A stretch of DNA of 34,396 nt from Acidobacteriota bacterium (GTDB taxonomy: Bacteria; Acidobacteriota; Terriglobia; Terriglobales; SCQP01). The notes beneath the pieces were generated by a model. The model was not told the origin of the DNA. It saw only the letters and a program-made list of their open reading frames with translations, and did no database searches. The stretch is taken from the NCBI GenBank assembly GCA_027451805.1, contig DAIDIF010000200.1, positions 1 to 34,396 on the forward strand. Direction: 5' to 3'. This document shows, in pieces, positions 1-34,396 of this stretch. Within the stretch, counting starts at the first letter, position 1. Each line of letters opens with the position of its first letter. The position numbers were made by a program, and so were the translations under genes.

Positions 1-1168
1 TCGCCACGCGCACCGCGATCTCGCGCCGCCGCCGCACCATGCGCGCCAACTGCAGGGTCGCCACATTGGCGACGGCGATCAGCAGCATCAGCGCCGCCAT
101 CGCCAGCAGCAGCCCCAGCGCCGCGGTGTACTGCCGGCGCAACCCATTGCCGCCCCGTCCGCCCGGCGCGAGCGTGACCCGCTGCGCCAGCTTGCGCTCC
201 GGTGCGATGCGCCGGACGCTGGCCGCCAGCGGCGCGCTTAGCGCCGCCGCCAGCGCGGGCGCGTCCTGGGGCCGCCGCAGCCGCGCGAACACGTGCAGCC
301 ACATTTCGCCTTCCTGCGGCGGAAAGGGCCGGTTGTCGTCCGCGCCCACGCTCCACACCGAGCCCCCTGCGCCCAGCGCCGGCTGCATCATCACCGGCGC
401 CCACACGTCTACCGGATCGGCGGGGTCAAGTCCGGTAAAGCCCGGCGGCGCGATCCCGATGACGCTGAGCGGAGTGCGCCGCAGCGTGATCGTCCGCCCC
501 AGCATGGGCGCGCCGCCGTAGACGCGCTGCCAGAAACCGTAGCTCAGCACCGCGACCGGCGAGGCGGCGAGCGCGCGGTTGTCGCGCGCTTCGATCCAGC
601 GCCCGCGCCAGGGCGAAATTCCGAGCCCCGCGAAGAAGCCGCCGGATACCAGCTGCGTCACCGCCGGTAACGACCGGCCACCGCGCCGCGCCAGCGGCAG
701 AGCGCCGGCTTGATTGAAGGCTCCCAACGCCGCCTGCCCCGCCGCCGCCCGCTGCATCCGCCGCAGCACCGGATAGGAGAACACCTCCACGGGATGGACG
801 CCGTCGGTCGAGGTGAGCAGGTAGATTTGCTGCGGCCGCGGGACCGGCAGCGTCTTCAGCAGCACGGTGTTGATCAGGCTGAAGATGGCCGCGTTGGCGC
901 CGATGCCCAGCGCGAGCGATGCGACCACCAGCAGCGTGAACGCCGGGCTGCGGCGCAGCAGGCGGGCGGCGTGGCGCAGGTCGAGCAGCCAGGATTCGAG
1001 CCAGGCGAAGATGTCGGCGTTGCGCGTGGGTTCCTCGGCGCCGGGAGAGCGCCAAGCGCCGAGGCCCTCCCGGCGGCGCAGGGCGCGATGGTGCTCGAGC
1101 TCGTCGGCGACCTCGCCGTTCAGGCCGCCCGGCCGCAGCGTGTTGCGCAATTTCCGCCAGAAGCCCAT
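1..1168 (-). CDS. ADOP-family ABC transporter permease, N-terminal part (runs off left edge)
   Basis: Read on the minus strand from ATG 1168-1166, this frame stays open to the window edge (about 389 residues, no stop), so the gene is partial at its C-terminus. After a soluble N-terminal stretch of about 55 residues (MGFWRKLRN...) comes a basic segment and a hydrophobic helix with the MacB-type signature SLALGIGANAAIFSLINTVLL. A long periplasmic MacB_PCD-like domain follows, with SYGFWQRVYGG and GIAPPGFTGLD-type blocks. A second hydrophobic helix (LLLAMAALMLLIAVANVATLQLAR) and the start of the FtsX-like RRREIAVRVA element end the window. This architecture is that of acidobacterial duplicated orphan permeases, MacB relatives without their own ATPase gene. 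An AGGA ribosome site lies about 8 bases upstream of the start. The start is only 14 bases after the padR stop, so the two are probably co-transcribed. Substrate unknown. Confidence 0.9.
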   Translation of the reverse strand, partial: MGFWRKLRNTLRPGGLNGEVADELEHHRALRRREGLGAWRSPGAEEPTRNADIFAWLESWLLDLRHAARLLRRSPAFTLLVVASLALGIGANAAIFSLINTVLLKTLPVPRPQQIYLLTSTDGVHPVEVFSYPVLRRMQRAAAGQAALGAFNQAGALPLARRGGRSLPAVTQLVSGGFFAGLGISPWRGRWIEARDNRALAASPVAVLSYGFWQRVYGGAPMLGRTITLRRTPLSVIGIAPPGFTGLDPADPVDVWAPVMMQPALGAGGSVWSVGADDNRPFPPQEGEMWLHVFARLRRPQDAPALAAALSAPLAASVRRIAPERKLAQRVTLAPGGRGGNGLRRQYTAALGLLLAMAALMLLIAVANVATLQLARMVRRRREIAVRVA

Positions 1169-1182
1169 GGCCGGTTCCTGCT

Positions 1183-1515
1183 TTAGCTCTGGGCGAGCAC
1201 GGTCGCCACGCCGGCGACCAGCCGCCCCCATCGCGCCTGCTCCTTCTCCAGTTGCCGCCGGCCGGCCGGGCGCAGCTCGTAATACCGAGCCCGCCGCCCG
1301 GTCTCGCTCGGCCGCCACTCCGAGCGAATGAGGCCGGACTGTTCCAGGCGGTGCAGCGCGGGATAGAGCGAGCCCTCCTCGACGCGCAGGCTCGAGCCCG
1401 AGGCACGGTCAATGTGCGAGGCCACCGCGTAGCCATGCTCCGGCCCGCGCACGGCCAGCGTTTTCAGGATGAGCAGGTCCAGGGTGCCCTGCAGTTCGTT
1501 CTTGCCCTTACCCAT
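1183..1515 (-). CDS. PadR-family transcriptional regulator
   Basis: A 110-residue protein with the standard PadR winged-helix layout. The N-terminus ([12 protein letters not shown], residues about 10-21) is followed by HGYAVASHI, then the wing region [18 protein letters not shown] and the strand pair with [16 protein letters not shown]. It matches the family's usual length of 100-115 residues and reads from ATG 1515-1513 to TAA. In Acidobacteriota, PadR genes of this type commonly precede ADOP permease genes, and here the permease starts 14 bases downstream, so the regulator probably controls the pair and itself. The leader is very short: a TATAGT element (complement of 1535-1540) and the GTCTAG dyad at 1520-1533 lie directly in front of the start codon, which suggests autorepression. 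The effector is unknown. Confidence 0.93.
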
Positions 1516-1519
1516 AGCC

Positions 1520-1533
1520 GTCTAGCCCTAGAC
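1520..1533. promoter_or_regulatory. Inverted repeat in front of padR, candidate PadR operator, with TATAGT -10-like element
   Basis: GTCTAG-CC-CTAGAC is a perfect dyad with a two-base centre, ending five bases from the padR start codon. On the minus strand it follows TATAGT (complement of 1535-1540), a fair -10 match, so a protein bound here would cover the expected transcription start. I see no good -35 element. Role inferred from position only. Confidence 0.45.
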
Positions 1534-1588
1534 AACTATAGAACAACGGCCGCCCGGGAGCGCGGTATTGATTCGCGGGGGCCGAACC

Positions 1589-2854
1589 TCAGGCGGAGAC
1601 GGCGCGCACGCGGGCGGCGAGCGCCGCGCGCAATTCCGCCGCGTCGCCGGCGGCGACCTCGGCTTGCGCGAGGTCGGCCGCGCCGCCGCCGCGCAGGCCG
1701 CGTTCAGCCAGGGCTTGCTGCATCAGCGCGCCGCAGTCGAAGGCCAGATCGGGGCTGCGCGCCAGGACCACGCGCGCGCTGGGCTGCTCTCCCGAACTCA
1801 GGATGGCGACCATGCGGGGCGCGGCGCCCGCGGTGCGCGCCGCCAGCAGCCGCACCTCATCGCGGTCGTAACCGGCACAGGCGGCCTCGACGATGCGCGT
1901 GCCGCCGCCGGCCTGGGCGGCTGCGACCAGGCGGGACGCCTCGGCTTGGGCGAGCGCCTCGCGCAGCCGCCGCCGCTCCTTGTCCGCGGCCTTCGCCTCG
2001 GCCTTGAGCCGCGCGATGGCCGCCGCGACCTCGGCGGCGCCGACCGAGAGCGCCTCCGCGGCCTGATGCAGCACCGCGGCATCGGCGCGCCCGGCGCGCA
2101 CGGCGCGCAAGCCGCAGACAAAGTGGACGCGCACGCCGCGGCTGACCTTCTCCGTGCCACGCAGCCACAGGCCGCCGATCTGGCCGGTGGAGCGCACGTG
2201 GGTGCCGCCGCAGGCGTTGTGATCGCAGGCTTCGATCTCAATCAGGCGGATGGCGCCGGGCCGCTCGGGAAGCTTGCGCAGCGTGCCCGCCTGGAGCAGC
2301 GCCTCGGCGTCCGCACGCGTCACGACGCGCGCCCGCACCGGGCGGTCTTCGGCGACGATGCGGTTCACGGCTATTTCGACCCGCTCCAGCGCCTCCTCGG
2401 GCAACGGCGGGGCAGCGAGATCAATGTTGGAGGTGGCCGGGCCCAGATGGAAGGAGAGCGTCGGCGCGCCCAGTTCGCTGAGAAAGACCGCTGACAGCAG
2501 GTGCTGGCCGCTGTGCTGTTGCATGTGGTCGAGGCGGCGATTCCAGGCGATTTCGCCTTCGACCGGCGTGCCCGGAGCCAGCGGCTGGCGCACGGCATGC
2601 CAAATCTCGCCGCCGTCGTCCTCGGCCACGGATACGACCTCCCGCTCGAGGCTCGCGCCGCCGGCGGGCGCCGGGAGCAGCCGGCCGGTATCGCAGGGCT
2701 GGCCGCCGCCGGCCGGGTAAAACGCCGTGCGGTCAAGCGCGAGCTCCCAGCCGGCCTCGCCGGCGCGGGCCGGCGCCGCCGGGCGCACGGCGGTCACGCG
2801 CGCGGAAAAGCGCCGCAGGAACGAATCGGCGTGGTAGAGCCTCTCCGCAGCCAC
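1589..2854 (-). CDS. Alanyl-tRNA editing protein (AlaX-L type) with DHHA1 domain
   Basis: This 421-residue protein is a stand-alone homologue of the alanyl-tRNA synthetase editing domain, which hydrolyses Ser-tRNA(Ala) or Gly-tRNA(Ala). The N-terminal beta-barrel has the family block FYPAGGGQPCDTG (residues 45-57). The zinc-binding editing core shows HMQQH (His110, His114) and CGGTH (Cys215, His219), the two halves of the expected metal site. A charged helical linker near 250-290 leads to a DHHA1-like C-terminus with GGGAADLAQAEV close to the end. The length fits the long AlaX-L class rather than short AlaX. The start is GTG at 2854-2852; no ATG in frame would preserve the N-terminal barrel. 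It lies upstream of padR on the same strand with a 73-base gap, and functional linkage to the permease is unlikely. No synthetase catalytic domain is present. Confidence 0.92.
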   Translation of the reverse strand: MAAERLYHADSFLRRFSARVTAVRPAAPARAGEAGWELALDRTAFYPAGGGQPCDTGRLLPAPAGGASLEREVVSVAEDDGGEIWHAVRQPLAPGTPVEGEIAWNRRLDHMQQHSGQHLLSAVFLSELGAPTLSFHLGPATSNIDLAAPPLPEEALERVEIAVNRIVAEDRPVRARVVTRADAEALLQAGTLRKLPERPGAIRLIEIEACDHNACGGTHVRSTGQIGGLWLRGTEKVSRGVRVHFVCGLRAVRAGRADAAVLHQAAEALSVGAAEVAAAIARLKAEAKAADKERRRLREALAQAEASRLVAAAQAGGGTRIVEAACAGYDRDEVRLLAARTAGAAPRMVAILSSGEQPSARVVLARSPDLAFDCGALMQQALAERGLRGGGAADLAQAEVAAGDAAELRAALAARVRAVSA

Positions 2855-2930
2855 GGCGATAGTGTAGACGAGCGCCCCGGGCGGCGTTCCCGGCCACCCC
2901 CGGGCCGCGCTACCCGGGGCCGCGGCAGCT

Positions 2931-2939
2931 TGCTATGAT
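2931..2939 (+). promoter_or_regulatory. Extended -10 promoter element of the tRNA-Ser gene
   Basis: TGCTATGAT is an extended -10 box (TG-N followed by TATGAT at 2934-2939). It ends 13 bases before the mature tRNA 5' end, the right distance for a transcript start near 2946. The upstream region is GC-rich with no convincing -35, which suits an extended -10 promoter. A CCCCGGG/CCCGGGG dyad lies just upstream, around 2898-2919. Confidence 0.55.
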
Positions 2940-2952
2940 GAGGACACGTCGC

Positions 2953-3045
<93 letters not shown>

Positions 3046-3368
3046 GATGTTCTCACTGGCTTTGCGTTCCCGATTGCTTGTTGCGCATGCGCTTTGCCCG
3101 ACCGGCCGGTCGAGCGGCGGCACGCTGCGGCGCGCGGGCGGCGATGTCGCGGCGGTCCTGCCGTTCCAGAAAGGTCTTGCATGCAGCGGCGAATTGCGGG
3201 ATTATTCGGGCGGTAAGAGAGTGCATAGGTCGGGCCGGGAGGTATTTGGACTCCGCGGCCAGCGCCCTGCCGGAGCGGCCGGGCGCCGTCAGCGTCTGAT
3301 CCCCCGCAGACGACAACCAGGAGTTCGGTAGGCGCAATTCATCTTCCATCTCAAGCGAGGCATCCGCC
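3046..3368. other. Intergenic region between tRNA-Ser and the BNR-repeat gene
   Basis: These 323 bases hold no convincing gene. A possible plus-strand promoter is TTGCAT (3177-3182), a 17-base spacer and GATTAT (3200-3205), which would leave a leader of about 155 bases. A perfect 12-base palindrome GACCGGCCGGTC lies near 3099-3110. The ribosome site for the next gene is GAGG at 3357-3360. I see no T-tract terminator after the tRNA. Confidence 0.4.
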
Positions 3369-6300
3369 ATGTCTAGAACCCGTAAGGTTTTGCAGCTTTC
3401 CTGTCTGTCCCTGGTTTTGCCGTTGGCGCTGGCCGCGCAAATGCCGGCGACTGCGCTGACCAGCGCGCTGCGCTGGCGCAGCGTGGGTCCGTTTACCGGC
3501 GGGCGCGTGACTGCGGTCGCCGGCGTCGCCAGCGAGCCCAATCTCTTCTATCAGGGCACGGCCGGCGGCGGCGTCTGGGAAACGACCGATTACGGCCAGC
3601 ACTGGCGCAACATCTCGGATAAGGACTTCAAGACCGGCGCCATCGGCGCCGTGGCGGTCGCGCCCTCCAATCCGAAGATCATTTATGTCGGTACGGGCGA
3701 TTCGGCGCCCCGCAACACCGAGCTGACCGGGCATGGGATGTACAAGTCCACCGACGGCGGCAAGACGTGGAGCTACATCGGGCTGGGCGCCACGCACATC
3801 ATCAGTTGGATCACCGTGGATCCCAACAATCCCGACGTGGTGTACGCGGCCGCGTTCGGCCACCTGTGGGCGGCCAACCCGGAGCGCGGGGTGTACAAGA
3901 CCACCGACGGCGGCCAGACCTGGAAGAAGATCCTCTTCGTGAACGACAACACCGGCGCGATCACGCTGGCGATGGATCCGTCCAATCCGCAGGTGCTGTA
4001 CGCCACGATGTGGCAGATGTACCGCCGGCACTGGACGTTTTCGAGCGGCGGGCCGGGCAGCGGCATCTACAAGACGACCGACGGCGGCGCGACCTGGACC
4101 AACATCACCCACCGCCCCGGCCTGCCCGCCGGCATCTTCGGCAAGGTGGGCATCGCCGTGGCGCCGAGCGATCCCAACGTCGTCTATGCGCTGATTCAGG
4201 CGATGTACAAGGGGCAGGCGGGCGGCCTGTTCCGCTCCGACAACGCCGGGCAGACGTGGCGGCTGGTCAACAACAGCATGGACATCACGCAGCGCGCCTT
4301 CTACTACGGCTACGTCTACGTGGACCCGAAGGACGCCAACACCATCTACCTGCCCAACGTCGGCGTCTACGTCTCGCACGACGCGGGCAAGAAGCTGATT
4401 CCGCTGCGGCCGCCGCACGGCGACAATCACGTGCTGTGGATCAATCCCAACCACCCGCAGATTTTCATCGAAGGCAACGACGGCGGTGCAACCGTAACGC
4501 TCAACGGCGGCAAGTCCTTCAGTTCGGAGAACAACCAGCCGACCGGGCAGTTCTATCACGCCAATCTGGATAACCAGTTCCCCTTCCACATCTACGGCGC
4601 GCAGCAGGACCGGGGCTCGAACGACGGTTCGAGCGCGGCGCCGACGGCGGTTTGGAAGACGGTGACCGGGGGCGAGATGAGCTGGGACGTGCCCACGCCG
4701 GGCAAGCCCTGGATCAGCTACGGCAGCGGGTACTACAGCCAGGAGATGCGGGAGAATCGCCGGATGGGGCTGACCACCAACGTGAGCCCCTGGCCGGAGT
4801 ATAAGTTCGGCCTGGCGGGAGCCCACATCAAGTATCGCTACGGCTGGAATCACCACGCCGTCATCTTTTCGCCGGACAACCCGCACGAACTGCTGATGGG
4901 AGCCAACGTGCTGTTCGAGACCCTGGATCAGGGTCTTCACTGGAAGGCGATCAGCCCCGACCTGACGCGCAACGACAAGAGCAAGCAGGCGCGGCCGGGC
5001 GGGCCGATCAGCGCGGATGTCACCGGCGAGGAGATGTTTGACACGATCTCCTCGATTGCGGTGTCGCCGCAGGACGGCAACGAAATCTGGACCGGTTCGG
5101 ACGACGGGCTGGTCTATCTGACCCGGGATGCGGGCGCGCACTGGACGCCAGTACGGCCGCCGGCGCTGCCGACCTGGTCCACGATCACCTGCATCGAGCT
5201 TTCGCGCACGGACGCGGGCACGGCCTACGTGTCGGCGAGCCGGTATGACTGGGACGACTTCCGTCCCTACATCTACAAGACCACGGATTACGGCAAGACC
5301 TGGACTGCCTTGACCGCGGGGCTGCCGCAAGACCAGTACATCGAGAGCGTGCGGCTTGATCCGAGCGACCCCAGCCTGATGTTCGCGGGCACCAGCGCGT
5401 CGGTCTACTTCAGCCTGAATGGCGGCCAGCAGTGGCAGCCACTGAAGCTGAATCTGCCGGCGGTGCGCGTCAACGACGTGGAGATCCAGCCCGAGCAGCA
5501 CGCGGTGGTGCTGGCGACCTTCGGGCGCGGGTTCTGGGTGCTGGACAATCTCCAGTTCCTGGAGCAGTTGAACGGTGCCAACGTGAGCCGCGACGCGGCG
5601 TACGTGTTCAAGCCGCAGCAGGCCTGGATCACCGAGGGCGGCCGCGGCGGGTTCGGCGGCGGCGCGGGCGGCCAGCATCTGGCGCCCGGGGTGGCGGTGT
5701 TCTACCATCTGCCGTCGGATTACACCGCCGGCGCGCCGGTCAAGCTGACCTTCAGCGACGCCAACGGCAACGTGGTGAACAGCATATCGCTGCCCGAGAA
5801 GCCGATGCGCAACCCGTTCGGATTCGGGCCGCCGCGGCGGGCGCCGAAGCTGCATGCGGGCATGAACAGCTTCCAGTGGAATCTGCGCTATCCGACCGCG
5901 GTGGACGTGAAGGGCATCTTCAATACCGGCTTCTCCGCCTCCGTGCCGATCGGTCCGGAGGTGGTGCCCGGAACCTACTACGTCGCGCTGACCTACGACG
6001 GCCAAACCACGCCGAAGCAGGCGTTCACGGTCACACTCGATCCGCGGTGGCACTCCACGCAGGCCGATCTGGAGCAACAGTTCGACTTGCTGATGCGGTT
6101 GCACCGCGCGGTCAACCAGCTCGACGTCAACCTGAACAAGGCGATTGACGCGCGGGCGGCGCTGCGGAAGTCGGGGGGCAACAGTCAGGCGGTGGATAAG
6201 CTAACCGATGCCATCAACGCCTACGTGGATCTCAAGATCCAGTCCGGCGAGGGCGCGCTGGTCTATCCTCCCCGGCTGCGCTCCTGGCTGTCCGCGATCA

Positions 6301-6440
6301 CGAATCAGGTAGGCCAGGCGCCGGTGGCGCCGACGGTCTCCATGGTCGAGGTGGCGAACGGCTATATCGCGCAAGCCGACGCGGCGGTGAAACGTCTGCA
6401 AGCCGACGTTGCCGCCACCGGCGGGGCGACGAACCGCTAG
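3369..6440 (+). CDS. Secreted BNR/Asp-box repeat protein (sortilin/VPS10-like beta-propeller)
   Basis: The 1023-residue product begins with a signal peptide (MSRTRKVLQL... to about ALAAQ, residue 24). It is built mainly of Asp-box repeats of the form S/T-x-D-x-G-x-T-W. I count TTDYGQHW, STDGGKTW, TTDGGQTW, TTDGGATW, a degenerate DNAGQTW, TRDAGAHW, TTDYGKTW and SLNGGQQW, alternating with VDPNNPDVVYA-type strand blocks. This predicts one or two beta-propellers, as in the sortilin/VPS10-like proteins often annotated as glycosyl hydrolases. A glycine-rich linker near residue 757 separates the propeller part from a C-terminal region of beta-sandwich and helical character. No catalytic acid pair can be assigned, so enzymatic function is unproven; a periplasmic or extracellular binding or sugar-cleaving role fits. 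Start: GAGG eight bases upstream of ATG 3369. It ends before a strong terminator and appears monocistronic. Confidence 0.9.
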   Translation: MSRTRKVLQLSCLSLVLPLALAAQMPATALTSALRWRSVGPFTGGRVTAVAGVASEPNLFYQGTAGGGVWETTDYGQHWRNISDKDFKTGAIGAVAVAPSNPKIIYVGTGDSAPRNTELTGHGMYKSTDGGKTWSYIGLGATHIISWITVDPNNPDVVYAAAFGHLWAANPERGVYKTTDGGQTWKKILFVNDNTGAITLAMDPSNPQVLYATMWQMYRRHWTFSSGGPGSGIYKTTDGGATWTNITHRPGLPAGIFGKVGIAVAPSDPNVVYALIQAMYKGQAGGLFRSDNAGQTWRLVNNSMDITQRAFYYGYVYVDPKDANTIYLPNVGVYVSHDAGKKLIPLRPPHGDNHVLWINPNHPQIFIEGNDGGATVTLNGGKSFSSENNQPTGQFYHANLDNQFPFHIYGAQQDRGSNDGSSAAPTAVWKTVTGGEMSWDVPTPGKPWISYGSGYYSQEMRENRRMGLTTNVSPWPEYKFGLAGAHIKYRYGWNHHAVIFSPDNPHELLMGANVLFETLDQGLHWKAISPDLTRNDKSKQARPGGPISADVTGEEMFDTISSIAVSPQDGNEIWTGSDDGLVYLTRDAGAHWTPVRPPALPTWSTITCIELSRTDAGTAYVSASRYDWDDFRPYIYKTTDYGKTWTALTAGLPQDQYIESVRLDPSDPSLMFAGTSASVYFSLNGGQQWQPLKLNLPAVRVNDVEIQPEQHAVVLATFGRGFWVLDNLQFLEQLNGANVSRDAAYVFKPQQAWITEGGRGGFGGGAGGQHLAPGVAVFYHLPSDYTAGAPVKLTFSDANGNVVNSISLPEKPMRNPFGFGPPRRAPKLHAGMNSFQWNLRYPTAVDVKGIFNTGFSASVPIGPEVVPGTYYVALTYDGQTTPKQAFTVTLDPRWHSTQADLEQQFDLLMRLHRAVNQLDVNLNKAIDARAALRKSGGNSQAVDKLTDAINAYVDLKIQSGEGALVYPPRLRSWLSAITNQVGQAPVAPTVSMVEVANGYIAQADAAVKRLQADVAATGGATNR

Positions 6441-6460
6441 TCGCGGGGCGCGCTGCGCCG

Positions 6461-6494
6461 AGAGCCCGCCCAGGCAGGCCTGGGCGGGCTCTTT
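6461..6494 (+). terminator. Rho-independent terminator after the BNR-repeat gene
   Basis: A perfect 14-base-pair stem, AGAGCCCGCCCAGG (6461-6474) with CCTGGGCGGGCTCT (6479-6492), closes a CAGG loop. A short T-rich tail (TTT then GCTT) follows. It starts 20 bases after the stop codon at 6438-6440. Confidence 0.85.
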
Positions 6495-6496
6495 GC

Positions 6497-6526
6497 TTGC
6501 CGGGGCAACGTCGGCAGCGGTAGACT
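6497..6526 (+). promoter_or_regulatory. Possible promoter of the SDR gene
   Basis: TTGCCG (6497-6502) and TAGACT (6521-6526), separated by 18 bases, lie just after the terminator and about 140 bases before the SDR start codon. Both boxes match the consensus only in part. The remaining spacer up to 6668 shows no other gene. Confidence 0.3.
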
Positions 6527-6668
6527 GCATTCATACACGCGAGGCCGCCGGTCATGGAGTCATGGGCTGGCGGAGTTCGCGGCGCCGGGTTACCGGCGCG
6601 TCCCCTGGTTGCCCCACCTCCCCCCTCGTCTCAGGCTCGGAGCCTGGATCGCGAAGAGGAGGTCTCCC

Positions 6669-7592
6669 ATGATCGCCATCCTTGGCGCCGGCGGCGCCAT
6701 CTCGAATGAACTCTGCCGGCAACTGGCCGCTTCCAATACTCCATTCCGGCTGGTGAGCCGGCGGGCGACCCGGCGCGCGGGTAAGTATGAAGGGGCACCG
6801 GCGGATCTCACCGATCAAGAGCAAACGGTGGCCGCGGTGCAAGGGGCTTCGGTGGCGTTTCTGACCGCCGGACTCGCGTACGATCGGCGGGTGTGGGCCG
6901 ACTCGTGGCCACGCGTCATGGCCAATACGATCGAAGCCTGCAAGCGCGCGAACGCGCGGCTGGTGTTTTTCGACAATGTGTACATGTACGGCCGCGTGCA
7001 TGGGGCGATGACGGAGGACACGCCGTTCCGCCCGGCGAGCCGCAAGGGCGAGATCCGCGCCCGCGTCGCCACCATGCTGATGGAGGAGTGGAAAGCCGGC
7101 CGCCTGACCGCCATGATCGCGCGCAGCGCGGACTTCTACGGGCCCGGCGTCGCGCACGGGCTTCCGAACCTGATGGTGTTCGACCCGCTGCACAAGGGCA
7201 AGGCGGCGACGTGCCTGGCGAGCGACGACGAGCCGCACGCCTACACGTACGTGCCCGATGCCGTGCGGGCGCTGCTGCGGCTGGTTTCCGACCTGTCCGC
7301 CTGGAACCAGACCTGGCATCTGCCCACCGCGCCCAACCCGCCCACCGGCAGGCATTTCATCCGGGCCGCGGCCGAAGCGCTGGGCGTGGAGGCCAAGTAC
7401 CGGGTACTGGAGCCATGGATGGTGCGGCTGGGCGGTCTGCTCGACCCCCAGGCGCGAGAGGTTCACGAGATGCTTTACCAGAATGAAGCGCCGTATCTGT
7501 TTGACTCACAAAAAATCTCGCTCGCCTTCAAGATGACGGCCACGCCGTACGACGAGGGCATCCGGGCGACCGCGGCGGCCTATCGGTCGTGA
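6669..7592 (+). CDS. NAD(P)-dependent epimerase/dehydratase-like (atypical SDR) protein
   Basis: A 307-residue protein starting directly with the Rossmann nucleotide-binding motif MIAILGAGGAIS. Position 38 onward (KYEGAPADLTD) resembles the second nucleotide-contacting strand of extended SDR enzymes. The central FFDNVYMYG block corresponds to the catalytic strand region, and ARSADFYGPGV is a common block of extended SDRs. The usual YxxxK pair is not intact: tyrosines are present in VYMYG but I do not see the spaced lysine, so this may be an atypical SDR with a binding or reductase role rather than a true sugar epimerase. The start at 6669 is chosen because AGAGGAGG sits just upstream and it places the glycine-rich motif at the N-terminus; an in-frame ATG at 6609 would add 20 unlikely residues. 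The substrate cannot be told. Confidence 0.85.
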   Translation: MIAILGAGGAISNELCRQLAASNTPFRLVSRRATRRAGKYEGAPADLTDQEQTVAAVQGASVAFLTAGLAYDRRVWADSWPRVMANTIEACKRANARLVFFDNVYMYGRVHGAMTEDTPFRPASRKGEIRARVATMLMEEWKAGRLTAMIARSADFYGPGVAHGLPNLMVFDPLHKGKAATCLASDDEPHAYTYVPDAVRALLRLVSDLSAWNQTWHLPTAPNPPTGRHFIRAAAEALGVEAKYRVLEPWMVRLGGLLDPQAREVHEMLYQNEAPYLFDSQKISLAFKMTATPYDEGIRATAAAYRS

Positions 7593-7607
7593 TCGGGCCG
7601 GTCATGC

Positions 7608-7639
7608 TTGACAGAGTCAACTAACCGTGCAAGGCTTGC
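7608..7639 (+). promoter_or_regulatory. Two short palindromes and -35-like box before the MarR-GNAT gene, candidate operator
   Basis: TTGAC-AGA-GTCAA (7608-7620) is a perfect 13-base dyad whose first six bases are a consensus -35 hexamer. A second dyad, GCAAG-G-CTTGC, lies at 7629-7639, ending four bases before the start codon at 7643. No clear -10 is visible. The arrangement suits autoregulation by the MarR domain, which is inference. Confidence 0.45.
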
Positions 7640-7642
7640 CCC

Positions 7643-8599
7643 ATGCCCTTGCCTTCGCCCGTCCCGGCCGCGGATGGCGTCGCCGCGCTGCGGCGCTTCA
7701 ACCGGCGCTACACGCGCTGGATCGGGACGCTGGAGGAGGGCTACCTGCGCACCGGCTACAGCCTGGCGGAAGGCCGCGTGCTGTACGAGCTGGCCACGCG
7801 CACGCGCCCGCAGGCGAAGGAGATCGCCGCTGCGCTCGGCCTGGACGCCGGCTACCTGAGCCGCATCCTCGCCCGCTTCGCGCGCCGCGGCCTGCTACGC
7901 CGCAGCGTCGCGCGGGCCGACCGCCGCGGCGCGCATCTGCTGCTGACGGCGCGGGGCCGCGCCGCCTTCGCCACGCTCGACCGGAGGGCGGACGAGCAGA
8001 GCGGAGCGCTGCTGGAGGCGATGTCCGCGGCCGGCCGGGCGCGCTTTCTTGCCGCGCTCGCCATGATGGAAGATGCCGCCGTCGCCGGCGGGCCGCAACC
8101 GTCGCCGCCGGATTTCAAACTGCGGGCGCACCGGCCGGGCGACATGGGCACGGTGGTGGCCAGCGAGGGCGCCGGCTATGCCGCGCAGTTTGGCTGGGAT
8201 GCGTCGTTTGAGGCATTGGTGGCGCGCATTGCCGGCGATTTTCTCGATCATTTCGATCCGGCGCGGGAGCGCTGTTGGATAGCCGAGATTGACGGCCGCC
8301 ACGCCGGCCACGTCTTTCTCGTCCGCCATCCCGACCAGCCCGACACCGCCAAGTTGCGCCTGCTCTTCGTCGAGCCGCACGCGCGCGGGCTGGGGCTGGG
8401 CCAAGCGCTGGTCGGCGCATGCGTCGCCTTCGCCCGCCAGGCGGGTTACCGCAGGGTCACGCTGTGGACGCAGAGCGTGCTGACTTCGGCGCGAAAACTC
8501 TACCAGGCCGCCGGCTTCCGCTTGACGCAGGAAGAACCGCACCACCGCTTCGGCCACGACCTCGTCGCCCAGACCTGGGACCTCGATCTCACCGCGTAG
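7643..8599 (+). CDS. MarR-type HTH regulator fused to a GNAT N-acetyltransferase
   Basis: A 318-residue two-domain protein. Residues about 15-145 form a MarR winged helix: the HTH (AKEIAAALGLDAGYLSRILARFARRGLL) is followed by a wing (RSVARADRRGAHLLLTARGRAAF). Residues about 155-318 form a GNAT fold with KLRLLFVEPHARGLGLGQAL, where ARGLGLGQA is the acetyl-CoA pyrophosphate-binding loop. A C-terminal GYRRVTLWTQS and YQAAGF block is also typical of GNATs. Such MarR-GNAT fusions are a recognised family in which DNA binding and acetyl transfer share one chain; targets are mostly unknown, and a detoxification or small-molecule acetylation role is plausible. It is separated from the upstream SDR gene by 50 bases containing a candidate promoter-operator, so it probably has its own promoter. 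Confidence 0.92.
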   Translation: MPLPSPVPAADGVAALRRFNRRYTRWIGTLEEGYLRTGYSLAEGRVLYELATRTRPQAKEIAAALGLDAGYLSRILARFARRGLLRRSVARADRRGAHLLLTARGRAAFATLDRRADEQSGALLEAMSAAGRARFLAALAMMEDAAVAGGPQPSPPDFKLRAHRPGDMGTVVASEGAGYAAQFGWDASFEALVARIAGDFLDHFDPARERCWIAEIDGRHAGHVFLVRHPDQPDTAKLRLLFVEPHARGLGLGQALVGACVAFARQAGYRRVTLWTQSVLTSARKLYQAAGFRLTQEEPHHRFGHDLVAQTWDLDLTA

Positions 8600-8644
8600 C
8601 GCGCCCCTAGCGGGAGCGGGCTACCATGGTCAGAGGTGCACTTT

Positions 8645-9139
8645 ATGCGATCCCAACCACGGACCTGGCTGACGATTCTCGCCGCAGCACTGCTGATCGG
8701 TATTCTTACGCCGGCATCCTCCGCCGGCGCACCCGCGCCCCCCACCGACCCCTGGGCCGCCAGTCAAGTCGTGCAGCCGGCGGCGCTCGCGCACGCGCTC
8801 GCCGCCAAAGCGGGCGCCAAGCCGCTGGTGATCTGCGTCGGCTTTTCGGTGCTCTACCAGGGCGGCCACATCGCCGGTGCGCGCTACGCCGGTCCGGCCT
8901 CCTCGGCGGCCGGGCGCGCGGCGCTGCGCCGGCTGGTGCAACCCCTGCCGCGTGGCAAGGCGATCGTGCTCTATTGCGGCTGCTGCCCGTGGGCGATGTG
9001 CCCCAACATCCGCCCGGCGTTCAGCCTGCTGAAGCGCCTGGGCTTTACCAACGTCAAGGTGCTGCACATGGCGCAGAACTTCCGCACCGACTGGGGCGCG
9101 CGCGGCTACGCGATGCAGCACGGGGCCGGCAGCCGGTGA
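8645..9139 (+). CDS. Exported rhodanese-like domain protein
   Basis: A 164-residue protein with a signal peptide (MRSQPRTWLTILAAALLIGIL, cleavage probably after SSAGA) and a single rhodanese fold. The block GGHIAGARYAGPA (residues 73-85) matches the conserved CH2A-like element of rhodaneses. The active-site loop is YCGCCPWAMCPN with Cys111, Cys113, Cys114 and Cys119, so it is cysteine-rich compared with the usual CxxGxR loop. It may handle sulfane sulfur or thiols in the periplasm. The ATG at 8645 is chosen because AGAGG lies eight bases before it; an in-frame GTG at 8636 is possible but overlaps that ribosome site. Its TGA overlaps the GTG start of the next gene, a translationally coupled thioredoxin-like protein. 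Confidence 0.87.
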   Translation: MRSQPRTWLTILAAALLIGILTPASSAGAPAPPTDPWAASQVVQPAALAHALAAKAGAKPLVICVGFSVLYQGGHIAGARYAGPASSAAGRAALRRLVQPLPRGKAIVLYCGCCPWAMCPNIRPAFSLLKRLGFTNVKVLHMAQNFRTDWGARGYAMQHGAGSR

Positions 9140-9651
9140 AACGCGTTCGCGCCGCACTCTTCGCGCTGGCGCTGACGGCGCTGGCCGGAGCGCAGATTCC
9201 GGTGATGCCACCGCCGGCGCCGGGCCCGCAGATCGGCCAGCGGGCGCCCGCGTTCACGCTGGCGGGGTTGCGCGGCGGCCACGTTGCGCTGGCGCGGTTT
9301 CGGGGCAAGGTGGTGTTGCTCGATTTCTGGGCGACCTGGTGCGAGCCCTGCCGGCAGGAGATCCCCAAGCTGATCGCGCTGCAACGCGAGTTCGGCGGCC
9401 GCGGCTTCACCGTCTTGGGCGTGGCGCTTGACGACGGCGGGGCGCCGGTGGTGCGGCCGGTGGCGCGCCGGCTGGGCATCAGCTATCCGATCGCGATCGG
9501 CACCATCCCGGTCGCCGCCGCCTATGGCGGCATGGAGGGCCTGCCGACGGCGTTTCTCCTCGGCCGCGACGGCAGGGTCCGGCAGATTTATTACGGCGTG
9601 CAGCGGCAGGCCGAGCTGCGGCAGGCGATCCGCGCGGCGCTGGCGCGCTGA
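9136..9651 (+). CDS. Exported TlpA/ResA-like thioredoxin-fold protein
   Basis: A 171-residue protein starting at GTG 9136, which overlaps the rhodanese stop codon (GTGA), so translation is likely coupled. Residues 1-20 (VKRVRAALFALALTALAGAQ) form a signal peptide. The thioredoxin fold follows: VVLLDFWATWCEPCRQEIP carries the redox motif WCEPC (Cys69, Cys72), and GGMEGLPTAFLLGRDG carries the cis-proline loop. This is the AhpC/TSA-TlpA layout used in periplasmic disulfide reduction and cytochrome c maturation. Because the upstream gene encodes an exported rhodanese, the pair may work on sulfur or thiol chemistry outside the cytoplasm. A role in haem-cysteine reduction for the nearby cytochromes is possible but unproven. 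Confidence 0.9.
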   Translation: MKRVRAALFALALTALAGAQIPVMPPPAPGPQIGQRAPAFTLAGLRGGHVALARFRGKVVLLDFWATWCEPCRQEIPKLIALQREFGGRGFTVLGVALDDGGAPVVRPVARRLGISYPIAIGTIPVAAAYGGMEGLPTAFLLGRDGRVRQIYYGVQRQAELRQAIRAALAR

Positions 9652-9673
9652 GCATCGCCTGGCGCGGACGGGC

Positions 9674-12145
9674 CTACGGCCGGACGGCGGTCTTGCGGCC
9701 CTGTTGCTCGCCGTGCAGCCAGATGTAAAGCCGGGCGTGGGGCTCGGGCGGGGGCCAGGGCAGGGCGATCGCCAGGGTCTGCGCCAGCGCCTGGCCCGGC
9801 GCGGCGCCGGCCACCCGCATCGGAATCGCCCGCACCGGCACGCCGTGGACGGCGTTCCAGCCGGTGGCGGCAATGAGCTGCAGGTTGTCGCCGGTGAGCC
9901 GGCCGGCGAACTCGCCGGGCGCGGGGCTACGGTTGGACAAGGTGAAGGATTGAATCGCCGGCAGCTCCACGATCCGCCCCAGCGTCACCGGGCGGGAGGC
10001 GCCGGTGGCGGCGTCAGCGACCTTCAGCTGCAGCTGGCAGCCCGGGGCGCCAATCTTGCCCGGCACCGCGGCCAGGTAGAACAAGCCATCGCCGCCGGCG
10101 TCGAGCTCTTCCGCGCCATCGCTCTCGCCGGGGCGCAGCTTCACCGGGCCCATGACATCCGGGAGTTGATCGTCCGGCCGGCGGCAGCGCAGTTCCATCT
10201 GCGGTTGCGCCGGCGCATGGTCGACGTGAAAGGCGAAGTTGACCGTGGCATCGGCCGGCAGTTCGCCGGCGAGGAGCTGCACCGTCCCGCCGGCCGCCAC
10301 CGACTGCGACACGCCGCGGATCGCCGGCCGCGGGCCGAGGACACTGACCGCATCCGCCACCGTCAGCGGAGCGCTTAGCCCCTTCACATACACCGCCGCC
10401 GCCAGCGTCTCACCCGGCTGCGCCTTGGGCCCCAGGGTGATGGTCAACGGACGCTCGCTCAGACCGCTGGCGGGCACGTCCGCAACGGGCGCCAGGGTAA
10501 AGCGCGCACCGGCGGCGGTGATGCGCGCGATGCGTTCGAGGTGGCGGCCGTGCAGCACCAGCGGCTGCGCGCCAGCCTGCACGTTCGCCCGCAGCGGCGC
10601 CAGCACCGGGTTGGGCGGCAGCACCGTCACTGGGATGTCGCGGGTTTCGCCGCCGGCCTGCTCCAGCCGCAGCGTGTAGGCGCCGGGCGCCAGCTTGGCG
10701 GCAGCTACGGTCGCAACCAGCCGCGGCCGGGCCGCGCCCACGGCGCCCCCCGCCAGCGTGAAGGGCAGCGGCCGGGCAGGCGCGCCGGCGCGCACGAGCT
10801 CGACCTTATCCACGAACTCGAAGTCGGCGCCTTCCAGCGTCACGGGCACGGTTCCCTGGGCGGCGATCAGTTGATCGGCCGCGCCCGGCGCCAGCCGGGC
10901 ATTGGCCAGGCGCGCCATGCGGCGCACCGCGACCTTGCCCTGGACGGTGACCGGGGTCCAGTCCCAGAGCGCCGCGAGGCGGTAGTCGCCGAGCGGCAGC
11001 GCCACGTGGCGCAGGTCGAGGGTGAGCGTGTCGCGCAGCGGGCCGGCGGCTACGGTCACCGGGACCGGCGTCGCCTTGCCGTTGGCCGCCACCAGCTTCC
11101 ACCGCCGGCTGCGGTCCAGGTCGCGCAGCTCGCCCACTGTGGCGCAGGTCACCTGCAGGCTGGCCTGGCTGTCGGCCGCCACCACGGCGGCCGTGCCCTT
11201 CGCCAGCCGCACGCTCGGCGTTTCGCCGCCGGGCAGGTCCGACATCCAGATATAGACGGTGTGCTTGCCCGGCGGCGCGGCGGTGTCGGCGCCGCACAAG
11301 TGCGATTCCTCATCTCCGGGCACGCCCGGTTGAGCAAAGGCACCCTGGAACTCGGTGCCGGGAAACATAGTCTGGTGCAGCGCCCGGAACAGGGGCAACG
11401 CGTCGTTCGCGATGCCCATCACCGGGGCGAAGTAGAGGGTCGCGAGAGCGGTTGCGGTGCTGGTCCCGCCGGCGCGCAGCGCCGCGTGCGCCGGCGGGCC
11501 CTCCTGCGCCGTCGGCGGCGCCACCGCCGCCAGCATGACCTCCGCCTCCTGATCGGGCGGCAGGGCGGGGTTGGCCTTGGGCATGGTCACGCCGAATTGG
11601 TTCGAGTACTGCTTCAGCATGGCATCCAAATCCAGCGTGCCCGGCGGCGAAGCTTCGTACCGCGCCAGTAGCGCCACCAGCGCCTCCACCCGCGAGGCCT
11701 CGGCAGCGTAGGCGGTGAAGTGCGCCACCAGCTCGGGATGCTGCGTCAGCAGCGAGCGCGTCTTGCCCGGATTCAGCCCATTGGGTCCGAACAGGAAGGC
11801 CAGCGCTCCCACCGCCGCCGGCATCCGCCACACCGCCGCCTGGCGCGCGGGCGCGGAAAACACGCTCAGTTGCGCGCTGGCGTCGTTGGCCTCCGGCACC
11901 GCGATCACCGCGATTTTCGCCGAACGCCGCCATGCCGGCGGCAGATCGCCGGGCACATAGCGCAGCGTGTCGCCGGCGTTGAGGTGGTTGATCACCGCCA
12001 GCGGCGCCTGCCCACGCCCGTTCGCCGCGCCCACGAAAAGCTGAAAGCCGGTAATCACCCGCCCGCCCGGGCAGGGCGCCGGCTGCTGCGCTCCCGCCGC
12101 GGCGTTCAGCAATAGAAACGCGATTCCTGCCTTGAAGACACGCAT
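9674..12145 (-). CDS. Large exported protein of unknown family (823 residues)
   Basis: I do not recognise the family. The N-terminus is a signal peptide (MRVFKAGIAFLLLNAAAGAQ). Residues about 20-330 are mixed in character, with a mature N-terminal cysteine (PCPGG) and a CGAD site. From about 330 to the end the sequence looks like repeated immunoglobulin-like or IPT/TIG-type beta-sandwich units: recurring phrases such as VPVTVAAGPLRDTL, VPVTLEGADFEFVDKVELV, LVLHGRHLERIARI and FAGRLTGDNLQLI resemble strand-loop-strand edges. No enzyme motif, no C-terminal sorting signal and no transmembrane helix other than the signal peptide are visible. It is probably periplasmic or surface located. GAGGGGAAG precedes ATG 12145. 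It lies on the same strand as the cytochrome operon, 98 bases downstream of the last gene, but a dyad in the gap suggests separate control. It converges with the TlpA gene, 22 bases apart. Confidence 0.8.
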   Translation of the reverse strand: MRVFKAGIAFLLLNAAAGAQQPAPCPGGRVITGFQLFVGAANGRGQAPLAVINHLNAGDTLRYVPGDLPPAWRRSAKIAVIAVPEANDASAQLSVFSAPARQAAVWRMPAAVGALAFLFGPNGLNPGKTRSLLTQHPELVAHFTAYAAEASRVEALVALLARYEASPPGTLDLDAMLKQYSNQFGVTMPKANPALPPDQEAEVMLAAVAPPTAQEGPPAHAALRAGGTSTATALATLYFAPVMGIANDALPLFRALHQTMFPGTEFQGAFAQPGVPGDEESHLCGADTAAPPGKHTVYIWMSDLPGGETPSVRLAKGTAAVVAADSQASLQVTCATVGELRDLDRSRRWKLVAANGKATPVPVTVAAGPLRDTLTLDLRHVALPLGDYRLAALWDWTPVTVQGKVAVRRMARLANARLAPGAADQLIAAQGTVPVTLEGADFEFVDKVELVRAGAPARPLPFTLAGGAVGAARPRLVATVAAAKLAPGAYTLRLEQAGGETRDIPVTVLPPNPVLAPLRANVQAGAQPLVLHGRHLERIARITAAGARFTLAPVADVPASGLSERPLTITLGPKAQPGETLAAAVYVKGLSAPLTVADAVSVLGPRPAIRGVSQSVAAGGTVQLLAGELPADATVNFAFHVDHAPAQPQMELRCRRPDDQLPDVMGPVKLRPGESDGAEELDAGGDGLFYLAAVPGKIGAPGCQLQLKVADAATGASRPVTLGRIVELPAIQSFTLSNRSPAPGEFAGRLTGDNLQLIAATGWNAVHGVPVRAIPMRVAGAAPGQALAQTLAIALPWPPPEPHARLYIWLHGEQQGRKTAVRP

Positions 12146-12166
12146 CTTCCCCTCGAATCCCTGCTG

Positions 12167-12185
12167 CTCACAAGTTTACTGTGAG
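12167..12185. promoter_or_regulatory. Inverted repeat in the spacer upstream of the large exported protein gene
   Basis: CTCACA-AGTTTAC-TGTGAG is a perfect six-base dyad with a seven-base centre, 22 bases from the start codon of the exported-protein gene. A GC-rich hairpin at about 12187-12213 lies on its far side, just after the last gene of the cytochrome operon. An operator or a leader hairpin is possible; no T-tract is present. The orientation is opposite to a Crp site (TGTGA-N6-TCACA). Confidence 0.3.
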
Positions 12186-12243
12186 GCGGCGCGCGCAGTC
12201 GCGCGGCTGGGGGAAGGGAAGCGCTCGAGGCACGGGCCGCAAT

Positions 12244-12486
12244 CTACGCCGCCGGCGGGCTCGCTTTCAGGATCGCCAGTAGAAACATCACGATGCCGGC
12301 CGCCACCAGCGGCAGGCCGATCAGCAGGAACGCCATGAACGCCAGCGGGTGTATCCAGAGGAAACTGACGAGCTGCGCCACCAGTCCCGCCGCCACCAGC
12401 GCTGCGGCGACGCGGATGCGCCGCTCGATCAGGTGATTGCGGGGCGCCGCCGGTGCGCTAGGGCTTGGGCTTCCAGAAGCTGGCAT
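12244..12486 (-). CDS. Small two-helix membrane protein, last gene of the cytochrome operon
   Basis: An 80-residue protein with a proline/serine-rich N-terminus, a basic stretch (HLIERRIR), and two hydrophobic helices at about residues 25-45 and 49-73 (VAAALVAAGLVAQLV and FMAFLLIGLPLVAAGIV). The start ATG 12486 lies inside the 3' end of the tetraheme cytochrome gene, overlapping it by 29 bases. AAGGA lies eight bases before it, so translational coupling is likely. No known family is recognised. Its place directly after the NapC-like gene suggests an accessory or assembly role at the inner membrane, which is inference from position only. Confidence 0.65.
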   Translation of the reverse strand: MPASGSPSPSAPAAPRNHLIERRIRVAAALVAAGLVAQLVSFLWIHPLAFMAFLLIGLPLVAAGIVMFLLAILKASPPAA

Positions 12487-13090
12487 ATCCCAGATCCTTG
12501 ATGTCGTGCACGGTGTCGTGGCAGCCGCTCGAGAGGCACGATTTTTGGTCGCTCAAGATCGCGGCCATCAATCCGGGCGTCTTGTTGTGGTTGGGCTCGG
12601 TCATGAACGCCCGCATACCCTCGTGGCAGTGTAGGCACTCGCGGTTGTTGTAGGGGTGGTAGAGCCGGATCGAAGCCGGCTTGGGGACGGTGCCCAGATA
12701 CTCGACGTACATGTGGTGCAGTCCCTCGAGCTTGGCGTCCATCGGGCCGAACAGGGTGTAGGTGGTGTGGCAGGTGTAGCAGGCGTGGCCGGTGGGCACC
12801 AAATGGTTCTGGTAATGCACCGCCGGGATGAAGCTGGGGTCGTCCACCATCAGGCTGCGTCCGTAGTCCTGCATCACGTGGCAGCTTAGGCAGAACCGGG
12901 TGGATTCGGCGCGGCTCATCTGCGCGGAGAAGCCGCCCCAGCTCGCCATCACCGGCAGGATGAACAACACCAGGAACGCCAGCACCCGCCCCGGCGCATT
13001 GCGCGTCAGCTCGCTTTTGATCGCCAGCAGCAGCGTCAGCACCGCCGCCAGCGCGGTAAACGCCACTCCCAGCCAGATCGGAATGTTCAT
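12458..13090 (-). CDS. NapC/NirT (CymA-like) membrane-anchored tetraheme cytochrome c
   Basis: The 210-residue protein begins with two hydrophobic segments at about residues 5-24 and 36-52. Its cytochrome domain has four haem sites: CLSCHVM (Cys67-Met73), CYTCH (104-108), CLHCH (152-156) and CLSSGCH (185-191). The first site shows the CxxCHxM signature of the NapC/NrfH/CymA quinol dehydrogenases, where the methionine can serve as haem ligand. The last is a CX4CH motif, unusual here but known in tetraheme cytochromes c3. Such proteins take electrons from menaquinol at the inner membrane and pass them to periplasmic cytochromes. With the decaheme cytochrome, beta-barrel and monoheme cytochrome encoded just upstream, a CymA-like donor role is the most likely. 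The gene starts 12 bases after the monoheme cytochrome stop, and no strong ribosome site is visible. Confidence 0.88.
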   Translation of the reverse strand: MNIPIWLGVAFTALAAVLTLLLAIKSELTRNAPGRVLAFLVLFILPVMASWGGFSAQMSRAESTRFCLSCHVMQDYGRSLMVDDPSFIPAVHYQNHLVPTGHACYTCHTTYTLFGPMDAKLEGLHHMYVEYLGTVPKPASIRLYHPYNNRECLHCHEGMRAFMTEPNHNKTPGLMAAILSDQKSCLSSGCHDTVHDIKDLGYASFWKPKP

Positions 13091-13102
13091 GGCCGCGCCC
13101 GT

Positions 13103-13483
13103 TCAGTGCTGCGTCGCCAGCGAGCGGTAATACTCCACCAGCGCCTTGATCTGCGCTGGCGTGAACTGGTCGGAGAAGCCGTTCATGTAGGCGCCTTTGC
13201 CCTTGGTCGCGATCTGGATCATCTGGGCTTCGGAGTACTTCTTCACCGTCTGGGCCACCGGCTGCACCTTGTCCTTGTGCCCTTTGACGGTGTGGCCGGA
13301 ACCGTCGCGCGCATGGCAGGTGGCGCACTTGTTGAGAAACACGTCGCGGGCGTTGAAGCCGCCCTGGGCGCGCGCCCCGGGCAGCGTCCGCCCCGCCGCC
13401 GGCGCGCCGGCCATCAGGCCCGCCGCCAGCAGCGCCGTGCCTGCCGCGCTCGCCGCCGTCACAACCCAATTCCGCAAGCTCAT
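13103..13483 (-). CDS. Monoheme c-type cytochrome (class I, periplasmic)
   Basis: A 126-residue exported protein with a long N-terminal signal region (MSLRNWVVTAASAAGTALLAAGLMAG, cleavage around residues 26-40). It has one haem-binding motif, NKCATCHARDGSG (Cys53, Cys56, His57). The C-terminal half has the class I fold markers: AYMNGF supplies a candidate distal ligand Met100, and FTPAQIKALVEYYRSL is the usual closing helix. It probably shuttles electrons in the periplasm between the NapC-like protein and the decaheme cytochrome. AGGAGG sits eight bases upstream of the ATG. The gene starts 12 bases after the beta-barrel stop and ends 12 bases before the NapC-like start, which places it firmly within the operon. 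Confidence 0.92.
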   Translation of the reverse strand: MSLRNWVVTAASAAGTALLAAGLMAGAPAAGRTLPGARAQGGFNARDVFLNKCATCHARDGSGHTVKGHKDKVQPVAQTVKKYSEAQMIQIATKGKGAYMNGFSDQFTPAQIKALVEYYRSLATQH

Positions 13484-13495
13484 CGCAATCGCCTC

Positions 13496-15544
13496 CTAAA
13501 AGCGGTGCGTCCAGCGCAGCGTGAACAGCGTTGCGCCGAAATTGTTGCCGGTTACGATCTGTTCGATGTAGTACGTCCGCGTAAGATCGGCGGACAACTT
13601 GCCGATGACCGGAAAGTCATAGAACACCGTGCCGGTGGCGTACGGCCAAGTCACCGGGCCATAGGCCGGCGGCAGGTCGTTGGTGATCGCACCGGTGCCG
13701 CTGGTGTGGTCCCAGTTGCCAGTAAACTGCAGGCCGAACTGCTCCAGCGGCTGCCACTGCACGCCCGCCTGCCAGACATGGTCAATCTCCTGGTCGCGCA
13801 GCGTGTTCGCCAGCGGCGGCGTTCCGACGTGGTAGTCGATGTTGCCCCGCGCCAGGATTCCGTCGTAGCTGAAGCCGCCGTAGAGCGAGAGTTGGTCGTT
13901 CACCCGATAGTTGAGCAGCGTGGCATTGGCCTGCATGCGGTCGTGATAGTTGGCGTCGAGCAACTGGCTGCTGGACAGGCGCAGCGTGTTGTGCAGCGTG
14001 AAGCCGCCGCCGACGTCATACTTCAGCGCCAGCATGCCCTCGGTCTGGGTGTGGGGCGAGATGGCGGTGTAGGAGGAGCCGTTGTCGAAGGTGCGCAGGT
14101 CGCCGCGCAGGCTGAGCCGCTGCCAGGGCTGGAAGTAGGCGCTGAGCTCGGGAACCACGGTGTTGGTGCGCAGCGTCAGCGCGGGATCAGCCACGCCGCC
14201 GGATACCGACTCCACATCGGTCTTCAACACCTGCACGCCGGGCGAGATCAGCAGCGAGGGCCGCGGCGTGAACACCATGCGCGCGTCGAAACTGCTGATG
14301 CCGTTCATCCACAGGATCGCGGTGTTGCCGTTGCTCGCCAGCGGCGCGCCGTCAAACAGTCCGGCGAACGCGCTCATGTTGTCTTCTGTCGAGCGGGTAT
14401 AGCGGTAGTCGGCATCCACCGACCACCAGGGGTTGATCTTCCAGGTCAGCCCTTGCGCCGCCACCTGCTGCGGCTCGCTCACGTTCGCGCGCGCGCCCTG
14501 GGAGATCGAATAGGGCGCGAACGCCGTCAGTTTGGAACTGGTGGGCGCGATGCCGTTGAAGGCTTCGTCGTAGCTGGCCGGTCCGCTAAAGCGCTCGTAC
14601 AGGTAGCTGCCGCGCAGGTCGACCGCGCCCCACACTTGGCCGGTGTAGGAGAAGTCGCTGATCGGCGTGGTCAGTTGGCGGAACTGGCTCATGGAGAAGC
14701 TCTTTAACGGCGTATCCACGGCGGTCGCGCTGCCGGTGTTGATGCTGATCTGGCCCGCGGTCAGATTGTTGAACGTCATTGCGTTGGTCAGCGTCTGATA
14801 GCCGAGCGCGTAATGGAACGTCCACCGCCGCAGCAGCGTGTAATCCATCGAGCCGGTGAAGCGGTCGGCGATGTCATTGGCTGGAGCGTACAACAAATAG
14901 GGGGTTTGGCCCGAGAAGAACCCCCAGGTGGGGTAAGCCTGCCCCATAAAGCTCGGCGTCATCGGCGTGATCGTCGTGCCGTTGTCGCTGGTGTGGTAGT
15001 ACTGCAAGCCGAAGCGCAGATTACGAGTGGCGTAGATCTGAAAGTTGAGCGTGCCGAATTTGCGCACCGTGGACCATTGGTGCGCGCTGGTCAGCCCCGG
15101 CACCCCGCCCGGCAGAATCACGTTCTGGTTGGGCGCATAGATGAAGTAGCTCTGCGACCACTGTGCGGTGAGCGCGTAGAGGCCGTCCTTGGAGACGTTG
15201 AGCTGCGCCGTCGGGAACGGGTCGCCCCCCAGGCCGCTCGCGGTAAGGGTGTAGTGGTCGGCGAACTGGTGCGGCGCGGTCGCCTCCCCGAACAGGTTGA
15301 AGTCCATCAGCCGCGGCCCCGAGCGCAGGTTCAGCAGCTCCAGGTACATCGGTTCATAGCCGCTGGTGCTGGCGTAGCGTTCGCCCAGCGTGACCGAGCC
15401 CTGGTTGGAGAAGGAGAACGGAACTTCGGCCACCGGCGCGGGCGCCGCCGGCGAAGCCAGCGCCGCCCTACTCTGAGCCGCCGCGGCCCCCCCCAGGACC
15501 GCCAGTGCCAGACCGGTCAGGACACAACGATTGCGTAAGGACAT
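13496..15544 (-). CDS. MtrB/PioB-like outer-membrane beta-barrel of a porin-cytochrome conduit
   Basis: A 682-residue protein with a signal peptide (MSLRNRCVLTGLALAVLGGAAAAQ). The rest consists of many short alternating amphipathic strands rich in Tyr, Phe, Trp, Ser and Thr (for example FGTLNFQIYATRNLRFGLQYY and WSVDADYRYTRS), and the chain ends in phenylalanine (LRWTHRF), the usual closing signal of outer-membrane barrels. Length and strand density fit MtrB/PioB, the sheath that holds the decaheme MtrA cytochrome in the outer membrane. The decaheme gene lies immediately upstream, 14 bases away. No cysteine occurs in the mature protein, so the CxxC pair of Shewanella MtrB is absent. Homology to MtrB itself is inferred from type and neighbourhood rather than from a strong motif. 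The start at 15544 is chosen for the signal peptide and a GAGAGG ribosome site; the frame stays open further upstream without meaning. Confidence 0.85.
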   Translation of the reverse strand: MSLRNRCVLTGLALAVLGGAAAAQSRAALASPAAPAPVAEVPFSFSNQGSVTLGERYASTSGYEPMYLELLNLRSGPRLMDFNLFGEATAPHQFADHYTLTASGLGGDPFPTAQLNVSKDGLYALTAQWSQSYFIYAPNQNVILPGGVPGLTSAHQWSTVRKFGTLNFQIYATRNLRFGLQYYHTSDNGTTITPMTPSFMGQAYPTWGFFSGQTPYLLYAPANDIADRFTGSMDYTLLRRWTFHYALGYQTLTNAMTFNNLTAGQISINTGSATAVDTPLKSFSMSQFRQLTTPISDFSYTGQVWGAVDLRGSYLYERFSGPASYDEAFNGIAPTSSKLTAFAPYSISQGARANVSEPQQVAAQGLTWKINPWWSVDADYRYTRSTEDNMSAFAGLFDGAPLASNGNTAILWMNGISSFDARMVFTPRPSLLISPGVQVLKTDVESVSGGVADPALTLRTNTVVPELSAYFQPWQRLSLRGDLRTFDNGSSYTAISPHTQTEGMLALKYDVGGGFTLHNTLRLSSSQLLDANYHDRMQANATLLNYRVNDQLSLYGGFSYDGILARGNIDYHVGTPPLANTLRDQEIDHVWQAGVQWQPLEQFGLQFTGNWDHTSGTGAITNDLPPAYGPVTWPYATGTVFYDFPVIGKLSADLTRTYYIEQIVTGNNFGATLFTLRWTHRF

Positions 15545-15558
15545 GGCCGCCTCTCGGG

Positions 15559-16620
15559 TTAGTGCAGCAGGGTTGGGTCGGCGTTGGAACCGTGGACCGC
15601 AATGTGGCAGCGAGTGCAGTCGCCGCCGGTCTGGAAGCCCAGCCGGCCGTGCGGCACCTGCGCCTGGGCATGAAAGCCGGTGTGGCATTCCAGGCAGATG
15701 AAGCGGGTCTGGCGCCGCACCAGCATGAAGTGGTTTACGCTGCCGTGGGGATTGTGGCAGCCGACGCAGCCCACGACGGAAACCGCGGGATGCTCGTACA
15801 CGAACGGTCCCTGCACCTCGATGTGGCATTTGGTGCAGGCGTTGAACATGGCTGCGTTCAGCTGATGGCTGGCGGTGATGGTGCCGTGCGGGGTGTGGCA
15901 GTTGGTGCACTGCATCAGCCCTTCCTGGACGCGGTGATGGAAGGGCAGTGCGAACTTGGCCTGGATGTTCTGGTGGCAGCCATAGCACAACTCCGGCTGC
16001 GGCTGCTTCAGTTGTCCGTCATGCAGCCATGCCTGCGCCACGGTCAGTTGCGGCACCTGGTAGACCGCGGTCAGCGGGCGCGGCAGCGGTTTCTCGTCGG
16101 CATTGGTAATCGCCTCGACCAGGTGAGCCGAGTGGCAACTGTTGCACGCCACCCCGTGCTGCATGTGGGCGGAGACATCGAAGAACTGCTGCTGTTTGCT
16201 GGTGACGTGGCACTGCAGGCAGCGCGCCGCCACCTGCTTGGGGTTGGCGGTGCGGAAGTCGAAGATCAGCTTCGCCGCCGCCAGCGCCTTGGCGTCGCTG
16301 CCGCGAGCGGCGTCTTCCGCTTCCACATGTGCGCGGTCGGGACCATGGCACATGGCGCAGCCGCCGACCTGCCTGTCCGCCGGAATCGGCAGCTTGGCGT
16401 GCGCCGTCTGCTGAAACTCCAGATATTCCGGCCGATGACAGTCTTCGCACACCTTGTCGCTGGGAACGTAGAGTTGGGAATTGTAGGCTGGCGTATGCCA
16501 AGCCACCGAAGGCGGGGCCGGCAGCACGGGCTGCTTCTGTCCCCATGCCGCCAGCGCCAGCGCCAGCGCCACACCCGCCACCCTCCAGCCCCGCCGACTG
16601 CCGCTCAGTGTCTTTGCCAT
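15559..16620 (-). CDS. Decaheme c-type cytochrome of MtrA/DmsE type
   Basis: The 353-residue product has a signal peptide (MAKTLSGSRRGWRVAGVALALALAAWG) and exactly ten CxxCH motifs: CEDCH, CAMCH, CLQCH, CNSCH, CYGCH, CTNCH, CTKCH, CVGCH, CLECH and CTRCH, with first cysteines at 58, 88, 134, 159, 212, 238, 262, 285, 309 and 335. Length and ten haems match MtrA, DmsE and PioA, periplasmic wires that thread into an outer-membrane barrel. Extra histidines spaced for bis-His ligation (QHGVACN, HGTITASHQ, HGSVNH) support this. The mtrB-like gene follows 14 bases downstream. Together they would form a conduit across the outer membrane for electrons leaving or entering the cell. No extracellular MtrC-like decaheme protein is seen nearby. 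The start has an AGGGA about 14 bases upstream, a weak ribosome site; a CACTA-TCCC-TAGTG dyad (16625-16638) overlaps that leader. Confidence 0.93.
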   Translation of the reverse strand: MAKTLSGSRRGWRVAGVALALALAAWGQKQPVLPAPPSVAWHTPAYNSQLYVPSDKVCEDCHRPEYLEFQQTAHAKLPIPADRQVGGCAMCHGPDRAHVEAEDAARGSDAKALAAAKLIFDFRTANPKQVAARCLQCHVTSKQQQFFDVSAHMQHGVACNSCHSAHLVEAITNADEKPLPRPLTAVYQVPQLTVAQAWLHDGQLKQPQPELCYGCHQNIQAKFALPFHHRVQEGLMQCTNCHTPHGTITASHQLNAAMFNACTKCHIEVQGPFVYEHPAVSVVGCVGCHNPHGSVNHFMLVRRQTRFICLECHTGFHAQAQVPHGRLGFQTGGDCTRCHIAVHGSNADPTLLH

Positions 16621-16624
16621 GGCA

Positions 16625-16638
16625 CACTATCCCTAGTG
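16625..16638. promoter_or_regulatory. Small dyad in the leader of the decaheme cytochrome gene
   Basis: CACTA-TCCC-TAGTG forms a five-base dyad around the weak ribosome-binding region, five bases from the start codon. It could be an operator or a hairpin that limits initiation. Nothing else in the 56-base gap to the Crp/Fnr-like gene looks like a promoter, so the two genes are probably co-transcribed. Confidence 0.3.
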
Positions 16639-16676
16639 CCGCATGTACAACGTCGCGGTCACCCTCGTCGTCCTCG

Positions 16677-17366
16677 TCAGACTGTTGTTCGATGCCAGCC
16701 CTGCGCTTCGATCTCCACCAGCCGGGCGTGATCCCGCACTACCGCGCGCCCGCCGCGTACCGCCGCGATCCCGTTGCGCCGCCACTCCGATACCAGCCGG
16801 CTTACCGTCTCTCGCGCCAGCCCGCATTGCGCCGCGATCTCTTCGTGCCGCAGCGGCGGCCGGTGTCCGTCTTCCGCGGCCCACTCCAGCACGAAATGGG
16901 CCAGCCGCTGGGGCGCGCTGTCGGCCAAGCCCAGCGCCGCCAGCCGGTCCGCCATCTCGTTCCAGCTCCGGCTGAGCGCCTCCATTAATCCCTCCGCGGG
17001 ACGGCCTCCGGCACGCAACTGGGCGCGCAACTCCTGCTGCGTCACCCGGCGTACCGCTCCGGCGGTCACCATGATCGCCGTGGCCTGATACGGAAGGCCG
17101 AGCAGCGTCTCCGCCAGCCCGAGCGCCGCCCCCTGTTCGCACCACGCCAGCGTGAACGACCGTCCCGCGGCCGACAGGCGCTGCAGCGCCGTCCAGCCGG
17201 AATCCAGAAAATACGCGTTGAGGGCGGGCTCCCCGGCGCGGAAGAGCGCATCCCCCCGCCGCAGCGACATCGCTGCACGTGGCACCAGACTGACGCCCCA
17301 ATTCGGCGCCGCGTGCTCACCAACTCCTGCCCCGTCTGATTTCAGCTTAGGCAGCGCACTGCTCAT
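16677..17366 (-). CDS. Crp/Fnr-family transcriptional regulator
   Basis: A 229-residue protein. The N-terminal part (about 25-115) is a cyclic-nucleotide-binding-like beta-roll with AMSLRRGDALFRAGEP and FLDSGWTALQRLS. A dimerisation helix follows (about 120-150), then a winged HTH with LRHEEIAAQCGLARETVSRLV (173-192); RETVSR is the recognition-helix core typical of Crp/Fnr proteins. It has only two cysteines (76 and 181) and lacks the N-terminal cysteine cluster of FNR, so an oxygen-sensing Fe-S cluster is unlikely; the ligand is unknown. The start at 17366 is chosen because GGAGG lies directly upstream; the frame opens further at 17459 without support. It precedes the decaheme cytochrome gene by 56 bases on the same strand and probably belongs to, and controls, the cytochrome operon. 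Confidence 0.9.
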   Translation of the reverse strand: MSSALPKLKSDGAGVGEHAAPNWGVSLVPRAAMSLRRGDALFRAGEPALNAYFLDSGWTALQRLSAAGRSFTLAWCEQGAALGLAETLLGLPYQATAIMVTAGAVRRVTQQELRAQLRAGGRPAEGLMEALSRSWNEMADRLAALGLADSAPQRLAHFVLEWAAEDGHRPPLRHEEIAAQCGLARETVSRLVSEWRRNGIAAVRGGRAVVRDHARLVEIEAQGWHRTTV

Positions 17367-17667
17367 GGGGTTCCTCCGTGTGCGACGCCGGCCGGCCGGC
17401 GGTGGTTTGACGTTCGGGGCAGAAACTGCCACCGAAGCGCCGGCACTGCCTTCGCGCACCCTTTCCGCTGCCGGGTGCCCGCGTTCTTGCCGGAGTGGTA
17501 AACAACATAGCTAGCGTCTGCTCCATTTCCGCCCTTCACCAATTCGGAAGCACATCGTCTGCCATGCGCATCCGCTTGTTTTTCTAGGTGCATGCCAGTG
17601 TCGTCCGAACGGAGTTGCGCCCTGCCACGCACTCGCTGCGCAAAATACCCCACAAATGCGGGTGAAA
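17367..17667. other. Spacer between the NtrC-type regulator and the Crp/Fnr gene
   Basis: These 301 bases hold no convincing gene. They contain a candidate sigma-54 promoter at 17548-17564 facing the Crp/Fnr gene. A TTGCGC-N17-GCGCAA inverted repeat at 17615-17643 is a possible activator site or end-of-gene hairpin. The leader from the predicted start near 17537 to the Crp/Fnr ATG is about 170 bases. Confidence 0.5.
17548..17564 (-). promoter_or_regulatory. Candidate sigma-54 (-24/-12) promoter for the crp-cytochrome operon
   Basis: On the minus strand the sequence reads TGGCAGACGATGTGCTT. The invariant GG and GC are exactly ten bases apart, and TGGCA plus TGCT match most of the consensus TGGCACG-N4-TTGCW; the mismatches are the C at the end of TGGCAC and the first T of TTGC. 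It faces the Crp/Fnr gene and lies about 105 bases downstream of the gene for an NtrC-type activator, which is the class that works with sigma-54. Motif seen; use in the cell inferred. Confidence 0.5.
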
Positions 17668-19128
17668 TCAGCCGTTCTGGCTGTGATCGCCGCTCTGGCC
17701 CTGGTCGCCGAGATGATACTTCTTCATCGCGTAGCGGATCGTATCCCGGCTGGTATCCAAAAGCCGTGCTGCCTGGCTCTGATTGCCGTCGCATTGCCGG
17801 AGCGCCTCCGCCACCAGTTGCTTTTCCACTCCTTCCAGCGACGTCCCGCCGCGTGGAATTCGTAGCCGCGGCAGGGATCGGCCATTGGGCTGCGCTTCCC
17901 ATGCGGCTTCGCTCTCCGGCGCCGGCTCGGTGGGAAACGCAGTTGCGGTGGAAATGTCGCTCTCCGGACCGAAAGGCAGGCTGGCGGCACGCAGCAGCGG
18001 TCCATCTTCCAGGATCATCGCCCGTTGGATGGCGTTCTTCAGTTCGCGGATATTTCCCGGCCAGGAGTACTGCGCCATCATCTCTACCGCGGCGGGCGCC
18101 AATCCCTCGATCTTCTTGCCGAAGCGGCGGTTGTACTGCTCGATAAAGAACGCTGCCAGCGCCGGCACGTCTTCCGACCGGCTGCGCAACGGCGGAATGA
18201 AAATCGGGATCACCATGAGGCGATAGTACAAATCGGCGCGGAATCGCCCGGCCTGCGCCGCTGCCTCCAGATTGCGGTTGGATGCGGCAATCATGCGGAC
18301 GTTGACTTGGATGTCACGCAGTCCGCCCAGCCGCCGCAGCGTCTGGTCCTCGAGCGTGCGCAGCAACTTGCTCTGCAAGGCCAGCGGCATCTCGCCGATC
18401 TCGTCCAGAAAAATCGTTCCCCCGTCGGCGACTTCGAACAGGCCCTTTTTCATCGCCTTGGCATCGGTGAAGGCGCCCTTTTCGTGGCCGAAGAGCTCCG
18501 CCTCGAGCAGCGTTTCCGGGATTGCCGAGCAGTTCACCGGTACGTAGGGCCGGTCGCGCCGGGCCGAGTGCTGGTGAATATACTGCGCCAGCAAGTCCTT
18601 GCCGGTGCCGCTCTCCCCCTGCAGCAGAATCGCATTGGCCTCGCTCGCCGCCGCCCGCCGCGCGTAGTCCATGACTTGGCGCATGATCGCCGAGTTGCCG
18701 ATGACGTCGCGCTCGCGCCACGTCTGCGCCTGCTGCCGCAGCGTCGCCACCTCCTGCCGCAGCCGGCCTGCCTCCAGGGCGTTGGCCATCGTCACCTGCA
18801 ACTCGTCGAATCGGACCGGTTTGACCAAGTAGTCGTACGCGCCCTGCCGCAGGGCAGTCTTCACGTCTTCCACTTTCGGGTCGGCGGTGATCAGGATGAC
18901 GGGGCCGGAGAAGAGTTCACGCCGCATCTCCGCCAGCAGGTCCACACCATTGCCGTCCGGCATGCGCACGTCCAGCAGCACCAGATCGTAGCTGTCGGCG
19001 CGCAACCGCGTCCGCGCCTCGGCGCAATCGGCCGCTTGCGCGCACTCATAGCCCCACTCCTCGCATCGCCGGCTCACCGACCAGCGCAGCAGGCTCTCAT
19101 CGTCAATGATCAGTATCTTAGGCTTCAT
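17668..19128 (-). CDS. NtrC-type sigma-54-dependent response regulator
   Basis: A 486-residue protein with three modules. The receiver domain (1-115) has the acidic pair Asp9-Asp10, phosphoacceptor Asp53 in LLDVRMPDGNG and Lys103 in LVKP. The AAA+ domain (about 140-370) has Walker A GESGTGKD (171-178), Walker B GGTIFLDEIGEM (from 237), the sigma-54-contacting loop as GAFTDA (218-223, where GAFTGA is usual), and YSWPGNIRELKN. The C-terminal Fis-type HTH (about 450-475) reads SQAARLLDTSRDTIRYAMKK. It would turn on sigma-54 promoters after phosphorylation by the histidine kinase encoded just upstream; the two genes overlap by 11 bases. The nearest candidate target is the promoter in front of the Crp/Fnr gene, making it a likely master switch of the cytochrome operon. 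Confidence 0.94.
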   Translation of the reverse strand: MKPKILIIDDESLLRWSVSRRCEEWGYECAQAADCAEARTRLRADSYDLVLLDVRMPDGNGVDLLAEMRRELFSGPVILITADPKVEDVKTALRQGAYDYLVKPVRFDELQVTMANALEAGRLRQEVATLRQQAQTWRERDVIGNSAIMRQVMDYARRAAASEANAILLQGESGTGKDLLAQYIHQHSARRDRPYVPVNCSAIPETLLEAELFGHEKGAFTDAKAMKKGLFEVADGGTIFLDEIGEMPLALQSKLLRTLEDQTLRRLGGLRDIQVNVRMIAASNRNLEAAAQAGRFRADLYYRLMVIPIFIPPLRSRSEDVPALAAFFIEQYNRRFGKKIEGLAPAAVEMMAQYSWPGNIRELKNAIQRAMILEDGPLLRAASLPFGPESDISTATAFPTEPAPESEAAWEAQPNGRSLPRLRIPRGGTSLEGVEKQLVAEALRQCDGNQSQAARLLDTSRDTIRYAMKKYHLGDQGQSGDHSQNG

Positions 19129-21040
19129 GGACGGCGTTGGCCGCTCCTTCCGTCTTTTGTGCCGGTCCCTGAATCGGCAACCGCACGGTGAAGCACGTGC
19201 CCACGTCCGCTTGCGTGCTCACCTCGATGCTCCCGCCGTGCAGTTGCGCAATCCGCAGGGACTGCGGCAGGCCCAGGCCGTTGCCTTTGCCGCCTTTGGT
19301 GGTGTAAAACGGCCGGAAGATTTTCGACAGCGCCGCCGCCGGAATCCCCGGCCCGTTGTCGCGCACCCGAATCTCGGCCCGGCCGAACTCGTCGAGCGCT
19401 GTGTGGATGCGCACCACGCCGCCCTCGGGCGCCGCATCCGCCCCGTTGAGCGCCAGATTCAGCACCATGCGTTGCACCTGATCCTCGTCATGCGTAATCG
19501 GCGGCAGCTCCCCCGCCTCAAAGATCACCTGGACTCGGCGCGGCGCCGCCGTGCGCGCCGCCAGGTGCGACGCCATCCGCACCGTGGCGTTCAGATCGGT
19601 CGCGCGGAAATCGGGGGCCCGCGGGCGCGCATAGTGCAGCAGGTCTTCCACAATCCCTCCGATTCGGCTGATCTGGCGCAGCACTTCCGCCATGATCTCC
19701 TTGTGTTCGCCGCTGCTCTGGTCCCGCAGCACCTCGAGCGCTCCCGCCATGCCCGCGAGCGGGTTCTTGATCTCATGCGCCAGCCCCGCCGCCACTTCCC
19801 CGAGCGTGGCCAAGTGCTGCGCCTGCTCCATTTGCAGCGTATGTTGGCGGGCCGCCTCCACCTCCTCGCGCTTGCGGGCGGTGAGATCGCGCATGACCGC
19901 GGTGACCAGCAGGCCCGATTCCAGCCGCAGCGGGCTGAGGCTGATCTCCACCGGGAACTCACTGCCGTTCTTGCGCTGCGCATACAGCTCCAGCCCCGTG
20001 CCCATGGGCCGTGCCTTCGGGTTGTGGCTGTAGGCGGTACGCTGCGCGGCGTGTGCCTCCCGCAGCCGCGGCGCCACTAGCATCTCCACCGGTTGTCCCG
20101 CCAATTCGTCACGGGTGTAGCCCAGCAACTCGGTCACCATTCGATTGCTAATCACGATCCGGCCGCCTTCGTCCACGATGACCAGCGCCTCGGGCGCCGC
20201 TTCCACCAAGCTGCGGAACTTCAATTCGCTCTGCCGCAGCGCCAACTCCACCTGCAACCGCTCCCGCATCAGGCCGTACTGATGGCCCAACTCCGCCAGC
20301 AACTTCTGCCAGAGTTCGCTGGCCGATTCCTCCGGCCCGCCGTGCCAGGCCAGAATGCGGGACACGCGCCCGCGCGCCGCCACCGGCAGCGTCAGCCCGA
20401 AGCCGGCGTCCGCTTCCGCGCCGGCTTGCACCTCGCCGGTTTCCCACGCCCGGCCCAGCAGCCCTTCGCCCGGACGCAAGTAGCGCCGCTGGACCGCGGA
20501 TGTGCCCGGCTGCCAGGCGGTGCGGTAAGCGCTTTGGCCGCCTTCCACGTCCCACACCTCACCCCAAGCCCAGCCGCCGACTTCGCCGACCAGACGAAGC
20601 AACGCCGTCTCGGCGACGCGCCAGTCCTCGGTCGTCGCAAACAGGTCGCTGGCCGCCAGCCGCAGCTTATGCCGCACCTCCGCCGCTGCACGTTGTTGCA
20701 GGTCGGCATTCACTTCCAGGATTCCCGCCGGCTGCCCGCGCTCGTCGCGGAACAGCGCCCACTGGCTGTCCGCCACGAACCACGTCCCGTCCCGCCGGCA
20801 CTGCCGCAACCTTCCCCGCCATTCCCCCTGCTCCAGCACCTGGCGCTCAATCTCCGCACGCGGAGCGGGGAACTCGGTCTGCAGCAGCTCATGGCTGAAC
20901 TGCCCCAACGCCTCCTCGGCGCTCCAGCCGTAGGTGCGCTCCGCGCCCACGCTCCAATAGGAAATTCGACCGCCCGGCAAATGGAGAAAGACAGCATCCC
21001 CGGTCCGGCTCTCGGGCACGCTCTGGGCTTGGATGGCCAT
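19118..21040 (-). CDS. Cytosolic PAS-domain sensor histidine kinase
   Basis: About 640 residues without a transmembrane helix or signal peptide, so a soluble sensor. Residues 1-115 form a PAS domain (WSVGAERTYGWSAEEALGQ, ending FRDERGQPAGILEV). Residues about 130-265 look GAF-like (LRPGEGLLGRAWETGEVQ, GFGLTLPVAARG). Residues about 270-390 form a second PAS domain (FRSLVEAAPEALVIVDEGG, RKNGSEFPVEISLSPL). The HisKA box has LAHEIKNPLAGMAGALE with phosphoacceptor His422. The ATPase part has the N box NLALNGADAAPEG, D box RDNGPGIP and G box GKGNGLGLPQS. This is an NtrB-like kinase with a likely redox, ligand or gas signal. The start is taken as ATG 21040; TTG 21043 is the alternative. It overlaps the NtrC-type regulator by 11 bases and starts 31 bases after the stress-protein gene, suggesting one operon. 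Confidence 0.93.
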   Translation of the reverse strand: MAIQAQSVPESRTGDAVFLHLPGGRISYWSVGAERTYGWSAEEALGQFSHELLQTEFPAPRAEIERQVLEQGEWRGRLRQCRRDGTWFVADSQWALFRDERGQPAGILEVNADLQQRAAAEVRHKLRLAASDLFATTEDWRVAETALLRLVGEVGGWAWGEVWDVEGGQSAYRTAWQPGTSAVQRRYLRPGEGLLGRAWETGEVQAGAEADAGFGLTLPVAARGRVSRILAWHGGPEESASELWQKLLAELGHQYGLMRERLQVELALRQSELKFRSLVEAAPEALVIVDEGGRIVISNRMVTELLGYTRDELAGQPVEMLVAPRLREAHAAQRTAYSHNPKARPMGTGLELYAQRKNGSEFPVEISLSPLRLESGLLVTAVMRDLTARKREEVEAARQHTLQMEQAQHLATLGEVAAGLAHEIKNPLAGMAGALEVLRDQSSGEHKEIMAEVLRQISRIGGIVEDLLHYARPRAPDFRATDLNATVRMASHLAARTAAPRRVQVIFEAGELPPITHDEDQVQRMVLNLALNGADAAPEGGVVRIHTALDEFGRAEIRVRDNGPGIPAAALSKIFRPFYTTKGGKGNGLGLPQSLRIAQLHGGSIEVSTQADVGTCFTVRLPIQGPAQKTEGAANAVHEA

Positions 21041-21071
21041 CAACCTTTAGTATGGTCCAAGCTGCCATGGG

Positions 21072-21953
21072 CTACTTCCGCGCTACCAGCACCGGGCACG
21101 GAGCCTTTTGCAGCACCCGGTAGGCGGTGTTGTGGGCGCCATGCAGCAAGGGATGCTCGAACGCCCGGCTCGCGCCGATGGCGATCAGATCGGCATTCTC
21201 TTCCGCCGCCGCCTGCAGGATTATGTCGGCGGGTTGACCAAGCCGGATGCTGGTCTCCGCCATGTCCCAAAAACGCGCATCCGGGGGCAGCATGGCCCAC
21301 ATCCGCGCCTCGAGGCTCCGGGTATGCTGCGGCCAGTCTTCCTTCGCCGCCTCTTCCCAACTGGCAACATGCAGCAGGTGCGTGCCGGCGTTGCCGATCG
21401 CCGTCAGCGTGATCGCTGCCGACAGCGCCGCCTTGGCCGAGATGCTGAAGTCGGTGGCGGCCACCAATTGACGAAAGGGCAGCGCCGGTGGCGCGGCCTG
21501 CGGCCCCAGCACCAGCACCGGCGCCTGCGCGATGCGCAGGATCTCCGCCGTGGTCGAGCCCAACGCCAGCCTGGCCAATCCGCCCCGGCCGCGACTCGCC
21601 ACCACGATCACGTCGGTGTGGACTTCCCGCGCCAGGGAGTTGATCCGCGCCGAGATCTCATTGCGTTCGAGGTGGGTCGCTGCCTCCAGGCCCGCCATCG
21701 CCGACCGCTCGGTCAGCGCCTTCAGTTCCTTCTCACTTTCGTGCTCGAGATCGCTATAAATATCGCCGTAGGTCTCCGGCACGGGCAGTCCGTAATCCCG
21801 TTGCTGCACGAAGTGCACCAAGTGCAGCCGCGCCCGGAACTGCCGCGCCAAGTCGGCGGCGAAGTCGCATGCCGCCACCGAGGACGGGGAAAAATCCGTC
21901 GGCGCCAAAATGCTGCGTATCGTCGCCGGTATCGGTTTCAATGCTGTTGCCAT
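21072..21953 (-). CDS. Universal stress protein with two Usp domains
   Basis: A 293-residue tandem UspA protein. Domain 1 (about 10-150) starts with RSILAPTDFSPSSVAACDFA and contains the nucleotide-binding loop SRGRGGLARLALGSTTAEIL, followed by APVLVLGP. Domain 2 (about 155-293) starts with RQLVAATDFSISAKAALSA and ends with APCPVLVARK; its loop GASRAFEHPLLHGAHNTAYRV is degenerate in the glycine spacing, so it may bind ATP poorly. Tandem Usp proteins often respond to redox or energy stress. The gene stands 31 bases before the kinase gene on the same strand, which suggests that it belongs to the regulatory module. AGGGG lies ahead of ATG 21953. The leader contains repeats described separately. 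Confidence 0.93.
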   Translation of the reverse strand: MATALKPIPATIRSILAPTDFSPSSVAACDFAADLARQFRARLHLVHFVQQRDYGLPVPETYGDIYSDLEHESEKELKALTERSAMAGLEAATHLERNEISARINSLAREVHTDVIVVASRGRGGLARLALGSTTAEILRIAQAPVLVLGPQAAPPALPFRQLVAATDFSISAKAALSAAITLTAIGNAGTHLLHVASWEEAAKEDWPQHTRSLEARMWAMLPPDARFWDMAETSIRLGQPADIILQAAAEENADLIAIGASRAFEHPLLHGAHNTAYRVLQKAPCPVLVARK

Positions 21954-22245
21954 GGCCAGCCCCTACTGCTTCCCCTGCAAGCCATGGACCGCCGGTACCT
22001 GGGCGTTTTCGTGATCCCACTCGCGTTTTCTGGGTAATTGCACCCAGGCCTGGGTGTTTTTCCCCTATGGACTGCCCTGAGAATGCGGAGCGGAACGAAG
22101 CCGTTGTTGGCACCGATGCCAGCGCCAGTGATACGCAAAAGTCCCCCCGCCTAAACTCGCCGAGATCGAAAGGGTTGGGTAAACCCCCATCCACCGGTTC
22201 GGGTGGGTAGCCCTAGCCGCAGCTCGACGTTACCCTCGACGCAGG
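21954..22245. other. Divergent spacer between the stress-protein gene and comEC
   Basis: These 292 bases separate uspA-like (minus) and comEC (plus) and hold no gene I can support. The half near the stress-protein gene carries phased repeats (21998-22061). The half near comEC has GGGTT-GGGT-AAACCC and CCACC-GGTTCG-GGTGG stem-like elements around 22171-22207. No clear -35/-10 pair was found for either gene. Confidence 0.5.
21998..22061. repeat. Cluster of short direct and inverted repeats in the stress-protein leader
   Basis: CCTGGGCGTTTTC (21998-22010) recurs as CCTGGGTGTTTTT (22049-22061). GCGTTTTC occurs at 22003-22010 and 22023-22030, exactly 20 bases apart. CTGGGT (22030-22035), ACCCAG (22042-22047) and CTGGGT (22050-22055) allow two mutually exclusive stems. 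The core CACCCAGGCCTGGGTG (22041-22056) is a perfect 16-base palindrome followed by five T on the plus strand. It may be an operator cluster or alternative hairpins in the leader. Confidence 0.55.
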
Positions 22246-24900
22246 ATGCAGCCTCTCTTCTACGCCGCGCTGGCGTTTGCGGGCGGCATCGCCGCCGCTG
22301 CCGCCGGACCGGCCTGGCTGGCGCCCTTCGCCGTTCTCTGGCTCGCCGTCGTCTCCGCTCTCGCCGCCGTCCTGCTTCGCCGCCGCGCCGCGGCGGCCGT
22401 GCTTGCCTTGTTGGTGTGCGCGGCCCTGGGCGGCTGGCGCGCCCGCCAGGTGTTGGCGGCGCCCGCGGCGGCGACCTCGCTCGAGCGCGCTGCCCGGCGC
22501 CTGCAAACCACGCCGCGCAGCCGCATCTTCCTTACCGGCTACTTGCGTGACACGCCCGAGCTGCTCTGGGATCGCGGGCAGCCCTCCGCCATCCGTCTCG
22601 ACCTTGCCGCGGTCACGCTTGCACCGTACAAGGCCTCGGCCAGAGTGGCACCCGTCTCCGGCGGCGTGCGCCTGTATGCCTACCCTCCGGTCCATCCGCC
22701 CCGCGGCGCGCGGTGGCAAGCCGCGCTGTTGCGGCTCCGGGCCGGCGACGGTCTCGGCGCCTCCGTGCATCTGCGACCGCTGCCCCGCTACCGCGATCCC
22801 GGCGTCGCCGACTTCGCCGCCGCGGCGCGCCGCCAGGGCATCGCACTCACCGCCACGCTGCCGCTGGAGGGCTGGCAGCCATGGCCGGCGGTGGGCGGCG
22901 GCGTGGCCACGCGTCTGCGCGCCGCGATCTGGCGCGGGCTCAGCCGCCGCCTCGACCAGCTCGTGCCGCCCCGCGCCGCGCCCCGCGCCAACGCCCTGCT
23001 GCGCGGCATGCTGCTGGGCGACGTCGCCCGCCTGGACGACGCCACCCGCACGGACTTCCAGATTGACGGCGTCTACCACCTGCTGGTGGTCGCCGGCCTG
23101 CACATCGGCATCCTGGCCGCGCTGCTGTACTGGCTCTGCCGCCGCCTGCGCCTTCCGCCGCTGGCCGCTTCCGCCGTCACGCTGCTGCTGCTCGCCGCCT
23201 ACGCCTGGGACATCGCCGGCCGCACGCCCACCCTCCGCGCCCTGCTCATGCTGGCGCTCTACTTCGGCGCCCGCGTCTGGTATCGCGAGCGCCAGGCGCT
23301 CAATGCCGTCGGCGGCGCCGGATTGATTCTGCTCGTCTGGCATCCGCTCGATTTGTTCGCGCCCGGCTTCGAGCTGTCGCTGGGCGCCGCCACGCTGCTT
23401 GCCGGCATCGCGCTGCCGCTGCTGCTCAAGACCTCGCATCCCCTGCGCCGGGCCATCCGCCAACTCGCCAACCCCGGCTATGACGAGGCCTTTCCGCCGC
23501 GGCTGGCGCAGTGGCGCCTCGATCTGCGCTCCGCCGGCTGGCCTCGCCTCCTTCCGGTTCTGCTCCGCATCCTGCTGGCGGTCTATGACGTGATCGTGAT
23601 CTCCCTTGTGCTCCAGCTGGGCTTCGCCGCCTTCAACGTGGTGTATTTCCACCGCGCCAGCCCCTGGTCGGTGGTCGCCAACGCGCTGCTCGTGCCCGCC
23701 GCCGGCGTCCTGATTCCGCTGGCCTGGCTGGCGCTGGCCGCATCGTCCATCGGCGCATTCACCGTGGCCGCCGGCGCGTTGCTCGCCGCCGCGGCGCGCG
23801 GCCTGCTCGCGGTGGCCGCCGCGCTGGCGCGCTGGCCACTGGCCAACTGGCGCGCGCCCTCGCCGCCGGGCTGGTTCCTGGTTGTCTTCGCCGCCGCCGT
23901 TGCCGCCTGGCTCGTGGCCGCCGGCCGCTGGGCAGGCGCGCGCCCCAGCCCGCCCAAGCGGGTGCCGGCTCCGGGCCCGGAGCCGCCCCAGCCCCCCATG
24001 CGCGGCTGGCAGCCGTTCGCCGCGATCACCGGCATCATGGCCATCTGCGCCCTGGTGGTGTCGCTGGCGCCCTTCCCGCCGCGCTTGCCGCCCGGCCTGG
24101 CGGCGACCATCCTCGATGTCGGCCAGGGCGACTCCATCCTGGTCTCCTTTCCTGACGGGCGCACGATGCTGGTGGATGCCGGCCCGCGCAGCGCGCACTG
24201 GGACAGCGGGGAGGAGATCGTGGCGCCATTCCTCTGGTCGCTGGGCCTGCACCGGCTCGACGCGGTGCTGCTCACCCACGCGCACAACGACCACCTGGGC
24301 GGGATGGCGACGGTGGTGCGCGACTTTCATCCCGGCGAAATCTGGCTCAGCCGCTCGCTGCCGTCCCGCGACCCCGCTCTGCGCTCCTTCCTGCGCCTCG
24401 TGCGGAAGCCGCGCGCCGGCCGTCCAGTGAAGATCCGGCGCCTGGCCGCCGGGGATGCCTTCCTCGCCGGCGCCAGCCGCCTCGCCGTTCTGCTGCCGCC
24501 GCCCAACGCCTTGGCCGGGCCCAAGCCCAGCAACGACGACTCGCTGATGCTGCGCGTGAGTTGGGGCGGCGCGGCCATGCTGCTGGCCGGCGATGCCCAG
24601 GCCGCCGGCGAGAGCTGGCTGCTGCGCCAGCACGAGCCGCTCGCGAGCGCGGTCCTGAAGGTCGGCCATCACGGCAGCAACAGCTCTTCCAGCGCCGCCT
24701 TCCTGGCGGCGGTCCGTCCTCAGGTTGCCGTGATCTCGGCGGGCAGGGCCAACCTCTATGGCCTGCCGTCCCCGGCGGTGCTGGCGCGGCTGCGGCAGGC
24801 CGGTGCGCGCGTCTTCCGCACCGACCGCAGCGGCGCCATCCAGTGCCGCCTGCAGGGCGGCTGGCTGCGCGTCCTGCTCTTCCGCCGGCCGCCGGCTTAG
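22246..24900 (+). CDS. comEC: ComEC/Rec2-family DNA internalisation protein
   Basis: An 884-residue membrane protein with the complete ComEC order. Two or three N-terminal helices (1-70) lead to a soluble OB-like region (about 75-215, with FLTGYLRDTPELL). The competence domain (about 235-560) has many helices and the signature blocks GMLLGDVARLDD, VYHLLVVAGLHIGIL and RTPTLRALLM. The C-terminal metallo-beta-lactamase-like domain begins at LDVGQGDSILV (about 624) and has the metal motif THAHNDHLGG (about 677-686) and VGHHGSNSSSS (about 805). ComEC forms the inner-membrane channel for transforming DNA, and the lactamase-like domain is thought to degrade the non-transported strand. The metal motif looks intact. 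A proline-rich linker (near 575) lies before the last soluble domain. It overlaps the convergent HD-GYP gene by four bases. No other competence gene is in the window. Confidence 0.95.
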   Translation: MQPLFYAALAFAGGIAAAAAGPAWLAPFAVLWLAVVSALAAVLLRRRAAAAVLALLVCAALGGWRARQVLAAPAAATSLERAARRLQTTPRSRIFLTGYLRDTPELLWDRGQPSAIRLDLAAVTLAPYKASARVAPVSGGVRLYAYPPVHPPRGARWQAALLRLRAGDGLGASVHLRPLPRYRDPGVADFAAAARRQGIALTATLPLEGWQPWPAVGGGVATRLRAAIWRGLSRRLDQLVPPRAAPRANALLRGMLLGDVARLDDATRTDFQIDGVYHLLVVAGLHIGILAALLYWLCRRLRLPPLAASAVTLLLLAAYAWDIAGRTPTLRALLMLALYFGARVWYRERQALNAVGGAGLILLVWHPLDLFAPGFELSLGAATLLAGIALPLLLKTSHPLRRAIRQLANPGYDEAFPPRLAQWRLDLRSAGWPRLLPVLLRILLAVYDVIVISLVLQLGFAAFNVVYFHRASPWSVVANALLVPAAGVLIPLAWLALAASSIGAFTVAAGALLAAAARGLLAVAAALARWPLANWRAPSPPGWFLVVFAAAVAAWLVAAGRWAGARPSPPKRVPAPGPEPPQPPMRGWQPFAAITGIMAICALVVSLAPFPPRLPPGLAATILDVGQGDSILVSFPDGRTMLVDAGPRSAHWDSGEEIVAPFLWSLGLHRLDAVLLTHAHNDHLGGMATVVRDFHPGEIWLSRSLPSRDPALRSFLRLVRKPRAGRPVKIRRLAAGDAFLAGASRLAVLLPPPNALAGPKPSNDDSLMLRVSWGGAAMLLAGDAQAAGESWLLRQHEPLASAVLKVGHHGSNSSSSAAFLAAVRPQVAVISAGRANLYGLPSPAVLARLRQAGARVFRTDRSGAIQCRLQGGWLRVLLFRRPPA

Positions 24901-25976
24901 CCGCGGGCGGCCGCCGGCATCGCGCCGGCGTCGTGCTCCTGCTGCAGCTCGATCCAGCGCGACAGCGGGATCGCCAGGAACGCTTCCACCACCTTGGGAT
25001 CGAACTGCCGTCCCGACTGGTTCACGATCTCGGTCCGCGCCTCGTTCCAGCTCATCGCCCGGCGATAGGGCCGATCCGAAGTCATCGCGTCGAGCGCGTC
25101 CGCCACCGCGAAAATGCGCGCGTCGCGCGGAATCGCCTCGCCCGCCAGGCCGCGGGGATAGCCGCTGCCGTCGAAGCGCTCCTGGTGCGTCAGCACCAGT
25201 TCGGCCGCGGTGGCCAGCGACTGCACCTGGTTCACCAGGTCGAAGCCGATCTGCACGTGGGTGCGCATGATCTCCTGCTCTTCCGGGCTCAGCGCCGCCG
25301 GTTTGTTCAGGATCGCGTCCGGAATCCCCAGTTTGCCGATGTCGTGCAGGTAGGAGGCGTGCTCGATCCGACCCAGGTCGTCGGGCGTGTAGCCCATGCG
25401 CGAGGCGATCTCCACCCCGTACCGGCTCACCCGCAGCGAATGTCCCGCCACGTCGCGCGCCCGCACGTCTAGCGCCATGGCCAGCGCCTGCAGCGTCTCC
25501 GCCGAAGCCTTCTGCGCCTGCTGCAGCGCGAAGCCGAGCTGTTGCGTCCGCTCCGCCAGCAACTGTTCCATCTCCCGCTGCCGGCTTTCCGCCGCCGCCG
25601 CCTGCCGTTGCCGATCCAGCGCCTGCCGCACCGTCACCAGCACCTGCTTCAAGTCCAGCGGCTTCACCAGAAAATCGGCCGCGCCCTGCCGCATGGCCTG
25701 CACCGCGGTCTTGGTGTCCGGCGCTGCCGTGGCCATCAGAAACGCCGTCTTCGGATGTCGCTGCCCGATCGCCTGCAGCAGCTCCAGCCCGGTGCGTCCC
25801 GGCATATGCAAATCCGAGATCACCAGGTCAATGTCGCCTCCCGCCAGCGTCGCCAGCGCTTCATCCACGCTCCCGCTGGACTCGCAGCGGAAGCCGTTGT
25901 CCTCCAGGTAGGCGCAGAGCAGATCCCGGATCATGGGCTCGTCGTCCACGACCAGCAGCTTGCCTTCCGCGTTCAT
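24897..25976 (-). CDS. Response regulator with HD-GYP domain (probable c-di-GMP phosphodiesterase)
   Basis: About 359 residues. The N-terminal receiver domain (VVDDEPMIRDLL) has phosphoacceptor Asp55 in LVISDLHMPG and Lys105 in LVKPLD. A coiled-coil linker (about 115-165, rich in Gln and Ala) connects it to an HD-GYP domain with His179 (GHSLRVSRY), His211-Asp212 with Lys215 (HDIGKLGIPD), His240 (MRTHVQIG) and HQERFDGSGYP (264-274). The second histidine of the common HHE element is Gln here, a variant also present in many family members. The enzyme would hydrolyse c-di-GMP on phosphorylation, linking signals to motility or biofilm. Start: ATG 25976 after GGTGA; ATG 25991, five codons upstream, is possible but has no ribosome site. 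There is no adjacent kinase gene, so it is an orphan regulator. Confidence 0.93.
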   Translation of the reverse strand: MNAEGKLLVVDDEPMIRDLLCAYLEDNGFRCESSGSVDEALATLAGGDIDLVISDLHMPGRTGLELLQAIGQRHPKTAFLMATAAPDTKTAVQAMRQGAADFLVKPLDLKQVLVTVRQALDRQRQAAAAESRQREMEQLLAERTQQLGFALQQAQKASAETLQALAMALDVRARDVAGHSLRVSRYGVEIASRMGYTPDDLGRIEHASYLHDIGKLGIPDAILNKPAALSPEEQEIMRTHVQIGFDLVNQVQSLATAAELVLTHQERFDGSGYPRGLAGEAIPRDARIFAVADALDAMTSDRPYRRAMSWNEARTEIVNQSGRQFDPKVVEAFLAIPLSRWIELQQEHDAGAMPAAARG

Positions 25977-26010
25977 GCTCGTCACCAACATCTTGGAATG
26001 CGGGCCATCC

Positions 26011-28428
26011 TCAGTTGCTCCGTCCCGGCCTGGGCGGCTGTTCCATCAGGAACTCGTGCGGTGGTTTCGCCCCCATCAGGTAGCGCACGAAATAATCCCA
26101 TCGCCGCCGCATCATGTAGGGGGCGTCGGCGCCGTAGCCGTGCGGTTCGTTGGGCAGCAGGATCAGATCGAAGTCCTTATTCGCCTTGATCAGGGCGTTG
26201 ACCACCATCAAGGTGTTGTTCATCGGCACGTTGTTGTCCATCGTGCCGTGGGCCAGCAGCAGGTGCCCCTGCAAATTCTTCGCCACGCCTTCGTTCGACT
26301 GCCCGGAATAGGTAGTCTTGCCGTCGGCAGTGGGGACATCCAAGCCCTGGTAGCGCTCGCCCCAGTCGTCCTCGTACTCGCGCTGGTCGTGGTTTCCGCT
26401 CTCCGCCACGCCGACCTTGAAGAAGTCGGGATAGCGGAACATCGCATCCGCGGTGGCATCGCCGCCGCCCGAGTGACCATAAATGCCGGCTTGGTTGATG
26501 TCAATGAAGGGGTAGCGCGCCGCCAGCTCCTTCATTCCCGCCACCTGGTCGGGCAGCGTGTTGTCCCGCATGTCACCGTAGTAGGTGTCGTGGAACTTTT
26601 CGCCACGCCAGGGCGTTCCCATGCCATCAAGCTCCACTACGACAAACCCCAGGCTGGCCAGCGCCTCCGCGTCGCCGCGGCTGGCCTGGAAATTACGCGT
26701 GCCGACGCTTCCAGTCTGGGGGCCGGGGTAAATGTGGTTGATGATCGGGTACTTGCGTCCCGGATCGAGATGGAAGGGCGTATACATCAACCCGTAAATA
26801 TCGGTCCTTCCGTCCCTTCCCTTTACTCTCACCTGAATTGGGGGCTTCCAGCCCGTCGCCAGCAGTCGTGCAATGTCGGCTTTCTCCAGCCGCATCACCA
26901 ACTTGCCGCTTGCGGTGCGCAACACCGTGACTGGCGGAACGTCGGGAGTGGAGTAGGTGTCGAGGAAGTATCGGCCATCGGGCGCGAAATCAACGTTGTG
27001 GTTCGCGTTTTCCGGCGTCAGCAATTGCTGCCGGCGGCCGTCAAGTGAGGCGCGAAAAAGGTGCTGGTAATACGGATCGCCGCCGCCCGGCAGCGCGGTG
27101 GCGATGAAGTACACCTGGCGTGCCTTTTGATCCACCCGCACCACGCTGTCCACGTTGCCGTCACGCAGGGAGGTGACCTGGTTCATCAGCTTGCCCGTGG
27201 TCAGGTTGTAGAGAAACAATTGCCCAAGGTTGTCGCGGTGCGAATACCAGAGGAATGCGTTGAGCCGCGGCAGATAGCGGAACGTGGTGCCATCCTGCCC
27301 GCCCTCGTACTGGGTTGCGACCTTCTCTTCGTAGATGGTCCGCACGTCGCCGGTGGCGGCGTCGGCGATGCGCACGTGCTCGTCCTTGTGATCGCGCGAG
27401 GTGGAGACGAACGCCAAGTGGTTGCCGCGCGGGCTCCACTGCACGTCCTGGTCGGGCCCGAACGCCACGTTGTCGGAAATCGTCGAGCGGTGGTAATCGG
27501 GCGGCATCTTCAGCCGGATCACCTTCAGGGCCTGTCCCTGCACCGGCAGGTTGATGATCACCCGGTGAATCATGATCACGTTCTTGTCGCCGGGCAGGGG
27601 GTAGATCTGGGTGGTGAGCTTGGGATGGCCGATCATCACCGGCACAAGGTAGAGCTTGCCGACCTTGCGCTGGTCCTGCTGGTAGGTGGCGATCTTGGTG
27701 GAGTCGGGGGACCAGAGCACGATGGCGCGATTGCTCGAGGTCCAACCGGCGTTATCGGTGGCGTAGCCGAAGTTCTTCACACCATCGAAGGTGAGCTGGG
27801 TGTCCTGGTGGGTGACGAGGTTGCGCATCCACAAATTCCAGTTGCGGATGAAGACCGCGCGCTTGCGGTCGGGCGAGATGGAGAGTGGCTCCTTGGCACC
27901 GCGGCCGCCGCTGAAAGCAAAGCCGCGCCCGCTGAACCCGCGTCCGCCGCCCGGTTCGATCGGCGCCGGCCGCGCGTCCGGCTGGCAGGCCGCGCCCGCG
28001 CGGTCGCAGCGCCAGCGCTTGCGGAAACTGGTGAAGGAGACGTAGTGGCCGTCGCGCGAAAAGGCCAGCGCCGTCAGCGCCAACTTGCCCGGCGCGACCT
28101 CGTGCCCCGAAGCCCGCGACAGCGCCGCCGCCAATTTCACCGCGTCGAAGGCCGGTTCCCGCGTTGCCCGCGCCGGATTGACCAGCACGTACCGGTTGCC
28201 CGCGGGCGTGGTGTAAGCAAACCACAGCCGCCCGTCCGGCAGCCATCCCGGCCGGATGTTCAATCCGAACACCAACTTCGCGGTGTTGAATCCCAGCCAC
28301 TGTTCCGCCTGGCGGTACTGCGCTGCGGTGATCGTCTTGGGACGGCTGTTGCCGGGCGGCGTTTGCGCCCCAGCCGCGGTCAGCATGCCCAGGGCGAGGG
28401 CCCCGCCCAAAGTCCGTAGGGGGCGCAT
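26011..28428 (-). CDS. Secreted S9 peptidase, dipeptidyl-peptidase IV-like
   Basis: An 805-residue exported protein with a signal peptide (MRPLRTLGGALALGMLTAAGAQ). Residues about 60-540 form a DPP-IV N-terminal beta-propeller with repeated strand blocks (LAFSRDGHYVSFTSF, ISPDRKRAVFIRN, LWSPDSTKIATYQQD). Residues about 550-790 form the alpha/beta-hydrolase domain with catalytic Ser653 in GHSGGGDA, Asp731 in HGTMDNNVP and His763 in NEPHGYG, so the triad is complete. Such enzymes remove dipeptides from peptide N-termini outside the cytoplasm, supporting growth on peptides. A glycine-rich insertion (GGGRGFSGRGFAFSGGRG, near 165-182) interrupts the propeller. The start is supported by AAGGAGA about six bases upstream. 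The gene is divergent from the CBS-like gene across about 100 bases. Confidence 0.94.
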   Translation of the reverse strand: MRPLRTLGGALALGMLTAAGAQTPPGNSRPKTITAAQYRQAEQWLGFNTAKLVFGLNIRPGWLPDGRLWFAYTTPAGNRYVLVNPARATREPAFDAVKLAAALSRASGHEVAPGKLALTALAFSRDGHYVSFTSFRKRWRCDRAGAACQPDARPAPIEPGGGRGFSGRGFAFSGGRGAKEPLSISPDRKRAVFIRNWNLWMRNLVTHQDTQLTFDGVKNFGYATDNAGWTSSNRAIVLWSPDSTKIATYQQDQRKVGKLYLVPVMIGHPKLTTQIYPLPGDKNVIMIHRVIINLPVQGQALKVIRLKMPPDYHRSTISDNVAFGPDQDVQWSPRGNHLAFVSTSRDHKDEHVRIADAATGDVRTIYEEKVATQYEGGQDGTTFRYLPRLNAFLWYSHRDNLGQLFLYNLTTGKLMNQVTSLRDGNVDSVVRVDQKARQVYFIATALPGGGDPYYQHLFRASLDGRRQQLLTPENANHNVDFAPDGRYFLDTYSTPDVPPVTVLRTASGKLVMRLEKADIARLLATGWKPPIQVRVKGRDGRTDIYGLMYTPFHLDPGRKYPIINHIYPGPQTGSVGTRNFQASRGDAEALASLGFVVVELDGMGTPWRGEKFHDTYYGDMRDNTLPDQVAGMKELAARYPFIDINQAGIYGHSGGGDATADAMFRYPDFFKVGVAESGNHDQREYEDDWGERYQGLDVPTADGKTTYSGQSNEGVAKNLQGHLLLAHGTMDNNVPMNNTLMVVNALIKANKDFDLILLPNEPHGYGADAPYMMRRRWDYFVRYLMGAKPPHEFLMEQPPRPGRSN

Positions 28429-28453
28429 GAAAACTCTCCTTATGAGCTACTCG

Positions 28454-28469
28454 CGTGGAGTATGCCACG
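28454..28469. promoter_or_regulatory. Dyad in the divergent spacer between S9 peptidase and cysteine synthase-like genes
   Basis: CGTGG-AGTATG-CCACG forms a five-base inverted repeat with a six-base centre, 26 bases from the peptidase start codon. On the minus strand its centre reads CATACT, a possible -10 box. It may be an operator; evidence is positional. Confidence 0.3.
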
Positions 28470-28531
28470 AAATCCGGTGTCCTGGAGATCCCTTGCGCGG
28501 GGCCGCCGGCCACAGCGGGTAGAATGAAGCC

Positions 28532-29896
28532 GTGCCCAAGGTTTGCGCCAATATCCTGGAAGCCATCGGCCATACCCCCATGGTGCGCATCAACAGCATC
28601 ACGCGCGCCATTCCGGCCGACGTCTACGCCAAGCTCGAGACCTTCAACCCCGGCAACTCCATCAAGGACCGCATGGCGGTCAAGATGATCGAAGACGCCG
28701 AACGCGCCGGCCTGCTCCAACCCGGGGGCACCATCATCGAGGGGACCAGCGGCAACACCGGCATGGGTCTGGCCATCGCCGCCGTGATCAAGGGCTACAA
28801 GTGCATCTTCACCACCACCGACAAGCAGTCGAAGGAGAAGATTGACGCGCTCCAGGCCTTCGGGGCCGAGGTCATCGTCTGCCCCACCAACGTCGAGCCC
28901 GATGATCCACGTTCGTATTACTCCGTTTCCAGCCGGCTGGCGCAGGAGATTCCCAACGCCTGGAAAGCCAACCAGTACGACAACCTCTCCAACACGGCGG
29001 CTCACTACGAGCAGACCGGCCCCGAGCTATGGGAGCAGACCGGCGGCAAGCTCGATCACCTGGTGGTTGGCGTCGGCACCGGCGGGACCGCCAGCGGCGT
29101 GGGCCGCTATCTGAAGGAGCGCAATCCGGCCATCCGGGTCTGGGGCATTGACACCTACGGCTCCATCTTCAAGAAGTACAAGGAGACCGGCGTCTTCGAC
29201 AAGCACGAGATCTATCCCTACATCACCGAGGGCATCGGCGAGGACTTCCTGCCGCGCAACGTGGATTTCTCCGTCGTGGATCACTTCGAAAAAGTCACCG
29301 ACAAAGACGCCGCGGTCATGACCCGCCGCATCGCGCGCGAGGAGGGCATTTTCGCCGGCAACTCCGCCGGCGCGGCCATGGCGGGCGTGCTGCAATTGCA
29401 GCGCCACTTCCGCGCGGGCGAGGTGGTGGTGGTGATCTTCCACGACCACGGTTCGCGCTATCTCGGCAAGATGTTCAACGACGAGTGGATGCGCGAGCGC
29501 GGCTTTCTGGAAAAGAGCGGCCTCACTGCCCGCGACCTGGTCGCGATGGGGCTTTCGGGCGAATTGTTTTCGGTCGAGGCCAACGAGCCCATCGAGCACG
29601 CGCTGCGCGTCATGAGCCAGCACGACTTTTCGCAGATTTCCATTACCCGCGATGACCGCCTGGTCGGCTCGCTCAACGAATCGCAGCTCTACCGCATTCT
29701 GCTCGAGCGCCCCGAGGTCAAGGCCGAGCCGCTGGAGACGATCATGCAGCCCGCCTTCCCCTTCGTGGATATCTCCACCCCGGTGGATCTGCTCGCGACG
29801 ATGATCACCGCCGAAAACCCGGCCGTGCTGGTGCGCGATTTCAAGACCGCCAAGACGTTCATCCTGACCCGCTCGGACGTGATCCGGGTGCTGTAG
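28532..29896 (+). CDS. Cystathionine beta-synthase/cysteine synthase-like PLP enzyme with C-terminal CBS domains
   Basis: A 454-residue fold-type II PLP enzyme. The N-terminal catalytic part (1-325) shows IGHTPMVRIN, the lysine that binds PLP (Lys45 in NPGNSIKDRMA), the substrate loop GTSGNTGMGLA and the phosphate loop GVGTGGTASG. The C-terminal part (about 335-454) contains two CBS motifs (FSVEANEPIEHALRVMSQHDFSQISI and the block around FPFVDISTPVDLLATMI), which usually bind adenosyl ligands. The enzyme makes cystathionine from serine and homocysteine or cysteine from O-acetylserine; the two cannot be told apart here. The haem domain of animal CBS is absent. The start is GTG 28532; an ATG seven bases upstream is in another frame. 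No partner lyase gene is adjacent. It converges with an ADOP permease gene with a three-base gap. Confidence 0.93.
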   Translation: MPKVCANILEAIGHTPMVRINSITRAIPADVYAKLETFNPGNSIKDRMAVKMIEDAERAGLLQPGGTIIEGTSGNTGMGLAIAAVIKGYKCIFTTTDKQSKEKIDALQAFGAEVIVCPTNVEPDDPRSYYSVSSRLAQEIPNAWKANQYDNLSNTAAHYEQTGPELWEQTGGKLDHLVVGVGTGGTASGVGRYLKERNPAIRVWGIDTYGSIFKKYKETGVFDKHEIYPYITEGIGEDFLPRNVDFSVVDHFEKVTDKDAAVMTRRIAREEGIFAGNSAGAAMAGVLQLQRHFRAGEVVVVIFHDHGSRYLGKMFNDEWMRERGFLEKSGLTARDLVAMGLSGELFSVEANEPIEHALRVMSQHDFSQISITRDDRLVGSLNESQLYRILLERPEVKAEPLETIMQPAFPFVDISTPVDLLATMITAENPAVLVRDFKTAKTFILTRSDVIRVL

Positions 29897-29899
29897 CGC

Positions 29900-32302
29900 C
29901 TAGTCCGCGCGCAGCGCCGTGAGCGGGTCGGTGCTGGCGGCGCGCCGCGCCGGCAGCCACGCCGCCAGTCCCGCGACCAGGGCCATGGCGCCCACCGCCG
30001 CCGCCAGGCTGAGCGGATCGAGCGGCCGCACGCCATAGAGGAGCGAACCGAGCAGGCGGTCGACCGCCCAGGCCAGAACGAGTCCCGCTGCCGCGCCCCA
30101 GGCCAGCAGCCGCCCGGTCGCCGCCAGCACCACGCCCGCGACCTGGGCCGGACGGGCGCCCAAGGCCATGCGCACGCCGATCTCCCGCCGCTGCGCCGCC
30201 ACCAGCAGGCTGATCAGGCTGTAAAGCCCGAGCGCAGCCAGCAGCAGTCCGAAGCCGGCAAAGAGGGAGAGGAACTGGGCCTCGAGTTTGGGTTGCTTTA
30301 GGCGGGCAGCGACGGTGGTGTCCAAGCGCTGCAGGCCGAAGACCGCACGGCCCGGGGCGACGCGGTCCACCAAGCGGCGGAGGCCGGCCATGGCGCCGCC
30401 GGGCCCACCGGCAGTGCGCACCAGGTAATCCGGATCGGGCCAGGAGCCGGCGGGCAGACAGAGGTAAAGAAACGGGGTTGCCGCCTCGGCCAGACTGTTT
30501 TCGCGGACGTCGCCGACGACGCCGACGATGTGCGAGCTGCCCTGGCGGGGTTCGCTCGCGATGCGAAAGGCCCGGCCGACGACGTCTTCACCGTGCATGT
30601 AACTGCGGACGAAGGCGGTGTTGACCAATCCTTCGACGGAGCCGTTCATGCCGCTGTTCTGCAGCGGCTGGCACCAATGGCCGGCGAGCAGCGGCACGCG
30701 CAGGGCTTTCAGGTAGCCGGCGGTGACGGTGCGCTCGCCGACCGAGTAGGTGCCGCCCGGGCCGCCGGCCAAGCCGGCCAATTCGATCTGGAACTGCAGC
30801 GTGGCGTTGCTGGCGGGAAGGAAGTTGGTGAACCCGGCGGCGACCACGCCGGGCTGGGCTCGGAGGGCGTGAAGCAGCGCCACCTGCATGGCGCCGACCT
30901 TCGCCCGGTCCTCGTTCCACGCGGCACCGACGTGGAAGGTGAAGGCGTCGGCGGCGTCGAAGCCGGCATGGACGCGGGAGAGGTTGTACAACGAGCGCAG
31001 CAACAGGCCGGCGCCGGCGGCGAGCAGGACGGTCAGCGCCAGTTGCGCCACCACGAGAACGCGCTGCAGGCGCCGGCGTCCGCCGGGTGCGCCGGCATTG
31101 AGGCTGGCCAGGAGCTGGGCCAGCTTCGGCTGCATCGCCGCCAAGGCTGGGCCCAGGCCGAAGGCCATGGCCGCGATCGCGCTGATCGCCACCGCGAACG
31201 CCCAGCCGCGCGGGTCGAAGCGCAACTCGGCCATCCGAGGCAGCGTACCCGGGGCGAGGTGGGCCGCCGCGTGCACGCCAGCCCAGGCGAGACCGCCGCC
31301 CAGCGCCGCCGCCGCCGCGCTCAGCAGCAGGGCTTCGCGCAGCACCGTCGCCGCCACCTGCGCCCGCGAGCCGCCCAGGGCGCTGCGGATGGCCAGCTCC
31401 CTTGCCCGGCCCTGCAATTGCGCCAGCGTCAATCCGGCGATGTTGGCGATCGCCAGCGCCAGCAGCAGCAGCACCGCCGCGAAGATCGCCCACAGCGTGG
31501 CCTGCGATGAGCCGACGAGGAAGCCCTTCAGGCTGCTCACTTGCGCCGACCAGCCGCCGTCGGTAGCGGGAAACTTCGCGCCCAGCTGCGCCTGCACCCG
31601 GTCGAGGTCGGCCGTCGCCTGGGCGACGGTCACGCCGGCGCGCAGACGTCCGACGCCGGAGTAGAAGCGCGCGTCGCGCATGTTCTGCAGAAACGCCGGC
31701 AACTGCGCCGGCAGCCAGGCGTCGGTGGTCGAGCTGGTGAAGTCGCGCGGCATGACGCCGACAATCGGGTAGCGCGCGCCGGCCAGGATCAGCGCCTGGC
31801 GGAGCGCCCGCGGGCTGCGGTTGTAGCGCCGCGTCCAGAAGGCATAGCTGATCACCGCCGCGCCGGGCGCCGGCGCCGCACGCTGTTCAACTTTGGTGAA
31901 CGTCCGCCCCAGCAGCGGCTTCATCCCCATTACCCGGAAGTATTGCGGCGACACCCGCACCGCCTCGATCCGCAACGGCTCCGCCCCGCTGGTGTCAGTG
32001 TCGTTTTCCGCGTACTCGCCGGCGATGGCCGTGAACGCCTGGCTCCTGCGGTTCCAGTCCGCCAAATTGGCGGGCGAGATCAGGCTGGCGTTCTGGCGCT
32101 TCGCCGGGTTCGCCTCCAGCACCAGCACCAGCCGGTTGGCGTGCGGGAAGGGAAGGGGCCGGAGCAGCACCGTGTCCACGATCGAGAACAGCGTCGCCGC
32201 CGCCCCGATGCCCACTGCCAGCACCAAAGTCGTGGTCAGCGCATAGGCCGGTCGCCGCCGCAGCGACCGGGCCGCCAGGAACCAGGGTTGGAGGCTGAAC
32301 AT
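29900..32302 (-). CDS. ADOP-family ABC transporter permease (complete)
   Basis: About 800 residues with the duplicated MacB layout. The first half has a TM helix around residues 20-45 (LVLAVGIGAAATLFSIVDTVLL), a MacB_PCD-like periplasmic domain (SYAFWTRRYNRSPRALRQ) and an FtsX block of three helices (about 265-390) with GRARELAIRSALGGSR. The second half repeats this: a helix near 420-440, a second periplasmic domain (GYLKALRVPLLAGHW, VGVVGDVREN) and a closing FtsX block with AQRREIGVRMALGARPAQV and PARRAASTDPLTALRAD, the standard C-terminal signature. Unlike the left-edge paralogue it lacks the extra soluble N-terminal segment. No ATPase gene is nearby, as is usual for these orphan permeases. 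The start is taken as ATG 32302; TTG 32308 is possible. It is divergent from another ADOP gene across an 89- to 95-base spacer. Confidence 0.93.
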   Translation of the reverse strand: MFSLQPWFLAARSLRRRPAYALTTTLVLAVGIGAAATLFSIVDTVLLRPLPFPHANRLVLVLEANPAKRQNASLISPANLADWNRRSQAFTAIAGEYAENDTDTSGAEPLRIEAVRVSPQYFRVMGMKPLLGRTFTKVEQRAAPAPGAAVISYAFWTRRYNRSPRALRQALILAGARYPIVGVMPRDFTSSTTDAWLPAQLPAFLQNMRDARFYSGVGRLRAGVTVAQATADLDRVQAQLGAKFPATDGGWSAQVSSLKGFLVGSSQATLWAIFAAVLLLLALAIANIAGLTLAQLQGRARELAIRSALGGSRAQVAATVLREALLLSAAAAALGGGLAWAGVHAAAHLAPGTLPRMAELRFDPRGWAFAVAISAIAAMAFGLGPALAAMQPKLAQLLASLNAGAPGGRRRLQRVLVVAQLALTVLLAAGAGLLLRSLYNLSRVHAGFDAADAFTFHVGAAWNEDRAKVGAMQVALLHALRAQPGVVAAGFTNFLPASNATLQFQIELAGLAGGPGGTYSVGERTVTAGYLKALRVPLLAGHWCQPLQNSGMNGSVEGLVNTAFVRSYMHGEDVVGRAFRIASEPRQGSSHIVGVVGDVRENSLAEAATPFLYLCLPAGSWPDPDYLVRTAGGPGGAMAGLRRLVDRVAPGRAVFGLQRLDTTVAARLKQPKLEAQFLSLFAGFGLLLAALGLYSLISLLVAAQRREIGVRMALGARPAQVAGVVLAATGRLLAWGAAAGLVLAWAVDRLLGSLLYGVRPLDPLSLAAAVGAMALVAGLAAWLPARRAASTDPLTALRAD

Positions 32303-32373
32303 AGCCAACGGTACGCACGCGGAATGAAAAAGTTGGCAAAAAAGTGCAACGCTAACCGCCGCCGCCGGTTTAC

Positions 32374-32387
32374 GTTCCTATAGGAAC
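32374..32387. promoter_or_regulatory. Perfect 14-base palindrome between divergent ADOP permease genes
   Basis: GTTCCTATAGGAAC is fully self-complementary and ends 10 bases before the plus-strand start codon, overlapping the ribosome-binding area. Its TTC-C-TATAG core resembles TTCTATAG found on the minus strand upstream of padR (around 1537-1544). It is a candidate operator for a PadR-type or other dimeric repressor. Confidence 0.5.
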
Positions 32388-32397
32388 AGGTGACACC

Positions 32398-34396
32398 ATG
32401 GGCTTCGCCGCCGACCTCCGCCAGGACCTCCGCTTCGCCCGCCGCAGCCTGGCCCGCCATCGCGGTCTGAGCACGGTGATCGTGCTTACGCTGGCGCTGG
32501 CCATCGGCGCCAACACCGCCATCTTCAGCTTGATGGACGCGCTGCTGCTGGCGCCGCTGCCGGTGCGTTCGCCGCAGACGCTGCTGCTGCTGCGCTGGAC
32601 GGCGCACCGCCACCCCAAGTTTCACAGTAGCTCGAGCTACGGCGATTGCGATAACACCTTCACCAAGCTCAGCGCCAGCAGCTGCTCGTTTTCGCTGCCG
32701 TTCTTCCGCGAGCTGCAGAGCTCGGCCCGCAGCCTGCGCGCGGTCACCGCGTCGGGGGGGACCTCGGAGTTCAATCTCAGCGGCCACGGCGCGGCGAGCA
32801 TGGTCAGCGCGGCCTATGTGGCGGGCAATTACTTTTCCGTGCTCGGGGTCGGGCCCGCGGCCGGGCGCCTGCTGGAGGCTGCCGACGACACGCCGGAGGC
32901 GCCGATCGCGGTGGTGCTCAGCTACCGCTTTTGGATGCGCGCCTTCGCCGGTTCGCGCGGCGTGATCGGACGCAGCCTGGCGCTCAACAACACGCCGGTG
33001 ACGGTGGTGGGGGTGGCGGCGCCCAGCTTCACCAGCCTTACGCCGGGACGGGTAAGCGACGCGTGGCTGCCGCTGTCGGCACGGGCGAAGTTGACGCCGG
33101 ACTTCCGGGCGCAATCGGAAGACGCCGGCGCCATCTGGCTGGTGCTCTTGGCGCGGCTGCGCGCCGGCTATAGCCCAGCGCAGGCGCAGGCCGAAGTCAG
33201 CGGCATGTTCCGGCGGGAGATGCTGGCCGGACCGAAGCCAAAAGCCAAGCCGGGCGATGACGTGCGGGTGGCGGTCGAGAGCGCCCAGACCGGCTTGAGC
33301 GGCGCGCGGGGGCAGTTCACGCAGCCGCTGACCATCCTGATGTGGACCGTCGGCGCGATCCTGCTGATCGCGTGCGCCAATGTGGCCGGGCTGCTGCTGG
33401 GCCGCGCCAAGGCGCGGCACAAGGAACTGGCGGTGCGACGGGCGCTGGGCGCGGGCGGCGGGCGCATCGCGCGCCAGTTGCTCACCGAAAGCCTGACGCT
33501 GGCGGCGGTGGGCGGGCTGCTGGGGCTGGCGCTGGCGTTGTGGGGCGCGCGCGTGCTACTGGCGGCGATGGCGGGCGCTTCGTACCAGCCGCTGGGACTT
33601 ACGCTACATCTCGATCCGCGCGTGTTGCTGTTCGCGCTGGGGGTGACGCTGGTCACCGGGTTGCTCTTCGGGCTGGCGCCGGCGCTGCGCGGGGCGCGCG
33701 GCGATCTCAGCCGGTCGCTGAAGGATGCCGTGGGCAATAGCGAGGGCGGACGGCGGAAGTGGCTGCACCTGGGTAATGCGCTGGTGGTCGCGCAAGTGGC
33801 GCTGTGCGCGGTGGTGCTGGCCGCGGCGGGGTTGATGGTGCGCACGCTGGCCAACCTGCGCGCCGTCAATCCGGGCTTCGACACGCGCAACTTGCTGCTG
33901 TTCCAGCTCCAACCGGAACTCGTCGGTTACAAGGGCGCGCGCGTCAACCAGCTCTACGACCGGCTGCAGCGCCATATCGGTGCGCTGCCGGGGGTGCGCG
34001 GCGTCACCTACTCGGAGTCGCCGCTGGTGAGCGGCGATTTGTGGGAGACGAGTTTTCACATCACGCCCAAGGGCAAGAGCGTGGAGAGCGACGTGATGGC
34101 GGTCGGGCTCAACTTTTTCGCCACCCTGCACATCCCGCTGCGGCTGGGGCGGGAGTTCCGGCCGACGGATTTTGTCGCGCGGCCGGACACGCCGCCGGCG
34201 GCGAAGGCGCCGGCCGGTCCGCCGGTGGCGGTCGTCGTCAACCAGACGTTTGCCCGGCGATACCTGGCGCCGGGCGATCCGATCGGGCGCATCTTCGGCC
34301 GCGGCGACGACGGCAGACAGGCGGGCTACGTGGTGGTGGGCGTTTCCGCCGATACCAAGTATCAAAGCCTGAGCGCCAAGATGGCGCCGACGGCGT
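32398..34396 (+). CDS. ADOP-family ABC transporter permease, N-terminal part (runs off right edge)
   Basis: Open from ATG 32398 to the window edge (666 codons, no stop), so it is partial at the C-terminus. It opens with DLRQDLRFARRSLARHRG and a TM helix (VIVLTLALAIGANTAIFSLMDALLL). A periplasmic MacB_PCD-like domain follows, with cysteines near residues 82 and 96, VVLSYRFWMRAFAGSRGVIGRSL and GVAAPSFTSLTPG. The FtsX block (about 310-450) has LLIACANVAGLLLGRAKARHKELAVRRALG, then a helix at about 460-480 and the start of a second periplasmic domain (NLLLFQLQPELVGYKGARV). AGGTGA lies five bases before the ATG. The spacer palindrome at 32374-32387 overlaps its leader. It is a paralogue of the divergent gene and of the left-edge permease but clearly not identical to either. 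Substrate unknown. Confidence 0.92.
   Translation, partial: MGFAADLRQDLRFARRSLARHRGLSTVIVLTLALAIGANTAIFSLMDALLLAPLPVRSPQTLLLLRWTAHRHPKFHSSSSYGDCDNTFTKLSASSCSFSLPFFRELQSSARSLRAVTASGGTSEFNLSGHGAASMVSAAYVAGNYFSVLGVGPAAGRLLEAADDTPEAPIAVVLSYRFWMRAFAGSRGVIGRSLALNNTPVTVVGVAAPSFTSLTPGRVSDAWLPLSARAKLTPDFRAQSEDAGAIWLVLLARLRAGYSPAQAQAEVSGMFRREMLAGPKPKAKPGDDVRVAVESAQTGLSGARGQFTQPLTILMWTVGAILLIACANVAGLLLGRAKARHKELAVRRALGAGGGRIARQLLTESLTLAAVGGLLGLALALWGARVLLAAMAGASYQPLGLTLHLDPRVLLFALGVTLVTGLLFGLAPALRGARGDLSRSLKDAVGNSEGGRRKWLHLGNALVVAQVALCAVVLAAAGLMVRTLANLRAVNPGFDTRNLLLFQLQPELVGYKGARVNQLYDRLQRHIGALPGVRGVTYSESPLVSGDLWETSFHITPKGKSVESDVMAVGLNFFATLHIPLRLGREFRPTDFVARPDTPPAAKAPAGPPVAVVVNQTFARRYLAPGDPIGRIFGRGDDGRQAGYVVVGVSADTKYQSLSAKMAPTA

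Follow-up and report, generated by a model that had tools for sequence, protein, structure and literature searches.

The closest described counterpart of the locus reported here is a gene cluster of the iron bacterium Sideroxydans lithotrophicus ES-1, arranged mtoD-mtoA-mtoB-imoA(cymA)-pmcA (PMC4412085, PMC13390432). Homologues of CymA have been found only in Proteobacteria, and the same study describes another cytochrome, ImcH, as a protein of about 500 amino acids with a hydrophobic N-terminal part, one CX3CH and five to nine CXXCH motifs; all reports of it come from Fe(III) reducers, and its gene has no adjoining mtrAB or mtoAB (PMC6295460). From the Acidobacteria, MtrA/DmsE-type genes of Solibacter and Terriglobus have been recovered from Arctic peat (PMC3669403), and PioA/MtoA homologues are known in Acidobacteriia (PMC10654088). 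Porin-cytochrome complexes have been described from Holophaga (PMC7399161), and MtrCAB from Acidobacteriia including Bryobacterales, there with no quinone oxidoreductase close by (PMC8805035). Our literature search, outside which lay most subscription journals, found no description of the operon analyzed below, of a branch of barrels invisible to Pfam or of the exchange of quinone modules, and no experiment on any member of that branch.

Acidobacteria rank with the most common bacteria of soils, and little is known of how they contribute to the redox cycling of iron and humic matter. The operon very probably encodes an electron conduit across the outer membrane, on the plan of MtrAB/MtoAB, with which the bacterium is probably able to send electrons to extracellular minerals or to take them up from there. 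Machines of this type are already known, but the barrel of this one comes from a branch that escapes the standard family model.

The operon and its conservation

In the window (the whole stretch of DNA that was analyzed, 34,396 nucleotides), six intact minus-strand open reading frames run head to tail, four of the junctions being gaps (56, 14, 12 and 12 bases) and the last an overlap of 29 bases, exactly as a preliminary description of this DNA had given them:

16677-17366, minus strand: Crp/Fnr-family regulator of 229 amino acids, with a cNMP-binding fold (PF00027, 42.8 bits) and a Crp HTH (PF13545, 58.5 bits)
15559-16620, minus strand: decaheme cytochrome of the MtrA/DmsE family, predicted periplasmic, 353 amino acids, ten CXXCH (TIGR03508; 6r2q chain A)
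13496-15544, minus strand: outer-membrane barrel, MtrB-like by predicted structure, 682 amino acids, signal peptide, 26 predicted strands, no PF11854 match
13103-13483, minus strand: class I monoheme cytochrome c, predicted periplasmic, 126 amino acids (PF13442, 39.8 bits; PF00034, 32.3 bits)
12458-13090, minus strand: NapC/NrfH-type tetraheme quinol dehydrogenase, 210 amino acids (PF03264, 45.7 bits against a cut-off of 24.1)
12244-12486, minus strand: small hydrophobic protein of 80 amino acids, with at least one clear transmembrane segment and no Pfam family; probable NapC partner

The order decaheme-barrel-monoheme-NapC-small protein is kept in five other genomes (G001, the metagenome-assembled JASHOS01 of the Terriglobia and JAKAWG01 of the Acidobacteria, G318, and G008, where it is spread over two contigs), with NapC identities of 48-86%. 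The nearest relative is G001, whose barrel is 80% identical to that of the window; a sixth genome, G270, has the same five-gene order with a more distant barrel, and contig JASHTR01 carries the decaheme, barrel and monoheme genes and then ends. Because the five-gene order recurs in other genomes, the operon is not a chance arrangement. Its gene content, order and conservation can be read directly, as can the families to which the decaheme and NapC proteins belong.

Two neighbors lie outside the operon. Positions 9674-12145 (minus strand), 98 bases 3′ of it, encode an 823-amino-acid secreted protein without a Pfam family, which occupies the same place in G001 (76% identity) and was not seen at the other operon loci. 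At 22246-24900 (plus strand) lies a ComEC-type competence gene (PF03772 plus metallo-beta-lactamase), and an 819-amino-acid open frame antisense to it, belonging to no family, is probably spurious.

A decaheme cytochrome and a predicted remote MtrB-type barrel

The first count of ten CXXCH motifs in the decaheme protein is exact, and the protein has no further cysteine. The proposed check of its family also succeeded, with TIGR03508 (DmsE family) matching at 202.2 bits against a cut-off of 192.2. In a search of PDB sequences its closest solved chain was 6r2q_A (E 1e-22), which we take to be MtrA, the entry being entitled 'Structure of the Mtr complex', although the listed molecule name disagrees.

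The corresponding check of the barrel failed: PF11854 (MtrB/PioB) gave no match above its curated cut-off, so the fold was tested instead. Comparison at the level of fold was needed because a first profile of the barrel family found nothing among PDB sequences. An AlphaFold2 model built from 40 homologues (pLDDT 84.1, pTM 0.77) and an earlier one from 15 (pLDDT 69) each had 26 long strands, the number that MtrB reportedly has. Among 350,542 PDB chains searched with Foldseek, MtrB (6r2q_B) ranked first for both models. The better model aligned to it with TM-scores of 0.63/0.66, of which 0.63 speaks for the fold class and not for a bound decaheme, and the best other chain among the matches listed scored 0.48. 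By prediction, then, the barrel has an MtrB-type fold. Profile comparison (hhalign) pointed the same way, with the family aligning to the Acidobacterial PF11854 members over 577 columns (99.7% probability, E 3.6e-26), as against 1.4% probability for a control comparison with Cyc2-like fused barrels from the same set of genomes. In addition, 4 of 40 members of the family reached PF11854 unaided (best 1.2e-8), and one locus, that of G073, was found by both PF11854 and the close-family profile. Because MtrB is the top fold match, the profiles match and these four members reach the Pfam model, we assign the window's predicted barrel to the MtrB type, as a remote member beyond that model's reach. 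The porin-cytochrome reading of the preliminary description is thus upheld through the predicted fold and not through the Pfam test proposed for it.

Two other accounts of this gene pair would dispense with a conduit. The barrel might be an unrelated porin or TonB-type receptor that adjoins the decaheme gene by accident, for which one could cite its lack of any Pfam family above cut-off and the TonB-dependent receptors that come after MtrB in the fold search. That MtrB came first with both alignments and by a clear TM margin, that the profile match is strong to MtrB-family barrels and absent to Cyc2 barrels, and that the barrel adjoins a decaheme gene across the phylum make this account very improbable. 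The name of the decaheme's matching model, DmsE family, could likewise suggest that the pair belongs, as DmsE/DmsF, to an extracellular reductase of the DMSO type. TIGR03508, however, is a subfamily model of decahemes and no marker of DMSO respiration, and a molybdopterin reductase is absent among the neighboring genes scanned; we rejected this reading on gene context and give it hardly any credence. The pair is better read as the core of an electron conduit.

Partners of the core and regulation

In the monoheme cytochrome, C53, C56, H57 and M100 are invariant in 12 relatives, and the invariant Met100 suggests His/Met ligation of the heme; its PDB sequence matches included no MtoD entry. The NapC/CymA-like protein had been called tetraheme, and four heme sites do stand, refined to three CXXCH and one CX4CH (CLSSGCH, residues 185-191). 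We count four hemes because the CX4CH site does not vary among the nearest relatives, and more distant ones have an ordinary CXXCH at the aligned position, which marks the site, on alignment, as a clade-specific form of the fourth site. The heme-1 motif of the protein is CxxCHxM. Hydropathy indicates two hydrophobic N-terminal segments (5-23 and 36-54) as against the single anchor of NapC/NirT/NrfH, and a comparison with PDB sequences gave no match. A homologue of the small protein lies directly 3′ of NapC at all 15 of the NapC loci examined, and it is because of this constant placement that we regard the small protein as probably a NapC subunit or assembly partner. It would be a new component, open to test.

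These parts would form a chain that leads from the quinone pool through NapC and the small protein to the monoheme, then to the decaheme in its barrel and so to the outside, and that could run in either direction. The membrane-anchored NapC and its small membrane partner would exchange electrons with the quinone pool, the monoheme cytochrome c would ferry them through the periplasm, and the decaheme, inside the 26-stranded barrel, would carry them across the outer membrane; complex formation, the shuttle role and the quinone link are what we infer from this gene set. The preliminary description had called the conduit operon complete, which fits the core genes and is too strong for the whole: a TIGR03507 search of the 305-contig draft genome turned up no surface cytochrome of the MtrC/OmcA type (the cytochrome inventory comes from the CXXCH matches listed and from family searches). 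With no MtrC found, the outer contact may be the decaheme itself or soluble iron or humics.

The claim that the operon has its own Crp/Fnr regulator needs qualifying: among the relatives compared, a Crp gene adjoins the operon only in the window and in its closest relative, G001. The protein has two cysteines in total and no N-terminal Fnr-type [4Fe-4S] cysteine cluster. Upstream lie further candidates:

17549-17564, minus strand: sigma-54-like promoter element TGGCAGACGATGTGCT, 198 bases 5′ of the Crp start
17668-19128, minus strand: NtrC-family sigma-54-dependent response regulator (PF00158, 226.6 bits; PF00072; PF02954)
19118-21043, minus strand: PAS histidine kinase (PF00512, PF02518, PF00989/PF13426), overlapping the response regulator gene

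A universal stress protein gene is also found upstream of the operon, on the same strand as the kinase and NtrC genes. In G001 the NtrC-family regulator occupies the same position (91% identity), and a 24-base block containing TGGCAG-N5-GTGCT is identical at 21 of 24 positions, as against 57% for the whole 301-base intergenic stretch between NtrC and crp. Because the number of sigma-54-like sites in the window is at chance level, the case for sigma-54 is made by this one two-species footprint together with the adjoining sigma-54 activator; no such sites were found 5′ of the decaheme gene in relatives without Crp. The promoter region (17366-17668) contains no Fnr box (TTGAT-N4-ATCAA), matches to which, across the window, exceed the shuffled mean, and no sigma-70 promoters were found. 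Our hypothesis is that the kinase/NtrC pair controls the operon, with the NtrC regulator the likely activator, which would drive the operon through the sigma-54 promoter.

Quinone modules across the phylum and the direction of flow

We drew 396 genomes from the Acidobacteriota and searched them with both barrel profiles. The close-family profile matched in 86 genomes (mostly confined to the region around residues 45-205) and PF11854 in 90, the union being 158 and the overlap 18, where a genome in common does not imply a common locus. Sixty-eight of the 86 genomes with a close-family barrel had no PF11854 match anywhere. If these barrels are what they appear to be, Pfam MtrB-based surveys miss conduits in 68 of the 396 sampled genomes (17%), and the number of genomes with a candidate conduit would rise from 90 to 158.

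Among 82 barrel loci read with their flanks, 75 had a decaheme gene on the same strand no more than 200 bases away; the window counts as one of the misses owing to the upstream barrel start chosen by the ORF caller (the true gap is 14 bases), and some of the others are cut by contig ends. What accompanies this core varies. Within 6 kb of the barrel, an arbitrary limit applied to loci that are not independent, we found NapC at 12 loci, cytochrome b with Rieske protein at 11, an ImcH-like cytochrome at 18, the latter two modules together at 2, and none of these modules at 39. The gap from the monoheme gene to the module, on the same strand, is mostly 1-250 bases. The Rieske module comprises a PF00355 protein and a cytochrome b (PF00033/PF00032) to which a cytochrome c domain is fused. 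Seven loci (L136, L139, L141, L144, L147, L170 and L175) have Rieske-cytochrome b modules followed by a nine-heme cytochrome, with a cytochrome b of 354-364 amino acids, shorter than the fused form. The ImcH-like proteins (NAPC5), two of which were available in full (479 and 475 amino acids), have five CXXCH and one CX3CH and match PF03264; compared by description only, they fit ImcH, hydrophobic N-terminal part included (PMC6295460).

From this survey it seems reasonably probable that a large branch of MtrAB-like conduits, most of it uncatalogued, exists in the Acidobacteriota. In this branch a single decaheme-barrel(-monoheme) core would be joined to interchangeable quinone modules (NapC with the small protein, Rieske/cytochrome b, or ImcH-like) that may tune the wire to different quinone potentials or directions. 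Such swapping around one core would amount to a natural experiment on what determines in which direction, and at what potential, extracellular electron transfer runs.

The direction of flow at the window locus is not readable from its genes. We weakly favor outward flow, at roughly an even chance, because at 20 loci relatives have an ImcH-like module close to this core, and reports of ImcH come from Fe(III) reducers only. The conduit would then reduce Fe(III), humic substances or comparable acceptors, or rid the cell of surplus electrons. In the opposite reading, which differs in direction only, the same machine would oxidize extracellular Fe(II) or take up electrons that minerals or partner cells supply, a role proposed for MtoAB and PioAB. 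The monoheme cytochrome would then hand the electrons on to quinone, an oxidase or a bc-type complex. For this reading, the gene content is that of the mto cluster, which lacks MtrC (PMC4412085, PMC13390432); several relatives have the core followed by Rieske protein and cytochrome b in place of NapC; and three proteins of the genome carry the full Cyc2 motif, published as AXPXFARQT-CXXCH-PXL (PMC8406198), in the form AXPXFAR[Q/K][T/Y]-CXXCH-PXL. These three are, by their sequences, candidate Fe(II) oxidases and argue for Fe(II) oxidation no less than for reduction; they have homologues in 5 of 7 relatives searched, one of them (in G008) on the same 7-kb contig as conduit genes. Cyc2-like genes, however, are common also in bacteria not known as iron oxidizers. 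Against the inward reading stand, further, the ImcH-like partner in relatives, which suggests outward flow (PMC6295460), and MtoA and PioA, which form no function-specific clade, so that phylogeny cannot settle the direction (PMC8805035). Autotrophy, which we considered as support for Fe(II) oxidation, was rejected: RuBisCO is represented only by a 68-residue fragment at a contig edge and is absent from nine relatives, which leaves no case for it. We hold inward flow to be possible, at somewhat less than an even chance; the direction may also be reversible.

Other redox genes were seen in these genomes. The Cyc2-like fused monoheme-porin proteins lie at L038:3479-4834 (G000:C23), L109:5541-6947 (C174) and L110:2515-3873 (C145). 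About 2 kb from a Cyc2-like gene, on G000:C23, a pentaheme protein with mono- and diheme proteins (L038:1106-1678 and L037) resembles an alternative complex III cluster, and the G008 contig with conduit genes and a Cyc2 homologue (L024, G008:C33, 7 kb) also carries a pentaheme cytochrome, 35% identical to that on G000:C23. A 552-amino-acid protein with nine CXXCH (L036, G000:C129 6354-8012) has partial likeness to decaheme models and an N-terminal monoheme-like domain. The RuBisCO-family fragment (G000:C295:3-206) is C-terminal and looks by eye nearer to a RuBisCO-like protein than to form I.

Comparison with described systems

The differences from Shewanella mtrCAB and Rhodopseudomonas pioABC noted in the preliminary description are real, but it overlooked the closest gene set, that of Sideroxydans. 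The decaheme is nearest to chain A and the barrel fold to chain B of Shewanella MtrCAB (PDB 6R2Q), yet the window has no MtrC, its barrel is only ~12% identical in structural alignment, and NapC lies inside the operon, whereas CymA lies outside the mtrCAB cluster. PioABC of Rhodopseudomonas palustris likewise combines a decaheme with a barrel and no MtrC, but the place of PioC, a HiPIP, is taken in the window by monoheme c and NapC. The Acidobacteriia MtrCAB 'Group 5' shares the phylum and an MtrAB-type core; it has MtrC and a periplasmic tetraheme with no inner-membrane quinone oxidoreductase nearby, whereas the window has NapC and no MtrC (PMC8805035). Proteins like Geobacter ImcH (PMC6295460) stand near the core in relatives and are absent at the window locus. 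With the Sideroxydans mto cluster the window shares a clustered decaheme, barrel, monoheme and tetraheme NapC-type quinone oxidoreductase and the lack of MtrC. It differs in its order, A-B-monoheme-NapC-small protein, in a monoheme with a conserved Met where MtoD is bis-His, in a NapC whose fourth heme site is CX4CH and which has a small membrane protein as its likely partner, and in a barrel that escapes PF11854.

Follow-up and report, generated by a model that had tools for sequence, protein, structure and literature searches.

A predicted sigma-54 promoter with tandem candidate activator sites upstream of a crp–multiheme cytochrome operon in Acidobacteriota

In the window, the whole 34,396-nt stretch of DNA analyzed here (contig C200 of a 3.16-Mb, 305-contig assembly), a crp–decaheme–barrel–cytochrome operon is preceded by a sigma-54 element which, we are largely convinced, is the −24/−12 box of the operon's promoter, driven by the adjacent NtrC-type regulator from tandem upstream sites. 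The box is present and conserved, it lies downstream of a motif shared with other promoters, and this motif recurs with a regular tandem spacing and coupled to sigma-54 boxes. In the control that we propose, a PAS kinase would phosphorylate the NtrC-type regulator encoded just upstream of the operon; the phosphorylated regulator would then bind tandem palindromes that precede the box by 73 and 95 nt, and its hydrolysis of ATP would open the RNA polymerase–sigma-54 held at 17549–17564, giving a transcript that would run from near 17538 through crp into the cytochromes. Two further operons are probable targets of this regulator: usp-kinase-ntrC, in which it is itself encoded, and a cupredoxin/one-heme porin operon located elsewhere in the genome. 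Control of the conduit, of its own operon, and of the cupredoxin-porin genes would make it a switch for outer-membrane electron-transfer proteins.

The promoter element and the operon that it faces

The element (TGGCAGACGATGTGCT, 17549–17564, minus strand) was predicted from the sequence and has an exact GG-N10-GC arrangement, with GG at 17563–17562, GC at 17551–17550, and 10 bases between them; the base after it is T at 17548. It is located in the 301-nt gap bounded by the ntrC stop codon (17668) and the crp start codon (17366–17364), and points at crp. An earlier note on this DNA had described TGGCA-N8-TGCT at 17548–17564, between the gene for a sigma-54 activator and the crp–cytochrome operon and facing the latter. 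Its place, strand, orientation, and GG-N10-GC spacing are as described there, but the motif itself counts as TGGCA-N7-TGCT. Transcription would start near 17538, leaving a leader of ~170 nt before crp.

The box is imperfect, with neither the first T of TTGC nor the C and G after TGGCA, and the narrow consensus TGGCAC-N4/5-TTGCW has no match in the window. In the 3.16-Mb genome, TGGCA-N7-TGCW occurs 45 times, vs. 33 times for the reversed control pattern. When scored with a hand-written sigma-54 matrix, the element comes third among the sites of the 34-kb window; the probability of an equal site in a random stretch of 301 nt is ~0.0045 on one given strand and 0.009 on either strand. Taken by itself, the match is moderately above chance and only suggestive. 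The sigma factor needed is encoded in the genome (RpoN; PF04552, 198 bits).

Conservation appears to be stronger evidence than the sequence match. Apart from the window's own genome, the whole gene arrangement was found only in G001, which belongs to the same genus; its Crp orthologue is 83% identical and its gene order is the same. The comparison of the GG and GC pairs in related genomes, proposed in the earlier note, gave a positive answer in this genome: both pairs are kept in the counterpart element (TGGCAGGCGATGTGCT, L009 7980–7995), which is identical in 14 of 16 columns. The two spacers are 57.7% identical, and the element falls inside their best 24-column block (21/24; permutation P = 0.010 for any block). 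Because it rests on one comparison, this evidence is not decisive by itself.

The first gene after the promoter encodes a Crp-like regulator (16677–17366, minus strand; HTH_Crp_2 and cNMP_binding domains). The gap between crp and the first cytochrome gene is 56 nt, for which one transcription unit is the simpler explanation, and crp looks co-transcribed with the cytochromes. The genes that follow, all on the minus strand, encode a decaheme c-type cytochrome of the DmsE/MtrA family (15559–16620; 10 CXXCH motifs; TIGR03508 at 202.2 bits, cut-off 192.2; E = 1e-22 against PDB 6r2q_A), a predicted outer-membrane barrel that would be a divergent MtrB/PioB-like partner (13496–15547), a monoheme c-type cytochrome (13103–13483), and a multiheme cytochrome with weak NapC/NirT similarity (12458–13090). 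The barrel protein of the window has no MtrB/PioB profile match of its own, and its assignment comes from weak matches of its relatives: PF11854 is matched by 4 of 16 aligned sequences (best 1.7e-6) and TIGR03509 by two of the 16. The barrel alignments had no match among PDB sequences, and an AlphaFold model of the protein was discarded (mean pLDDT 24.9). The nearest named records with the same operon are Terriglobia/Acidobacteria MAGs.

The heme proteins of this operon probably move electrons across the outer membrane. Such a conduit function is supported in part by the gene content, namely the decaheme cytochrome scoring over its cut-off and the weak MtrB/PioB signal in the barrel family. 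Of the earlier suggestion that sigma-54 controls an extracellular electron transfer conduit, the promoter is supported and the conduit supported in part.

Tandem palindromes and the adjacent regulator

A 16-nt palindrome model was trained only on six promoters of cupredoxin plus one-heme porin operons of the family (score 74.4, vs. a mean of 55.6 and sd of 1.2 for shuffles). Over 34,381 positions of the window, its four best matches form two tandem pairs, one before usp-kinase-ntrC and the other before the sigma-54 promoter of the crp–cytochrome operon; among 2000 column-permuted models, none put all four best matches at both pairs, and eight put three. Before usp-kinase-ntrC are the best match (TGGGTAATTGCACCCA, 22031–22046, 19.05 bits), which points to autoregulation, and the third best (TGGGTGTTTTTCCCCT, 22051–22066, 12.31 bits). 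In the crp spacer, the proximal candidate site (TGCGCAAAATACCCCA / TGGGGTATTTTGCGCA, 17637–17652) is the second-best match (14.37 bits) and lies 73 nt upstream of the −24 box, and the distal one (CGGGTGAAATCAGCCG, 17659–17674) is the fourth best (9.60 bits), 22 nt from the proximal site and overlapping the ntrC stop codon. No strand is assigned to any of the four. The distal site is weak and poorly kept in G001, whose spacer site ranks first among the 9380 positions of its contig with only 9.5 bits. As separate observations, two other sigma-54-like matches in the window (24676–24691 and 26270–26285, both minus strand; 12.5 and 16.6 with the hand-written matrix) are inside ORFs with Pfam matches, and the palindrome model scan found no strong activator site near them.

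The tandem arrangement recurs beyond the window. A spacing of 20–22 nt, or two helix turns, was observed in 14 of the 24 close pairs (pairs 8–60 nt apart in the loci scanned). The cupredoxin-porin promoters of G006 and G013, held out from training, have tandem sites with TGGCCACACGCTTGCT and TGGCCACATGCTTGCT, respectively, 72 nt downstream, compared with 73 nt in the window. Site clusters not used for training were counted from 11 bits upward, a threshold that drops the distal window site and the cluster of contig C228 (10.4 bits). Of the 33 that remain, 16 are accompanied at 20–150 nt by a box facing away and two by a wrongly facing box; without L159 and L160, both chosen for pattern co-occurrence, the counts are 14/31 and 2/31. 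Six further places in whole genomes (L163–L168) were picked on the site alone, and a box is present at one of them, L163. A half-site, TTTCAC, was the first idea for the motif and was replaced by the palindrome. Helical phasing of the site-to-box distances was also dropped, being nonsignificant at 10.5 nt and reaching a simulated P of ~0.05 over a search of 10–11 nt.

The regulator gene (17668–19128) encodes a receiver domain (PF00072), a sigma-54 AAA+ domain (PF00158), and a Fis-type HTH (PF02954). It is accompanied by the genes of a PAS-containing histidine kinase (19118–21043) and of a universal stress protein with Usp domains (21072–21953), all three on the minus strand. No clean sigma-54 box was seen upstream of usp; there is a weak candidate with GG-N10-GC (CGGTCCATGGCTTGCA, 21976–21991, minus strand) and a rival one without the GC (TGGCAACAGCATTGAA, 21937–21952). 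The regulator is matched at E ≤ 1e-110 in 12 of the 14 family genomes, ten besides the window's having 61%–91% identity, and by these comparisons the pairing of kinase and ntrC goes far back in the family. In place of GAFTGA, the sigma-54 contact motif, the window regulator has GAFTDA, as do 28 of the 30 NtrC loci scanned, the window included; of the other two, one has GSFTDA and in one no motif was found. In the available text of two studies, a GAFTDA regulator of Desulfovibrio vulgaris, DVU2106, is listed with target operons (PMC4641369), and RpoN was not recovered in a pull-down with VfmH, which also has GAFTDA (PMC10714721). The variant is a reason for caution regarding activation through sigma-54.

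The orthologous operon in other families and alternative explanations

The barrel family was found in 45 of 399 genomes of the class. Upstream sequences were compared for 27 decaheme-gene regions (L099, L117, L119, the window, and G001 left out). The activator motif, at 9.5 bits or more, was detected in six of seven regions of family f3, the f1 genome G007, one of 14 in f90, none of three in f91, and one of two in f92, while shuffling leads one to expect 1.48 in the 27 regions. In each of the six motif-bearing f3 genomes, a GG-N10-GC element (a relaxed pattern, counted without a shuffle control) follows 40–86 nt downstream. The exact palindrome GTGA-N6-TCAC was observed in 7 of 14 f90 and three of three f91 regions (10/17 together) and in none of the f1, f3, and f92 regions. 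Some families thus appear to place this operon under CRP-type control and others under enhancer/sigma-54 control; related bacteria seem to have wired one heme-protein cluster to a different kind of regulator, and such a division of orthologous operons between CRP and sigma-54 offers a clean example of regulatory rewiring.

On balance, we lean toward a two-component/sigma-54 regulon for outer-membrane electron transfer in Terriglobia, in which the conduit has been rewired between sigma-54 and CRP-type control. Such a regulon would have an operator of about TGnGknAWTnmCnCA, in tandem 20–22 nt apart, and would cover the Mtr-type decaheme conduit in f1 and f3 and the cupredoxin plus one-heme porin in f1. 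CRP-type control would apply in f90 and f91, and the genus of the window would combine the sigma-54 switch with a crp gene. A simple picture is opposed by the f3 genomes, in which the best relatives of the window regulator are only 40%–45% identical, none of them a close orthologue. A degenerate recognition-helix pattern, RDALRYK(M/L)KK, derived from family relatives and such that it would miss the window regulator's own helix, was present in three of the seven f3 genomes (G487, near the operon, G576, and G632) and in none of the five f90/f91 genomes tested; in G632, the helix-bearing regulator is present and the activator site absent. A separate observation concerns L109 (~5283) and L112 (~5255), of G494 and G512, where TGGCACG-nTTn-GTGCTCA is kept upstream of the orthologous cytochrome gene (−364/−406), a strong sigma-54-like block in a region of 57% identity without the activator motif.

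Other explanations of the window spacer were considered. It is scarcely credible that the TGGCA...TGCT element is an operator and not a promoter box. It does contain a short inverted repeat, GCA-N7-TGC, and similar repeats, GCAC-N5-GTGC, are present at L109 and L112, but this symmetry is inherent in the sigma-54 consensus, the activator palindrome is another sequence, and the boxes recur downstream of the palindrome in one orientation. A chance match is very improbable; in that case crp and the cytochromes would owe their transcription to a sigma-70-type promoter or to read-through out of the usp-kinase-ntrC operon. The box is imperfect and a match in the 301-nt gap has a chance of ~0.5%–1%, yet the element is in the block best conserved with G001 and has tandem candidate activator sites at the usual enhancer distance. 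The simple sigma-70 consensus finds no promoter-like site in the gap, a weak argument, since that consensus may not suit this phylum. We also think it improbable that a real sigma-54 promoter is served by an enhancer-binding protein other than the adjacent NtrC. The genome does encode one or more other NtrC-type regulators (C273, 45% identical), and f3 carries the activator motif without a close orthologue of the window regulator. Against this, the best match of the motif in the window is upstream of this regulator's own operon, in three family genomes (G008, G005, and G010) the motif separates kinase-ntrC from the cupredoxin operon, and a comparison of ten family sequences shows a recognition helix that is for the most part conserved.

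It is unlikely, if less so, that a linear cascade is superimposed on the sigma-54 promoter, which would then make Crp for the activation of a separate cytochrome promoter. The exact GTGA-N6-TCAC site precedes the cytochrome gene in 13 of the 31 loci tested, with 0.23 expected (L119 was set aside for want of a cytochrome match, and L099 and L117 because a contig ends too close by), or in 11 of 29 without two duplicates (L040/L042 of L096/L097). In G001 the site is 34 nt before the cytochrome gene, in addition to the activator motif, and in G482 a Crp-like gene is also directly upstream. The window Crp has a RETV-type recognition helix, whose meaning we take from E. coli CRP. The cytochrome gene of the window, however, has no CRP-type palindrome before it, even with one mismatch; the 56-nt gap favors a single unit; and none of the 27 regions combines the activator motif with an exact CRP-type site. 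A close Crp orthologue was found in one genome, G001, of the 60 relatives searched, five others having 32%–33% identity. The cascade of the earlier note, from kinase through NtrC-like regulator, sigma-54 promoter, and Crp to the cytochromes, survives as far as a sigma-54 promoter under the adjacent NtrC, which agrees with the presence of RpoN, the conservation in G001, and the tandem sites; the step in which Crp acts on the cytochromes is judged unlikely, crp being apparently the first gene of one unit.

Related systems and other gene neighborhoods

Acidobacteriota are abundant in soil and peat; most of what is known about how extracellular electron transfer is regulated comes from Shewanella and Geobacter. 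In the Shewanella-type Mtr conduit, an operon of a decaheme cytochrome plus a barrel is under CRP. The window operon likewise has a decaheme gene with a predicted barrel gene, and CRP-type sites precede its f90/f91 orthologues; unlike the Shewanella type, candidate enhancer sites and sigma-54 boxes are found at the operon in the genus of the window, in G007, and in f3. According to the available text on Geobacter sulfurreducens, RpoN affects cytochromes of extracellular electron transfer, with a box consensus (TTGGCACGGTTTTTGCT) that resembles the boxes found here, and the electron-transfer genes whose expression changed had no RpoN element that could be detected, so that the effect was regarded as possibly indirect (PMC2725144). 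The window operon, in contrast, has a predicted box and activator sites directly upstream. A literature search on BccR in Geobacter found nothing. A closer likeness is the DVU3142-ohc octaheme cytochrome regulon of D. vulgaris, predicted by comparative genomics, in which, in the available text, the gene of an enhancer-binding protein is beside a multiheme cytochrome operon that has a sigma-54 promoter and sites for that protein (PMC4641369). DVU3142 is a one-component regulator with GAFTGA, whereas that of the window is two-component with GAFTDA, and ohc is a periplasmic and membrane complex, whereas the window encodes a predicted outer-membrane Mtr-type conduit together with crp (PMC4641369).

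Since RpoN-linked cytochromes are already described in the available texts on Geobacter (PMC2725144) and Desulfovibrio (PMC4641369), the "noteworthy regulatory design" of the earlier note has to be softened; what is new here is the operator, the regulon, and the unusual CRP/sigma-54 split. Little literature on Acidobacteriota with sigma-54/RpoN and electron transfer was found, and the portions available hold no description of such a regulon, which is not proof of absence. Because the operator, promoter form, and regulator are concrete, the regulon can be predicted in related genomes and tested in metatranscriptomes.

Elsewhere in the family, the neighbors of kinase-ntrC are electron-transfer genes; crp or cytochromes beside the pair were absent at the nine loci examined outside the window and G001. 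In G008, G005, and G010, kinase-ntrC is divergent from the cupredoxin operon, with palindromic sites between them, and in G005 and G010 Ric/ScdA-type hemerythrins are also adjacent. In G006, G013, and G011, the one-heme porin is upstream of kinase-ntrC. At L089 (5518–11629; G004, same genus), what follows the pair is not a conduit but an ORF containing a single CXXCH, together with narG/narH-type genes, a hint of an anaerobic-respiration signal.

Six genomes of the family, among them G001 and that of the window, have TTGGC-N8-TGC[AT] just upstream of the cupredoxin-porin operon; in these two and one more, the −12 part reads GTGC[AT] and so resembles the GTGCT of the crp element. The porin, of 440 residues, has a barrel-like body and a single heme motif at its N-terminal end (L091 443–1789 and L086 8–1333; P0002 and P0003). 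It had no Pfam or NCBIfam match, and its shape, in our estimation, recalls Cyc2. Three copies are present in the genome of the window, one of them with the cupredoxin, and there are also copies in G001 on other contigs. None of nine paralogous porin controls (L134, L135, L137–L139, and L141–L144) has a site plus a box facing the porin; in L134 and L137, a site plus a box faces the other way.

In the window's own genome, further places with a site plus a box are near a CusB/HlyD-YtkA gene (C159) and near a VWA/M48 region (C255). Finally, at L162 (3192–4427; C228 of the same genome), an activator site and TGGCATGCCGCGTGCA are just upstream of a fructose-1,6-bisphosphatase (FBPase_3) gene; the regulon may thus reach into central carbon metabolism.
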